From positions 1 through 32,386 of the IMG/VR virus record IMGVR_UViG_3300013129_001282: a stretch of DNA of 32,386 nt; one strand, given 5' to 3'. How positions within the stretch are numbered: position 1 is the first letter of the stretch; each line of letters begins with the position of its first letter. A model generated the notes under the pieces. That model saw only the letters and a list, made by a program, of their open reading frames with translations. It made no database searches and was not told the origin of the DNA. Positions 1 through 32,386 of the stretch are shown here, piece by piece. The translations under genes and the position numbers were made by a program. Source of the DNA: a virus.

Positions 1-10
1 CACGGAAATC

Positions 11-39
11 TTGACAAAAGATAAATAATCACTTATAAT
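11..39 (+). promoter_or_regulatory. Sigma70-type promoter
   Basis: A perfect TTGACA (11-16) and a perfect TATAAT (34-39) are separated by 17 bases, the consensus host sigma70 arrangement. Transcription should start near base 46 and run through the folded leader into the RlpA-like gene at 164. Confidence 0.88.
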
Positions 40-44
40 GTAAC

Positions 45-141
45 ATCGCTTTACAGCGATTACATCATGAGATTTTGATGTGACAATTAGAGCCCAGGAG
101 ATTGCCCCTTGAGAAAGGGGAAGTGCGCTTTCTCTATTGGG
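45..141 (+). promoter_or_regulatory. Structured 5' leader with three hairpins
   Basis: Three consecutive hairpins lie between the promoter and the first gene. They are ATCGCT/AGCGAT with loop TTAC (45-60), ACATCA/TGATGT (62-81), and a nested stem at 93-141. The nested stem has CCCA/TGGG outside, GAGA/TCTC in the middle, and CCCCTT/AAGGGG closed by a GNRA-type GAGA loop (105-120). No T-run follows, so it is not a simple terminator. A cis-regulatory leader or an mRNA-stabilising structure is plausible; I recognise no known family. Confidence 0.5.
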
Positions 142-163
142 ATGTAGAGTTCAATCAATTTTA

Positions 164-526
164 ATGCTTTTCAAAACACTTTCTATTATTGCTTTTGGTC
201 TTGTCGGATTGGCACCCGTAACAGCAAAGGCAGCGAGCGGATGTTCCCTCGCATCACATTATGGAGTTGGTGACGGATATCATGGGCAGATTACTGCCAA
301 TGGCGAAAGATATAACGCTTACAGGAAATCAGTAGCACATAGATCATTACCATTCGGAACTAGATTGCGAGTTACAAACCAACGAAACGGTAAATCTGTA
401 ATTGTGCGAGTAAATGATAGGGGTCCTTACGTTGATGGTAGATCCCTTGACTTGTCTTATGGTGCTTTCTCTTCCATTGCACATCCTGGTCAAGGGGTTG
501 CTAGTGTTTGCTATTCCAGAGTGTAA
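164..526 (+). CDS. RlpA-like double-psi beta-barrel protein, secreted
   Basis: This 120-residue protein starts with a likely signal peptide (about 1-24, hydrophobic core around 7-20, AKAA near the cleavage site). The rest is one RlpA-type double-psi beta-barrel: ASHYG at 30-34, TANGERY at 44-50, AHRSLPFGT at 58-66, VNDRGPYVDGRSLDLS at 83-98. RlpA proteins act on or bind peptidoglycan in the periplasm, and some are lytic transglycosylases cleaving glycan lacking stem peptides. Here the barrel stands alone without a SPOR domain, so a role in wall damage or remodelling during infection is inferred. The in-frame TTG at 137 is possible, but ATG 164 puts the signal peptide at the N terminus. No clear Shine-Dalgarno is seen. 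Confidence 0.85.
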   Translation: MLFKTLSIIAFGLVGLAPVTAKAASGCSLASHYGVGDGYHGQITANGERYNAYRKSVAHRSLPFGTRLRVTNQRNGKSVIVRVNDRGPYVDGRSLDLSYGAFSSIAHPGQGVASVCYSRV

Positions 527-535
527 GTGATAAAT

Positions 536-733
536 ATGGGTGAGAACTGCAGGTCTCACCCTAACAAAGCAATCCGAGACTATGAACGCTTGACAGTTGA
601 TGATGGAACTGTTAGAATGTTACCACCACGATACTCCGAGTTTTCAGTTGACGAAAGAGTATGCTATACTGGAGAATGTAAATCCCTGGATGATGAAATA
701 AGATTAACTGCTCCGTGGCATGTGTCTCAGTAG
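536..733 (+). CDS. Small hypothetical protein ending inside tRNA-Arg
   Basis: A 65-residue protein (GTG 527 is an alternative start, three residues earlier) follows the RlpA-like gene after 9 bases. It is acidic and polar, with three Cys (one in the CYTGEC stretch), and has no signal peptide or membrane segment. I do not recognise a family. Its TAG stop (731-733) is the U8-A9-G10 of the following tRNA-Arg, so the last ten bases are shared with the tRNA gene. Continuity with the upstream gene favours a real gene, but codon evidence is limited by its length. Confidence 0.5.
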   Translation: MGENCRSHPNKAIRDYERLTVDDGTVRMLPPRYSEFSVDERVCYTGECKSLDDEIRLTAPWHVSQ

Positions 734-796
734 CTCAGTGGATAGAGCATCTGCCTTCTAAGCAGTTGGTCGCTGGTTCGACCCCAGCCTGAGACG
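724..796 (+). tRNA. tRNA-Arg (TCT)
   Basis: The acceptor stem GTCTCAG (724-730) pairs with CTGAGAC (789-795), with discriminator G796. There is a normal D-arm, an anticodon loop CTTCTAA giving TCT, and a T-arm GCTGG/CCAGC. It reads AGA, an A+T-rich codon. CCA is not encoded. Confidence 0.95.
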
Positions 797-816
797 CTCC
801 TTTACTAGAAAAAATT

Positions 817-975
817 ATGTCATTACTATCACAACAAGACCGCGAAATGGTTATCGAAGCACTAGAATATTATGTGCAAAGACTAAAAGATAACAACTGT
901 AACCAAGCAGCAGTAAGTTCTTTTCAGACACTTTTGAATTGGGTCGAGCTGGAGCATTATAAAAACGAAAAGTAA
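817..975 (+). CDS. Small hypothetical protein between tRNAs
   Basis: This 52-residue ORF begins at ATG 817 (MSLLSQQDREMV) and ends with TAA five bases before tRNA-Asn. It is predicted to be helical and amphipathic, with no Cys pair or membrane segment. It fills the gap between tRNA-Arg and tRNA-Asn almost exactly, as small cyanophage genes often do in tRNA clusters. No function can be assigned. Confidence 0.6.
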   Translation: MSLLSQQDREMVIEALEYYVQRLKDNNCNQAAVSSFQTLLNWVELEHYKNEK

Positions 976-979
976 TCTT

Positions 980-1051
980 TGGGGTGTAGCTCAGCGGTAG
1001 AGCGAGCGACTGTTAATCGCTTGGTCGTAAGTTCGATCCTTACCACCCCAG
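980..1051 (+). tRNA. tRNA-Asn (GTT)
   Basis: The acceptor TGGGGTG (980-986) pairs with CACCCCA (1044-1050), discriminator G1051. The anticodon stem AGCGA/TCGCT encloses loop CTGTTAA, giving GTT. The T-arm is GTAAG/CTTAC. The gene is complete without CCA. Confidence 0.95.
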
Positions 1052-1053
1052 TT

Positions 1054-1127
1054 GCTATTGTAGCTCAGTTGGATAGAGCAACGGTTTTGTAAACCGTAGG
1101 TCGTCGGTTCAAGTCCGACCAGTAGCT
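1054..1127 (+). tRNA. tRNA-Thr (TGT)
   Basis: The acceptor GCTATTG (1054-1060) pairs with CAGTAGC (1120-1126) with one G-T pair, discriminator T1127. Anticodon stem ACGGT/ACCGT encloses loop TTTGTAA, giving TGT (reads ACA). T-arm GTCGG/CCGAC. It lies two bases after tRNA-Asn, probably on the same transcript. Confidence 0.95.
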
Positions 1128-1135
1128 TATAAATA
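1128..1135 (+). promoter_or_regulatory. T4-like late promoter motif TATAAATA
   Basis: A perfect TATAAATA starts directly after the last base of tRNA-Thr, 18 bases before the ATG of the A+T-rich cassette. NATAAATA is the late-promoter motif described in T4-like cyanophages. In such A+T-rich DNA one chance match is possible, but the placement before a gene start supports it. Confidence 0.55.
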
Positions 1136-1153
1136 AAAAAAATAATATTGGTT

Positions 1154-1396
1154 ATGCTAAAAATTAGTAAAGAACATTTGAAAAAAAGTCAAGAGACTTA
1201 TGGCAGTCATTTAATTTGGGCAACCTATGCTGGGATCAAGATGATCTTGGTGGGATGTTCTAGTATTGTACATGGAATTGTTCCTGCATTTTTTCAAGGA
1301 ACTGCAGCTAAGACTGTTATTGATTTTTATCATAAACGTTTGGTAAATCATCCAAATAATGAATATCAAGACTATATCGATCAGTATAAAAAATGA
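1154..1396 (+). CDS. DUF6356-like small membrane protein
   Basis: An 80-residue protein from ATG 1154 (TTG 1148 would add two residues). The pattern HLKKSQETYGSH near the N terminus, followed by a hydrophobic helix at about residues 23-48 and then FQGTAAKTVIDFYHKRL, resembles the DUF6356 family, whose function is unknown. It is likely an inner-membrane protein with one or two helical passes. Its TGA overlaps the ATG of the adenylating enzyme (ATGA), so the two are probably translated together. It is the first gene of the A+T-rich cassette. Confidence 0.7.
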   Translation: MLKISKEHLKKSQETYGSHLIWATYAGIKMILVGCSSIVHGIVPAFFQGTAAKTVIDFYHKRLVNHPNNEYQDYIDQYKK

Positions 1397-2883
1397 TTAT
1401 TACTAGAGAAATTATTAACAAAAATATAAAATTTTATGATGTGAAGGTGCCAGGTCCAGATGAGGATGACCTCGATCCAGGGTGCTTTGAGTATACATAT
1501 AGCGATTTATCTATTGCAATAGATTTATATAAAAATTTACTAATAGATAATGGAGTATCTCCACAGGAAACAGTAACAATTGGAGAACTTCCCTCTATAT
1601 GGCAGATTGCTGCATTGTTTGCAGCATTTGAACTTGGATTAAAAGTTAGCATCAGTGATTATTATAAATCACCAATTGTATCAAGAAGCAAACACAAAAA
1701 ATTTGAATTGGATTCGAAAACAAAAGCATTGCTTCCAATAGATTATGCATTAAGAGATAAAAAACAGAATAGTAATAAATTATTATATAATACAAGGATC
1801 TCAAGTAAAGAAATAGTCCACAAATTTTCTTACCAAGATTTAAATTCTAATTCTATAGAACTAAAAAAATATCCTCATAATACAGAAGATGATTTTATAG
1901 CAGTAAAAAGTGCTACTAGTGGGACAACAGGAGCTCCAAAATGTGTGGAACATTCTCATCGTTTTTTGTATGAATTAGCACATAGGAATAGTAAATTATT
2001 TTCGGGAGATTATTGTTGTTATAGAAACCATAACTTTAATCATGGCAGCAGTTTATTTTGTTATATTGTACCGGCTTTAATTTCTAAAGATATATCCAAT
2101 TTTTATTCATTTGAAGGTAGAGATCACGTAGGATTTTTGCAGTTTATATCTTCATTAAAAAGAAAAACTCATCTAATGTTTCCATATATTACTCAAATTG
2201 AACACTTTTTAAATTACTTAAATGATGTTGATAAAAAATGTCCAAATATTATTGCTCATGTATTGACATTTATCCCTAAACCTTGGAAAAATGAGTTTTA
2301 TTCGAATAAAATAATTGGTGATGTTATTAGTAATTTTGGTAGTAATGAAACAACGGGACCAGTTTTCTTAAATAAACTTAGTGATGATCAATTTCTAGAG
2401 TGTCAATATAAATTAATTGATAATTTTTTTAAAGTCAAAATAGTTAGAACTGGATTGCAAGTTGATATGCCAGTATATAATAAATCTATTATAATGAATG
2501 ATAGATTTGAATCTAATGGAGCGAATTCTTTTGTTCATACAGGAAGATCTAATTTTATTAGAATTAATGATACTGAAGTGCAAATAGAAAAATACCAAAT
2601 TTTAATTGAAGAAACAATAAATGGAACTTTAGTATATGATCAAATTAGATCTAAAATTTATTTGGCAATATGGGATGTAAGTTATACTACTAAAGATACT
2701 AACATAACTTCACTTATCAATGATGCAAATGCTAAATTAAAAGATTTATCTTTATATAAACATTATATAAGTAAATATACAATTTTAAATTATGAAGATT
2801 ATCTTGGTGCAATAAAACTTGATATGGAAAAATTGCGAGAATATTTTAGAAATCCTGATGAAGATTATCAAACAATCGATTAG
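1393..2883 (+). CDS. AMP-forming ligase-like (ANL superfamily) protein
   Basis: This 496-residue protein carries the phosphate-binding loop TSGTTGAPK (175-183), the signature of ANL adenylating enzymes (acyl-CoA synthetases, NRPS adenylation domains). FGSNETTGP (315-323) fits motif A5, whose Glu helps bind ATP. HTGRSNFIRINDTEVQIEKY (382-401) resembles compressed motifs A7-A8, and Lys475 in LGAIKLDMEKLREY could be the C-terminal catalytic Lys. It probably activates a carboxylic acid as an acyl-adenylate; the substrate is unknown and no carrier protein is adjacent. The gene is very A+T-rich compared with the glycan operon. Neighbouring 2OG oxygenase and radical SAM genes suggest a tailoring pathway. 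Divergence means altered or lost activity is possible. Confidence 0.72.
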   Translation: MIITREIINKNIKFYDVKVPGPDEDDLDPGCFEYTYSDLSIAIDLYKNLLIDNGVSPQETVTIGELPSIWQIAALFAAFELGLKVSISDYYKSPIVSRSKHKKFELDSKTKALLPIDYALRDKKQNSNKLLYNTRISSKEIVHKFSYQDLNSNSIELKKYPHNTEDDFIAVKSATSGTTGAPKCVEHSHRFLYELAHRNSKLFSGDYCCYRNHNFNHGSSLFCYIVPALISKDISNFYSFEGRDHVGFLQFISSLKRKTHLMFPYITQIEHFLNYLNDVDKKCPNIIAHVLTFIPKPWKNEFYSNKIIGDVISNFGSNETTGPVFLNKLSDDQFLECQYKLIDNFFKVKIVRTGLQVDMPVYNKSIIMNDRFESNGANSFVHTGRSNFIRINDTEVQIEKYQILIEETINGTLVYDQIRSKIYLAIWDVSYTTKDTNITSLINDANAKLKDLSLYKHYISKYTILNYEDYLGAIKLDMEKLREYFRNPDEDYQTID

Positions 2884-2884
2884 A

Positions 2885-3352
2885 ATGGAATTGGTTCAGT
2901 TTTGTAATCAAGAAATAGATGCATTGATATCTGAGCGTGTTTGGTCGTCTAATCAGATTACCTGGGATGAAAGTTTATTTGCCGACATTCCAGGTATTTG
3001 TTTATCTGCAGATGTATCTTTTCTCTTAGAAAGAGAATTGAAGAAAGAATTATTACGTCATCTACCTAAGGTAGATAAGATTATTATTAATTATAATCTA
3101 TGGTTGAAAAATTCTGGTATTCGTTGGCATACAGATGCCAATTATGCTTTTGGTGCTACATTATATTTAAATGATTGGGATAAGAAGTGGGGCGGTTTGT
3201 TTTTATGGGAAGATGTAGATGAACAAATCCATGCGTTGTGCCCACAATCAAATGTGCTTGTAATAAATACGGAAGCAGAAAGTCATTCTGTAACACAAGT
3301 TTCTTCTATAGCGTCTTATCCAAGAAGGTCTTTACAAATCTGGGGAATATAA
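2885..3352 (+). CDS. 2OG-Fe(II) oxygenase-like protein
   Basis: ATG 2885, one base after the ligase stop, gives 155 residues. The iron triad is visible as H82 and D84 in RWHTDANY and H134 in ESHSVTQV, with R147 or R148 in PRRSLQIW as the 2-oxoglutarate-binding Arg. ATLYLNDWDKKWGG (91-104) matches the core of prolyl-4-hydroxylase-type enzymes, common in cyanophages. It likely hydroxylates a peptide or small molecule with O2 and 2-oxoglutarate. A longer reading from 2819 would overlap the ligase by 65 bases and is less likely. It sits between the ligase and the radical SAM gene, so shared substrate chemistry is inferred. Confidence 0.82.
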   Translation: MELVQFCNQEIDALISERVWSSNQITWDESLFADIPGICLSADVSFLLERELKKELLRHLPKVDKIIINYNLWLKNSGIRWHTDANYAFGATLYLNDWDKKWGGLFLWEDVDEQIHALCPQSNVLVINTEAESHSVTQVSSIASYPRRSLQIWGI

Positions 3353-3355
3353 TCT

Positions 3356-4471
3356 ATGAAAAATATTTGTAAATCTCCTTTTACTGGATTTGTTATTGGC
3401 ACACAAGGAGATATTTTTTATTGCTGTATGGGAATTCGTGATATCTATAAGATATCAAATATTAATGAAATTGATGATTTAGGAGAATTTTTTAAAACAT
3501 CTCCAGATCTTAAGAGTGTACGAAGAAAATTTATGGATGGTGAGTTTGAAAAAATTTCCCCGTGTTTTGAATGTCTTGAAAAGGAAAAAAAATTCATAAA
3601 AACATTTAAAGATAGTATCGATAAAAAATTTCCAAATAATATTGATGATATAAAACTTAGATACTTGGAATTAACCACTAGTAATATTTGTAATGCTGTC
3701 TGTTCAACATGTAATAGTTACTTAAGTTCTTCTTGGAAAAAATATGATAGTTTGTTTGGTAGAATAGAATTTCCTCTGCAAAAATTATCAAATTCTTCTA
3801 TTAATAAAATAAAAAATATTTTGTCAGGACTAGAATACATGATAATAAAAGGTGGGGAACCTTTTGCGGATGATAATAATATTTCAATTTTAGAAAATCT
3901 TTTTGATATTAATAAAGAATGCGAAGTTGCTATAGTAACAAACATGTCTTTATTGAGAGAAAATCATATTCGTGTCTTAAATAAAAATCCTAGTAAAGTA
4001 AATTTAACAGCTAGTATAGATGGAACTAAAGAAATTTATTCATGGATTAGAAGCACTGATTTTGATGTAGTAGTTGCAAACATGAAAAAAGTATATGATC
4101 AGACAGGAATAAGATTTGATATTAGCATTACGTTATCAATTTATAACTTCTTTAATATTATTGATATTATTGAATATTTTTCAAGTAAATTATATGTAAA
4201 ATCAATAGAATTTTCTAATATTTTGCACAAACCTGTAGCGTGTTCTATACAATCATTGCCTGAGAATATATTTAATATTCAAAAGAAAAAAATATATGAT
4301 AATAAAATATTTTGCGATAACGTAACTTCAGAATCATTTGAAAAATTAAATAATTTTTTGCATATAAAAGAAAATAAAGAGTTAGTTTTTGATCATATAC
4401 ATAAAATAAATCAAATCAGAGGATTTGATATTTGTGATTATGTTCCAGAACTTAAAGACTGGAGGGGTTGA
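3356..4471 (+). CDS. Radical SAM protein with Cys-rich N terminus
   Basis: The 371-residue protein has the radical SAM cluster motif C112-x3-C116-x2-C119 (CNAVCSTC), followed by KGGEPF (165-170), the SAM-binding GGE-type motif. The barrel continues with TNMSLL and ASIDGTKEIYSWIR. The N terminus carries C5, C23, C24, C70 and C73, suggesting a second iron-sulfur site like twitch or SPASM modules, though placed before rather than after the core. Related enzymes modify peptides, tRNA or sugars; the substrate here is unknown. The start ATG 3356 follows the oxygenase stop by three bases. The TGA stop lies inside the -35 box of the next promoter. Its composition is strongly A+T-rich. Confidence 0.85.
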   Translation: MKNICKSPFTGFVIGTQGDIFYCCMGIRDIYKISNINEIDDLGEFFKTSPDLKSVRRKFMDGEFEKISPCFECLEKEKKFIKTFKDSIDKKFPNNIDDIKLRYLELTTSNICNAVCSTCNSYLSSSWKKYDSLFGRIEFPLQKLSNSSINKIKNILSGLEYMIIKGGEPFADDNNISILENLFDINKECEVAIVTNMSLLRENHIRVLNKNPSKVNLTASIDGTKEIYSWIRSTDFDVVVANMKKVYDQTGIRFDISITLSIYNFFNIIDIIEYFSSKLYVKSIEFSNILHKPVACSIQSLPENIFNIQKKKIYDNKIFCDNVTSESFEKLNNFLHIKENKELVFDHIHKINQIRGFDICDYVPELKDWRG

Positions 4472-4496
4472 CAGAAAAATAAAATTTTGGTATAGT
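4468..4496 (+). promoter_or_regulatory. Sigma70-type promoter for second tRNA cluster
   Basis: TTGACA (4468-4473) and TATAGT (4491-4496) are 17 bases apart. The stop codon of the radical SAM gene (4469-4471) is inside the -35 box. It should drive tRNA-Leu, -Gly and -Val. Confidence 0.82.
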
Positions 4497-4518
4497 ATAC
4501 AGGTGTGAAGGAAGTGCA

Positions 4519-4551
4519 ATGGGCATGAGAGATCTGTAAGTCCCATTTTTT
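4519..4551 (+). terminator. Weak hairpin plus T-run before tRNA-Leu
   Basis: ATGGG (4519-4523) pairs with CCCAT (4542-4546), followed by six T ending at 4551, one base before tRNA-Leu. The stem is short and the loop 18 bases, so it may be an attenuator or only a processing spacer. Confidence 0.25.
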
Positions 4552-4633
4552 GTCGGTGTGGCGGAATTGGTAGACGCGCTGGGTTTAGGTTCCAGTGGGG
4601 TATCCCGTGAAGGTTCAAGTCCTTTCACCGACA
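4552..4633 (+). tRNA. tRNA-Leu (TAG)
   Basis: A class II tRNA with long variable arm. The acceptor GTCGGTG (4552-4558) pairs with CACCGAC (4626-4632), discriminator A4633. The anticodon stem CTGGG/TCCAG (one G-T pair) encloses TTTAGGT, giving TAG (reads CTA). Confidence 0.94.
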
Positions 4634-4719
4634 TTGGTACTCGCTAGGCAGATATCCTAGAAGGAGACCAAGTTAGATTGTTTGCGCTGGAAAGATAAAC
4701 CAGAATGCCGCAATCTTTC
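4634..4719 (+). other. Two tandem stem-loops between tRNA-Leu and tRNA-Gly
   Basis: An 86-base spacer folds into two hairpins. The first (4634-4671) pairs TTGGT-a-CTC with GAGACCAA and then CTAGG with CCTAG around a 7-base loop. The second (4675-4716) pairs AGATTG with CAATCT and CTGG with CCAG. Neither has a T-arm or anticodon arm, so it is not an intact tRNA. It may be a processing signal, a small RNA, or a decayed tRNA. Confidence 0.5.
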
Positions 4720-4794
4720 GCGGAATTAGTTCAGTGGTAGAACGTCAGCCTTCCAAGCTGAATGTCATCGGTTCAAGTCCGATATTCCGCTCCA
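4720..4794 (+). tRNA. tRNA-Gly (TCC)
   Basis: The acceptor GCGGAAT (4720-4726) pairs with ATTCCGC (4784-4790). The anticodon stem CAGC/GCTG encloses CTTCCAA, giving TCC (reads GGA). The discriminator T4791 is followed by an encoded CCA, and tRNA-Val begins immediately after. Confidence 0.95.
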
Positions 4795-4866
4795 GGGTGA
4801 TTAGCTCAGCGGTAGAGCATCTCGTTTACACCGAGGCTGTCGGCAGTTCGATCCTGTCATCACCCA
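4795..4866 (+). tRNA. tRNA-Val (TAC)
   Basis: Acceptor GGGTGAT (4795-4801) pairs with ATCACCC (4859-4865), discriminator A4866. The anticodon loop TTTACAC gives TAC (reads GTA). There is no gap after the encoded CCA of tRNA-Gly, so processing from a shared transcript is required. Confidence 0.94.
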
Positions 4867-4874
4867 TATAAATA
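4867..4874 (+). promoter_or_regulatory. T4-like late promoter motif TATAAATA
   Basis: A perfect TATAAATA begins on the base after tRNA-Val and lies 33 bases before ATG 4908. The same motif in the same position follows tRNA-Thr at 1128, which strengthens both calls. Confidence 0.6.
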
Positions 4875-4907
4875 AGTAAAAAGTAGTAGATAAGAAAGTG
4901 TAATAAG

Positions 4908-5414
4908 ATGAAAACTTTTTCTCAGTTCATGGTAGAATGTCAGCACATCCAAGAGACCTCGCTCAATCGTGTCAAGTCTAAATCGGATAAGGGTGGCATG
5001 GCAATTATGTCCGCTGAACGTGGAGACAAATCTAAGTCTCAAAATAAAGCACGATCTAGGCAATTGGCGAAGGACATTCGCGGCGCTGGTCTTCCTGGTC
5101 CGACAAAAGTCAAAGGAAGATATACAGAAAATCCTGGAACAAAGGATGAAAAAAAAGTTTCTGAAAAATCTTATGTAGTTTCTTCTGGTAAGAAAGGAAA
5201 GAGAAAATTCAAAAAAGCAATTACTAAACTTGGCGCTAAGTACAATCAAGATTCTGTATTAGTTCAAAAGAAAAAGTCTGCAAGTCTTACTGGAACTTCC
5301 AAAACATCTTGGCCAGGTAAAGGTAAAAATGTTAAAGTTGGAAAAATGAACCCAGGTAAAACTGGTGAATTTGATACTAAAGTGAAAAACAAAACATTTA
5401 CTTATGAAAACTAA
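4908..5414 (+). CDS. Basic phage protein of unknown function
   Basis: A 168-residue, strongly Lys-rich protein starting MKTFSQFMVE, an N-terminal style seen in many T4-like cyanophage proteins. Motifs that look conserved are KGGMAIMSAERGDKS (28-42), GRYTENPG, SYVVSSGKKGKRKFKKAI, YNQDSVL, GTSKTSWPGKGKNVKVGK and DTKVKNKTFTYEN at the C terminus. No catalytic motif is recognised and no membrane segment is present. Its charge suggests nucleic-acid or virion binding, which is only inference. A late motif lies upstream, so expression late in infection is likely. Confidence 0.75.
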   Translation: MKTFSQFMVECQHIQETSLNRVKSKSDKGGMAIMSAERGDKSKSQNKARSRQLAKDIRGAGLPGPTKVKGRYTENPGTKDEKKVSEKSYVVSSGKKGKRKFKKAITKLGAKYNQDSVLVQKKKSASLTGTSKTSWPGKGKNVKVGKMNPGKTGEFDTKVKNKTFTYEN

Positions 5415-5589
5415 ATTTCCATTTCCACATGTAGTGGACTGTAACGAAAAAACTGTATGGGTGCTTTGTGATAGTGCTATCACTGCAATGGGCGTTGGTT
5501 CTATTGTAAAAAAATTCTATCCTGGGTATACTCCTAAAATTGCCAGTAAGGAATATTTTCAAACCCTAAATAACCAAAAGCAACTTTGA
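5404..5589 (+). CDS. Small hypothetical protein
   Basis: A 61-residue protein whose ATG lies inside the last codons of the preceding gene (11-base overlap). It reads MKTKFPFPHVVDCNEKTVWV, then an alternating hydrophobic segment around SAITAMGVGSIVKKFYPGY. There is no known domain. The tight overlap and the following gene at 5591 support it as a real member of this small-gene run. Confidence 0.6.
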   Translation: MKTKFPFPHVVDCNEKTVWVLCDSAITAMGVGSIVKKFYPGYTPKIASKEYFQTLNNQKQL

Positions 5590-5590
5590 A

Positions 5591-5788
5591 ATGAAACTAT
5601 CCAAACTCAAGAAAATCATTCAAAAACCCTTGAGGTTTCATCATCAGGATATACATGAAGAGTTAGAAGACATTAAAAATGAACTCAAACACATTAATGA
5701 TACGTTGCAAGTGTTGCAACAAGGAGTTGAAGAGCTCCTCAAAGCGAATAGTTTGCGGATGCCCCAATCGGGCAACGATTTATGGTGA
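5591..5788 (+). CDS. Small coiled-coil protein
   Basis: A 65-residue protein starting MKLSKLKKIIQKPLRFHHQD. Residues 23-52 (EELEDIKNEL through EELLKA) have a heptad pattern of Leu and Ile suggestive of a coiled coil. It begins one base after the previous stop. Its last 92 bases overlap the next gene in another frame, so either the overlap is real or one call is wrong. No function is assigned. Confidence 0.5.
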   Translation: MKLSKLKKIIQKPLRFHHQDIHEELEDIKNELKHINDTLQVLQQGVEELLKANSLRMPQSGNDLW

Positions 5789-5939
5789 TAAGATTTCAGC
5801 AGTAGATCTTTCACAAATCGTTGTCTTAGAAGGGTTTACAAAAAAGCAATCTTCTAGTATACTAAGTAAAGATGACCTCGCTTTTCAGGAAGCAAGGCGT
5901 CAACGAAAAGTTAGAAAACTTGAATTTGAAATTCGCTAA
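5697..5939 (+). CDS. Cys-rich small protein, possible zinc ribbon
   Basis: An 80-residue protein starting MIRCKCCNKELKSSSKRIVC. Cysteines 4, 6, 7, 20 and 22 form CxCC and CGC clusters, typical of a small zinc-binding knuckle. The rest includes ISAVDLSQIVVLEGF and a basic C terminus. I believe similar proteins occur in other cyanomyoviruses. ATG 5697 is preferred over 5679 because it starts just before the Cys cluster. It overlaps the coiled-coil ORF by 92 bases and shares an A with the next ATG (TAATG). Confidence 0.65.
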   Translation: MIRCKCCNKELKSSSKRIVCGCPNRATIYGDKISAVDLSQIVVLEGFTKKQSSSILSKDDLAFQEARRQRKVRKLEFEIR

Positions 5940-6196
5940 TGTGGAGACTTTGGTGTAAATCGTTAGGTGAGAAAGCTTCTGATGAAAATCATGAAGCAGA
6001 TCGCATAGCAATTATACGGACAGTAATCTTCACTACATACTTTATAACAAATGCATTTATTGTTGCAGGCGTTATAAGACATTGGAATGATTGTGAATGG
6101 AAGCGTGGCCGAGTGGTTTATGGCAGTAGTCTTGAAAACTACCGTGTTAGTAGCACCGTTGGTTCGAATCCAACCGCTTCCGCCTTGGGGAATTAG
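5939..6196 (+). CDS. Small membrane protein reading through tRNA-Ser
   Basis: The first 53 or so residues look real: MWRLWCKSLGEKASDENHEA, then a hydrophobic helix (about 30-46, TVIFTTYFITNAFIVAGVI) and RHWND. This resembles a short membrane protein seen in other cyanophages. No stop follows there; the frame continues through the whole of tRNA-Ser (6099-6182) and stops at TAG 6194-6196, the U8-A9-G10 of tRNA-Ala. The C-terminal 33 residues are therefore a translation of tRNA sequence. tRNA insertion or loss of the original stop is the simplest reading. Confidence 0.6.
   Translation: MWRLWCKSLGEKASDENHEADRIAIIRTVIFTTYFITNAFIVAGVIRHWNDCEWKRGRVVYGSSLENYRVSSTVGSNPTASALGN
6099..6182 (+). tRNA. 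tRNA-Ser (TGA)
   Basis: A class II tRNA with long variable arm. GGAAGCG (6099-6105) pairs with CGCTTCC (6175-6181), discriminator G6182. Anticodon stem GTAGT/ACTAC encloses CTTGAAA, giving TGA (reads TCA). It lies inside the reading frame of the gene at 5939. Confidence 0.95.
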
Positions 6197-6262
6197 CTCA
6201 GTTGGTAGAGCGCCTGCTTTGCAAGCAGGATGTCAGCGGTTCGAGTCCGCTATTCTCCACCA
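6187..6262 (+). tRNA. tRNA-Ala (TGC)
   Basis: GGGGAAT (6187-6193) pairs with ATTCTCC (6252-6258) with one G-T pair, discriminator A6259 and encoded CCA (6260-6262). The anticodon loop TTTGCAA gives TGC (reads GCA). Confidence 0.95.
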
Positions 6263-6334
6263 CGGAGTGTAAGTCAGCGGTAGACGGCTGCTTTTGGGAA
6301 GCAGAAGACGTTGGTTCGATCCCAACCACTCCGA
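6263..6334 (+). tRNA. tRNA-Pro (TGG)
   Basis: CGGAGTG (6263-6269) pairs with CACTCCG (6327-6333), discriminator A6334. Anticodon stem CTGCT/AGCAG encloses TTTGGGA, giving TGG (reads CCA). It directly abuts the encoded CCA of tRNA-Ala. Confidence 0.94.
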
Positions 6335-6336
6335 CT

Positions 6337-6360
6337 AGGCACTTGACATAAGTGCCTTTA
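6337..6360 (+). terminator. Hairpin after tRNA-Pro overlapping the next promoter
   Basis: AGGCACTT (6337-6344) and AAGTGCCT (6350-6357) form a perfect 8-base-pair stem with loop GACAT, followed by a short TTTA run. It may end the tRNA transcript, or act as an operator, since the -35 box TTGACA of the next promoter sits at its tip. Confidence 0.5.
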
Positions 6361-6371
6361 CATCCTATACT
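6343..6371 (+). promoter_or_regulatory. Sigma70-type promoter
   Basis: TTGACA (6343-6348) and TATACT (6366-6371) with a 17-base spacer. The -35 box overlaps the inverted repeat 6337-6357. It drives the small gene at 6396 and is the nearest visible promoter for the glycan operon. Confidence 0.82.
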
Positions 6372-6395
6372 AGATACGTAAACATTCAATAACAA

Positions 6396-6623
6396 ATGTC
6401 TCGCAGTCCATTCTTTTCTAAGTTCAAGACGGACATCAAAAAACTTACTGCTGCCGTCGAGGGTACTTTTTATCTCGATGAAGAATATCCAAAACTATAT
6501 GAAAAGCTTTATAAGTATTACAAGTCCCGCAACGTATATTTTTACGATGATGTGGAAAAAGATTATAATGTAATTCTTGACAATCTTGAATACGATCTTA
6601 TGGATGCAGGTGTTCTAGTATAA
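6396..6623 (+). CDS. Small hypothetical protein, possibly early
   Basis: A 75-residue acidic protein rich in Tyr and Asp: MSRSPFFSKFKTDIKKL at the start, EKLYKYYKSRNVYFYDDVEK in the middle, and a C terminus DLMDAGVLV. It is predicted to be helical, without Cys or a membrane segment. The start ATG lies 25 bases after a strong promoter -10 box. No family is recognised. Its frame stays open after the TAA stop all the way to the next gene. Confidence 0.7.
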   Translation: MSRSPFFSKFKTDIKKLTAAVEGTFYLDEEYPKLYEKLYKYYKSRNVYFYDDVEKDYNVILDNLEYDLMDAGVLV

Positions 6624-6848
6624 GTCTCGGGAAGACTAAAAAATCGCCCTGGTCGGGATGGTCAATATGACCCCTGGGTTTCTTGCTTCCTAAAAGCAAG
6701 TGGTGGAGTCAATTATGACCCCTATTGTCCCCGCAAGATAAGGGACAATAAAAATTCTTGCTGGTGCGGATGGGGATTTTTCTCCGCCTGGTTTCCAATT
6801 TCCAGTCAAAGAATTGGTGGCGAGCCTGAAAATTTATCTTATAAGAAA
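6624..6848 (+). other. Hairpin-rich intergenic stretch, also open in frame
   Basis: These 225 bases contain seven short inverted repeats: GTCT/AGAC (6624-6636), GGTCA/TGACC (6660-6672), CTTGCTT/AAGCAAG (6682-6700), GTCA/TGAC (6708-6719), ATTGTCCC/GGGACAAT (6724-6749), GCGGA/TCCGC, and CCAATT/AATTGG. Two copies of a TCAAT(T)ATGACCCC element occur. All 75 codons in the frame of both flanking genes are stop-free but contain no ATG, GTG or TTG. The translation is rich in Trp, Cys and Gly, with related YDPW and YDPY patches. It could be a structured RNA, a remnant gene, or a readthrough extension. Confidence 0.5.
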
Positions 6849-7217
6849 ATGAGTTGTACATGTGTACGCAGGGAAAGACCTTGGGGTTGGTACGAGACTA
6901 TTGATCAAGGACAATCATACAAGGTCAAAAGGATTTATGTAAATCCAAACGCACGGTTTTCCCTTCAATATCACAATGATCGAATTGAACATTGGAACAT
7001 TGTGGAAGGGTTTGGTTTAGTTCAACTAAACGAATATACCGAATGGGTTCACCCTGGAAAGCATTTTCATATTCCAATCAACTCCCGTCACCGCATGACT
7101 GCTGGTGACGAAGGAGTTCTTTTTATTGAAGTTCAATATGGCAACTGCCATGAGGATGACATTGTGCGATTGGAAGATGATTATGGTAGAATAGGTAGTG
7201 ATTATTACACGGACTGA
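6849..7217 (+). CDS. Cupin, mannose-6-phosphate isomerase type II-like
   Basis: This 122-residue single-domain cupin matches the C-terminal domain of bifunctional mannose-6-phosphate isomerase/GDP-mannose pyrophosphorylase: RPWGWYETI (10-18), SYKVKRIYVNPNARFSLQYH (23-42), EHWNIVEGFGLV (47-58), and HPGKHFHIP. Likely metal ligands are the His and Glu residues of QYHNDRIEHW. The expected reaction is fructose-6-phosphate to mannose-6-phosphate, which would supply GDP-mannose for the epimerase at 10265. It is the first gene of the glycan operon. The stop and next ATG share one base (TGATG). No strong Shine-Dalgarno is seen. Confidence 0.82.
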   Translation: MSCTCVRRERPWGWYETIDQGQSYKVKRIYVNPNARFSLQYHNDRIEHWNIVEGFGLVQLNEYTEWVHPGKHFHIPINSRHRMTAGDEGVLFIEVQYGNCHEDDIVRLEDDYGRIGSDYYTD

Positions 7218-8149
7218 TGTTTTTAGTTACTGGCGGTGCAGGTTTTATCGGCAGTAACTTTCTTCACTATATGAAGAAAGTTACGAATGAAAAGGTCATC
7301 GTACTGGACAACTTGACTTACGCTGCGGATCTTCGGTTTATTCCTGAGGATCCGCAGTTTGAGTTTGTTTGGTGCGATATTACAAATGAAAATCATGTAG
7401 ATTATATCTTCAAGAAATATAAACCACGCAAAGTCTTTCACTTTGCTGCGGAAAGTCATGTAGATAATTCTATTACAAACTACAGACCATTTCTAGAAGC
7501 AAATGTCATTGGGACAATCAATCTTCTAAATTCTAGTCTAGCAATTGATATCCAGAAATTTCATCACATCTCTACAGATGAAGTTTATGGATCATTAGAG
7601 TATGAAGATACCGAATTATTCACAGAAGAAACACCATACGATCCACGAAATCCATATAGTGCAAGTAAAGCTGCTTCAGATCATTATGTAAAGACATGGC
7701 ATAATACTTATGGATTGCCATATCTAATTACTAATTGCAGTAATAACTATGGACAGCATCAGCACATTGAAAAACTTATTCCAAAAGTTATCTTCAATGC
7801 ACTAAAAGACGAAGTGACTTATATGTATGGTGGTGGACAGCAGATCAGAGACTGGTTATACGTTTATGATCATTGCCGTGCTATTTGGTCTTTGGAAGAA
7901 CAACGTGTAATGAACGATCACTTCAATATTGGCGGTGATTGTGAATTGCAGAACATTGTAGTCACAAAAAAGATCTTAGATATTCTTGGTAAACCACATA
8001 GTTTGATTGGAGTATCACACGATCGTCCTGGGCAGGACAAAAGATATGGGATGAGTTTTGAAAAACTGACTAAGACTACAGGATGGATCCCACATATGGA
8101 TTTTGATCAAGCACTGAAAATGACTGTTGATTGGTATTTGGGGCAATGA
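7217..8149 (+). CDS. rmlB: dTDP-glucose 4,6-dehydratase
   Basis: A 310-residue extended short-chain dehydrogenase. The NAD-binding motif GGAGFIGSN is at the N terminus, followed by the family signatures HFAAESHVDNSI, HISTDEVYGSL and YSASKAASDHYVKT with catalytic Tyr and Lys. IRDWLYVYDHCRAIW and DRPGQDKRYGM near the C terminus fit RmlB closely. It converts dTDP-glucose to dTDP-4-keto-6-deoxyglucose, the entry to deoxysugars. No RmlA, RmlC or RmlD is visible, so the substrate must come from the host or from genes outside this window. It is 4-base coupled (ATGA) to the next gene. Confidence 0.9.
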   Translation: MFLVTGGAGFIGSNFLHYMKKVTNEKVIVLDNLTYAADLRFIPEDPQFEFVWCDITNENHVDYIFKKYKPRKVFHFAAESHVDNSITNYRPFLEANVIGTINLLNSSLAIDIQKFHHISTDEVYGSLEYEDTELFTEETPYDPRNPYSASKAASDHYVKTWHNTYGLPYLITNCSNNYGQHQHIEKLIPKVIFNALKDEVTYMYGGGQQIRDWLYVYDHCRAIWSLEEQRVMNDHFNIGGDCELQNIVVTKKILDILGKPHSLIGVSHDRPGQDKRYGMSFEKLTKTTGWIPHMDFDQALKMTVDWYLGQ

Positions 8150-8961
8150 TTTCTTTATACGGTGGCACTGGGTTTGTAGGTGGTAATTTCAGAAAGATGT
8201 ATGACGATTGCATAGAAATGCAACGTGATGAACGCAAACCAAAGACAAAAGACATTCTATATTTTATTTCTACGGTTGACAATTATAATGTTCATGATAG
8301 AATTACACTTGACGTAGAGACTAATCTAAAAGTCTTATGTGAAGTATTAGATCACTGTAGATCCGAAGACATTACATTCAATTTTATTAGTTCCTGGTTT
8401 GTATATGGTAAAACTTCATACATGCCAGCAAAAGAAGATGCACGTTGTGAACCAACTGGGTTTTATTCCATCACTAAACGCTGTGCAGAACAACTAATCA
8501 TGTCGTTCGCAGATACATATGGAATGAAGTATCGTATTCTTCGACTTTGTAATGTTCTTGGTGCTGGTGATCAAAAAGCATCTAGGAAAAAGAATGCTAT
8601 TACTTGGTTGATTGATGAACTCAAACTTCATCATGACATCAAACTTTATAACAATGGATCACATTGTCGTGATATAATGCACGTTCAAGATGTTTGTCGT
8701 GCAATCAAACTAGTTACCGACAAAGGTAACCTAAACGAGATTTATAATGTTGGATCTGGCAAACCAACATCAGTAGGCGAAATCATCCATCTTGCCAACC
8801 ACTATATAAAGTCGAAGGGTAAGATTGAGAACATGGAACCACCAGTGTTCCACAAGAATGTTCAGACAGAAAATTTCTGGATGGACACAAAGAAACTTCA
8901 ATCACTTGGATTTGAACCAAAACTTTCTTTAGAATTCATTGTAAAAGATTTATGTCTGTAA
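8146..8961 (+). CDS. NAD-dependent sugar epimerase/reductase
   Basis: ATG 8146 overlaps the rmlB stop and gives 271 residues starting MISLYGGTGFVGGNF, a nucleotide-binding Rossmann motif. FISSWFVYGKTSYMPAKEDA and YSITKRCAEQLI supply the Ser and Tyr-x3-Lys of short-chain dehydrogenases; NNGSHCRDIMHVQDVCRA and NVGSGKPTSVGE are typical of sugar epimerase/dehydratase folds. Between rmlB and an RfbH-type dehydratase, a role as 4-keto reductase like abequose or paratose synthase is plausible, but this is inference. It is shorter than usual (about 300 residues or more). Confidence 0.78.
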   Translation: MISLYGGTGFVGGNFRKMYDDCIEMQRDERKPKTKDILYFISTVDNYNVHDRITLDVETNLKVLCEVLDHCRSEDITFNFISSWFVYGKTSYMPAKEDARCEPTGFYSITKRCAEQLIMSFADTYGMKYRILRLCNVLGAGDQKASRKKNAITWLIDELKLHHDIKLYNNGSHCRDIMHVQDVCRAIKLVTDKGNLNEIYNVGSGKPTSVGEIIHLANHYIKSKGKIENMEPPVFHKNVQTENFWMDTKKLQSLGFEPKLSLEFIVKDLCL

Positions 8962-10268
8962 ACGACAAAGTAACAAATTTTATTTCACAACTTCAACGCG
9001 ATAAAGAAAACCTTTTCCCTTATCTTGCTAATAAAGATTGGAAGAAGGGTGATCAGATTTTCTATTCTGGTCCTTACTGGGATGAACGTGAAGTTGCTGC
9101 AGCGATTACAACGCTTTTAGAAGGTAAGTGGTTGCCTGCTGGTGAGGAAGTCAATAAGTTTGAACGAGCATTTTCTAAAATGTTCGATTTCAAGCATTCG
9201 GTAATGGTCAACTCAGGTTCTTCTGCGAACCTAGTCATGATTGCTGCACTAAAGAAATACTTTGACTGGCAAGATGGTGATGAGATCATCGTCTGTGCTT
9301 GTGGTTTCCCAACTACAATCAATCCAATTATTCAGAATGGATTGAATCCAATCTTTGTTGACATTGATTACAGTGATCTGAACTGGAACCTAGACCAGAT
9401 CCGTGAAAAGATTACAACCAGAACAAAGGCAGTATTCTCTTCACCTGTTTTGGGAAATCCCTACGACTTCGATAAGTTTCTCGATATTGTCCACAGGTAT
9501 AACCTTCATTACATCGCTGACAACTGTGATAGTCTTGGCAGTAGGTGGAGAGGTGATCTTCTTACCAAACATGCCGTCGCAGCGTCGTGTTCGTTTTATC
9601 CAGCGCATCATATCAGTACTATCGAAGGAGGAATGGTTTCCTCTAATATTGAAGAGATTGTCCAGATCGCTAGATCTTTTGCCTGGTGGGGTCGTGGATG
9701 CTACTGTGTAGGATCCCAGAATAAATTGCCCAACGGTGTCTGTGGAAATCGCTTTGACCGTTGGTTGGAAGGGTACGATAAGGATGTCGATCATAAGTAT
9801 GTCTTCGGCGTTCAAGGATACAACCTCAAGCCTGCTGACTTGCAAGGGTCTATTGGGCTCGTACAGTTGGAGAAGCAAATAGAGATACATGCTATCCGTC
9901 GTCTCAACAAAGCTCGACTTCATGAGATCTTCTCTAAGATCCCTGGTGTGAGGGTTATTGAAGAGAAAGAACATGCTGAAACCTCCTGGTTTGGAGTTCC
10001 TATTGTATATGAGGACGGTAAACCGAACCTTGTGAAATATTTAGAAGAGCATGGTATTCAGACAAGAAATTATTTCGCTGGTAATATTCTTGCACATCCT
10101 GGATACAGGCACATTGAACCAGCATCCAATTATCCTAACGCATCTAAGGTGTTAGATAACGTATTTTTCCTCGGATGTAGCCCAGTTATTACCCTTGAAA
10201 TGATTGGCTACATAGAAGAGGTTGTTGAAAACTATACAAAAAACAATTTACAATGGTATCCAGTATGA
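8952..10268 (+). CDS. rfbH: E1/RfbH-type 4-keto-6-deoxyhexose 3-dehydrase
   Basis: A 438-residue DegT/DnrJ-fold protein. The PLP-linking Lys of aminotransferases is replaced by His in SFYPAHHISTIEGG (His219-His220), the hallmark of the E1 dehydrase of 3,6-dideoxyhexose synthesis. Four cysteines, C192, C250, C252 and C264, resemble its [2Fe-2S] motif; the C192-x57-C250-x-C252 spacing matches the motif known for E1, while the last spacing is x11 rather than x7. It would remove the 3-hydroxyl of a 4-keto-6-deoxyhexose using PMP. ColD-type enzymes also have the His but lack the cluster. The partner reductase (E3/RfbI) is not seen here. The start overlaps the previous gene by 10 bases. Confidence 0.88.
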   Translation: MSVNDKVTNFISQLQRDKENLFPYLANKDWKKGDQIFYSGPYWDEREVAAAITTLLEGKWLPAGEEVNKFERAFSKMFDFKHSVMVNSGSSANLVMIAALKKYFDWQDGDEIIVCACGFPTTINPIIQNGLNPIFVDIDYSDLNWNLDQIREKITTRTKAVFSSPVLGNPYDFDKFLDIVHRYNLHYIADNCDSLGSRWRGDLLTKHAVAASCSFYPAHHISTIEGGMVSSNIEEIVQIARSFAWWGRGCYCVGSQNKLPNGVCGNRFDRWLEGYDKDVDHKYVFGVQGYNLKPADLQGSIGLVQLEKQIEIHAIRRLNKARLHEIFSKIPGVRVIEEKEHAETSWFGVPIVYEDGKPNLVKYLEEHGIQTRNYFAGNILAHPGYRHIEPASNYPNASKVLDNVFFLGCSPVITLEMIGYIEEVVENYTKNNLQWYPV

Positions 10269-11311
10269 CACAGTATACTAAGAAAGCACTAGTTCTTGGT
10301 GCAGGTGGATTTATCGGCAGTCACATGGTCAAACGTCTCAAGTCTGAAGGATATTGGGTACGTGGAGTAGACCTAAAGAGACCAGAATTTTCTCCAACAG
10401 AAGCAGATGAATTTGTAATAGGAGATCTTCGTGATACATCTTTTGTTGCACGTTGTCTTCAGTATAAAGGAACACGAGGGAACTTTTATCATTCAGTTCC
10501 TTATCGTTATATTCAAGTATTCGATGAAATCTATCAGTTCGCTGCTGACATGGGCGGTGCTGGTTTTGTCTTTACTGGGGAACATGATGCAGACATCATG
10601 CATAACTCAGTATCAATCAACTTGAATGTGCTTGATCAGCAAGCAAAGATGAATGAGCAATATGGTGAAAATCGCACGAAGATTTTCTATTCTGGATCCG
10701 CTTGTATGTATCCAGAGCACAATCAACTTGATCCTAATAACCCAGACTGTCGTGAAGAAAGTGCTTATCCAGCAGATCCAGACAGTGAGTATGGTTGGGA
10801 AAAGTTATTTTCGGAACGTCTTTATTTTGCCTATCATCGCAACTATAATATTCCTGTCCGTGTTGCCAGATATCATAATATCTTTGGTCCCGAGGGAACC
10901 TGGGAAGGTGGACGTGAGAAAGCTCCTGCAGCAATTTGTCGTAAAGTTGCATATCTTCAAAAGGAAGGTGGGTCTATAGAAGTATGGGGTGATGGAAAAC
11001 AAACTCGCTCATTTCTTTATATTGATGAGTGTATTGAAGCAACTCGTCGTTTGATGGATAGCGACTTCATGGGTCCAGTAAACATTGGATCTGAGGAAAT
11101 GGTTACTATCAATCAACTTGTAGAAACTGCTGCTAAAGTTGCAGGAAAGTTTGTTGATAAAGAACACATTGACGGTCCTCTTGGTGTTCGCGGACGCAAT
11201 TCCAATAACGATCTCATCCGTGAGAAACTTGGTTGGGATTATTCTATGACATTAGAAGAAGGAATTCGTAAAACATATTTTTGGATTTTAGAACAGAGTG
11301 CTAAGAAATGA
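10265..11311 (+). CDS. GDP-mannose 3,5-epimerase
   Basis: ATG 10265 (ATGA coupling with rfbH) gives 348 residues. After GAGGFIGSHMV the protein carries the distinctive series QFAADMGGAGFV, FYSGSACMYPEH, YGWEKLFSERLY with Tyr-x3-Lys, ARYHNIFGPEGTWEGGREKA and PAAICRKVA, all characteristic of plant-type GDP-mannose 3',5'-epimerase rather than UDP-glucose epimerase. The family converts GDP-D-mannose to GDP-L-galactose (and GDP-L-gulose). The cupin at 6849 could help supply mannose-6-phosphate. No GDP-mannose 4,6-dehydratase or fucose synthase is in the window, which matters for the fucosyltransferase-like genes downstream. Confidence 0.9.
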   Translation: MTQYTKKALVLGAGGFIGSHMVKRLKSEGYWVRGVDLKRPEFSPTEADEFVIGDLRDTSFVARCLQYKGTRGNFYHSVPYRYIQVFDEIYQFAADMGGAGFVFTGEHDADIMHNSVSINLNVLDQQAKMNEQYGENRTKIFYSGSACMYPEHNQLDPNNPDCREESAYPADPDSEYGWEKLFSERLYFAYHRNYNIPVRVARYHNIFGPEGTWEGGREKAPAAICRKVAYLQKEGGSIEVWGDGKQTRSFLYIDECIEATRRLMDSDFMGPVNIGSEEMVTINQLVETAAKVAGKFVDKEHIDGPLGVRGRNSNNDLIREKLGWDYSMTLEEGIRKTYFWILEQSAKK

Positions 11312-12207
11312 AGTGTTTAGTTACTGGTGGTGCTGGATTTATTGGTTCTCATCTTGTTGATAAACTTATAAATCTTAGGCATACTGTCATTGTAATTGAT
11401 GACGAAAGTGCTATTTCTAATTCCGAATTTTATCATAATGATGAAGCAGTTTATTATAAAAATGATATCTGCGATTATAAAAGCACTAGAGAATTATATG
11501 ATGGTGTAGATTTTGTTTTTCATTTGGCTGCTAATGCACGAATTCAAATTGGATTGAAAAATCCTATTCGTTGTGTCGAAGTAAATACTCTTGGAACAAC
11601 AACAGTTCTTCAGTGTGCAAGAGAAGCAGGTGTGAGGAAAGTAATTTATTCTTCCACTTCATCTTCTTATGGTTTGAAAAATAAACCTCCACTAAGAGAA
11701 GATATGCTTGAGGATTGTCTCAATCCATATTCAGTTTCTAAAGTGTCTGGAGAGAAATTGTGCAAAATGTATACTGACTTATTTGAATTGAAGACAGTCA
11801 TTCTAAGATATTTTAATGTTTATGGAGAACGTCAGCCACTAAAAGGACAATATGCTCCAGTTATAGGTTTGTTTTTAGAACAAGCAAAGCGTGAAGAAGC
11901 ACTTACAGTTGTTGGCGATGGTGAGCAACGCAGAGACTTTACACATGTTTCTGATGTTGTACAAGCAAATGTCGATTGCATGTATACAAATGCATATGGC
12001 ATCATCAATATTGGAACTGGAAGAAATTATTCAGTAAATCAAATTGCTAAAATGATCTCAAACAATCATGTATACATAGATGCGAGACCTGGAGAAAGTA
12101 GAGAAACATTAGCTAATATTTCTAAAGCAAAATTTTATCTTGACTGGGAACCAAAAGTAAGAGTTGAAGAATGGATCGATGAACACAAATTACAATGCGG
12201 ATTGTGA
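11308..12207 (+). CDS. NAD-dependent nucleotide-sugar 4-epimerase-like
   Basis: A 299-residue extended SDR: CLVTGGAGFIGSHLVDKL at the N terminus, VFHLAANARIQIGL, IYSSTSSSYGL with catalytic Ser/Thr, NPYSVSKVSGEKLC with Tyr-x3-Lys, and ILRYFNVYGERQPL. These fit UDP-glucose/UDP-GlcNAc C4-epimerases (GalE or WbpP group). The exact nucleotide sugar cannot be told from sequence alone. It starts by ATGA overlap with the previous gene and its last 29 bases overlap the FkbM-like gene. Confidence 0.82.
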   Translation: MKCLVTGGAGFIGSHLVDKLINLRHTVIVIDDESAISNSEFYHNDEAVYYKNDICDYKSTRELYDGVDFVFHLAANARIQIGLKNPIRCVEVNTLGTTTVLQCAREAGVRKVIYSSTSSSYGLKNKPPLREDMLEDCLNPYSVSKVSGEKLCKMYTDLFELKTVILRYFNVYGERQPLKGQYAPVIGLFLEQAKREEALTVVGDGEQRRDFTHVSDVVQANVDCMYTNAYGIINIGTGRNYSVNQIAKMISNNHVYIDARPGESRETLANISKAKFYLDWEPKVRVEEWIDEHKLQCGL

Positions 12208-12838
12208 TATCCTAAACAATCCCTTTTCTGGGATGGAAAAAATCAAAAGAAATTTTTCTCAAGCATATCAAGACTTGTTTGTTTTGACAATGCTTCAGGG
12301 AAAGCGTAGTGGAAAGTATCTTGAAGTTGGTGCTAATCATCCAGTAGAGTTCAACAATACTTTTCTTTTAGAAGATAAGTTTAGTTGGAAAGGTATTTCT
12401 GTAGAAATCAATAAAGAAATGGTTGAATTGTTCAATACAGTTCGCCACAATAAGTGCGATTATGCAGACGGAACTGTGTTTGATTTTCAAAAGAAATTAG
12501 ACGGTCGTAGGTGGAAAGATAAAGCGATTGATTATCTTTCATTAGATTGTGAACCAGCAATGACAACTTATAAAATTTTGACTAGAATTCCTTTTGATGA
12601 ATACAAAGTTTCTGTAATTACATATGAAACTGATGTCTATAAAGATGGTTCTCAAGCAAGAGAACTATCAAGAGAATTTCTAAAATCAAAAGGATTTGAA
12701 CTTGTTGCTGCTGATGTATGCAATGGTGGCAATCCTTATGAAGATTGGTATGTAGATCCTATGGTTATTCCAGAAACACTTTGGGGTCCATTTATTTCTG
12801 AAGGTGCTGAAGCAAGAAGTCTATTTGTATGTCAGTAA
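12179..12838 (+). CDS. FkbM-like methyltransferase, copy 1
   Basis: A 219-residue protein if begun at ATG 12179. The core has FSQAYQDLFVLTML, GKYLEVGANHPVEFNNTFLL (the SAM-binding GxN-type loop of FkbM-like methyltransferases) and WKGISVEINKEMVEL with an acidic ribose-binding Glu. FkbM relatives O-methylate sugars or small molecules. A paralogue lies at 16800, and its N terminus also has TNY about 25 residues before the SQxxQD motif; that shared feature supports ATG 12179 over ATG 12233. The start overlaps the epimerase gene by 29 bases. Activity on the glycan is inferred from context. Confidence 0.75.
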   Translation: MNTNYNADCDILNNPFSGMEKIKRNFSQAYQDLFVLTMLQGKRSGKYLEVGANHPVEFNNTFLLEDKFSWKGISVEINKEMVELFNTVRHNKCDYADGTVFDFQKKLDGRRWKDKAIDYLSLDCEPAMTTYKILTRIPFDEYKVSVITYETDVYKDGSQARELSREFLKSKGFELVAADVCNGGNPYEDWYVDPMVIPETLWGPFISEGAEARSLFVCQ

Positions 12839-13608
12839 AAATTTCTCATTGGTACGGAAGACTTGGTAATAACATCCAGCAATGTGCTGTTGGGTGTATG
12901 CTTGCTGAAGCATTGACGACTCAGTTTGAAAGTATTGATCATGAGATTATTTCTAAAATGCATAGGGTATTTGGATATAATTCTGATGAAATTGTATCAA
13001 AATTTTTTTACTGGGAAGGTCCTTATAAAGAAGTCAATATTCCAGTTGGACATATCTATCGCAACATGCGTAGGATCTGTAAAGAATACATTGCACCATA
13101 CCTCAAACTTCCATCAAGATCTTCGATCGGGGATGATACTATTGTTATTCACATAAGAAGTGGAGATATCTTTGATCAAGTTCATCCTAATGGACATCAA
13201 TATACTCCCAATCCTCTTGATTTTTATAACAAATTACTTACCAATTTTGAAAAGGCGATTGTCGTTACCGAACCAGATACAAATAATCCCATTGTTGAAA
13301 TTCTTAGACAGAACTCAAAGGTAACGATTCAATCTTCTTCTGTTGCTGAAGATTTTGCAACGCTAATGTCCGCAAAAAATTTAGCGAATTCTGGTGTTGG
13401 TACATTTTGTGTTGCTGCTGCATTATGTAGTAGTAATATTCAAAATTTTTACTGTACTGATTTGATGTTGACAGAACATCTAAATTATAGTATGCTTATC
13501 AATACGGATGTCAATGTTCATCAATTGAAGTTGAACAACTATCTGCAAGTTGGTGAGTGGACAAATACAGAAAAGCAAAGAAATTTTATTCTTGAATATG
13601 TTTTATGA
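12829..13608 (+). CDS. Fucosyltransferase-like glycosyltransferase (GT11-type)
   Basis: A 259-residue protein starting MSVKISHWYGRLGNNIQQCA. The RLGNN-Q motif at the N terminus and IVIHIRSGDIFDQ (HxRxGD) in the centre are the nucleotide-sugar-binding signatures shared by GT11, GT23 and O-fucosyltransferases. SAKNLANSGVGTFCVAAAL corresponds to the C-terminal acceptor/donor motif. It is more divergent than the GT11 gene at 18154. The donor may be a GDP-L-sugar. It overlaps its neighbours by 10 and 4 bases. Confidence 0.75.
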   Translation: MSVKISHWYGRLGNNIQQCAVGCMLAEALTTQFESIDHEIISKMHRVFGYNSDEIVSKFFYWEGPYKEVNIPVGHIYRNMRRICKEYIAPYLKLPSRSSIGDDTIVIHIRSGDIFDQVHPNGHQYTPNPLDFYNKLLTNFEKAIVVTEPDTNNPIVEILRQNSKVTIQSSSVAEDFATLMSAKNLANSGVGTFCVAAALCSSNIQNFYCTDLMLTEHLNYSMLINTDVNVHQLKLNNYLQVGEWTNTEKQRNFILEYVL

Positions 13609-14444
13609 AAATTTTTGACACGTTCACTTTTTATAATGAACTTGATCTATTAGAACTTAGGATGAATATTCTAGGTGATGTTGTAGATTATTTTGTTATC
13701 AATGAAGCTACGATCACCTTTACTGGAAAAGAAAAACCATTATATTTTTTAGAGAATAAAGATCGCTTCAAAAAGTGGGAAGATAAAATCATTCATCACG
13801 TCACTGTCGATGACAATAAAACTTTAGAAAAGTATTGGGAAGGTGTTCCATATCATCGAAGCATGATAGAGGATAATATCTATCAACTTCCCATTCATTA
13901 TCAGCGTGCTTGTTTTCATAAAGATAGTGCAATCTATGCGTTGTTAGATCATGCACAGGATGATGATATTATTTTGACTGGTGATGCTGATGAGATTGCT
14001 AATCCTGAAGCAATCAAATCAATTAGCGAATGGTTTGACCCTATCAATCATTATGTTCTAAATGGACCAGTTTATTATTACTATCTAAATCTACTATGTG
14101 AAAAAGAATGGATGGGAACAAGAGTTTCCACTATGAAGATGTTGAAGAGTATGAGTGTAGATAAACTCAGACAGTCACATCAAGATGCATGGAAAGTTGA
14201 AGATGGATCTTGGCATTGGAGTTTCTTCGGTGATGCTGATACTGTTCGTACAAAGATGGATGCATACGAACATCAAGAAAACAATCTTCCAGAATTCAGG
14301 GACAGTATGGAAGAACGTATTGAAAAAGGAATAGATCCTTTTGGTAGAGATTACCTCTATACCCCACAGGTTGTTCCCATCGATGTCACTTTTCCAGAGT
14401 ACATCATTCAAAATCAAGATAAGTTAGAGAAGTTTATCAAGTGA
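13605..14444 (+). CDS. GT17-like glycosyltransferase
   Basis: A 279-residue protein with the GT17 pattern: MKIFDTFTFYNELDLLELRM at the start, YFVINEATITFTG, and DDIILTGDADEIANPEAI containing a DxD metal-binding motif. DGSWHWSFFGDAD and the HQENN region also match the family. GT17 includes eukaryotic beta-1,4-mannosyl-glycoprotein GlcNAc-transferase (bisecting GlcNAc), and bacterial and viral members exist. It likely transfers a UDP-sugar, perhaps GlcNAc. The start is ATGA-coupled and the stop overlaps the GTG of the next gene. Confidence 0.85.
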   Translation: MKIFDTFTFYNELDLLELRMNILGDVVDYFVINEATITFTGKEKPLYFLENKDRFKKWEDKIIHHVTVDDNKTLEKYWEGVPYHRSMIEDNIYQLPIHYQRACFHKDSAIYALLDHAQDDDIILTGDADEIANPEAIKSISEWFDPINHYVLNGPVYYYYLNLLCEKEWMGTRVSTMKMLKSMSVDKLRQSHQDAWKVEDGSWHWSFFGDADTVRTKMDAYEHQENNLPEFRDSMEERIEKGIDPFGRDYLYTPQVVPIDVTFPEYIIQNQDKLEKFIK

Positions 14445-15361
14445 ACATTATTGAAGGCGTAGCAGTTTCTAATCACTGCGATTATTCTTTTGGCGATCAA
14501 TCTGGGTGCATTGGAGGTGTACCTGGATCGTTTATGAAACAAGCAGATCCATCTAACCTAGAGTTTTCTGAACTCGTAACTGGTAAAGAGTGGATGACAA
14601 TTTTCATCGATAACATTCGTCTTTATAATCGAAAGATTGAATGTACAAATGATGATGATCAGAAGTGGGTTGATGCTTTACTCGAAACAAATAATATGTT
14701 AGAAACATGTGCAGCGTTTCCAGAAACAAAATTTATTATCTTTACTAACCTAGAAGATACTCCAATCAATAATGATATTCATGATCTAATTCCCGATAAC
14801 GTAAAGGCAATTTATGGTGTAAATGCTGTTGGATTTGGTGGTAAGGTTCATCCATTTCCATATGGTGTTCAGCGTATTATTCATCCTTCCGACAATCGTA
14901 TTGCAATTCTGCATGATGCAATAGAAAGGGATGTAAAACCAATCAAATTACTTTACATCAATCATGCTGAGCACACAAATATCAGTGAGCGCGGTAATAT
15001 TAGAGAAAAGTTTGCAAATCTAAAGTACGCTACGGTTGATAGTAGGGTATCATATGATATCTACTGTCAACAAATTCAGAACCATAAGTTCATGATTTGT
15101 CCTCAAGGTAATGGAGTTGATTGCCATCGAAACTGGGAAGTTCTTTATCTCAAAAGAGTTCCTATTATGAAAAGAACTTCATATCTACAAGAGTTGTATA
15201 AAGATTATCCAGTTCTTTGGGTGGATGACTATGCGGAGATTACAAAAACATTGCTGACAAATCATGAGTATCTTTATGATCGGGCTAGAAATTTAGACAA
15301 CAATCTGCTAGACTTATATTCAGTATTCAACAGGGCGGTAAAGCGTGCTAAAAATTCCTGA
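14441..15361 (+). CDS. Exostosin-like glycosyltransferase
   Basis: A 306-residue protein beginning at GTG (GTGA overlap with the previous stop). The C-terminal half, FMICPQGNGVDCHRNWEVLYLKR in two parts (FMICPQGNGVDC, HRNWEVLYLKR), followed by VPIMKRTSYLQELYKDYPVL, resembles the exostosin/GT47-like donor site, with a conserved Trp-Glu pair and Pro-Ile-Met. There is no signal peptide or membrane segment. The sugar is not predictable. Confidence 0.68.
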   Translation: MNIIEGVAVSNHCDYSFGDQSGCIGGVPGSFMKQADPSNLEFSELVTGKEWMTIFIDNIRLYNRKIECTNDDDQKWVDALLETNNMLETCAAFPETKFIIFTNLEDTPINNDIHDLIPDNVKAIYGVNAVGFGGKVHPFPYGVQRIIHPSDNRIAILHDAIERDVKPIKLLYINHAEHTNISERGNIREKFANLKYATVDSRVSYDIYCQQIQNHKFMICPQGNGVDCHRNWEVLYLKRVPIMKRTSYLQELYKDYPVLWVDDYAEITKTLLTNHEYLYDRARNLDNNLLDLYSVFNRAVKRAKNS

Positions 15362-16013
15362 CGTAACGTTATTGATGTTGGCAGACATTGATATACCAGA
15401 AGCGGTATATGCTGTCAATAAATCGTGTGAAGAAATTGAATGGGGCGCTGTAAAGTTTCTTGGGAGCAAAGGTAAACCAGAAGGACTTTGTGATCAAGCG
15501 ACTTATGAATTGACATATGCAATTCAAAGCATCAATGACTTCAATTTCTATTGCATTTATAATCTTGGCAATCATGTAGAGACATCTCATGCATTGCTTA
15601 TTCATCCAGATGGATATGTTATTCGCCCTTGGTTGTGGGATAATAGTTGGATTCAATATGATTATATTGGAGCACCTTGGAGAGATGATCCAACTGCATA
15701 TCTAGATCCTTGGGGAAAAAATCATCGAGTTGGTAATGGGGGATTTTCATTGAGGAGTAAAAAATTATTGGAACTTCCAAGGCATGTGGTGGTTCCTTGG
15801 GAAGTCAATACTGGTAATTTTTATAACCATATGGATGCTGGACTATATAATGAAGACGGCAACATTTGTGTTCATAATAGACATATTTTTGAAAAAAACG
15901 GATGCAAGTTTGCACCCGTAGAAGTTGCATCTAAATTCTCCAGGGAAGAAACCTTGCCAGATAGCGAGAAAGAAACCTTTGGATTTCATTATCATTTTCA
16001 AGAGATCAGATGA
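15345..16013 (+). CDS. DUF5672-like glycosyltransferase
   Basis: A 222-residue protein starting at GTG 15345, overlapping the previous gene by 17 bases; ATG 15375 is an alternative. It has FYCIYNLG, WIQYDYIGAPWRDD and NHRVGNGGFSLRSKKLL, which match DUF5672, a group associated with glycosyltransferases: the YIGAPW and GNGGFSLR blocks are the family hallmarks. HNRHIFEKNGCKFAPVEVAS follows near the C terminus. The substrate is unknown; the operon implies glycan assembly. Confidence 0.75.
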   Translation: MLKIPDVTLLMLADIDIPEAVYAVNKSCEEIEWGAVKFLGSKGKPEGLCDQATYELTYAIQSINDFNFYCIYNLGNHVETSHALLIHPDGYVIRPWLWDNSWIQYDYIGAPWRDDPTAYLDPWGKNHRVGNGGFSLRSKKLLELPRHVVVPWEVNTGNFYNHMDAGLYNEDGNICVHNRHIFEKNGCKFAPVEVASKFSREETLPDSEKETFGFHYHFQEIR

Positions 16014-16819
16014 AGGCAAACATATTTCCCTTGTGGTGGAACCCTTGGGGCGAAAAAGGACTTGATCTAGGAAATACTAGAGTTAGTATTTCAATTGATA
16101 ATTTATCACTTGATCAAGATGCAGACTATAGAATTCTATTTCTTGCAGAACCTTATGCAATTGCACCAACTGTCAATGAAGGTGCTCTAAGAAATGCTCA
16201 TTCGTTTGATAAGATCTATACGTTTGGACAAGCAATCTTAGACAAATACAAGACGGCAGAATTATTTCCTTGGGGGTCTTCGTGGTTGGACTTCAAGGAC
16301 TTGAAAGTCAATAAAAAACCACATATCACTTTTGTTACTAGCAGCAAAAGTCAAGCACCAGGGCATGAACTAAGACTAGCAATTCATGAAGCACTTGCTA
16401 GCTTAGATGAAGTCAATGGGTTAGAAATTTATCAGCATAAGTCACCACCATTCCACGAAAGGAGGAATGACTTTTTTGAAACTGCAATGTTTCATATTGC
16501 AGCAGAAAATTCACAACAAAAAAATTACTTCACCGAGAAAATTATTGACTGCTTTGCAAGTAAAACTATTCCTATCTATTACGGTTGTCCTAACATTGGT
16601 GACTGGTTCAATATGGATGGCATCATTACATTCAATGATATCAAGGATTTAGAACATATCTTTGACTATATTGATGAAGACTACTATAATAGTAGACAAG
16701 CAGCAATTGAAAAAAACTATGAAATCGCTAAACAGTTTCATAGTGACAATGATGTTGTGCCTAGACTGACAAGAAAAATTATTCAAGATGTGAAAAACAA
16801 TGCCACTCAACGGATCTAA
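16010..16819 (+). CDS. GT10-like fucosyltransferase
   Basis: A 269-residue protein with the C-terminal GT10 donor-binding block FHIAAENSQQKNYFTEKIID followed by CFASKTIPIYYGCPNIGDWF. In alpha-1,3/4-fucosyltransferases this block binds GDP-L-fucose through the EN, the TEK Lys and the PIYYG segment. The N-terminal half (FLAEPYAIAPTVNE, FDKIYTFGQAIL) fits the acceptor domain. Given the upstream GDP-mannose 3,5-epimerase, GDP-L-galactose is a possible donor. It overlaps the next gene by 20 bases. Confidence 0.85.
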   Translation: MKANIFPLWWNPWGEKGLDLGNTRVSISIDNLSLDQDADYRILFLAEPYAIAPTVNEGALRNAHSFDKIYTFGQAILDKYKTAELFPWGSSWLDFKDLKVNKKPHITFVTSSKSQAPGHELRLAIHEALASLDEVNGLEIYQHKSPPFHERRNDFFETAMFHIAAENSQQKNYFTEKIIDCFASKTIPIYYGCPNIGDWFNMDGIITFNDIKDLEHIFDYIDEDYYNSRQAAIEKNYEIAKQFHSDNDVVPRLTRKIIQDVKNNATQRI

Positions 16820-17474
16820 TCAAACAAATTATATTCAAAAAGATTATGAATTTCTTCGGGTCCAACCTGAAAGGATGAAAGATCTAAAGAAAAACTATTC
16901 ACAAGTTTGGCAAGACATCTTTGCTCTTGTTGTCAGTGATGCTAAACATGGTGGAACTTTTATTGAAGTCGGTGGAGCACAACCTTTTGTTGGGAACAAT
17001 ACTTGGTTGCTTGAAGAACAATATGGGTGGCAAGGATTTTCAATTGAATTGGATGAAGAACTTTCTGCAATGTGGAATGGTAATCGCCCATTGACACCAA
17101 TGTTTCAAGAGGATGCCATTACTTTTGATTATGTTTCAAAGGTAGATGAACTTGGATTTCCTCACCATATGGATTATCTTTCATTTGATTTGGAACCACC
17201 TTCTATTACTTTAGAAGCATTGAAAGCATTTCCTTTGGATCAACTATCTTTCAACGCAGTTACTTATGAGCATGATGCTTATCGTCAATGGGGACCAATC
17301 TATGAGCATCGTGAGATCTTTGCTAAGCATGGATATGATTTAGTAGGTGAAAATCTTCGTAATGGTGGATGTACAATGGAAGAATGGTTTATTCATGAAA
17401 GTGTAGATAAAGATATCCGTGATGCATTACGTCATGGCAACTGTGAAGCATATCAACTTCTTCTGGATCTATGA
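16800..17474 (+). CDS. FkbM-like methyltransferase, copy 2
   Basis: A 224-residue paralogue of the protein at 12179. Shared blocks are YSQVWQDIFALV, GGTFIEVGGAQPFVGNNTWL, WQGFSIELDEEL and DYLSFDLEPPSITL, the last corresponding to DYLSLDCEPAMTTY in copy 1. The pattern fits a SAM-binding FkbM-like fold; the GANHP loop of copy 1 is GGAQP here. ATG 16800 lies within the end of the GT10 gene. Two copies may act on two sugar positions, which is inference. Confidence 0.75.
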   Translation: MPLNGSNQTNYIQKDYEFLRVQPERMKDLKKNYSQVWQDIFALVVSDAKHGGTFIEVGGAQPFVGNNTWLLEEQYGWQGFSIELDEELSAMWNGNRPLTPMFQEDAITFDYVSKVDELGFPHHMDYLSFDLEPPSITLEALKAFPLDQLSFNAVTYEHDAYRQWGPIYEHREIFAKHGYDLVGENLRNGGCTMEEWFIHESVDKDIRDALRHGNCEAYQLLLDL

Positions 17475-18157
17475 GAGTAAGTTTTTGTATTCCGTGCTAT
17501 GAAAGTCACGGTAAAGCGAAGCAGTATTTGTTTGAAATTTTTTATGCACTAAGTCAACAGACTTGCAAAGATTTCAATGTATGGGTTTCTGATCAAAGTC
17601 AAACAAATAATGACGTACTAGAAGCTTGCAAAGAGTATGCGGATTTATTTGAGATCAATTATTTGAAAAATAATAATTCTCTAGGAAACATATCTGCTAA
17701 CACTAATTGTGCTTTGGGACATGCTGATGGAGAAATTCTAAAAATTATGTTCCAGGATGATTTTATTTTGACTAAGACTTTAGTAGAAGAGCTTGACAAA
17801 GCATTTGAAAATGATGTATTATGGGCAGTAACTGGGTTTGCACATACTATTGACAATGGGCATACTCATTACAATCCAAAATTACCACAATACAATGATC
17901 GTCTTTTAGAAGGAGTAAACACATTGAGTTCTCCTTCTATTCTCGCTATGAGAAATGGTCTCAATGAGTTTTTCGATGAGAAACTTACTATGCTTATGGA
18001 TTGTGATATGTATTATCGTCTCTATAAATATCACGGTGAACCAGCAATTCTAACTGATTATCACATCTCGAATAGAGAACATAAAAACCAAACCCAAAGA
18101 TTGCATGAGCATCTTTTACCATCTGAAATTGAGTATTTGAAGGAAAAGTATAAATGA
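17471..18157 (+). CDS. GT2 family glycosyltransferase
   Basis: A 228-residue GT-A fold protein. MRVSFCIPCYESHGKAKQYL is the typical GT2 N terminus, FNVWVSDQSQTNND the nucleotide-binding Asp region, and LKIMFQDDFIL the DxD-like acidic motif for metal and UDP binding. LTMLMDCDMYYRL fits the catalytic ED-type region. The family is inverting and uses UDP- or TDP-sugars. It is coupled on both sides by ATGA overlaps. Confidence 0.88.
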   Translation: MRVSFCIPCYESHGKAKQYLFEIFYALSQQTCKDFNVWVSDQSQTNNDVLEACKEYADLFEINYLKNNNSLGNISANTNCALGHADGEILKIMFQDDFILTKTLVEELDKAFENDVLWAVTGFAHTIDNGHTHYNPKLPQYNDRLLEGVNTLSSPSILAMRNGLNEFFDEKLTMLMDCDMYYRLYKYHGEPAILTDYHISNREHKNQTQRLHEHLLPSEIEYLKEKYK

Positions 18158-18936
18158 TAGGTTTCAATCATCTAGGTCGTCATGGTCGCCTAGGCAATCA
18201 GATGTTCCAGTATGCTGGACTTCGTGGTATCGCTGCACATCGTGGATTTGATTTTGCTATTCCCCCTAGCGATTTCAAAGACCAATGGACAGATCATCAA
18301 CTGTTTGAAGCATTCAAACTAACAGGTCTTACAAATATTGCTGTTGTTCCTGGACCATATGTTCAGGAGGCATCATTCAAGTTTGATGAAAACTTATTCC
18401 TGAATATGCCAGATGGGCATAATGTGTATGGGTATCTTCAAACAACAAAATATTTTTCACATATTGAAAAAGAAATCCGTGAGGATTTTCAATTCAAGAA
18501 TGATATCTACGGACCTTGTAAAGAACTACTCGATAGTGTTGATGCTCCTATTGCACTGCATGTTCGCCGTGGAGATTATCTTGTAAACTCTGATAATCAT
18601 CCACCATGTCCAAAGGAATACTACGATGAAGCACTATCCAGATTTGATAGTACTCGTAATGTTATTGTCTTTTCTGATGATCCTGAATGGTGTGGGACTG
18701 TATTTACTGATGACAGGTTCCTGATTTCTGAAGGTGGTGATAATCTAGCAGATTTGTGCATGATGTCATTATGCACAGACTTCATCATTGCTAACTCATC
18801 GTTCTCTTGGTGGGGATCTTGGTTATGTGAGAACGAAGGCAAGCGTATCATTGCACCCAAGAAGTGGTTTGGTACTGGTTATACTGCAGCACACGATACA
18901 TCTGACTTATATTGTCTGAATTGGGAGGTAATCTAA
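18154..18936 (+). CDS. Alpha-1,2-fucosyltransferase (GT11)
   Basis: A 260-residue GT11 protein. The diagnostic motifs are all present: GRLGNQMFQYAGLRG near the N terminus, PIALHVRRGDYLVN (HxRRGDY), YYDEALSRFD, VFSDDPEWC, and IIANSSFSWWGSWLCE. GT11 enzymes transfer L-fucose from GDP-L-fucose. Because GDP-mannose 3,5-epimerase is in the operon and fucose synthesis genes are not, GDP-L-galactose may be used. It is the clearest glycosyltransferase of the cluster. Confidence 0.92.
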   Translation: MIGFNHLGRHGRLGNQMFQYAGLRGIAAHRGFDFAIPPSDFKDQWTDHQLFEAFKLTGLTNIAVVPGPYVQEASFKFDENLFLNMPDGHNVYGYLQTTKYFSHIEKEIREDFQFKNDIYGPCKELLDSVDAPIALHVRRGDYLVNSDNHPPCPKEYYDEALSRFDSTRNVIVFSDDPEWCGTVFTDDRFLISEGGDNLADLCMMSLCTDFIIANSSFSWWGSWLCENEGKRIIAPKKWFGTGYTAAHDTSDLYCLNWEVI

Positions 18937-19835
18937 TGGAATTGGAAGTTTTAGAGCAAGAATATATTTCACTAAAAGAAGCAACCTTTATTATTCCTTT
19001 GCGGGTTGAGACAGATGATAGGATGCGTAATATCATTACGACACTAATCTATCTACTTCGCAACTTTGATACGACTGTTATTGTAAAAGAGTATGATAGT
19101 GTATCTACTTTTGAGAGATCGGTTCTTCCTCAAATTGAGCAAGTACTGACTGAAGATCAACTAAAAAATCTTATTCATGTCTTTGAGGAAACTGACGAAT
19201 ATATTTTCCACAGAACAAGATTGCTCAATGATATGACATTGATGGCGAAGACGCCTATTGTTATTAACTATGATAGTGATATTATTTTACCTAAGCATGT
19301 TTATAGGCAAGCAGTAGATCTAATTCTAAATGGATATTCTAATCCAGAATTTCCTAATGCAAAACCAGAACCCATCAAGGTAGTTTATCCTTATGGATAT
19401 GGAGATTATCAGCGTCAAATATTCTTTGATGATGAACAAGCGAGTAATTTTATCAATACCAATTTCAATTTCTTAGCATTTACCGAAACGAAAGTTTGGG
19501 ATGCTAAGTATGGGTTCTGTCAGTTCTTTGATCGTGAAGAATACATTCGTCTAGGAATGGAAAATGAAAACTTCATATCATATGGGTATGAAGATGATGA
19601 GCGTTATCTTCGTTTCAATCAATTGTCTCATGTAGCAAGAATTGATGATGCAATTTATCATTTAGAACATAAGAGAACTTCTAATTCTTGGTTCAATAAT
19701 CCACACATCGAAGAGAATAGAAATCTATTTCAATACTTATCAAGGATATCTCCAGAAAAAATTCTAGAGTATTACACTAATCAATCTTATATGGCAAATC
19801 GCGGTATCATTCACGGGAAGAAGATTGGTGGATAA
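18936..19835 (+). CDS. GT-A glycosyltransferase (galactosyltransferase-like)
   Basis: A 299-residue protein. The start ATG 18936 shares a base with the previous stop (TAATG) and is preceded by GGGAGG (18923-18928), one of the few clear Shine-Dalgarno sequences in the operon. ATFIIPLRVETDDRM begins the Rossmann-like GT-A fold; INYDSDIILP holds a DxD motif; and ISYGYEDDERYLRFN resembles the C-terminal galactosyltransferase motif (GxEDDxxxxR). The donor is not certain. Confidence 0.8.
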   Translation: MELEVLEQEYISLKEATFIIPLRVETDDRMRNIITTLIYLLRNFDTTVIVKEYDSVSTFERSVLPQIEQVLTEDQLKNLIHVFEETDEYIFHRTRLLNDMTLMAKTPIVINYDSDIILPKHVYRQAVDLILNGYSNPEFPNAKPEPIKVVYPYGYGDYQRQIFFDDEQASNFINTNFNFLAFTETKVWDAKYGFCQFFDREEYIRLGMENENFISYGYEDDERYLRFNQLSHVARIDDAIYHLEHKRTSNSWFNNPHIEENRNLFQYLSRISPEKILEYYTNQSYMANRGIIHGKKIGG

Positions 19836-20622
19836 AAATAAGTCTGCATACAAACTGAAAGATTTTCCTGAGTGTGTGTGGATCAACCTTGATAGGTATC
19901 CAGAGCGTAGGAAATATATGGAAGATCAGTTTGACTACTGGCAAATCGAAGATCATCATCGCATCACTGCTATTGATGGTAAAGAAGATGATCCCACGGC
20001 ATATTTGAAAGGAACTATTCCACACAATATGAACCAAGGTGAGATTGCTTGTGTTCTTTCTCACCTAACTGCAATCAAATATTTTTTATATGAGACAGAT
20101 CTTCCTGAAATCATGATCATGGAAGATGATGTCGATCTTTCTACTGCTAAGTATTGGAACTTTACTTGGAAAGAAGTTAGGAAAAGACTTCCTATCAACT
20201 TTGATACGTGTCAGTTTACTATCATCAACCCAAACGGCATTACTCTAAAACTACATCATAGATTTATCAATGATTTTTCTGCTGCATGTTATCTGATTAC
20301 CAGACATCATGCAGAAAAAATTTTCAAACTTCACAACAGAGGATCTTGTTGGAAGATTGATCAAAACATCAAACCAAGAGCTGTATCTGAAGATCTAATT
20401 CTTGATAGTGGTAAAGGATATTCTACACCACTGTTCAATTATAGACTTGATCTTGGATCTGCAATTCATGAAGAGCATATTGATATTTTTCATAAGGATA
20501 GTAGAAATGCTCTTGCCGAATTTTGGCAACATCAAGGACTAGATCAAAAAGTAGAAGAGATTATGGAACTCGATGAATATTGTGGTAGAATACCACCACA
20601 GGTATACCTAAATCAACAGTAA
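19828..20622 (+). CDS. GT25-like glycosyltransferase
   Basis: A 264-residue protein starting at GTG 19828 (TTG 19825 is next to it), 8 bases inside the previous gene. VWINLDRYPERRKYM, MNQGEIACVLSHLTAIKYFL and IMIMEDDVDLS are the three signature blocks of GT25 (LPS beta-galactosyltransferase and procollagen glucosyltransferase relatives); EDD binds metal and the UDP-sugar. AACYLITRHHAEKI is the usual following block. GT25 enzymes act on LPS, lipooligosaccharide or hydroxylysine. The next gene encodes a prolyl/lysyl-hydroxylase-fold enzyme, an intriguing pairing. Confidence 0.88.
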   Translation: MDKNKSAYKLKDFPECVWINLDRYPERRKYMEDQFDYWQIEDHHRITAIDGKEDDPTAYLKGTIPHNMNQGEIACVLSHLTAIKYFLYETDLPEIMIMEDDVDLSTAKYWNFTWKEVRKRLPINFDTCQFTIINPNGITLKLHHRFINDFSAACYLITRHHAEKIFKLHNRGSCWKIDQNIKPRAVSEDLILDSGKGYSTPLFNYRLDLGSAIHEEHIDIFHKDSRNALAEFWQHQGLDQKVEEIMELDEYCGRIPPQVYLNQQ

Positions 20623-20624
20623 CA

Positions 20625-21254
20625 ATGAAACTTGTAGATCATATTGGCATTTTTAAAAACGCTGTCCCAGATGATATGTGTGATAGCGTTATTTTAGCAT
20701 TTGATAATTGGGCTGCAAAGAAGTTCACTCCAGAAGTAGAAGAGTGGGTTGCTGTTGGAGAAGACCAATTTCAAGATGGTGTTCTCAGCAGAAAAGATGA
20801 GCAATTATATCTTGAGTATGTTGACTTGAGAATGGCAATGCAACTCAATACATTCATTGGACAATGCTTTGAACAATATGCAAAGCACTATCAGGGTATT
20901 GTTCAAGATAGTGATCCAGTATCATCGTGGACAACTAAAGTTCAAAAAACTGTAGCGGGTGGTGGATATCACAAGTGGCATTGTGAAAATGGCGTGTTTA
21001 TGTATAGGGATCGGGTTCTGACTTGGATGCTATATCTCAATGATATTCCTGTTGAGAATGGCGGATCTACAGAATTTCTCTATCAAAAACTAGCACTCAA
21101 TCCTAAGAAAGGAACAGTTGTTCTTTGGCCAGCAGCGTATACGCATATGCATAGAGGTGGGTTTCTTACTGGACCTATTGATAAATACATTGCAACAGGC
21201 TGGTTTCTTAGAGAACCTGGAAACGTTAGTAGTAAAGTCCTTTCTGAACTGTGA
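20625..21254 (+). CDS. 2OG-Fe(II) oxygenase, prolyl 4-hydroxylase-like
   Basis: A 209-residue protein. GYHKWHCEN carries H119 and E121 as the first two iron ligands (a Glu variant of the usual HxD). H174 or H176 in YTHMHRGG is the third, and K187 in DKYIATGWF the 2-oxoglutarate-binding residue. WMLYLNDIPVENGGSTEF is the typical core strand. Such P4H-like proteins are frequent in cyanophages; substrates are unknown. In the middle of a glycosyltransferase operon and next to a GT25 gene, hydroxylation of a protein or sugar acceptor is plausible. Confidence 0.88.
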   Translation: MKLVDHIGIFKNAVPDDMCDSVILAFDNWAAKKFTPEVEEWVAVGEDQFQDGVLSRKDEQLYLEYVDLRMAMQLNTFIGQCFEQYAKHYQGIVQDSDPVSSWTTKVQKTVAGGGYHKWHCENGVFMYRDRVLTWMLYLNDIPVENGGSTEFLYQKLALNPKKGTVVLWPAAYTHMHRGGFLTGPIDKYIATGWFLREPGNVSSKVLSEL

Positions 21255-22888
21255 TCATATACACATGCATTACTAATGGATATGATAGAATTTCTGAAAA
21301 AAACTATTATGATCCAGACATTAGATATGTTTGCTTCTATGATGGCGAATTAAAAAAGCATGGTCCTTGGGAATTCATTGAACTTAATTTAGATATTGTC
21401 TGCCCAGTAAGGAGATCATATCATCCAAAGCATCTCCCACATCTTTATTTTGATGAGGGAGAATTAACTGTATGGGTAGATGGATGTTATACCTTAACAA
21501 AAGAATTTACTGAGTTCTCTAAAGATATATTTTTTCAGCATGATTTTTGCTTACAAAAACATCCAGATCAAAGATCTTTACTATCTGAATTCTCTAAATT
21601 ATATTTCCAAGGATTTTCTACTGCAGATGAAATTCTTGAGATGGCAAGAAAAATTAAGGACACTGGATATACTTTATTAGATTATAAACAAACTATAAAC
21701 TGTGCTATTTGGAGAAGAATATGTCCACATGTAAATGAATGGAATGATTTGTGGAGGAAATGGTATGATGATGGCGTAAGTAGGGATCAAATTTCTAGCT
21801 CTATTGCTGAGTTTTTGATCTCAAAGGAATATAAATCACCACTCAGGTACATTATTAATAAAGTTGATCCTAAATTAAACTTTAAACTTAGTAGTACAAG
21901 AGAAAAAAAATATGAAGAGGCATACAATTTAAAAGGTATACCTAACTTAAAAGAAAGAATATCCTTATTAGATAATCTTAGGGAAATTTTTGAGGACCCT
22001 GTGGATACATTCACTGTAAATAGAATGTATGCATGTGTAAGATATACTCCGTTTGAACTTAATGACTATGTTGAAAAGAAAGACATGGTTGTCTATACGT
22101 GTATTACAAATGGATATGATGAATTTGTACCAATAAATTACTATGATCCAGACGTAAGATATGTCTGCTTCCATGATGGAACCATTGATACTACAGTAGG
22201 ACCATGGGAATATATTGATATACGAGACTATCATCAAGAAGAATGTCCTCGTAGATTATCTTTCTTTCCTAAAGCAAATCCACACATATGGTTTCCAAAC
22301 GGCACAAATACTATTTGGATTGATGGATGCTATCAGCATACCAGAGAATTTATTAATAGGAGTAGAGGATGTTTTCCATTCACAATGCTAAGACATGCCT
22401 CAAGATTTTCATACTTCGATGAAATGCTTGAAGGATTTACTTGTGCATTTTTTACATATGAAGATGCGATTCATCTTACAAAAGAACTAAAGAAAATTGA
22501 TTATAACTTTAGAACTTATGGCAGTCCATTGGGAACTATTGTTTGGAGGACGATGAGTGATGAAATGACAGAATTTAATAAACTTTGGTATGAGTGGTCT
22601 CTTGTCGGATGCAATCGAGATCAAATAGCATTTGATGTGTCTTTAAGATTATCAAACATTAATCTACCTTCTGTCTATGAAAAAAGAGATCACTCTGGAG
22701 TTCCTTTAGGGTTCTTTAATAAAAAGGGTAGACGTGGAATGCATCCACAACGAGGTGATATAAAACAGTACTTAAAACAAGAAGAGTTCTTAAAAGATTT
22801 AGAAAACTTAACTGGATTAAATCCTAAATTATATACAGGATATCCATCTCATGATTTTTATATGAAAGTTTACGGAGTTATTGAATGA
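21251..22888 (+). CDS. Double-domain DUF616/TOD1-like glycosyltransferase
   Basis: A 545-residue protein starting GTG 21251 (GTGA). It holds two copies of one domain. Copy one begins IIYTCITNGYDRISEKNYYD and copy two, at about residue 278, VVYTCITNGYDEFVPINYYD. Both contain DPD(I/V)RYVCF(Y/H)DG, a TVWVDGC or TIWIDGC motif, and a SRDQI or NRDQI motif. This is the DUF616 (TOD1/MUCI70) family, predicted glycosyltransferases; VDGC and IDGC may be the acidic metal site. A basic C-terminal tail (KGRRGMHPQRGDIKQYLK) follows. The next gene has the same architecture. Confidence 0.82.
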   Translation: MIIYTCITNGYDRISEKNYYDPDIRYVCFYDGELKKHGPWEFIELNLDIVCPVRRSYHPKHLPHLYFDEGELTVWVDGCYTLTKEFTEFSKDIFFQHDFCLQKHPDQRSLLSEFSKLYFQGFSTADEILEMARKIKDTGYTLLDYKQTINCAIWRRICPHVNEWNDLWRKWYDDGVSRDQISSSIAEFLISKEYKSPLRYIINKVDPKLNFKLSSTREKKYEEAYNLKGIPNLKERISLLDNLREIFEDPVDTFTVNRMYACVRYTPFELNDYVEKKDMVVYTCITNGYDEFVPINYYDPDVRYVCFHDGTIDTTVGPWEYIDIRDYHQEECPRRLSFFPKANPHIWFPNGTNTIWIDGCYQHTREFINRSRGCFPFTMLRHASRFSYFDEMLEGFTCAFFTYEDAIHLTKELKKIDYNFRTYGSPLGTIVWRTMSDEMTEFNKLWYEWSLVGCNRDQIAFDVSLRLSNINLPSVYEKRDHSGVPLGFFNKKGRRGMHPQRGDIKQYLKQEEFLKDLENLTGLNPKLYTGYPSHDFYMKVYGVIE

Positions 22889-24831
22889 TTATTTACACTT
22901 GTATTACTAACAATTATTGCCAACTTCCTGAAATTGAAGATTTAGGGCATCAATATATTTGTTTCCATGACGGTACTGTTGATCCAAAATTCCCGTGGGA
23001 ACTTAGACCTATTAATTATCAACATGAAGATCCTGTTGTTCTTTCTAGGCACCCAAAAATTTTATTTTATGAATATTTTGATGAACCCTGTGTTTATGTT
23101 GATGCCTCTAGATTACATCATGTAAACAATGAATCTTTTTTTAAGATTTCTAATGATATATTATCATCTGAAAAATTATTCTTGATGGAGCACCCAGAGC
23201 AGCATAACTATCTGGAAGAGTGCTTTGAATATTACGCTAGATCTTGGGTAGATGATAATAAAATCGTTGACTTTACAAAATATTTAAAAGAACAAAACTA
23301 TGATTTTCAAAATCATGATACAATTTTTGCATGTATTCTATGGAGAAGTCCTAATGAAGATGCAATCAAATGGTCTAAATTGTGGTGGCAATTGTATCAA
23401 CAATGTAATCCTAGAGATCAATTAACTGGATCAGCAGCACTAAAACTATCTGAGATTGAGTATTCTACAGATCATCCTTATAGCATAGTTTCTAAGTTTG
23501 TTTACTATAAGGATTTTTGGCATCAACTTCTTGGGGCTTCTGGTGACTACTCTAATGGTAAAGAGCAAGTAGATTGGAAAAGTTTTATGCAAATCCTTTC
23601 CGAAGTTACTGGAATTGATTATAAAACAAATCTTAATCTTGATATATTATCTTACCTCAAAGAAAAGGGGGTTGAAAATATTTTAGATGAAATGCGCCAA
23701 GAAAATATTGTTGGTAAAGAAAAATCTGGTCTTGGATATGAACTTTCTGTAAAATCTTTCTTTGATCAACGTGGTGGATATGATTTTACTGTGTATACTT
23801 GCATTACAAATAACTATGATAGTATACCTGATGAGAATTATTATGATCCAAAGGTTCGTTATGTCTGCTTCCACGATGGTACATTAGAAGAATATAAAGA
23901 ACCTTGGGAGTATGTTGATATTAGAGATTACTGCGATTTAGATTGTCCACGTAGACTATCAGCATTTCCTAAGATTAATCCTCATAAATTATTTGATTCA
24001 GGAACGCATACTGTTTGGATTGATGCGTGTTATATTCAAACTAAAGAGTTCATTGAATATGGAAGAGAACTATTTCCAACTGGTGTTACAACCATGGAGC
24101 ATTGTTATGACTTTAGTTATTATGATGAAATGCTTGAAGGATTTTTATGCTCATTCTTTTCCTATGATCAAGGAATAGAATTGACAAAAAAATTATTTGA
24201 AGCAGGATATAATTTTAAAAATTATTGTAGTCCATGCTGCACCATGATTTGGAGAACTATCTGGGATAATGCTACGCCAGAATTTAAGAATTTCTGTGAT
24301 CTTTGGTGGGAATGGTCTTTGATTGGATCTAATAGAGATCAAATATCTTTTGACGCAGCTCGACAATTTTCTGGAATGCCAGTCAACAAAATTTATAATA
24401 AACCACCATCAACTATAGTGGCTGGTGTTAATTTAAAGTTTGATCTTAAAAATAAAAACAGGAAAGGAAAGCATCCTAAGAGAGGTAATCTAGATCAGTG
24501 GAAACGTAGGGATGAATTTGTAGAAGAAATGAGAACTTACGCTAAGTTAAGTACAAAAATCTATGCAAAGCATGAGCACATTACAATGATGGATTGGAAT
24601 GGTGTGTTTGATGCTCCAGGAAAACGAACAGAGTATACTTTATATTCTAAAACAATCAAGAATTATCAGAAACAATGTAAATTGTGGGATCCAAACAATC
24701 CAATTAGAGATAAGAAAGTAGGTTTCAATGATTATATTTGGAACCGTGATGAATTTGAAGGTGGAGAAATGCAGAGAAATGTTGATCGGGTAATAGAAAA
24801 GTATCGAGAGATCATGTCCAGACAAGAATGA
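22885..24831 (+). CDS. Second double-domain DUF616/TOD1-like glycosyltransferase
   Basis: A 648-residue protein, ATGA-coupled to its paralogue. The first domain (IIYTCITNNYCQLP, QYICFHDG, CVYVDASRLH, NPRDQLTG) is more diverged: the usual DGC is DAS. The second, from about residue 300, keeps YTCITNNYDSIPDENYYDP, VRYVCFHDG, TVWIDACYIQ, and SNRDQISFD. The C terminus repeats the basic tail (RKGKHPKRGNLDQWKRRDEF) and adds about 70 residues ending the operon. The first domain may be structural or regulatory, since its putative acidic site is changed. Confidence 0.82.
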   Translation: MIIYTCITNNYCQLPEIEDLGHQYICFHDGTVDPKFPWELRPINYQHEDPVVLSRHPKILFYEYFDEPCVYVDASRLHHVNNESFFKISNDILSSEKLFLMEHPEQHNYLEECFEYYARSWVDDNKIVDFTKYLKEQNYDFQNHDTIFACILWRSPNEDAIKWSKLWWQLYQQCNPRDQLTGSAALKLSEIEYSTDHPYSIVSKFVYYKDFWHQLLGASGDYSNGKEQVDWKSFMQILSEVTGIDYKTNLNLDILSYLKEKGVENILDEMRQENIVGKEKSGLGYELSVKSFFDQRGGYDFTVYTCITNNYDSIPDENYYDPKVRYVCFHDGTLEEYKEPWEYVDIRDYCDLDCPRRLSAFPKINPHKLFDSGTHTVWIDACYIQTKEFIEYGRELFPTGVTTMEHCYDFSYYDEMLEGFLCSFFSYDQGIELTKKLFEAGYNFKNYCSPCCTMIWRTIWDNATPEFKNFCDLWWEWSLIGSNRDQISFDAARQFSGMPVNKIYNKPPSTIVAGVNLKFDLKNKNRKGKHPKRGNLDQWKRRDEFVEEMRTYAKLSTKIYAKHEHITMMDWNGVFDAPGKRTEYTLYSKTIKNYQKQCKLWDPNNPIRDKKVGFNDYIWNRDEFEGGEMQRNVDRVIEKYREIMSRQE

Positions 24832-24844
24832 GTATTTATACGCA

Positions 24845-24873
24845 TTGACTGTCAGGGAATTCTGATATATGAT
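24845..24873 (+). promoter_or_regulatory. psbA promoter
   Basis: TTGACT (24845-24850) and TATGAT (24868-24873) with a 17-base spacer, directly after the glycan operon. It gives psbA its own transcription start about 60 bases before the ATG. Confidence 0.78.
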
Positions 24874-24878
24874 AAATA

Positions 24879-24908
24879 ATGTGAAGAGATGGAAACATTT
24901 CTTCACAT
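24879..24908 (+). promoter_or_regulatory. psbA 5' leader hairpin
   Basis: ATGTGAAGA (24879-24887) pairs with TCTTCACAT (24900-24908) as nine perfect pairs with a 12-base loop at the very 5' end of the expected transcript. Such end-hairpins commonly protect mRNA from decay. The Shine-Dalgarno CGGAG (24929-24933) lies downstream, six bases before the ATG. Confidence 0.6.
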
Positions 24909-24939
24909 AACATAATCTCACAATCACTCGGAGTTTTAC

Positions 24940-26019
24940 ATGACTGCAACCATCGCTCAACAGCGTGGAAGCAATACTTGGGAACAATTCTGCGAGTGGG
25001 TAACATCAACCAATAATCGTTTGTATGTTGGTTGGTTCGGAACACTGATGATTCCTACCCTTCTCGCTGCGACTATCTGTTTCATTGTTGCTTTCATTGC
25101 TGCACCTCCTGTCGATATCGACGGAATTCGTGAACCCGTTGCTGGTTCACTAATGTACGGCAACAACATCATCTCTGGTGCTGTTGTTCCTTCTAGCAAC
25201 GCTATTGGTCTTCACTTCTATCCTATTTGGGAAGCTGCTTCGCTTGACGAATGGCTTTACAATGGTGGTCCCTTTCAACTGATTATTTTTCACTTCTTGA
25301 TCGGCATCTATTCCTACATGGGGCGTGAGTGGGAACTTTCTTACCGTCTAGGTATGCGTCCATGGATTATGGTTGCTTACAGTGCTCCTGTTGCTGCTGC
25401 ATCTGCAGTGTTCTTGGTCTATCCTTTCGGTCAAGGATCGTTCTCTGATGCGATGCCTTTGGGTATCAGTGGCACCTTCAACTACATGTTTGTTTTCCAA
25501 GCAGAGCATAACATTCTTATGCATCCTTTCCACATGCTTGGAGTTGCTGGTGTCTTCGGTGGTTCTCTGTTCAGTGCGATGCATGGTTCTCTTGTGACTT
25601 CTTCGCTGGTTCGTGAAACTACTGAAACTGAAAGTCAGAACTATGGTTATAAGTTCGGTCAAGAAGAAGAGACTTATAACATCGTTGCTGCACATGGATA
25701 TTTCGGTCGTCTGATCTTCCAGTATGCTTCGTTCAACAACTCACGCTCACTTCACTTCTTCTTGGCTGCTTGGCCAGTTGTAGGTATCTGGTTTGCTGCT
25801 CTTGGTGTTAGCACCATGGCATTCAACTTGAACGGGTTCAACTTTAATCAGTCTTTGATCGATAGTCAGAACCGTGTTATTCCTACTTGGGCAGATATTC
25901 TGAACCGTGCTGGACTTGGTATGGAAGTTATGCATGAGCGTAATGCCCACAACTTTCCTCTTGATCTTGCTACTGCTTCAACCACTGAAGTTGCTCTGAC
26001 TGCTCCAAGTATCGGATGA
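24940..26019 (+). CDS. psbA: Photosystem II reaction-centre protein D1
   Basis: Full-length D1, 359 residues with no intron. Key residues are in register: Tyr161 (YZ), Asp170, Glu189, His190, His198 (P680), His215 (iron/QB), His332, Glu333, His337, Asp342 and Ala344, after which 15 residues would be removed by CtpA. Residue 130 is Glu (MGREWELS), the high-light D1:2 type rather than Gln. Cyanophage psbA keeps host photosynthesis running during infection by replacing photodamaged D1. It has its own promoter, leader hairpin and terminator, so it is an independent, strongly expressed unit. The G+C content looks higher than that of the A+T-rich cassettes. Confidence 0.99.
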
Positions 26020-26056
26020 GTTTAGATAAAATCTGAACATTATCACCTACTAATTT

Positions 26057-26098
26057 GAGGAGTGTTGCAATTATTGCATGACACTCCTCGGATTTTTT
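26057..26098 (+). terminator. Rho-independent terminator after psbA
   Basis: GAGGAGTGT (26057-26065) pairs with ACACTCCTC (26081-26089), with an inner TGCAA/TTGCA stem, followed by six T (26093-26098). It is a strong terminator 37 bases after the psbA stop. Confidence 0.92.
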
Positions 26099-26102
26099 CT
26101 GT

Positions 26103-26831
26103 ATGCAGAAGACACTAATGACTGACCCAGTGTGGATTGTGCTTTTACTCATTGTAATTAGATTGTTGTTCGCAACATATATTATCTACTACATACTAAG
26201 GGAATTTTATCTAGAGGTTCAGAGGATGGAAATGAAACTACCGAAGGAAGTTATTCTGAAAGCAGTCAAGAACTGCGTTGATGTATACGCACACGAAAAC
26301 GATTTTACTGTTGATAAAAGTATTCCAAAATACTGTATTCTAACGGTAGAAGGAACATCGTCAATGGACGATTGGATAACTAATCTAAAGTTCCTTGTCA
26401 GAAAGGATGATACCCATAGAGGTTTCAAAGAGAACGCAATGAGAATCCTTACTAAGATGGTTATCAACTATGAGACACTCGAAAAGGATAGGGTGCTTGT
26501 AGTTGCTGGGCACTCATTAGGAGGAGCAACAGCAACTGTGTTAGGAGACCTGCTACTTAAGAGTACTCCAGACTTGCATATCGTCACCATTGGTTCACCT
26601 CGTCCAGGCGGAAGAGGTCTTCGTAAGAGACTGAAAGATGTTGACCATCTTCGTTTCGTTCACGGATCCGACATTGTTCCAAAGTCACCTCCATTCCTTA
26701 CTGGATACGTTCACACTCATCCAGAAATTCATCTGGAAGATGTTAATCCTACTCGCTTCGATAGAGTAGCAGACCACAATGCCGAAGATTATTACCTCGC
26801 CGTAGAGAAATTACTATCAGGAAAAACTTAA
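26103..26831 (+). CDS. Lipase class 3-like hydrolase, membrane-anchored
   Basis: A 242-residue alpha/beta hydrolase. Residues 10-32 form a hydrophobic N-terminal anchor (VWIVLLLIVIRLLFATYIIY). The nucleophile elbow AGHSLGGATA gives Ser138; the other triad members are likely Asp190 (HGSDIVPK) and His225 (ADHNAEDYY), the order typical of lipase_3. TVEGTSSMDDW supplies the oxyanion region. It could cleave host membrane lipids, perhaps at lysis, but the role is inferred. It begins five bases after the psbA terminator; no promoter is seen, so it may depend on psbA readthrough. Confidence 0.85.
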   Translation: MQKTLMTDPVWIVLLLIVIRLLFATYIIYYILREFYLEVQRMEMKLPKEVILKAVKNCVDVYAHENDFTVDKSIPKYCILTVEGTSSMDDWITNLKFLVRKDDTHRGFKENAMRILTKMVINYETLEKDRVLVVAGHSLGGATATVLGDLLLKSTPDLHIVTIGSPRPGGRGLRKRLKDVDHLRFVHGSDIVPKSPPFLTGYVHTHPEIHLEDVNPTRFDRVADHNAEDYYLAVEKLLSGKT

Positions 26832-26835
26832 ACTA

Positions 26836-28035
26836 TTACCAAGATTTATAAACGAGTTTATTTGGGGTTGGGTGTAAAATTGCACTCGACCCCTTTTTAT
26901 TTGGAAAGTAATCTTTCTGTTCTCCTTCCCTTGCAATATCGCTAGTGATACCATGTAATCCTCCTTCCCAGAAATATCTGTGTCTGAAATTAATTACATG
27001 CGGAGATACTCCATGTCTTTCAAACGCTTCAAAAACTTCTTTGTTGTAATTGTTACAAATAATATTGTGTTCGTCAATGACTAACATGTTTACATCAAAA
27101 ACATCTTCCTCTACATAAGTTACCCAATCTTTCAACCAGGTTTCGACATAATCAATCAGATCGTTATTATACTCTTCTCCTGGAATCCACCATTTATCCT
27201 TATTTTTTCCTTTTAACTCTAAGAATGGTTTTACCTTTTTCCAACTTTGTCCTGGAAGGCTAATAACTTCCCATTCTGGAAAGGTTTCGGTATAGTTTTG
27301 CACATTGGCTAAAGAAATAATTAGACCTGGTTTTACAGGGCAAAATGATCCATCTGAATGTCCAATAATGTCTAAAACATGTGTTCTATAATTTGGAAAT
27401 AGTCTTTTTAGTTTTTCAATAAATCTATCTGGATTATTCTTGACAATATTGGTTATTGCAGAAAAATATAAATCTTTACCAACTCTTGTCATCCAGGAAG
27501 TGTTTATATACTCATCATAAACTATAGGAACGTTATTTGTGGTTAAAACTTCTTCTATAGTTGAAAATGCATAGTGATTTTTATTATTTTGAGTTTCTGC
27601 TGCGATTAAATTTTCTACAAATTTTGAATCTAAAAGCAGATTTGTAAATTCATATTTTTTAGCTAGTTTCTCACTACTATAATATTTTTCTACCAGTTGT
27701 ATAATATCAATATTACCATATTTTTTATCTGGCATATAGAATGTACCACCAACCATTGCGGTATGATTTCTTGGACACATAGGTGGTGGCATTGGAATGC
27801 CATCATTTTTGATGTGGTCTTCAAAATTTTCTGATATATCAGTTCTAACCACCGTTACACCAAATTCTTCTAACTTAGATATAAGTTTCTGATAATCTTC
27901 TTCTGTTTCAATTGCAATGCGTTCCATAACATTGCGAACTTTTGGATTTTTTATACGAGAGTAAAACTCTGGAGGATATGAACGACCTACCGCACAAACT
28001 TTCAAAGGATCCCAATGCTGATGTACGCTAAACAT
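26836..28035 (-). CDS. Amidinotransferase-like protein lacking catalytic Cys
   Basis: A 399-residue protein, the only convincing minus-strand gene here. WDPLKVCAVGRSYP at the N terminus, MCPRNHTAMVGGTFYMPD (86-103), IIGHSDGSFCPVKPG (His226, Asp228) and FWEGGLHGITSDIAREGE (355-372) follow the glycine/inosamine amidinotransferase pattern. In that family the last motif is GG-x-HC-x-T, with Cys forming the amidino-enzyme intermediate; here residue 362 is Gly (GGT codon). A Cys-free relative may be inactive or do other chemistry. The gene is A+T-rich and convergent with the lipase, suggesting separate acquisition. Its promoter is not clear. Confidence 0.8.
   Translation of the reverse strand: MFSVHQHWDPLKVCAVGRSYPPEFYSRIKNPKVRNVMERIAIETEEDYQKLISKLEEFGVTVVRTDISENFEDHIKNDGIPMPPPMCPRNHTAMVGGTFYMPDKKYGNIDIIQLVEKYYSSEKLAKKYEFTNLLLDSKFVENLIAAETQNNKNHYAFSTIEEVLTTNNVPIVYDEYINTSWMTRVGKDLYFSAITNIVKNNPDRFIEKLKRLFPNYRTHVLDIIGHSDGSFCPVKPGLIISLANVQNYTETFPEWEVISLPGQSWKKVKPFLELKGKNKDKWWIPGEEYNNDLIDYVETWLKDWVTYVEEDVFDVNMLVIDEHNIICNNYNKEVFEAFERHGVSPHVINFRHRYFWEGGLHGITSDIAREGEQKDYFPNKKGSSAILHPTPNKLVYKSW
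26864..26898 (+). terminator. Terminator for the lipase gene, inside the opposing gene
   Basis: GGGGTTGGGTG (26864-26874) pairs with CACTCGACCCC (26883-26893) over 11 pairs (two G-T), then five T (26894-26898). It lies 33 bases after the lipase stop but inside the 3' end of the minus-strand amidinotransferase-like gene. Confidence 0.8.
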
Positions 28036-28049
28036 AAATTATATTGTTA

Positions 28050-28078
28050 TTGACAACTATTTATTATTGTGATATAAT
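28050..28078 (+). promoter_or_regulatory. Consensus sigma70 promoter
   Basis: TTGACA (28050-28055), 17 bases, TATAAT (28073-28078): a perfect consensus. It drives the plus-strand small-gene run from 28102. The intergenic space to the divergent minus-strand gene is only 66 bases. Confidence 0.9.
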
Positions 28079-28101
28079 ATCTTTCGTATGAAAAACCATG
28101 C

Positions 28102-28377
28102 ATGTATGATTACTGGGTAGTCACAGACATCAGAACAGGTCGAGTTATCGCACACTGTGGTGAAGAACTTGATGCTATAATGTTAGTTGGATTTGATAAG
28201 AATAAAAGGTTCTATAAAAAGCAAAAATTTATCATGGATCAGGTTATTACTGTGTCTGCAACTACTGATAAACAACTTCCTGGACAACTTGGATTGCCCG
28301 TTGGAACTTACAAAATTGAAGACAAAAAAATATATAGTATTGAGGAAGGAACCTCAATGCCAGTTACTATAAACTAA
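28102..28377 (+). CDS. Small hypothetical protein
   Basis: A 91-residue protein starting MYDYWVVTDIRTGRVIAHCG. It has mixed alpha/beta character, a Lys-rich middle (GFDKNKRFYKKQKF) and a C terminus with LPVGTYKIEDKKIYSIEEG. There is no known motif. It is the first gene after a perfect promoter and is followed within one base by the glutaredoxin gene. Confidence 0.7.
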   Translation: MYDYWVVTDIRTGRVIAHCGEELDAIMLVGFDKNKRFYKKQKFIMDQVITVSATTDKQLPGQLGLPVGTYKIEDKKIYSIEEGTSMPVTIN

Positions 28378-28378
28378 A

Positions 28379-28615
28379 ATGAAAGCAGTAGTCTATTCAA
28401 AAGTAGAATGCCCCTATTGTGAAAAAGTAAAAAATATTTTATTTCATTTTGCAATAGAGTACATCGAATATGTTTTTGAAAAAGATTTTGATAGAAATCA
28501 ATTCTATGCAGAGTTTGGAGAAGGAGCTACTTTTCCACAGGTAATTTTAGATGATAAGCATGTCGGGGGATGTACAGACACAATAAAATATCTGAAAGAG
28601 ATGAAAAAGATTTGA
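28379..28615 (+). CDS. nrdC: Glutaredoxin
   Basis: A 78-residue thioredoxin-fold protein with the redox centre C11-P-Y-C14 (VECPYCEK), the cis-Pro motif TFPQVIL and the glutathione-binding GGCTDTIKYL. T4-like phages use such a glutaredoxin (nrdC) to reduce ribonucleotide reductase for dNTP synthesis; thyX nearby fits the same pathway. The stop overlaps a TTG start of the next frame. Confidence 0.92.
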   Translation: MKAVVYSKVECPYCEKVKNILFHFAIEYIEYVFEKDFDRNQFYAEFGEGATFPQVILDDKHVGGCTDTIKYLKEMKKI

Positions 28616-28752
28616 GTTATACAATAAATAAAGGTGTAGAACTTCTACTTAGGAGAAAGAAACCAAACATAAAAATCATAAGATTTGGAAAGTGGTTTCT
28701 TCCTTTTACGAATAAGGAATTTACCATTTACTTAGAGATAAGAGAACGGTAA
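28612..28752 (+). CDS. Small basic hypothetical protein
   Basis: A 46-residue frame beginning at TTG 28612 (TTGA overlap with nrdC) or, less likely, at ATG 28570 within nrdC. It is basic (LLLRRKKPNIKIIRFGKWF) and ends in a hydrophobic strand FTIYLEIRER. The 4-base overlap style matches its neighbours, but the short length and weak start keep this tentative. Confidence 0.42.
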   Translation: MSYTINKGVELLLRRKKPNIKIIRFGKWFLPFTNKEFTIYLEIRER

Positions 28753-28768
28753 TCCCAGGAGAACAAAA

Positions 28769-28987
28769 ATGTTAGCAGCTGTTATTTGTTTAGCAACTCT
28801 ATGTTGCCTGTTAACATTAGGATTAGGACTTATTGTTGGATATTTGGTTAGACAATATTTACAAGATGTCACACCACAGTATTCACATCCTGAAATGTTT
28901 GACGCCAACGGCAATCCACTTCCAGACGAAATTATTGCCTTCAGATTTGAAGGTAATGTAGAACACTTAGATGAATTTGACGACTAA
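28769..28987 (+). CDS. Small membrane-anchored phage protein
   Basis: A 72-residue protein with a clear Shine-Dalgarno (AGGAG, 28758-28762). Residues 2-26 are a single hydrophobic helix (VICLATLCCLLTLGLGLIVG), then YLVRQYLQD and an acidic tail, HPEMFDANGNPLPDEII with EHLDEFDD at the end. I believe similar proteins recur in cyanomyoviruses; the function is unknown. The tail should face the cytoplasm or periplasm depending on insertion. Confidence 0.75.
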   Translation: MLAAVICLATLCCLLTLGLGLIVGYLVRQYLQDVTPQYSHPEMFDANGNPLPDEIIAFRFEGNVEHLDEFDD

Positions 28988-28989
28988 CT

Positions 28990-29439
28990 ATGACAAAACT
29001 ACCAAATAATCCCTTGGTTTCTGAGGTTTTCAAAGCTGCACACGGCGGTAAAACAGTAGAACGCAAGGTTGAAATTCTGAAAGAACACAGAAGTGACCAT
29101 ATCAAATCACTTTTGATTTGGAATTTTGATAAAGGAATTGAAAGTGCTCTTCCACCAGGTGAAGTTCCTTACAAAAAGAACGAAGCACCTGCAGGAACAG
29201 CAGGACATACAAGACTTGTTCACGAATGGAGAATTCTTTATAACTTTGTAAAAGGTGGCAATGATAAGATTTCTCAGATGAAGCGTGAGCAGATGTTTGT
29301 TCAACTTCTCGAAGGACTTCATGCTGATGAAGCTGAGATCGTGCTTTTGGTAAAGGATAAAGACTTACAATCAAAATATCGCATCACCAGGAGTGTTGTC
29401 GAGCAAGCATATCCAGAAATCGTTTGGCGAGATAAGTAA
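28990..29439 (+). CDS. DUF6433-like T4-type phage protein
   Basis: A 149-residue protein resembling DUF6433, a conserved protein of T4-like cyanophages. Features are KVEILKEHRSDHIKSLLIWN near the N terminus, ALPPGEVPYKKNEAPAG in the middle, then LYNFVKGGNDKISQMKREQM and FVQLLEGLHADEAEIVLLVK, ending with a VVEQAYPEIV segment. It is likely all-helical and soluble. Its role is not known. Two bases separate it from the membrane protein upstream. Confidence 0.72.
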   Translation: MTKLPNNPLVSEVFKAAHGGKTVERKVEILKEHRSDHIKSLLIWNFDKGIESALPPGEVPYKKNEAPAGTAGHTRLVHEWRILYNFVKGGNDKISQMKREQMFVQLLEGLHADEAEIVLLVKDKDLQSKYRITRSVVEQAYPEIVWRDK

Positions 29440-29457
29440 CATACTATACAAAATTGC

Positions 29458-29486
29458 TTGACTAGATAGAGTATAGACGCTATAAT
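29458..29486 (+). promoter_or_regulatory. Promoter of the riboswitch-peptide unit
   Basis: TTGACT (29458-29463), 17 bases, TATAAT (29481-29486). The start should fall at about 29492, so the transcript begins directly with the riboswitch. Confidence 0.88.
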
Positions 29487-29493
29487 GTGTCTA

Positions 29494-29580
29494 CGTTCAT
29501 CCTTCGGGACGCAAGTAAGTCGCGGAACGGATCGTTCATTCGCTATTCGCAAATAGCGAACGCAAACGACTGAAGGAACG
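29494..29580 (+). ncRNA. Downstream-peptide / glutamine riboswitch
   Basis: P1 pairs CGTTC (29494-29498) with GAACG of GGAACG (29575-29580). P2 is a small hairpin with a TTCG loop (29500-29509). The conserved GCAAGTA (29511-29517) and GAAGGAACG (29572-29580) flank P3, AGTCG (29518-29522) with CGACT (29567-29571). These match the glnA/downstream-peptide aptamers, shown to bind glutamine. P3 is extended by two hairpins, GAACG/CGTTC (29525-29537) and TTCGCTATT/AATAGCGAA (29539-29560). It controls the peptide at 29613. The family assignment is from recognition of the motif, not from a covariance search. Confidence 0.85.
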
Positions 29581-29612
29581 GGCCTAAAAATCCATTCATT
29601 CAGGAGAAACAA

Positions 29613-29744
29613 ATGACTACTGCAACTTATCGTGGAGTAAAATATGAAGTTGAAGAGCGTAAACTAAATGTTCTTCAATTGCTAAAGGAACAAATTGAAA
29701 AGGCAGAACGCCTGAAACAAGCACAGTTACAACTAAAGGCATGA
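29613..29744 (+). CDS. Downstream peptide with YRG-Y motif (DUF4278-like)
   Basis: A 43-residue peptide, MTTATYRGVKYEVEERKL followed by an amphipathic helix rich in Leu, Lys and Gln. It has a clear Shine-Dalgarno (AGGAG, 29602-29606). YRGVKY is the conserved motif of peptides encoded after downstream-peptide RNAs, and of DUF4278 proteins in cyanobacteria. Related glutamine-controlled cyanobacterial peptides (IF17) inactivate glutamine synthetase; a similar nitrogen-control role here is inference. It is isolated between a promoter/riboswitch and a terminator, so it is a self-contained unit. Confidence 0.88.
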   Translation: MTTATYRGVKYEVEERKLNVLQLLKEQIEKAERLKQAQLQLKA

Positions 29745-29749
29745 TGCTT

Positions 29750-29774
29750 GGGGGAATTGACTTCCCCCTTTTTT
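29750..29774 (+). terminator. Terminator after the downstream peptide
   Basis: GGGGGAA (29750-29756) pairs with TTCCCCC (29762-29768), loop of five, then six T (29769-29774). It lies six bases after the stop and closes the riboswitch-peptide unit. Confidence 0.9.
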
Positions 29775-29781
29775 ATAAATA
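29774..29781 (+). promoter_or_regulatory. T4-like late promoter motif TATAAATA
   Basis: A perfect TATAAATA starts within the T-run of the previous terminator and precedes the ATG at 29794 by 12 bases. It is the third such motif in the window located between transcription units. Confidence 0.5.
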
Positions 29782-29793
29782 TATAAAACTTAC

Positions 29794-30184
29794 ATGTATC
29801 CAGTTGGACATTTTCCTGTCAATTTTACTGTGGTTGAATGGACTAACTATAAAACGTGCAGGAGAAAATTGTGCTAATTCCAACCTAATGGGGTTGTATC
29901 AAGCTGGGAAAAAAGAAATTTTGATCTGTGAAAATAATATAAGTGATCAAAAAATTTCAAAATCTGAAGTCATCAAACATGAGTATGTTCACTATGTTTA
30001 TGATAAAAAGAAAATTGAAAGCACAATTATTATTGATCCCATCTTTTCTTATTTGATAAAAAATTTTATAAGTGATGGGGAAAAACTTTTTGTCTTTGTA
30101 CATGAAACGGACTATTCTTCAGATGAAGAATTAGAAGCAAGATTTCTATCGAGACTTCCAACAATAGTTTTGTTTTTTATTTGA
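29794..30184 (+). pseudogene. HExxH metallopeptidase-like gene, apparently frameshifted
   Basis: Two frames together make one sensible protein. ATG 29794 opens MYPVGHFPVNFTVVEWTNYK and stops soon after at 29873-29877. The frame one base later carries AGENCANSNLMGLYQAGKK, then EILICENN and VIKHEYVHYVYD with the zinc-binding HExxH (HEYVH), ending at 30184. The split is near 29850-29865 and needs a +1 shift. The alternative start ATG 29741 in the second frame would overlap the peptide stop and the terminator, with an odd Leu-rich N terminus. A sequencing error, a recent mutation, or programmed frameshifting are all possible. HExxH suggests a zinc protease-like fold. Confidence 0.55.
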
Positions 30185-30187
30185 GGA

Positions 30188-30216
30188 TTGACTTTTAAAT
30201 TTTTTGTTGCTATACT
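30188..30216 (+). promoter_or_regulatory. Sigma70-type promoter for the thyX unit
   Basis: TTGACT (30188-30193), 17 bases, TATACT (30211-30216). It is followed by a strong GGAGG (30224-30228) before ATG 30238, so it should express the small gene and thyX. Confidence 0.82.
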
Positions 30217-30237
30217 TGCTGTAGGAGGTAATATCTA

Positions 30238-30420
30238 ATGCGTTACACTGAAACAATTCGCCTAGTAAAAAAAGCACTAGAGCAACCCTGGAAATATTCT
30301 GATGCCGAACTTCAATATATGAAAATGGCATTAGATAAAGCTATTCTTGGGCTAGCAAGAAAAAAATTTGAAAGAAAAAAGAAAAAAGGATTTGGTTACG
30401 ATGACAGTACGATTGATTAG
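30238..30420 (+). CDS. Small basic protein upstream of thyX
   Basis: A 60-residue protein with a good Shine-Dalgarno. MRYTETIRLVKKALEQPWKY and a helical middle (DAELQYMKMALDKAILGL) lead to a basic tail RKKFERKKKKGFGYDD. I believe similar short proteins are common in cyanophages; no function is known. Its last 20 bases overlap the thyX start, implying coupled translation. Confidence 0.75.
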   Translation: MRYTETIRLVKKALEQPWKYSDAELQYMKMALDKAILGLARKKFERKKKKGFGYDDSTID

Positions 30421-31036
30421 TGTGACGCCAGATGCAGAACAAACAATGGCGTATGTTGCTAGGGTTTCTAATCCAGCAAATCAAGATAATGAAAACTATG
30501 CAGGCTTGTTACGTTATTGTATTAAGCACAATCATTGGTCTGTTTTTGAGCAGGCTTTTATGACGCTTGAGATTGAAACTAACCGTGGGATTGCAGCGCA
30601 AATTTTACGTCACAGAAGTTTCACATATCAAGAATTTTCCCAACGTTATGCCGATACAAATCTTTTGAGTGATAAAATACCTCTTCCAGAACTTCGTCGT
30701 CAAGATACTAAAAACCGTCAGAATTCTATTGATGATTTAGAAGAAGACAAAGTTTTTGTGATGAACAAGATGATTGAGGACTTGTTCAAGGATGCTCAAC
30801 AGGTTTATAATTTTCTACTAAGTCAAGGTGTTGCTAAAGAATGCGCTCGTTTTGTGCTTCCTCTTGCAACTCCTACGCGTATTTATATGTCTGGATCTGT
30901 GCGTTCTTGGATACATTATATCAATCTTCGTTCTGCAAACGGAACTCAGAAAGAGCACATGGATATTGCAAATGAATGTAAGAAACTGTTTGTAGAACAG
31001 TTTCCTGTGGTATCTGAAGCACTTGAGTGGAATTAA
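30401..31036 (+). CDS. thyX: Flavin-dependent thymidylate synthase
   Basis: ATG 30401 gives 211 residues with the ThyX signature RHR-x7-S (R70 to S80, RHRSFTYQEFS). NHWSVFEQAFMTLEIET precedes it and LPLATPTRIYMSGSVRSW follows. ThyX makes dTMP from dUMP with methylene-tetrahydrofolate and FADH2; the phage uses it for DNA synthesis, with nrdC nearby serving the same need. A longer start at 30368 would add 11 residues unlike the family. It overlaps the gene before by 20 bases and shares a TAATG junction with the gene after. Confidence 0.96.
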   Translation: MTVRLISVTPDAEQTMAYVARVSNPANQDNENYAGLLRYCIKHNHWSVFEQAFMTLEIETNRGIAAQILRHRSFTYQEFSQRYADTNLLSDKIPLPELRRQDTKNRQNSIDDLEEDKVFVMNKMIEDLFKDAQQVYNFLLSQGVAKECARFVLPLATPTRIYMSGSVRSWIHYINLRSANGTQKEHMDIANECKKLFVEQFPVVSEALEWN

Positions 31037-31857
31037 TGGATAAACCAATATTTTTATTTTGTCCAGGAGTAGCAAAATCTAGCACGACTTTGCTTGCAAA
31101 CATACTTTTTCAAAATAAAGCATTTAATTTTGGATATTTTAAAGAATGTTTTTATTTAAATTTTGTTTTTTATGGTGAAAAAAATGTTCCAAAAACATTT
31201 GAAAAATTTTTGCCAAAGTACATGGAAAAAAAATCTAAATCTAAGTATTTGTATGCCGATTTTGATAATTTTTCTAAAAATCATACTATTGAAAACTATT
31301 GTAAGTATTACATAGATGTTTATAAACAAACTCAGTTTGTAGGTGGTGTATGTGATTTTTCTCAATCATATAATCTATTGCCAGAAAAATTTTTAAATGA
31401 AGTAAAACATGAGTTAGAAAAAGTTTTTGACGTAAAATGTATATTACTTTTTAGAGATCCTATAAAAAGGTTGTTTTCGTTTTCCAATATGATCTGTCCT
31501 GATGATGCAAATAATTTTTTCTTAGATAATATGCGGACAAATGATATTGAGTTTAGTTCAAATTATTATCAATATGTAATTGAAAAATTTGAAAATATTT
31601 TTCCTACCAAAGATATTTTTATTTCATCTATGGAAGAAATGTATTTAGAAAATTCATTTGAACTTTTAAAAATATTTTTAAATTTAGAAACACTAGAAAC
31701 ATCAAAAATAATAGAAACATCTAAAAATTCTGCGACATATAAACAAAAACTTTCCGAAGAAGAAATATCATTTGCTAAGAAAAAACTATATGGAAATTAT
31801 GAATATTGGAAAAATAAATTTGGATCCCTCCCATCTGAATGGTATCAAGTAATATGA
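31036..31857 (+). CDS. Sulfotransferase-like protein
   Basis: A 273-residue protein in an A+T-rich stretch, ATG 31036 (TAATG with thyX). PGVAKSSTTLLANIL (10-24) fits the 5'-phosphosulfate loop with Lys14, and ILLFRDPIKRLFSFS (136-150) the 3'-phosphate-binding motif with Arg140, so PAPS is the likely donor. The substrate is unknown; a glycan, lipid or protein is possible. The composition suggests a different origin from thyX. The stop overlaps the start of the next gene (ATGA). Confidence 0.75.
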   Translation: MDKPIFLFCPGVAKSSTTLLANILFQNKAFNFGYFKECFYLNFVFYGEKNVPKTFEKFLPKYMEKKSKSKYLYADFDNFSKNHTIENYCKYYIDVYKQTQFVGGVCDFSQSYNLLPEKFLNEVKHELEKVFDVKCILLFRDPIKRLFSFSNMICPDDANNFFLDNMRTNDIEFSSNYYQYVIEKFENIFPTKDIFISSMEEMYLENSFELLKIFLNLETLETSKIIETSKNSATYKQKLSEEEISFAKKKLYGNYEYWKNKFGSLPSEWYQVI

Positions 31858-32386
31858 AAACATTATACCTAGGACCAACTTATGATCTTTCTCATATTGA
31901 AGGACTAAATGTGACCTATGAACAGGTTGCAAATCTTATCAGCAATAGAAATATTGTTGCAATGTATCAGGGTAGATCTGAAGCAGGACCAAGAGCATTG
32001 GGTAATCGATCTATTCTTTATGATCCAAGAGATCCTAATGGGAAAGATCATGTCAATACAATCAAAAAGCGCGAAGCATTTAGACCTTTTGCAGGAACAG
32101 TTCTCAAAGAATATGTTCATGAGTGGTTTGATATGGCAGGATTAGAAGAAAGCCCTTTCATGATGTATGCGGTTGATGCTCACATTGATGCTTGGGAACA
32201 TATTCCTGCTATCCTTCATGTTGATAAAACTTGTAGGGTACAAACCGTAACTAAAGAACAGAACTTGCATTATTATAATTTGATTGAAGCATTTTATGGG
32301 TTGACAAAAGTTCCAATTCTATTCAATACATCATTCAATCTTGCAGGTGAACCACTTGTAGAGACACCAGAAGATGCTATGAAAAC
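31854..32386 (+). CDS. Carbamoyltransferase C-terminal domain protein (partial)
   Basis: The gene starts at ATG 31854 and runs past the window end, so only 177 residues are visible. GRSEAGPRALGNRSILYDPR, KREAFRPFAGTVL and LFNTSFNLAGEPLVETPEDA are the hallmarks of the C-terminal domain of NodU/CmcH-type O-carbamoyltransferases. The N-terminal TsaD-like domain that makes carbamoyl-adenylate is absent: the protein begins only about 23 residues before this domain. Stand-alone copies occur in cyanophages; either the other domain is encoded separately or the activity differs. It is ATGA-coupled to the sulfotransferase gene. Confidence 0.85.
   Translation, partial: MKTLYLGPTYDLSHIEGLNVTYEQVANLISNRNIVAMYQGRSEAGPRALGNRSILYDPRDPNGKDHVNTIKKREAFRPFAGTVLKEYVHEWFDMAGLEESPFMMYAVDAHIDAWEHIPAILHVDKTCRVQTVTKEQNLHYYNLIEAFYGLTKVPILFNTSFNLAGEPLVETPEDAMK

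Follow-up and report, generated by a model that had tools for sequence, protein, structure and literature searches.

A ligase-DUF6356 gene pair as the likely core of a variable, tRNA-flanked, putative tailoring cassette in a cyanophage

Comparison of a tRNA-flanked gene slot in a psbA-bearing cyanophage fragment (32,386 nucleotides, referred to as the window) with the same slot in related phages indicates that its four-gene cassette is not one indivisible unit. Its likely core is the pair formed by an AMP-forming ligase and a small DUF6356 protein. The pair recurs in many uncultured viruses beside other tailoring enzymes, and thus has the look of a viral modification module that has yet to be described.

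The slot is held between two clusters of tRNA genes predicted by ARAGORN on the plus strand: tRNA-Arg(TCT), tRNA-Asn(GTT), and tRNA-Thr(TGT) at 724..1127 form its left border, with a 52-aa ORF between tRNA-Arg and tRNA-Asn, and tRNA-Leu(TAG), tRNA-Gly(TCC), and tRNA-Val(TAC) at 4551..4866 form its right border. Four tightly packed genes of the same strand lie between them: (i) the DUF6356 protein (1154..1396, ATG start at 1154, 80 aa; PF19883, E=9e-15), (ii) the ANL-superfamily ligase (1393..2883, ATG at 1393, 496 aa; PF00501, AMP-binding, E=5e-12), whose start overlaps the DUF6356 stop by 4 bp, (iii) a 2OG-Fe(II) oxygenase (2861..3352, about 163 aa; PF13640, 2OG-FeII_Oxy_3, E=7e-8), whose gene overlaps that of the ligase, and (iv) after a tight spacing, a radical SAM enzyme with an N-terminal twitch domain (3356..4471, 371 aa; NF033640, N_Twi_rSAM, E=5e-56). 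Both the coordinates and the tRNA calls agree with the arrangement described in the earlier note, and all four of its gene identities were recovered as family matches, the membrane nature of DUF6356 being only probable. The note had also pointed to tRNA genes as a common landing site for acquired DNA; there is no sign that the cassette integrated at a tRNA, since the tRNA genes here form a cluster native to the phage and do not flank the pair in its other contexts.

A T4-like late-promoter motif, TATAAATA, occupies positions 1128..1135 of the plus strand, directly after tRNA-Thr, with the start codon of DUF6356 following 18 nt later. As an enriched motif it was rejected by its count in the window (6 found vs 3.9 expected by chance). 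Its position nevertheless backs it as a promoter, because it is kept in the same place in two related loci, L003 and L016, and is missing from a third, L096, that lacks the DUF6356-ligase pair; the proposed late promoter is therefore favored by its conserved place and not by its frequency. The right edge of the slot is marked by a sigma70-type promoter, TTGACA-17-TATAGT (4468..4496, plus strand, 11/12 match), that precedes the right tRNA cluster; it is kept in L016 and L096, whereas only its -10 part is left in L003, which has no radical SAM gene.

The ligase is, by its motifs and fold matches, a complete ANL enzyme with both N- and C-terminal domains. The SGTTG.PK motif (S176, G177, T178, G180, P182, K183) is invariant in 15 aligned homologues, as are the A5/A7/A8 residues FG..ET.GP (G316/E319/T320), D370, and G384-R385, and the C-terminal K475, which was taken as the A10 lysine from motif position only. 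The AF2 model (pLDDT 80.7) has ANL enzymes as all its top PDB fold matches, and these span both domains. The fold, the P-loop SGTTG.PK, FG..ET.GP, the A7 Asp, the A8 GR.D, and the C-terminal Lys region are thus shared with acyl-CoA synthetases, NRPS adenylation domains, and fatty-acyl-AMP ligases; however, the ligase is only 9-15% identical to solved ANL enzymes, its branch differs from the known ones in size (about 440-520 aa) and in a conserved ITREIINKNIKF-like N-terminus, and it did not reach the cut-off of any curated ANL subfamily model. Its best viral relative in BFVD is 20% identical. In the full-length profile comparison with the Legionella FAAL only the N-terminal part aligned, so this comparison does not assign the ligase to an ANL subfamily. 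Two scans of prokaryote genome contigs, by a method that needs exact conserved peptides, returned no relatives.

DUF6356 is probably a small membrane protein, as suggested by a hydrophobic helix with a borderline mean hydropathy of 1.7 over 19 residues and by the AF2 model (pLDDT 94.8), which is all-helical (helices 2-12, 16-42, 50-63, and 69-79) and has no fold match in PDB. Its Pfam score is 55 bits against a gathering cut-off of 24.4, a clear match to a family of small proteins of proteobacteria. A role as an acyl or peptidyl carrier found no support and was rejected: Ser37, an invariant residue, falls within the long helix 16-42 and not in a carrier-type DSL motif. Whereas the phage copies pair with the ligase, cellular copies lie near exporters (sulfite/sulfate or LysE) and Lrp/AsnC regulators without a ligase, or, in Legionella lytica, stand beside a FAAL-ACP-ComA fusion and a serine-palmitoyltransferase-like enzyme in a sulfonolipid-type locus.

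In the oxygenase, the HxD...H iron triad (H82, D84, H134) and the distal Arg, R147, are invariant with the homologues of the cyanophages S-SCSM1 and S-H9-2 and with L003. The start at 2861 is most likely, given that L003 and L096 share the N-terminus MKIIKQSIR...; an alternative start at ATG 2885 is possible. The radical SAM enzyme matches NF033640 (phrog_14086) over its full length and above the curated cut-off (190.5 vs 170 bits). This model name carries no function, and the member in the window is set apart by adjoining the ligase-DUF6356 pair. Its CxxxCxxC motif is C112-C116-C119; Cys 5, 23, 24, 70, and 73 are also invariant in homologues, and the N-terminal cysteines are SPASM-like. Its PDB sequence matches to death-associated kinases were taken as chance. 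The active-site residues of all three enzymes are thus invariant in homologues; for the ligase and the radical SAM enzyme, the earlier note had made its proposal depend on this.

The same four-gene order, on whose recurrence the earlier note had likewise made its proposal depend, was found in a second phage, complete in L016 and cut at the contig end in L018. The left cluster has the order Arg/Asn/Thr in L003 and L016 and Asn/Thr in L096, and the right cluster Leu/Gly/Val is present in all three. The slot varies in content: all four genes in the window and in L016, no radical SAM gene in L003, and neither DUF6356 nor ligase in L096. DUF6356-ligase and the radical SAM gene were therefore gained or lost independently, contrary to the single four-gene pathway assumed before. 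The slot was not seen in the examined stretches of the nearest public records, AG-345-D19 and AG-345-E15.

Identity among the slot relatives is 91-94% for DUF6356, 76-86% for the oxygenase, 52-60% for the radical SAM enzyme, and 34-48% for the ligase; between the window and L016, DUF6356 is 94% identical while the ligase is only 34% identical. The slot ligases do not form one clade, and the phylogeny of the ligase conflicts with its place in a shared slot (AU p=0.0135), which suggests that the ligase was replaced within it. The supposed A+T-rich cassette holds for the ligase and the radical SAM gene (GC 0.267 and 0.247) but not for the block as a whole (DUF6356 0.317, oxygenase 0.337, window 0.353). 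The two markedly A+T-rich genes are also the divergent ones, and the gene-by-gene pattern is repeated in L003 and L016. A putative sulfotransferase gene at 31027 is equally A+T-rich (GC 0.238).

Beyond the slot, a scan with a ligase profile, made without use of DUF6356, yielded 65 viral loci, from which 49 different ligases were kept. DUF6356 is encoded in the locus of 35 of them, all on uncultured viral contigs; the two genes overlap or lie at most 24 bp apart in 32 of these 35 pairs, in both gene orders. The ligase is missing from five phage loci that do encode DUF6356 (L033-L037). Ligase, DUF6356, and whole-cassette DNA had no match among 50,697 phage records. The neighbors of the pair differ between phage groups. 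Two twitch radical SAM genes follow it in L046-L055, L057, L058, and L060. In L031, an amidinotransferase-like gene precedes it and a flavoprotein of the tryptophan-halogenase family (PF04820, E=2e-59) is added, with relatives of this arrangement in L062 and L064-L067. In talC-type phages, DUF6356-ligase stands directly before cupin-RmlB-epimerase-DegT-family genes, in some with a 4-bp overlap. Several ligase-DUF6356 contigs are rich in radical SAM matches, with about 8-12 per contig, and in such phages a radical SAM neighbor is less telling.

We tentatively interpret the cassette as a modular, probably late-expressed phage tailoring system that would combine acyl activation with tailoring at the membrane. 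The ligase would use ATP to convert a carboxylic acid, either amino-acid-like or a fatty acid, to an acyl-adenylate; DUF6356 would tether either the ligase or the acceptor to the membrane; the acyl group would be handed over, directly or via a host thiol (for example CoA or ACP), to an acceptor that is part of the cell envelope or of the virion; and the oxygenase and radical SAM enzyme would hydroxylate or otherwise alter the acid or the conjugate. Products may then differ with the version of ligase and radical SAM enzyme that occupies the slot, a pattern to be expected if diversifying selection acts on a surface or chemical trait. The Legionella lytica locus, in which DUF6356 stands beside an acyl-activating enzyme outside phages, speaks for this interpretation; the cellular and phage DUF6356 genes that lack a ligase, and the radical SAM relatives found away from any ligase, speak against it. 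A broader and somewhat bolder proposal is that ligase-DUF6356 might form the center of a conjugation system, widespread in phages and so far undescribed, in which a phage-specific ANL branch and its dedicated small membrane partner attach activated acids to acceptors of the envelope or the virion, and exchangeable radical SAM, 2OG, amidinotransferase-like, or halogenase modules diversify the product.

A competing possibility, to which we give a little less credence, is that DUF6356-ligase alone forms a functional unit, and shares a gene-exchange hot spot between tRNAs with separate cargo genes, those of the oxygenase and the radical SAM enzyme. The separability of the radical SAM gene and the pair around a constant oxygenase (L003, L096) fits this possibility, as do oxygenase homologues (36-37% identity) among tRNAs or replication genes of the isolates S-H9-2, S-RIM32, and S-SCSM1 without a ligase, and 35% identical radical SAM relatives at another genome position near thyX, with no ligase nearby (L099-L102). 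However, the ligase/oxygenase overlap, the tight oxygenase/radical SAM spacing, the full order kept in L016, and the radical SAM or oxygenase-like genes adjoining the pair in several other phage groups weigh against it.

It is unlikely that the cassette decorates a sugar of LPS or of a virion glycan with an acyl group supplied by the ligase, a reading prompted by the talC-type arrangement and by the same nucleotide-sugar cluster in the window from 6849 on. The DegT-family gene of this cluster is RfbH-like (NF011936, E=1e-105, below cut-off) and has His in place of the PLP lysine. It therefore probably acts as a 3-dehydrase in making a 3,6-dideoxyhexose, and not as a PLP aminotransferase that makes an amino sugar, which weakens the idea of amino-sugar N-acylation. 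In the loci examined, the cluster is also missing from the two-radical-SAM group and from most of the amidinotransferase group, and no dedicated acyltransferase was seen.

SPASM/twitch radical SAM enzymes often act on peptides or proteins, and the NF033640 match with its SPASM-like cysteines would suit modification of a phage or host protein by the radical SAM enzyme and oxygenase, with the ligase attaching an amino acid or acyl group. This is improbable, because no clear precursor candidate occurs among the slot ORFs of at least 50 aa, the talC phages have the pair without a radical SAM gene in the locus, and no subfamily model places the ligase. The likeness to a natural-product or peptide pathway seen in the earlier note is not borne out, either by a precursor among these ORFs or by carrier domains: PF00550, expected within an NRPS-type adenylation system, was absent from the window and from all 12 related viral records, which may be fragments, while controls were positive. 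Modification of tRNA or other nucleic acids, suggested by the tRNA clusters flanking the slot in the window, L003, L016, and L096, is highly improbable, given that in the other phage groups examined no tRNA cluster accompanies the pair and that none of the four proteins matches a known tRNA-modifying family above cut-off.

If the tailoring interpretation is right, marine phages own swappable chemistry by which a target in the envelope, the virion, or metabolism is altered, with a ligase branch that searches of the sensitivity applied here did not find in phage records or reference prokaryote genomes; DUF6356 would gain a testable partner, and the slot would provide a natural set of ligase swaps for mapping substrate choice. 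Phage-encoded enzymes of specialized chemistry have precedents, cited in PMC10452541, in the halogenases of cyanophages (VirX1, Gkotsi 2019) and in biosynthetic gene clusters carried by phages (Dragos 2021). The cassette of the window differs from these in having neither a halogenase nor a carrier-dependent assembly line, while a tryptophan-halogenase family gene does adjoin the pair in L031 and L062. The contigs rich in radical SAM matches resemble the T4-like marine phage genome TARA_ERS488813_N000010, for which 12 radical SAM genes were reported (PMC5332604); that source, in the part considered here, treats the load of Fe-S genes and not a ligase-DUF6356 module.

Judged by its gene content, which includes psbA (24940-26019) and a thyX-like gene (30368-31036), the 32 kb IMG/VR virus record is a cyanophage fragment, and its psbA-thyX end is similar to many Synechococcus and Prochlorococcus phages. 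The earlier note had described four tightly joined genes flanked by two tRNA clusters, and this layout was confirmed. Between tRNA-Arg/Asn/Thr (724-1127) and tRNA-Leu/Gly/Val (4551-4866), all on the plus strand (1154-4471), family searches identified genes for DUF6356 (1154-1396), an AMP-forming ligase of the ANL superfamily (1393-2883; 4-bp overlap with the DUF6356 gene), a 2OG-Fe(II) oxygenase (2861-3352, overlapping the end of the ligase gene), and a twitch-domain radical SAM protein (3356-4471).

Comparison of the tRNA-Thr to tRNA-Leu slot among viral contigs revealed several features of the cassette: (i) all four genes are present in the window, its near copy L002, and L016, so the four-gene order recurs complete in L016, and L018 has it up to a contig end inside the last gene, (ii) the slot of L003 lacks the radical SAM gene and, with it, the -35 element of the promoter that lies downstream, and (iii) the slot of L096 lacks DUF6356 and the ligase. 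TATAAATA directly follows tRNA-Thr wherever the slot carries DUF6356-ligase; in L096 it is absent, and the oxygenase starts 10 nt past the tRNA. From these absences and border changes, the cassette is read as a constant oxygenase with two optional modules around it.

The proposed A+T-richness of the cassette held for the ligase (GC 0.267) and radical SAM (0.247), but not for DUF6356 (0.317) and the oxygenase (0.337), which are near the rest of the window; composition is thus gene-wise, with the same contrast in L003 and L016. A putative sulfotransferase-like gene elsewhere in the window (31027-31857; labelled by eye, no NCBIfam match) has a GC of 0.238 and so equals the cassette ligase and radical SAM genes in A+T-richness. 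Within the cassette, divergence is concentrated in the A+T-rich genes: identity between the window and L016 is 94% for DUF6356, 76% for the oxygenase, 52% for the radical SAM, and 34% for the ligase, and with L003 it is 91%, 79%, and 48% for DUF6356, oxygenase, and ligase, respectively. A tree of 37 rows groups the ligase of L016 with talC-group ligases (97/94 support), apart from those of the window and L003, a placement to be read with caution given the long L016 branch; a single clade of the three slot ligases was rejected by the AU test (p=0.0135). The slot ligase has probably been exchanged; that its evolution simply sped up is less likely.

The cassette enzymes look intact, with active-site residues conserved, a check that the earlier note had set. 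The ligase P-loop (S176, G177, T178, G180, P182, K183) and G316/E319/T320, D370, G384-R385, and K475 are invariant among 15 aligned homologues, and the PDB matches of its AlphaFold model (mean pLDDT 80.7) are headed throughout by ANL enzymes. The oxygenase retains H82-x-D84...H134 and R147, and the radical SAM protein C112xxxC116xxC119 plus five N-terminal cysteines. The DUF6356 model (confidence 94.8) has four helices, one of 27 residues, and no fold match in PDB; for a membrane helix, its hydropathy is marginal.

Scanning viral contigs with a ligase profile gave 65 loci. DUF6356 was found in the locus for 35 of the 49 different ligases kept, and in 32 of these 35 the two genes overlap or lie at most 24 bp apart, in either order. 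A DUF6356 scan, itself seeded with ligase-linked copies, yielded 25 loci, 20 of which have the ligase. Neither protein had a match among 50,697 phage records, and two scans yielded no ligase relatives in prokaryote genomes at the sensitivity of the search. Four contexts were distinguished: (A) transaldolase-DUF6356-ligase, then cupin-RmlB-epimerase-RfbH-like genes; (B) ligase-DUF6356 followed by two twitch radical SAM genes; (C) amidinotransferase-like gene-ligase-DUF6356, accompanied in L031 and L062 by a flavoprotein of the tryptophan-halogenase family and in others by a small protein, 2OG-oxygenase-like by eye and without a Pfam match; and (D) ligase, PhyH-type oxygenase, more genes, and DUF6356 (L069, L070). 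The amidinotransferase label reflects resemblance alone, with no Pfam or NCBIfam match. The core-clade ligases of L044 and L059 lack DUF6356 and are surrounded by low-complexity phage genes.

The window protein at 26836-28035 (minus strand; no Pfam or NCBIfam match) is a distant relative (22%) of the amidinotransferase-like gene of L031 and has relatives (49-53%) adjoining psbA in L099, L100, and L126. In L099, L100, L101, and L102, psbA-bearing where long enough, 35% relatives of the cassette radical SAM occupy a second position, before thyX, without a ligase. In viral contigs L091-L094, a MoxR-like ATPase, a distant AMP-ligase, and a tryptophan-halogenase-like protein stand in a row; in L091, genes judged by eye to be desaturase-like and ketosynthase-like come next. 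The arrangement has the look of a small cluster of lipid or polyketide type.

All four families are already named, and each cassette protein qualifies as a member of its own. The viral structures nearest to the cassette ligase are ligases of uncultured phages at no more than 20% identity. Published work describes marine T4-like phages that carry many radical SAM genes (PMC5332604), and halogenases of cyanophages are covered by a review (PMC10452541). Several ligase-bearing contigs hold many radical SAM matches too: G001, G006, G007, G009, and G010 (contigs of L031, L065, L066, L074, and L062, respectively) each have ~8-12 twitch radical SAM profile matches and are radical-SAM-rich phage genomes. 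No description of the ligase-DUF6356 pair was found in open-access literature. Given named families, phage parallels, and a pair for which no description was found there, we place the cassette with the auxiliary or surface chemistry carried by phages, and it may well be more than that.

At the sequence level, the enzyme families with intact active sites, the gene pairing, and the modular exchange are established. In the proposed mechanism, the ligase would activate an acid to an acyl-adenylate, with DUF6356 as a putative membrane partner; acyl transfer would proceed without a dedicated carrier (PF00550 had no match in 12 related records and the window), neighbouring enzymes would perform oxidative tailoring, and the target may be the envelope or virion. 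In the window sugar cluster, the DegT-family gene (8952-10268) is RfbH-like, with the PLP lysine replaced by His (SFYPAHHISTIEGG) and Cys192/250/252 present; the probable product of the cluster is therefore a 3,6-dideoxyhexose.

A hint in favour of this mechanism comes by analogy from the Legionella lytica plasmid locus L177 (1118-6264), which is of sulfonolipid type, where a serine-palmitoyltransferase-like enzyme, a FAAL-ACP-ComA fusion (fatty-acyl-AMP-ligase/ACP/phosphosulfolactate-synthase), a ComB-type phosphatase, and, downstream, DUF6356 stand in a row. Against this hint, other cellular DUF6356 copies adjoin sulfite/sulfate exporters (L179, L182), a LysE exporter, or Lrp/AsnC regulators (nearby in L178, L179, L181, and L182) without a ligase; the comparison covers six plasmid loci, a small and biased sample. 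A link of DUF6356 to sulfur compounds is possible.

Follow-up and report, generated by a model that had tools for sequence, protein, structure and literature searches.

What is a stretch between two phage genes that is crowded with inverted repeats and yet stays open in the reading frame of both neighbors? The question is raised by positions 6624-6848 of a 32,386-nucleotide stretch of viral DNA (IMG/VR record IMGVR_UViG_3300013129_001282), which we call the window. The original prediction offered a structured regulatory RNA at the head of a glycan operon, a decayed gene rich in Cys and Trp, or a readthrough extension of the upstream gene, and it knew of no described element like it. We argue that the stretch is an RNA of a family that has already been described.

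The Rfam family RF01761 (wcaG RNA) matches the plus strand of the window twice, at 6725-6831 with 77.5 bits and at 6621-6715 with 49.6 bits. Both matches are above the gathering score of 42. These scores and the covariation presented below decide the identity. It is close to certain that the stretch is a cyanophage wcaG RNA, in the form of a tandem array of four hairpin or pseudoknot units. The array is joined to the 3' end of a small gene, and a glycan operon comes after it. An undescribed element is ruled out by the Rfam matches. The passages on wcaG RNA in its 2010 description present it as a riboswitch candidate with a conserved structure, known from cyanophages and marine samples and located close to exopolysaccharide and high-light genes (Weinberg et al. 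2010, PMC2864571). Three later cyanophage papers list wcaG by Rfam annotation, and mechanism is absent from the passages that name it (PMC9964418, PMC9602691, PMC10665884). The window agrees with the family in sequence, three-hairpin core, cyanophage host and nearby glycan and high-light genes. Its relatives are in Synechococcus and Prochlorococcus phages, psbA (PF00124) lies further along the window, and a cupin gene and NDP-sugar genes come after the element. In Rfam the model is a single stretch of 98 bases with three nested hairpins, whereas here that stretch is part of a longer array with one pseudoknot unit, usually in front of a terminator. In the window the 77.5-bit match has an H-type pseudoknot as its first stem, but the three-hairpin point belongs to the Rfam description and not to the score that defines membership. 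The idea of a structured regulatory RNA heading a glycan operon thus stands as far as structure and place are concerned, given the two matches, the compensatory changes and the glycan genes downstream.

A DNA similarity search with E values up to 1 returned 120 phage records. Synechococcus, Prochlorococcus or 'Cyanophage' records account for 115 of these, and the other five are Mycobacterium phages that probably match by chance. Of the records searched, 21 of 23 and 20 of 20 scored above the cut-off of RF01761, but these were reached via similarity or pattern, so the shares are no prevalence. The 12 named phage genomes among them have one wcaG locus apiece. A strict pattern scan of bacterial and archaeal genomes gave a single stretch, in Kangiella, which has no Rfam match at the gathering threshold. 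We take it as a chance match and reject a host-borne element, with the proviso that the strict pattern could miss divergent host copies.

The array occupies 6623-6828 on the plus strand, as defined by the RF01761 matches and the unit count, and consists of four units, three linker hairpins and a closing TGGCGAGCCTG. A scan predicts a sigma-70-type promoter upstream on the same strand (TTGACA at 6343-6348, 17 bases, TATACT at 6366-6371; 11 of 12 matches), which is overlapped by a hairpin at 6337-6344/6350-6357 (inverted repeat I13). This promoter, at 6343-6371, likely drives a transcript that contains the array, which begins about 245 bases past the predicted start site. Between the two is a small gene of 75 amino acids (6396-6623, plus strand; phrog_552, function unassigned), identified from the open reading frame list, PHROGs and its homologues upstream of other arrays. 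Its stop codon overlaps the first unit. The element had been located correctly but made to start after the stop codon, and it in fact begins inside it, at 6623. The first gene 3' of the array, 17 bases away, is the cupin (6849-7217, plus strand; PF01050, mannose-6-phosphate isomerase C-terminal type), which heads a block of sugar-nucleotide genes.

Unit 1 (6623-6653) is an AGTC-type hairpin, 6623-6627/6633-6637, that ends in CCC-TGGT and is also found in relatives. It is followed by linker hairpin 1 (6654-6675; 6660-6664/6668-6672). Unit 2 (6678-6704) is a GTTT hairpin, 6682-6688/6694-6700, and then TGGT, and its relatives have hairpin-type stems; linker hairpin 2 (6705-6722) pairs 6708-6711 with 6716-6719. 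Unit 3 (6723-6765) is an H-type pseudoknot by its pairing and its relatives, with S1 at 6723-6731/6742-6750, S2 at 6733-6738/6756-6761, and then TGGT. The Rfam core, backed by the match and by covariation, holds linker hairpin 3 (6766-6789; 6768-6775/6782-6788, with an internal loop) and unit 4 (6791-6828; stem 6795-6800/6812-6817, a conserved loop and the closing TGGCGAGCCTG). The order in the window is therefore AGTC, hairpin, pseudoknot, hairpin, and successive TGG lie 51, 61 and 53 bases apart. Sequence and inverted-repeat list bear out the dense clustering of inverted repeats that had been described, and the TATGACCCCT repeat is present in that list with copies at 6666 and 6714. The packing of seven inverted repeats holds up too, but by hand we count eight plus-strand helices in 6623-6817, and two of them are not separate hairpins but a single pseudoknot. 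The predicted fold of 6615-6860 has -72.1 kcal/mol (z = -2.13; 5 of 200 shuffles equally good), which exceeds chance by a modest margin.

Other parts of the window deserve mention. Nine tRNA genes lie in three groups within 724-6335 and 24940-26019, the last of those in 724-6335 ending just before the promoter hairpin of gene 6396. A glutamine riboswitch (RF01739, 38 bits against a gathering score of 35) is at 29492-29584, with TTGACT-17-TATAAT just upstream of it at 29458-29486. Past this match and a short reading frame is a terminator, 29750-29768, with TTGAC in its loop.

Side by side, the relatives obey one rule: unit-TGGT-linker hairpin-unit-TGGT-linker-...-unit-TGGC-GAGCCTG (or GTGCATG). 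Units span 50-60 bases, and each is a hairpin or H-type pseudoknot closed by TGGT or TGGC, with a second hairpin joining. The 98-base Rfam model cuts across this organisation. There are three kinds of unit: a hairpin of the form GTTT, stem, TGG; an AGTC hairpin with a GG loop and then CTGG; and an H-type pseudoknot ending CTGG. A script with a crude chaining rule counted one unit in 5, two in 18, three in 63, four in 26 and five in 1 of the 113 matches listed, which include near-identical copies (L001, the window itself, and L006) and one locus, L110, twice. The next-to-last unit is a clean hairpin, a class that demanded four outer pairs, in 80 of 103 distinct arrays among the matches listed. 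Sorted by hand, the remaining 23 are 9 pseudoknots, 7 one-mismatch hairpins, 5 AGTC-type and 2 truncated. The pattern behind the loci fixed GTTTC, a TTCCAGTYAAARR loop and GTGGYG and gave at least 120 scan rows. Columns fixed by it, and the TGGT[GA][CT]GG used to cut alignment A2, are uninformative on conservation.

Among the matches listed, 91 of 125 AGTC-type units lie no more than 450 bases upstream of an array end; so do several of the remaining 34, with an end signature that the script missed. Single AGTC units also stand away from the array, for instance directly before a small phrog_2318 gene. We looked by eye for a consistent pseudoknot in the AGTC-type units and rejected it, since a GGG/CCC pairing fits some sequences and fails others. 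In one relative (L005:3268-3489) and its own relatives a small phrog_2318 gene lies between wcaG units. The largest upstream protein cluster (47 of 97 among the matches listed) resembles phrog_2318 by sequence, the PHROGs scan having covered the L005 copy only. This gene may be a regular companion of the array.

Compensatory base changes had been proposed as the check for an RNA. They are present in the array stems of the relatives, which supports the RNA model. In the last linker and last unit of 58 distinct sequences 98.0% of cells are paired, compared to 43-64% with the partners slid, and 96 cells are changed on both sides against a shuffled mean of 24. The pattern left only the four middle pairs in the last stem and the greater part of the linker hairpin free to vary there. 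All four of these pattern-free pairs show compensatory changes. An earlier pairing script misplaced the last stem in arrays ending GTGGTGG, giving T-T and G-G rows, but the 58-sequence count stands. For the pseudoknot, 94.5% of cells are paired in 14 distinct sequences (32-48% when slid), a value that is partly high by construction because the sequences were chosen for having both helices. The weight of the pseudoknot case comes instead from helices that differ in sequence and from a low control rate. The S2 helices do differ between pseudoknot arrays, and only 48 of 2695 control CTGG sites pass the pseudoknot test. Among the matches listed, 14 of 18 detected pseudoknots stand before TGGTG[CT]GG[AG].

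The case for a coding sequence, whether a decayed gene or an extension of gene 6396, is the 75-codon open frame common to both neighbors, along with a weak match to Sf-CH11 in tblastn (E 2e-4), which covers the same element. The frame of genes 6396 and 6849 is indeed open over 6624-6848, and indeed it has no start codon (no in-frame ATG, GTG or TTG). Such openness is nothing unusual: of 4595 stretches of 225 bases sampled from the window, 1000 are stop-free in the sampled frame, real coding frames included, as are 64 of 5000 base shuffles of the stretch itself. The tblastn match is expected from DNA similarity. The relatives decide the matter. Stops and frameshifts in homologues were the proposed check, and both are found. 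Of 18 distinct intervals that follow homologues of gene 6396, 13 contain in-frame stops, which speaks against the decayed gene; one of these 13 (L026) is without the element. The extension fails on the relatives with stops and frame-breaking lengths. In most relatives the script did not recognise the cupin start, and there up to 300 bases past the stop were examined. Of the five stop-free intervals, two (L002, L006) are near-identical to the window and one (L024) is without the element; the other two (L019, L020) are open but 158 bases long, so the frame shared with the cupin is broken. The conserved feature of the array is its base pairing, and we reject coding as next to impossible.

Where the array sits in other phages is informative. 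An intrinsic terminator lies within 120 bases after it in 84 of the 113 matches listed, and 81 begin 10-24 bases past the last unit. With a limit of 60 bases there is one in 81 of the 100 scan-derived matches listed. The corresponding control counts are 52 of 2260 for random windows and 18 of 573 for other gene ends followed by a gap of 60 bases or more. Matches with less than 100 bases of downstream flank were left out of these counts, and all 32 without a terminator within 60 bases were kept in. In at least six of the 19 scan matches counted without one (L073, L099, L121, L129, L133, L149), a terminator is visible by eye that escaped the criterion or lay past the 60-base limit. When downstream flanks are clustered at 80% identity, 34 of 54 clusters among the matches listed have a majority terminator. 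The 13 matches from the window clade and the named phages all lack a strict terminator within 60 bases, and several marine isolates have by eye a hairpin without a full T-run after the array. In the window clade the array is retained, and no terminator stands between it and the cupin gene. Of the plus-strand terminator-like sites with a T-run seen downstream in the window, the strongest is at 26864-26893; weaker ones lie inside genes, and the long gene block has no strong internal plus-strand terminator before 26864. Without a terminator in its clade, the window alone cannot test a mechanism. Its array is also promoter-proximal in a long gene block, so in this copy a leader and a readthrough signal would look alike.

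A TTGNNN box in the terminator hairpin is followed by TANNNT at promoter spacing in 61 of the 113 matches listed. In the whole genome of DSL-LC03 only 2 of 23 strong terminators are such terminator-promoter composites, and one of the two is at the array; in 180 kb of S-SRM01 it is 4 of 32, again with one at the array. The hairpin that overlaps the -35 box at 6337-6371 of the window is the same kind of hairpin-with-promoter composite. On the other side, a sigma-70 promoter with at least 11 of 12 matches is predicted within 1 kb upstream in 64 of 99 matches listed, against 300 of 1208 control windows, at a median distance of 822 bases. The end of an upstream gene or tRNA falls 1-28 bases before the first TGG in 91 of the 113 matches listed, so the stop codon is commonly inside the first unit as it is in the window. 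The family itself has been known since 2010, but the array form and the consistent terminator-side placement go beyond the 98-base Rfam description. We did not find this placement described in the passages of the literature consulted.

The setting is gene-agnostic, with 18 upstream and 29 downstream protein clusters among the matches listed, although some small clusters may be chance frames. Pfam families were found in 9 of 10 downstream representatives scanned, mostly of sugar-nucleotide or glycosyl-transfer type (epimerase, cytidylyltransferase-like, glycosyl transferase family 11, nucleotidyl transferase, hexapeptide, carbamoyltransferase, nucleotide-diphospho-sugar transferase). Marine isolates often have the array flanked by the talC region on one side and a tRNA or hli genes on the other, in some cases close to psbA. 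Some arrays directly follow a tRNA 3' end, not a stop codon (L075, L076, L097, L126, L156, L168, L170, L176). In phage S-H35 an unannotated tRNA-Leu-like sequence appears by eye to overlap the last array unit (L197:2400-2790). Phage S-CREM1 has an annotated manA RNA between two tRNA genes about 370 bases past its wcaG RNA (L192:3018-3232), which makes two riboswitch-candidate RNAs in one tRNA cluster.

What might the array do? Our preferred reading, at a probability of roughly 0.38, is that it is a transcribed signal acting in cis on the elongation complex, a readthrough or antitermination element of the put or nut kind. The transcribed array would act on its own RNA polymerase, or recruit a factor to it. 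It would control whether polymerase gets past the terminator or pause sites downstream and on into the next and mostly glycan operon, and the number of units might set the strength. The data show the family, the array form, the covariation and the placement; transcription from the upstream promoters, the effect on termination and any partner are what we infer here. In the window clade, with no terminator in between, elongation along the long operon would be what the array acts on, or the array could be a retained relic. In support are the statistics on terminators, next promoters, upstream promoters and gene ends, and the gene-agnostic setting. Transcripts from the next promoter are without the array, so it is not simply the leader of the next operon. 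It stands at the upstream gene end before the terminator, so it can act on polymerases that come from upstream. One can imagine a classical attenuator in which array and terminator pair alternatively. This is argued against by the longest-run measure of complementarity, which is the same for an array's own terminator arms as for those of other arrays. A purely local switch fits poorly with the retention of the array in the window clade, where no terminator follows it. Against the readthrough model are the 13 window-clade and named-phage matches and the drop to 34 clusters reported above, and nothing in the long gene block of the window demands antitermination.

The order of parts in lambda is gene end (cro), RNA site (nutR), terminator (tR1) and next genes. 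The wcaG layout is more like cro-nutR-tR1 than like a 5' leader, a likeness in order of parts alone. Lambda nut requires the N protein and has boxA and boxB. HK022 putR is located about 270 bases past the start site and, needing no protein, suppresses terminators 10 kb away, in the passages of PMC9378689 that cover it. The layouts are alike in having an early promoter, a short distance, transcribed hairpins, terminators beyond and a phage element that works on host polymerase (PMC9378689). However, the put of lambdoid phages is an element of about 70 bases with two stem-loops and wcaG arrays have up to five units, so they are likened by layout alone. Predicted promoters and terminators flank arrays elsewhere, but the window has no such terminator. 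A stronger form of the readthrough model would make the arrays a processive antitermination system that T4-like cyanophages encode as RNA. Hairpin and pseudoknot units, arranged in tandem and interchangeable, would be made by early transcription and would remodel host RNA polymerase, which would run from the early gene through the terminator into host-surface glycan genes. Unit number would set readthrough, and ribosomes reaching the stop codon within the first unit would gate it. We consider this form unlikely.

The 2010 proposal was a riboswitch, drawn from the conserved structure and the exopolysaccharide genes, and tandem glnA aptamers are known from the same paper (PMC2864571). A unit or pair of units would bind a metabolite such as a sugar nucleotide, and the set would control termination or translation of the glycan genes. 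The 17-base gap to the cupin would suit translation control. This must be set against the promoters 3' of the array in 61 of 113 matches listed, the tRNA genes directly after the array in marine isolates, and the absence of the motif from hosts by the strict pattern. As for an expression platform, the longest-run measure reveals no switch pairing with the terminator. A tandem riboswitch is doubtful but deserves to be taken seriously. Somewhat less plausible is that the array shapes the 3' end of the upstream transcript, through stability, RNase resistance or a processed small RNA, or binds a protein. It does overlap or abut the upstream gene end with the terminator next, and pseudoknots and repeats would suit a protein-binding or exonuclease-blocking role. 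But a terminator hairpin already protects a 3' end by itself, and in the window clade the array is internal to a gene block with no terminator behind it.

It is quite improbable that the array is a recombination joint, that is, a conserved border of exchangeable gene blocks kept for shuffling. The model here is the PeSL cassette of T4-type phages, where a terminator stem-loop is combined with an early promoter between genes, a definition we take from titles and a citing passage (PMC4503421). Genes are variable on either side of the array and a terminator-promoter composite adjoins it. Yet compensatory stem changes point to an RNA function and not to DNA identity, and there is one array locus per genome, with so few composites in DSL-LC03 (2 of 23), unlike dense PeSL regions. 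The composite is moreover the sequence 3' of the array in the 61 matches listed and not the array itself; in the window it stands at 6337-6371 instead, upstream of gene 6396. A tandem structured RNA in front, which the wcaG locus has, is not described for PeSLs in that passage (PMC4503421). Integron attC-like sites were dropped because the stems covary on one strand and there is a single locus per genome. A CsrA/Rsm-type decoy was considered by eye, as there are many GGA in the loops; to our knowledge marine Synechococcus has no CsrA. Two other RNAs invite comparison. EAR/epsC RNA heads long exopolysaccharide operons in Bacillus and has antitermination activity, according to the passages in PMC2864571, which makes it, after HK022 put, a second precedent for the readthrough model. 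It shares with the array its position at the head of a glycan or exopolysaccharide operon, but its host is Bacillus and it has no Rfam match in the window. The STAXI motif is described there as a pseudoknot repeated two or three times in tandem (PMC2864571). It is like an array unit in being a tandem pseudoknot but has other associated genes, a comparison made by Rfam scan alone.

If the junction before a terminator is the true setting of wcaG RNA, then the right experiment shifts from a ligand screen to a readthrough assay. A cis-acting RNA that borders glycan and photosynthesis gene blocks would then offer one component, open to direct test, of how T4-like cyanophages pass from early to later transcription with the host polymerase.
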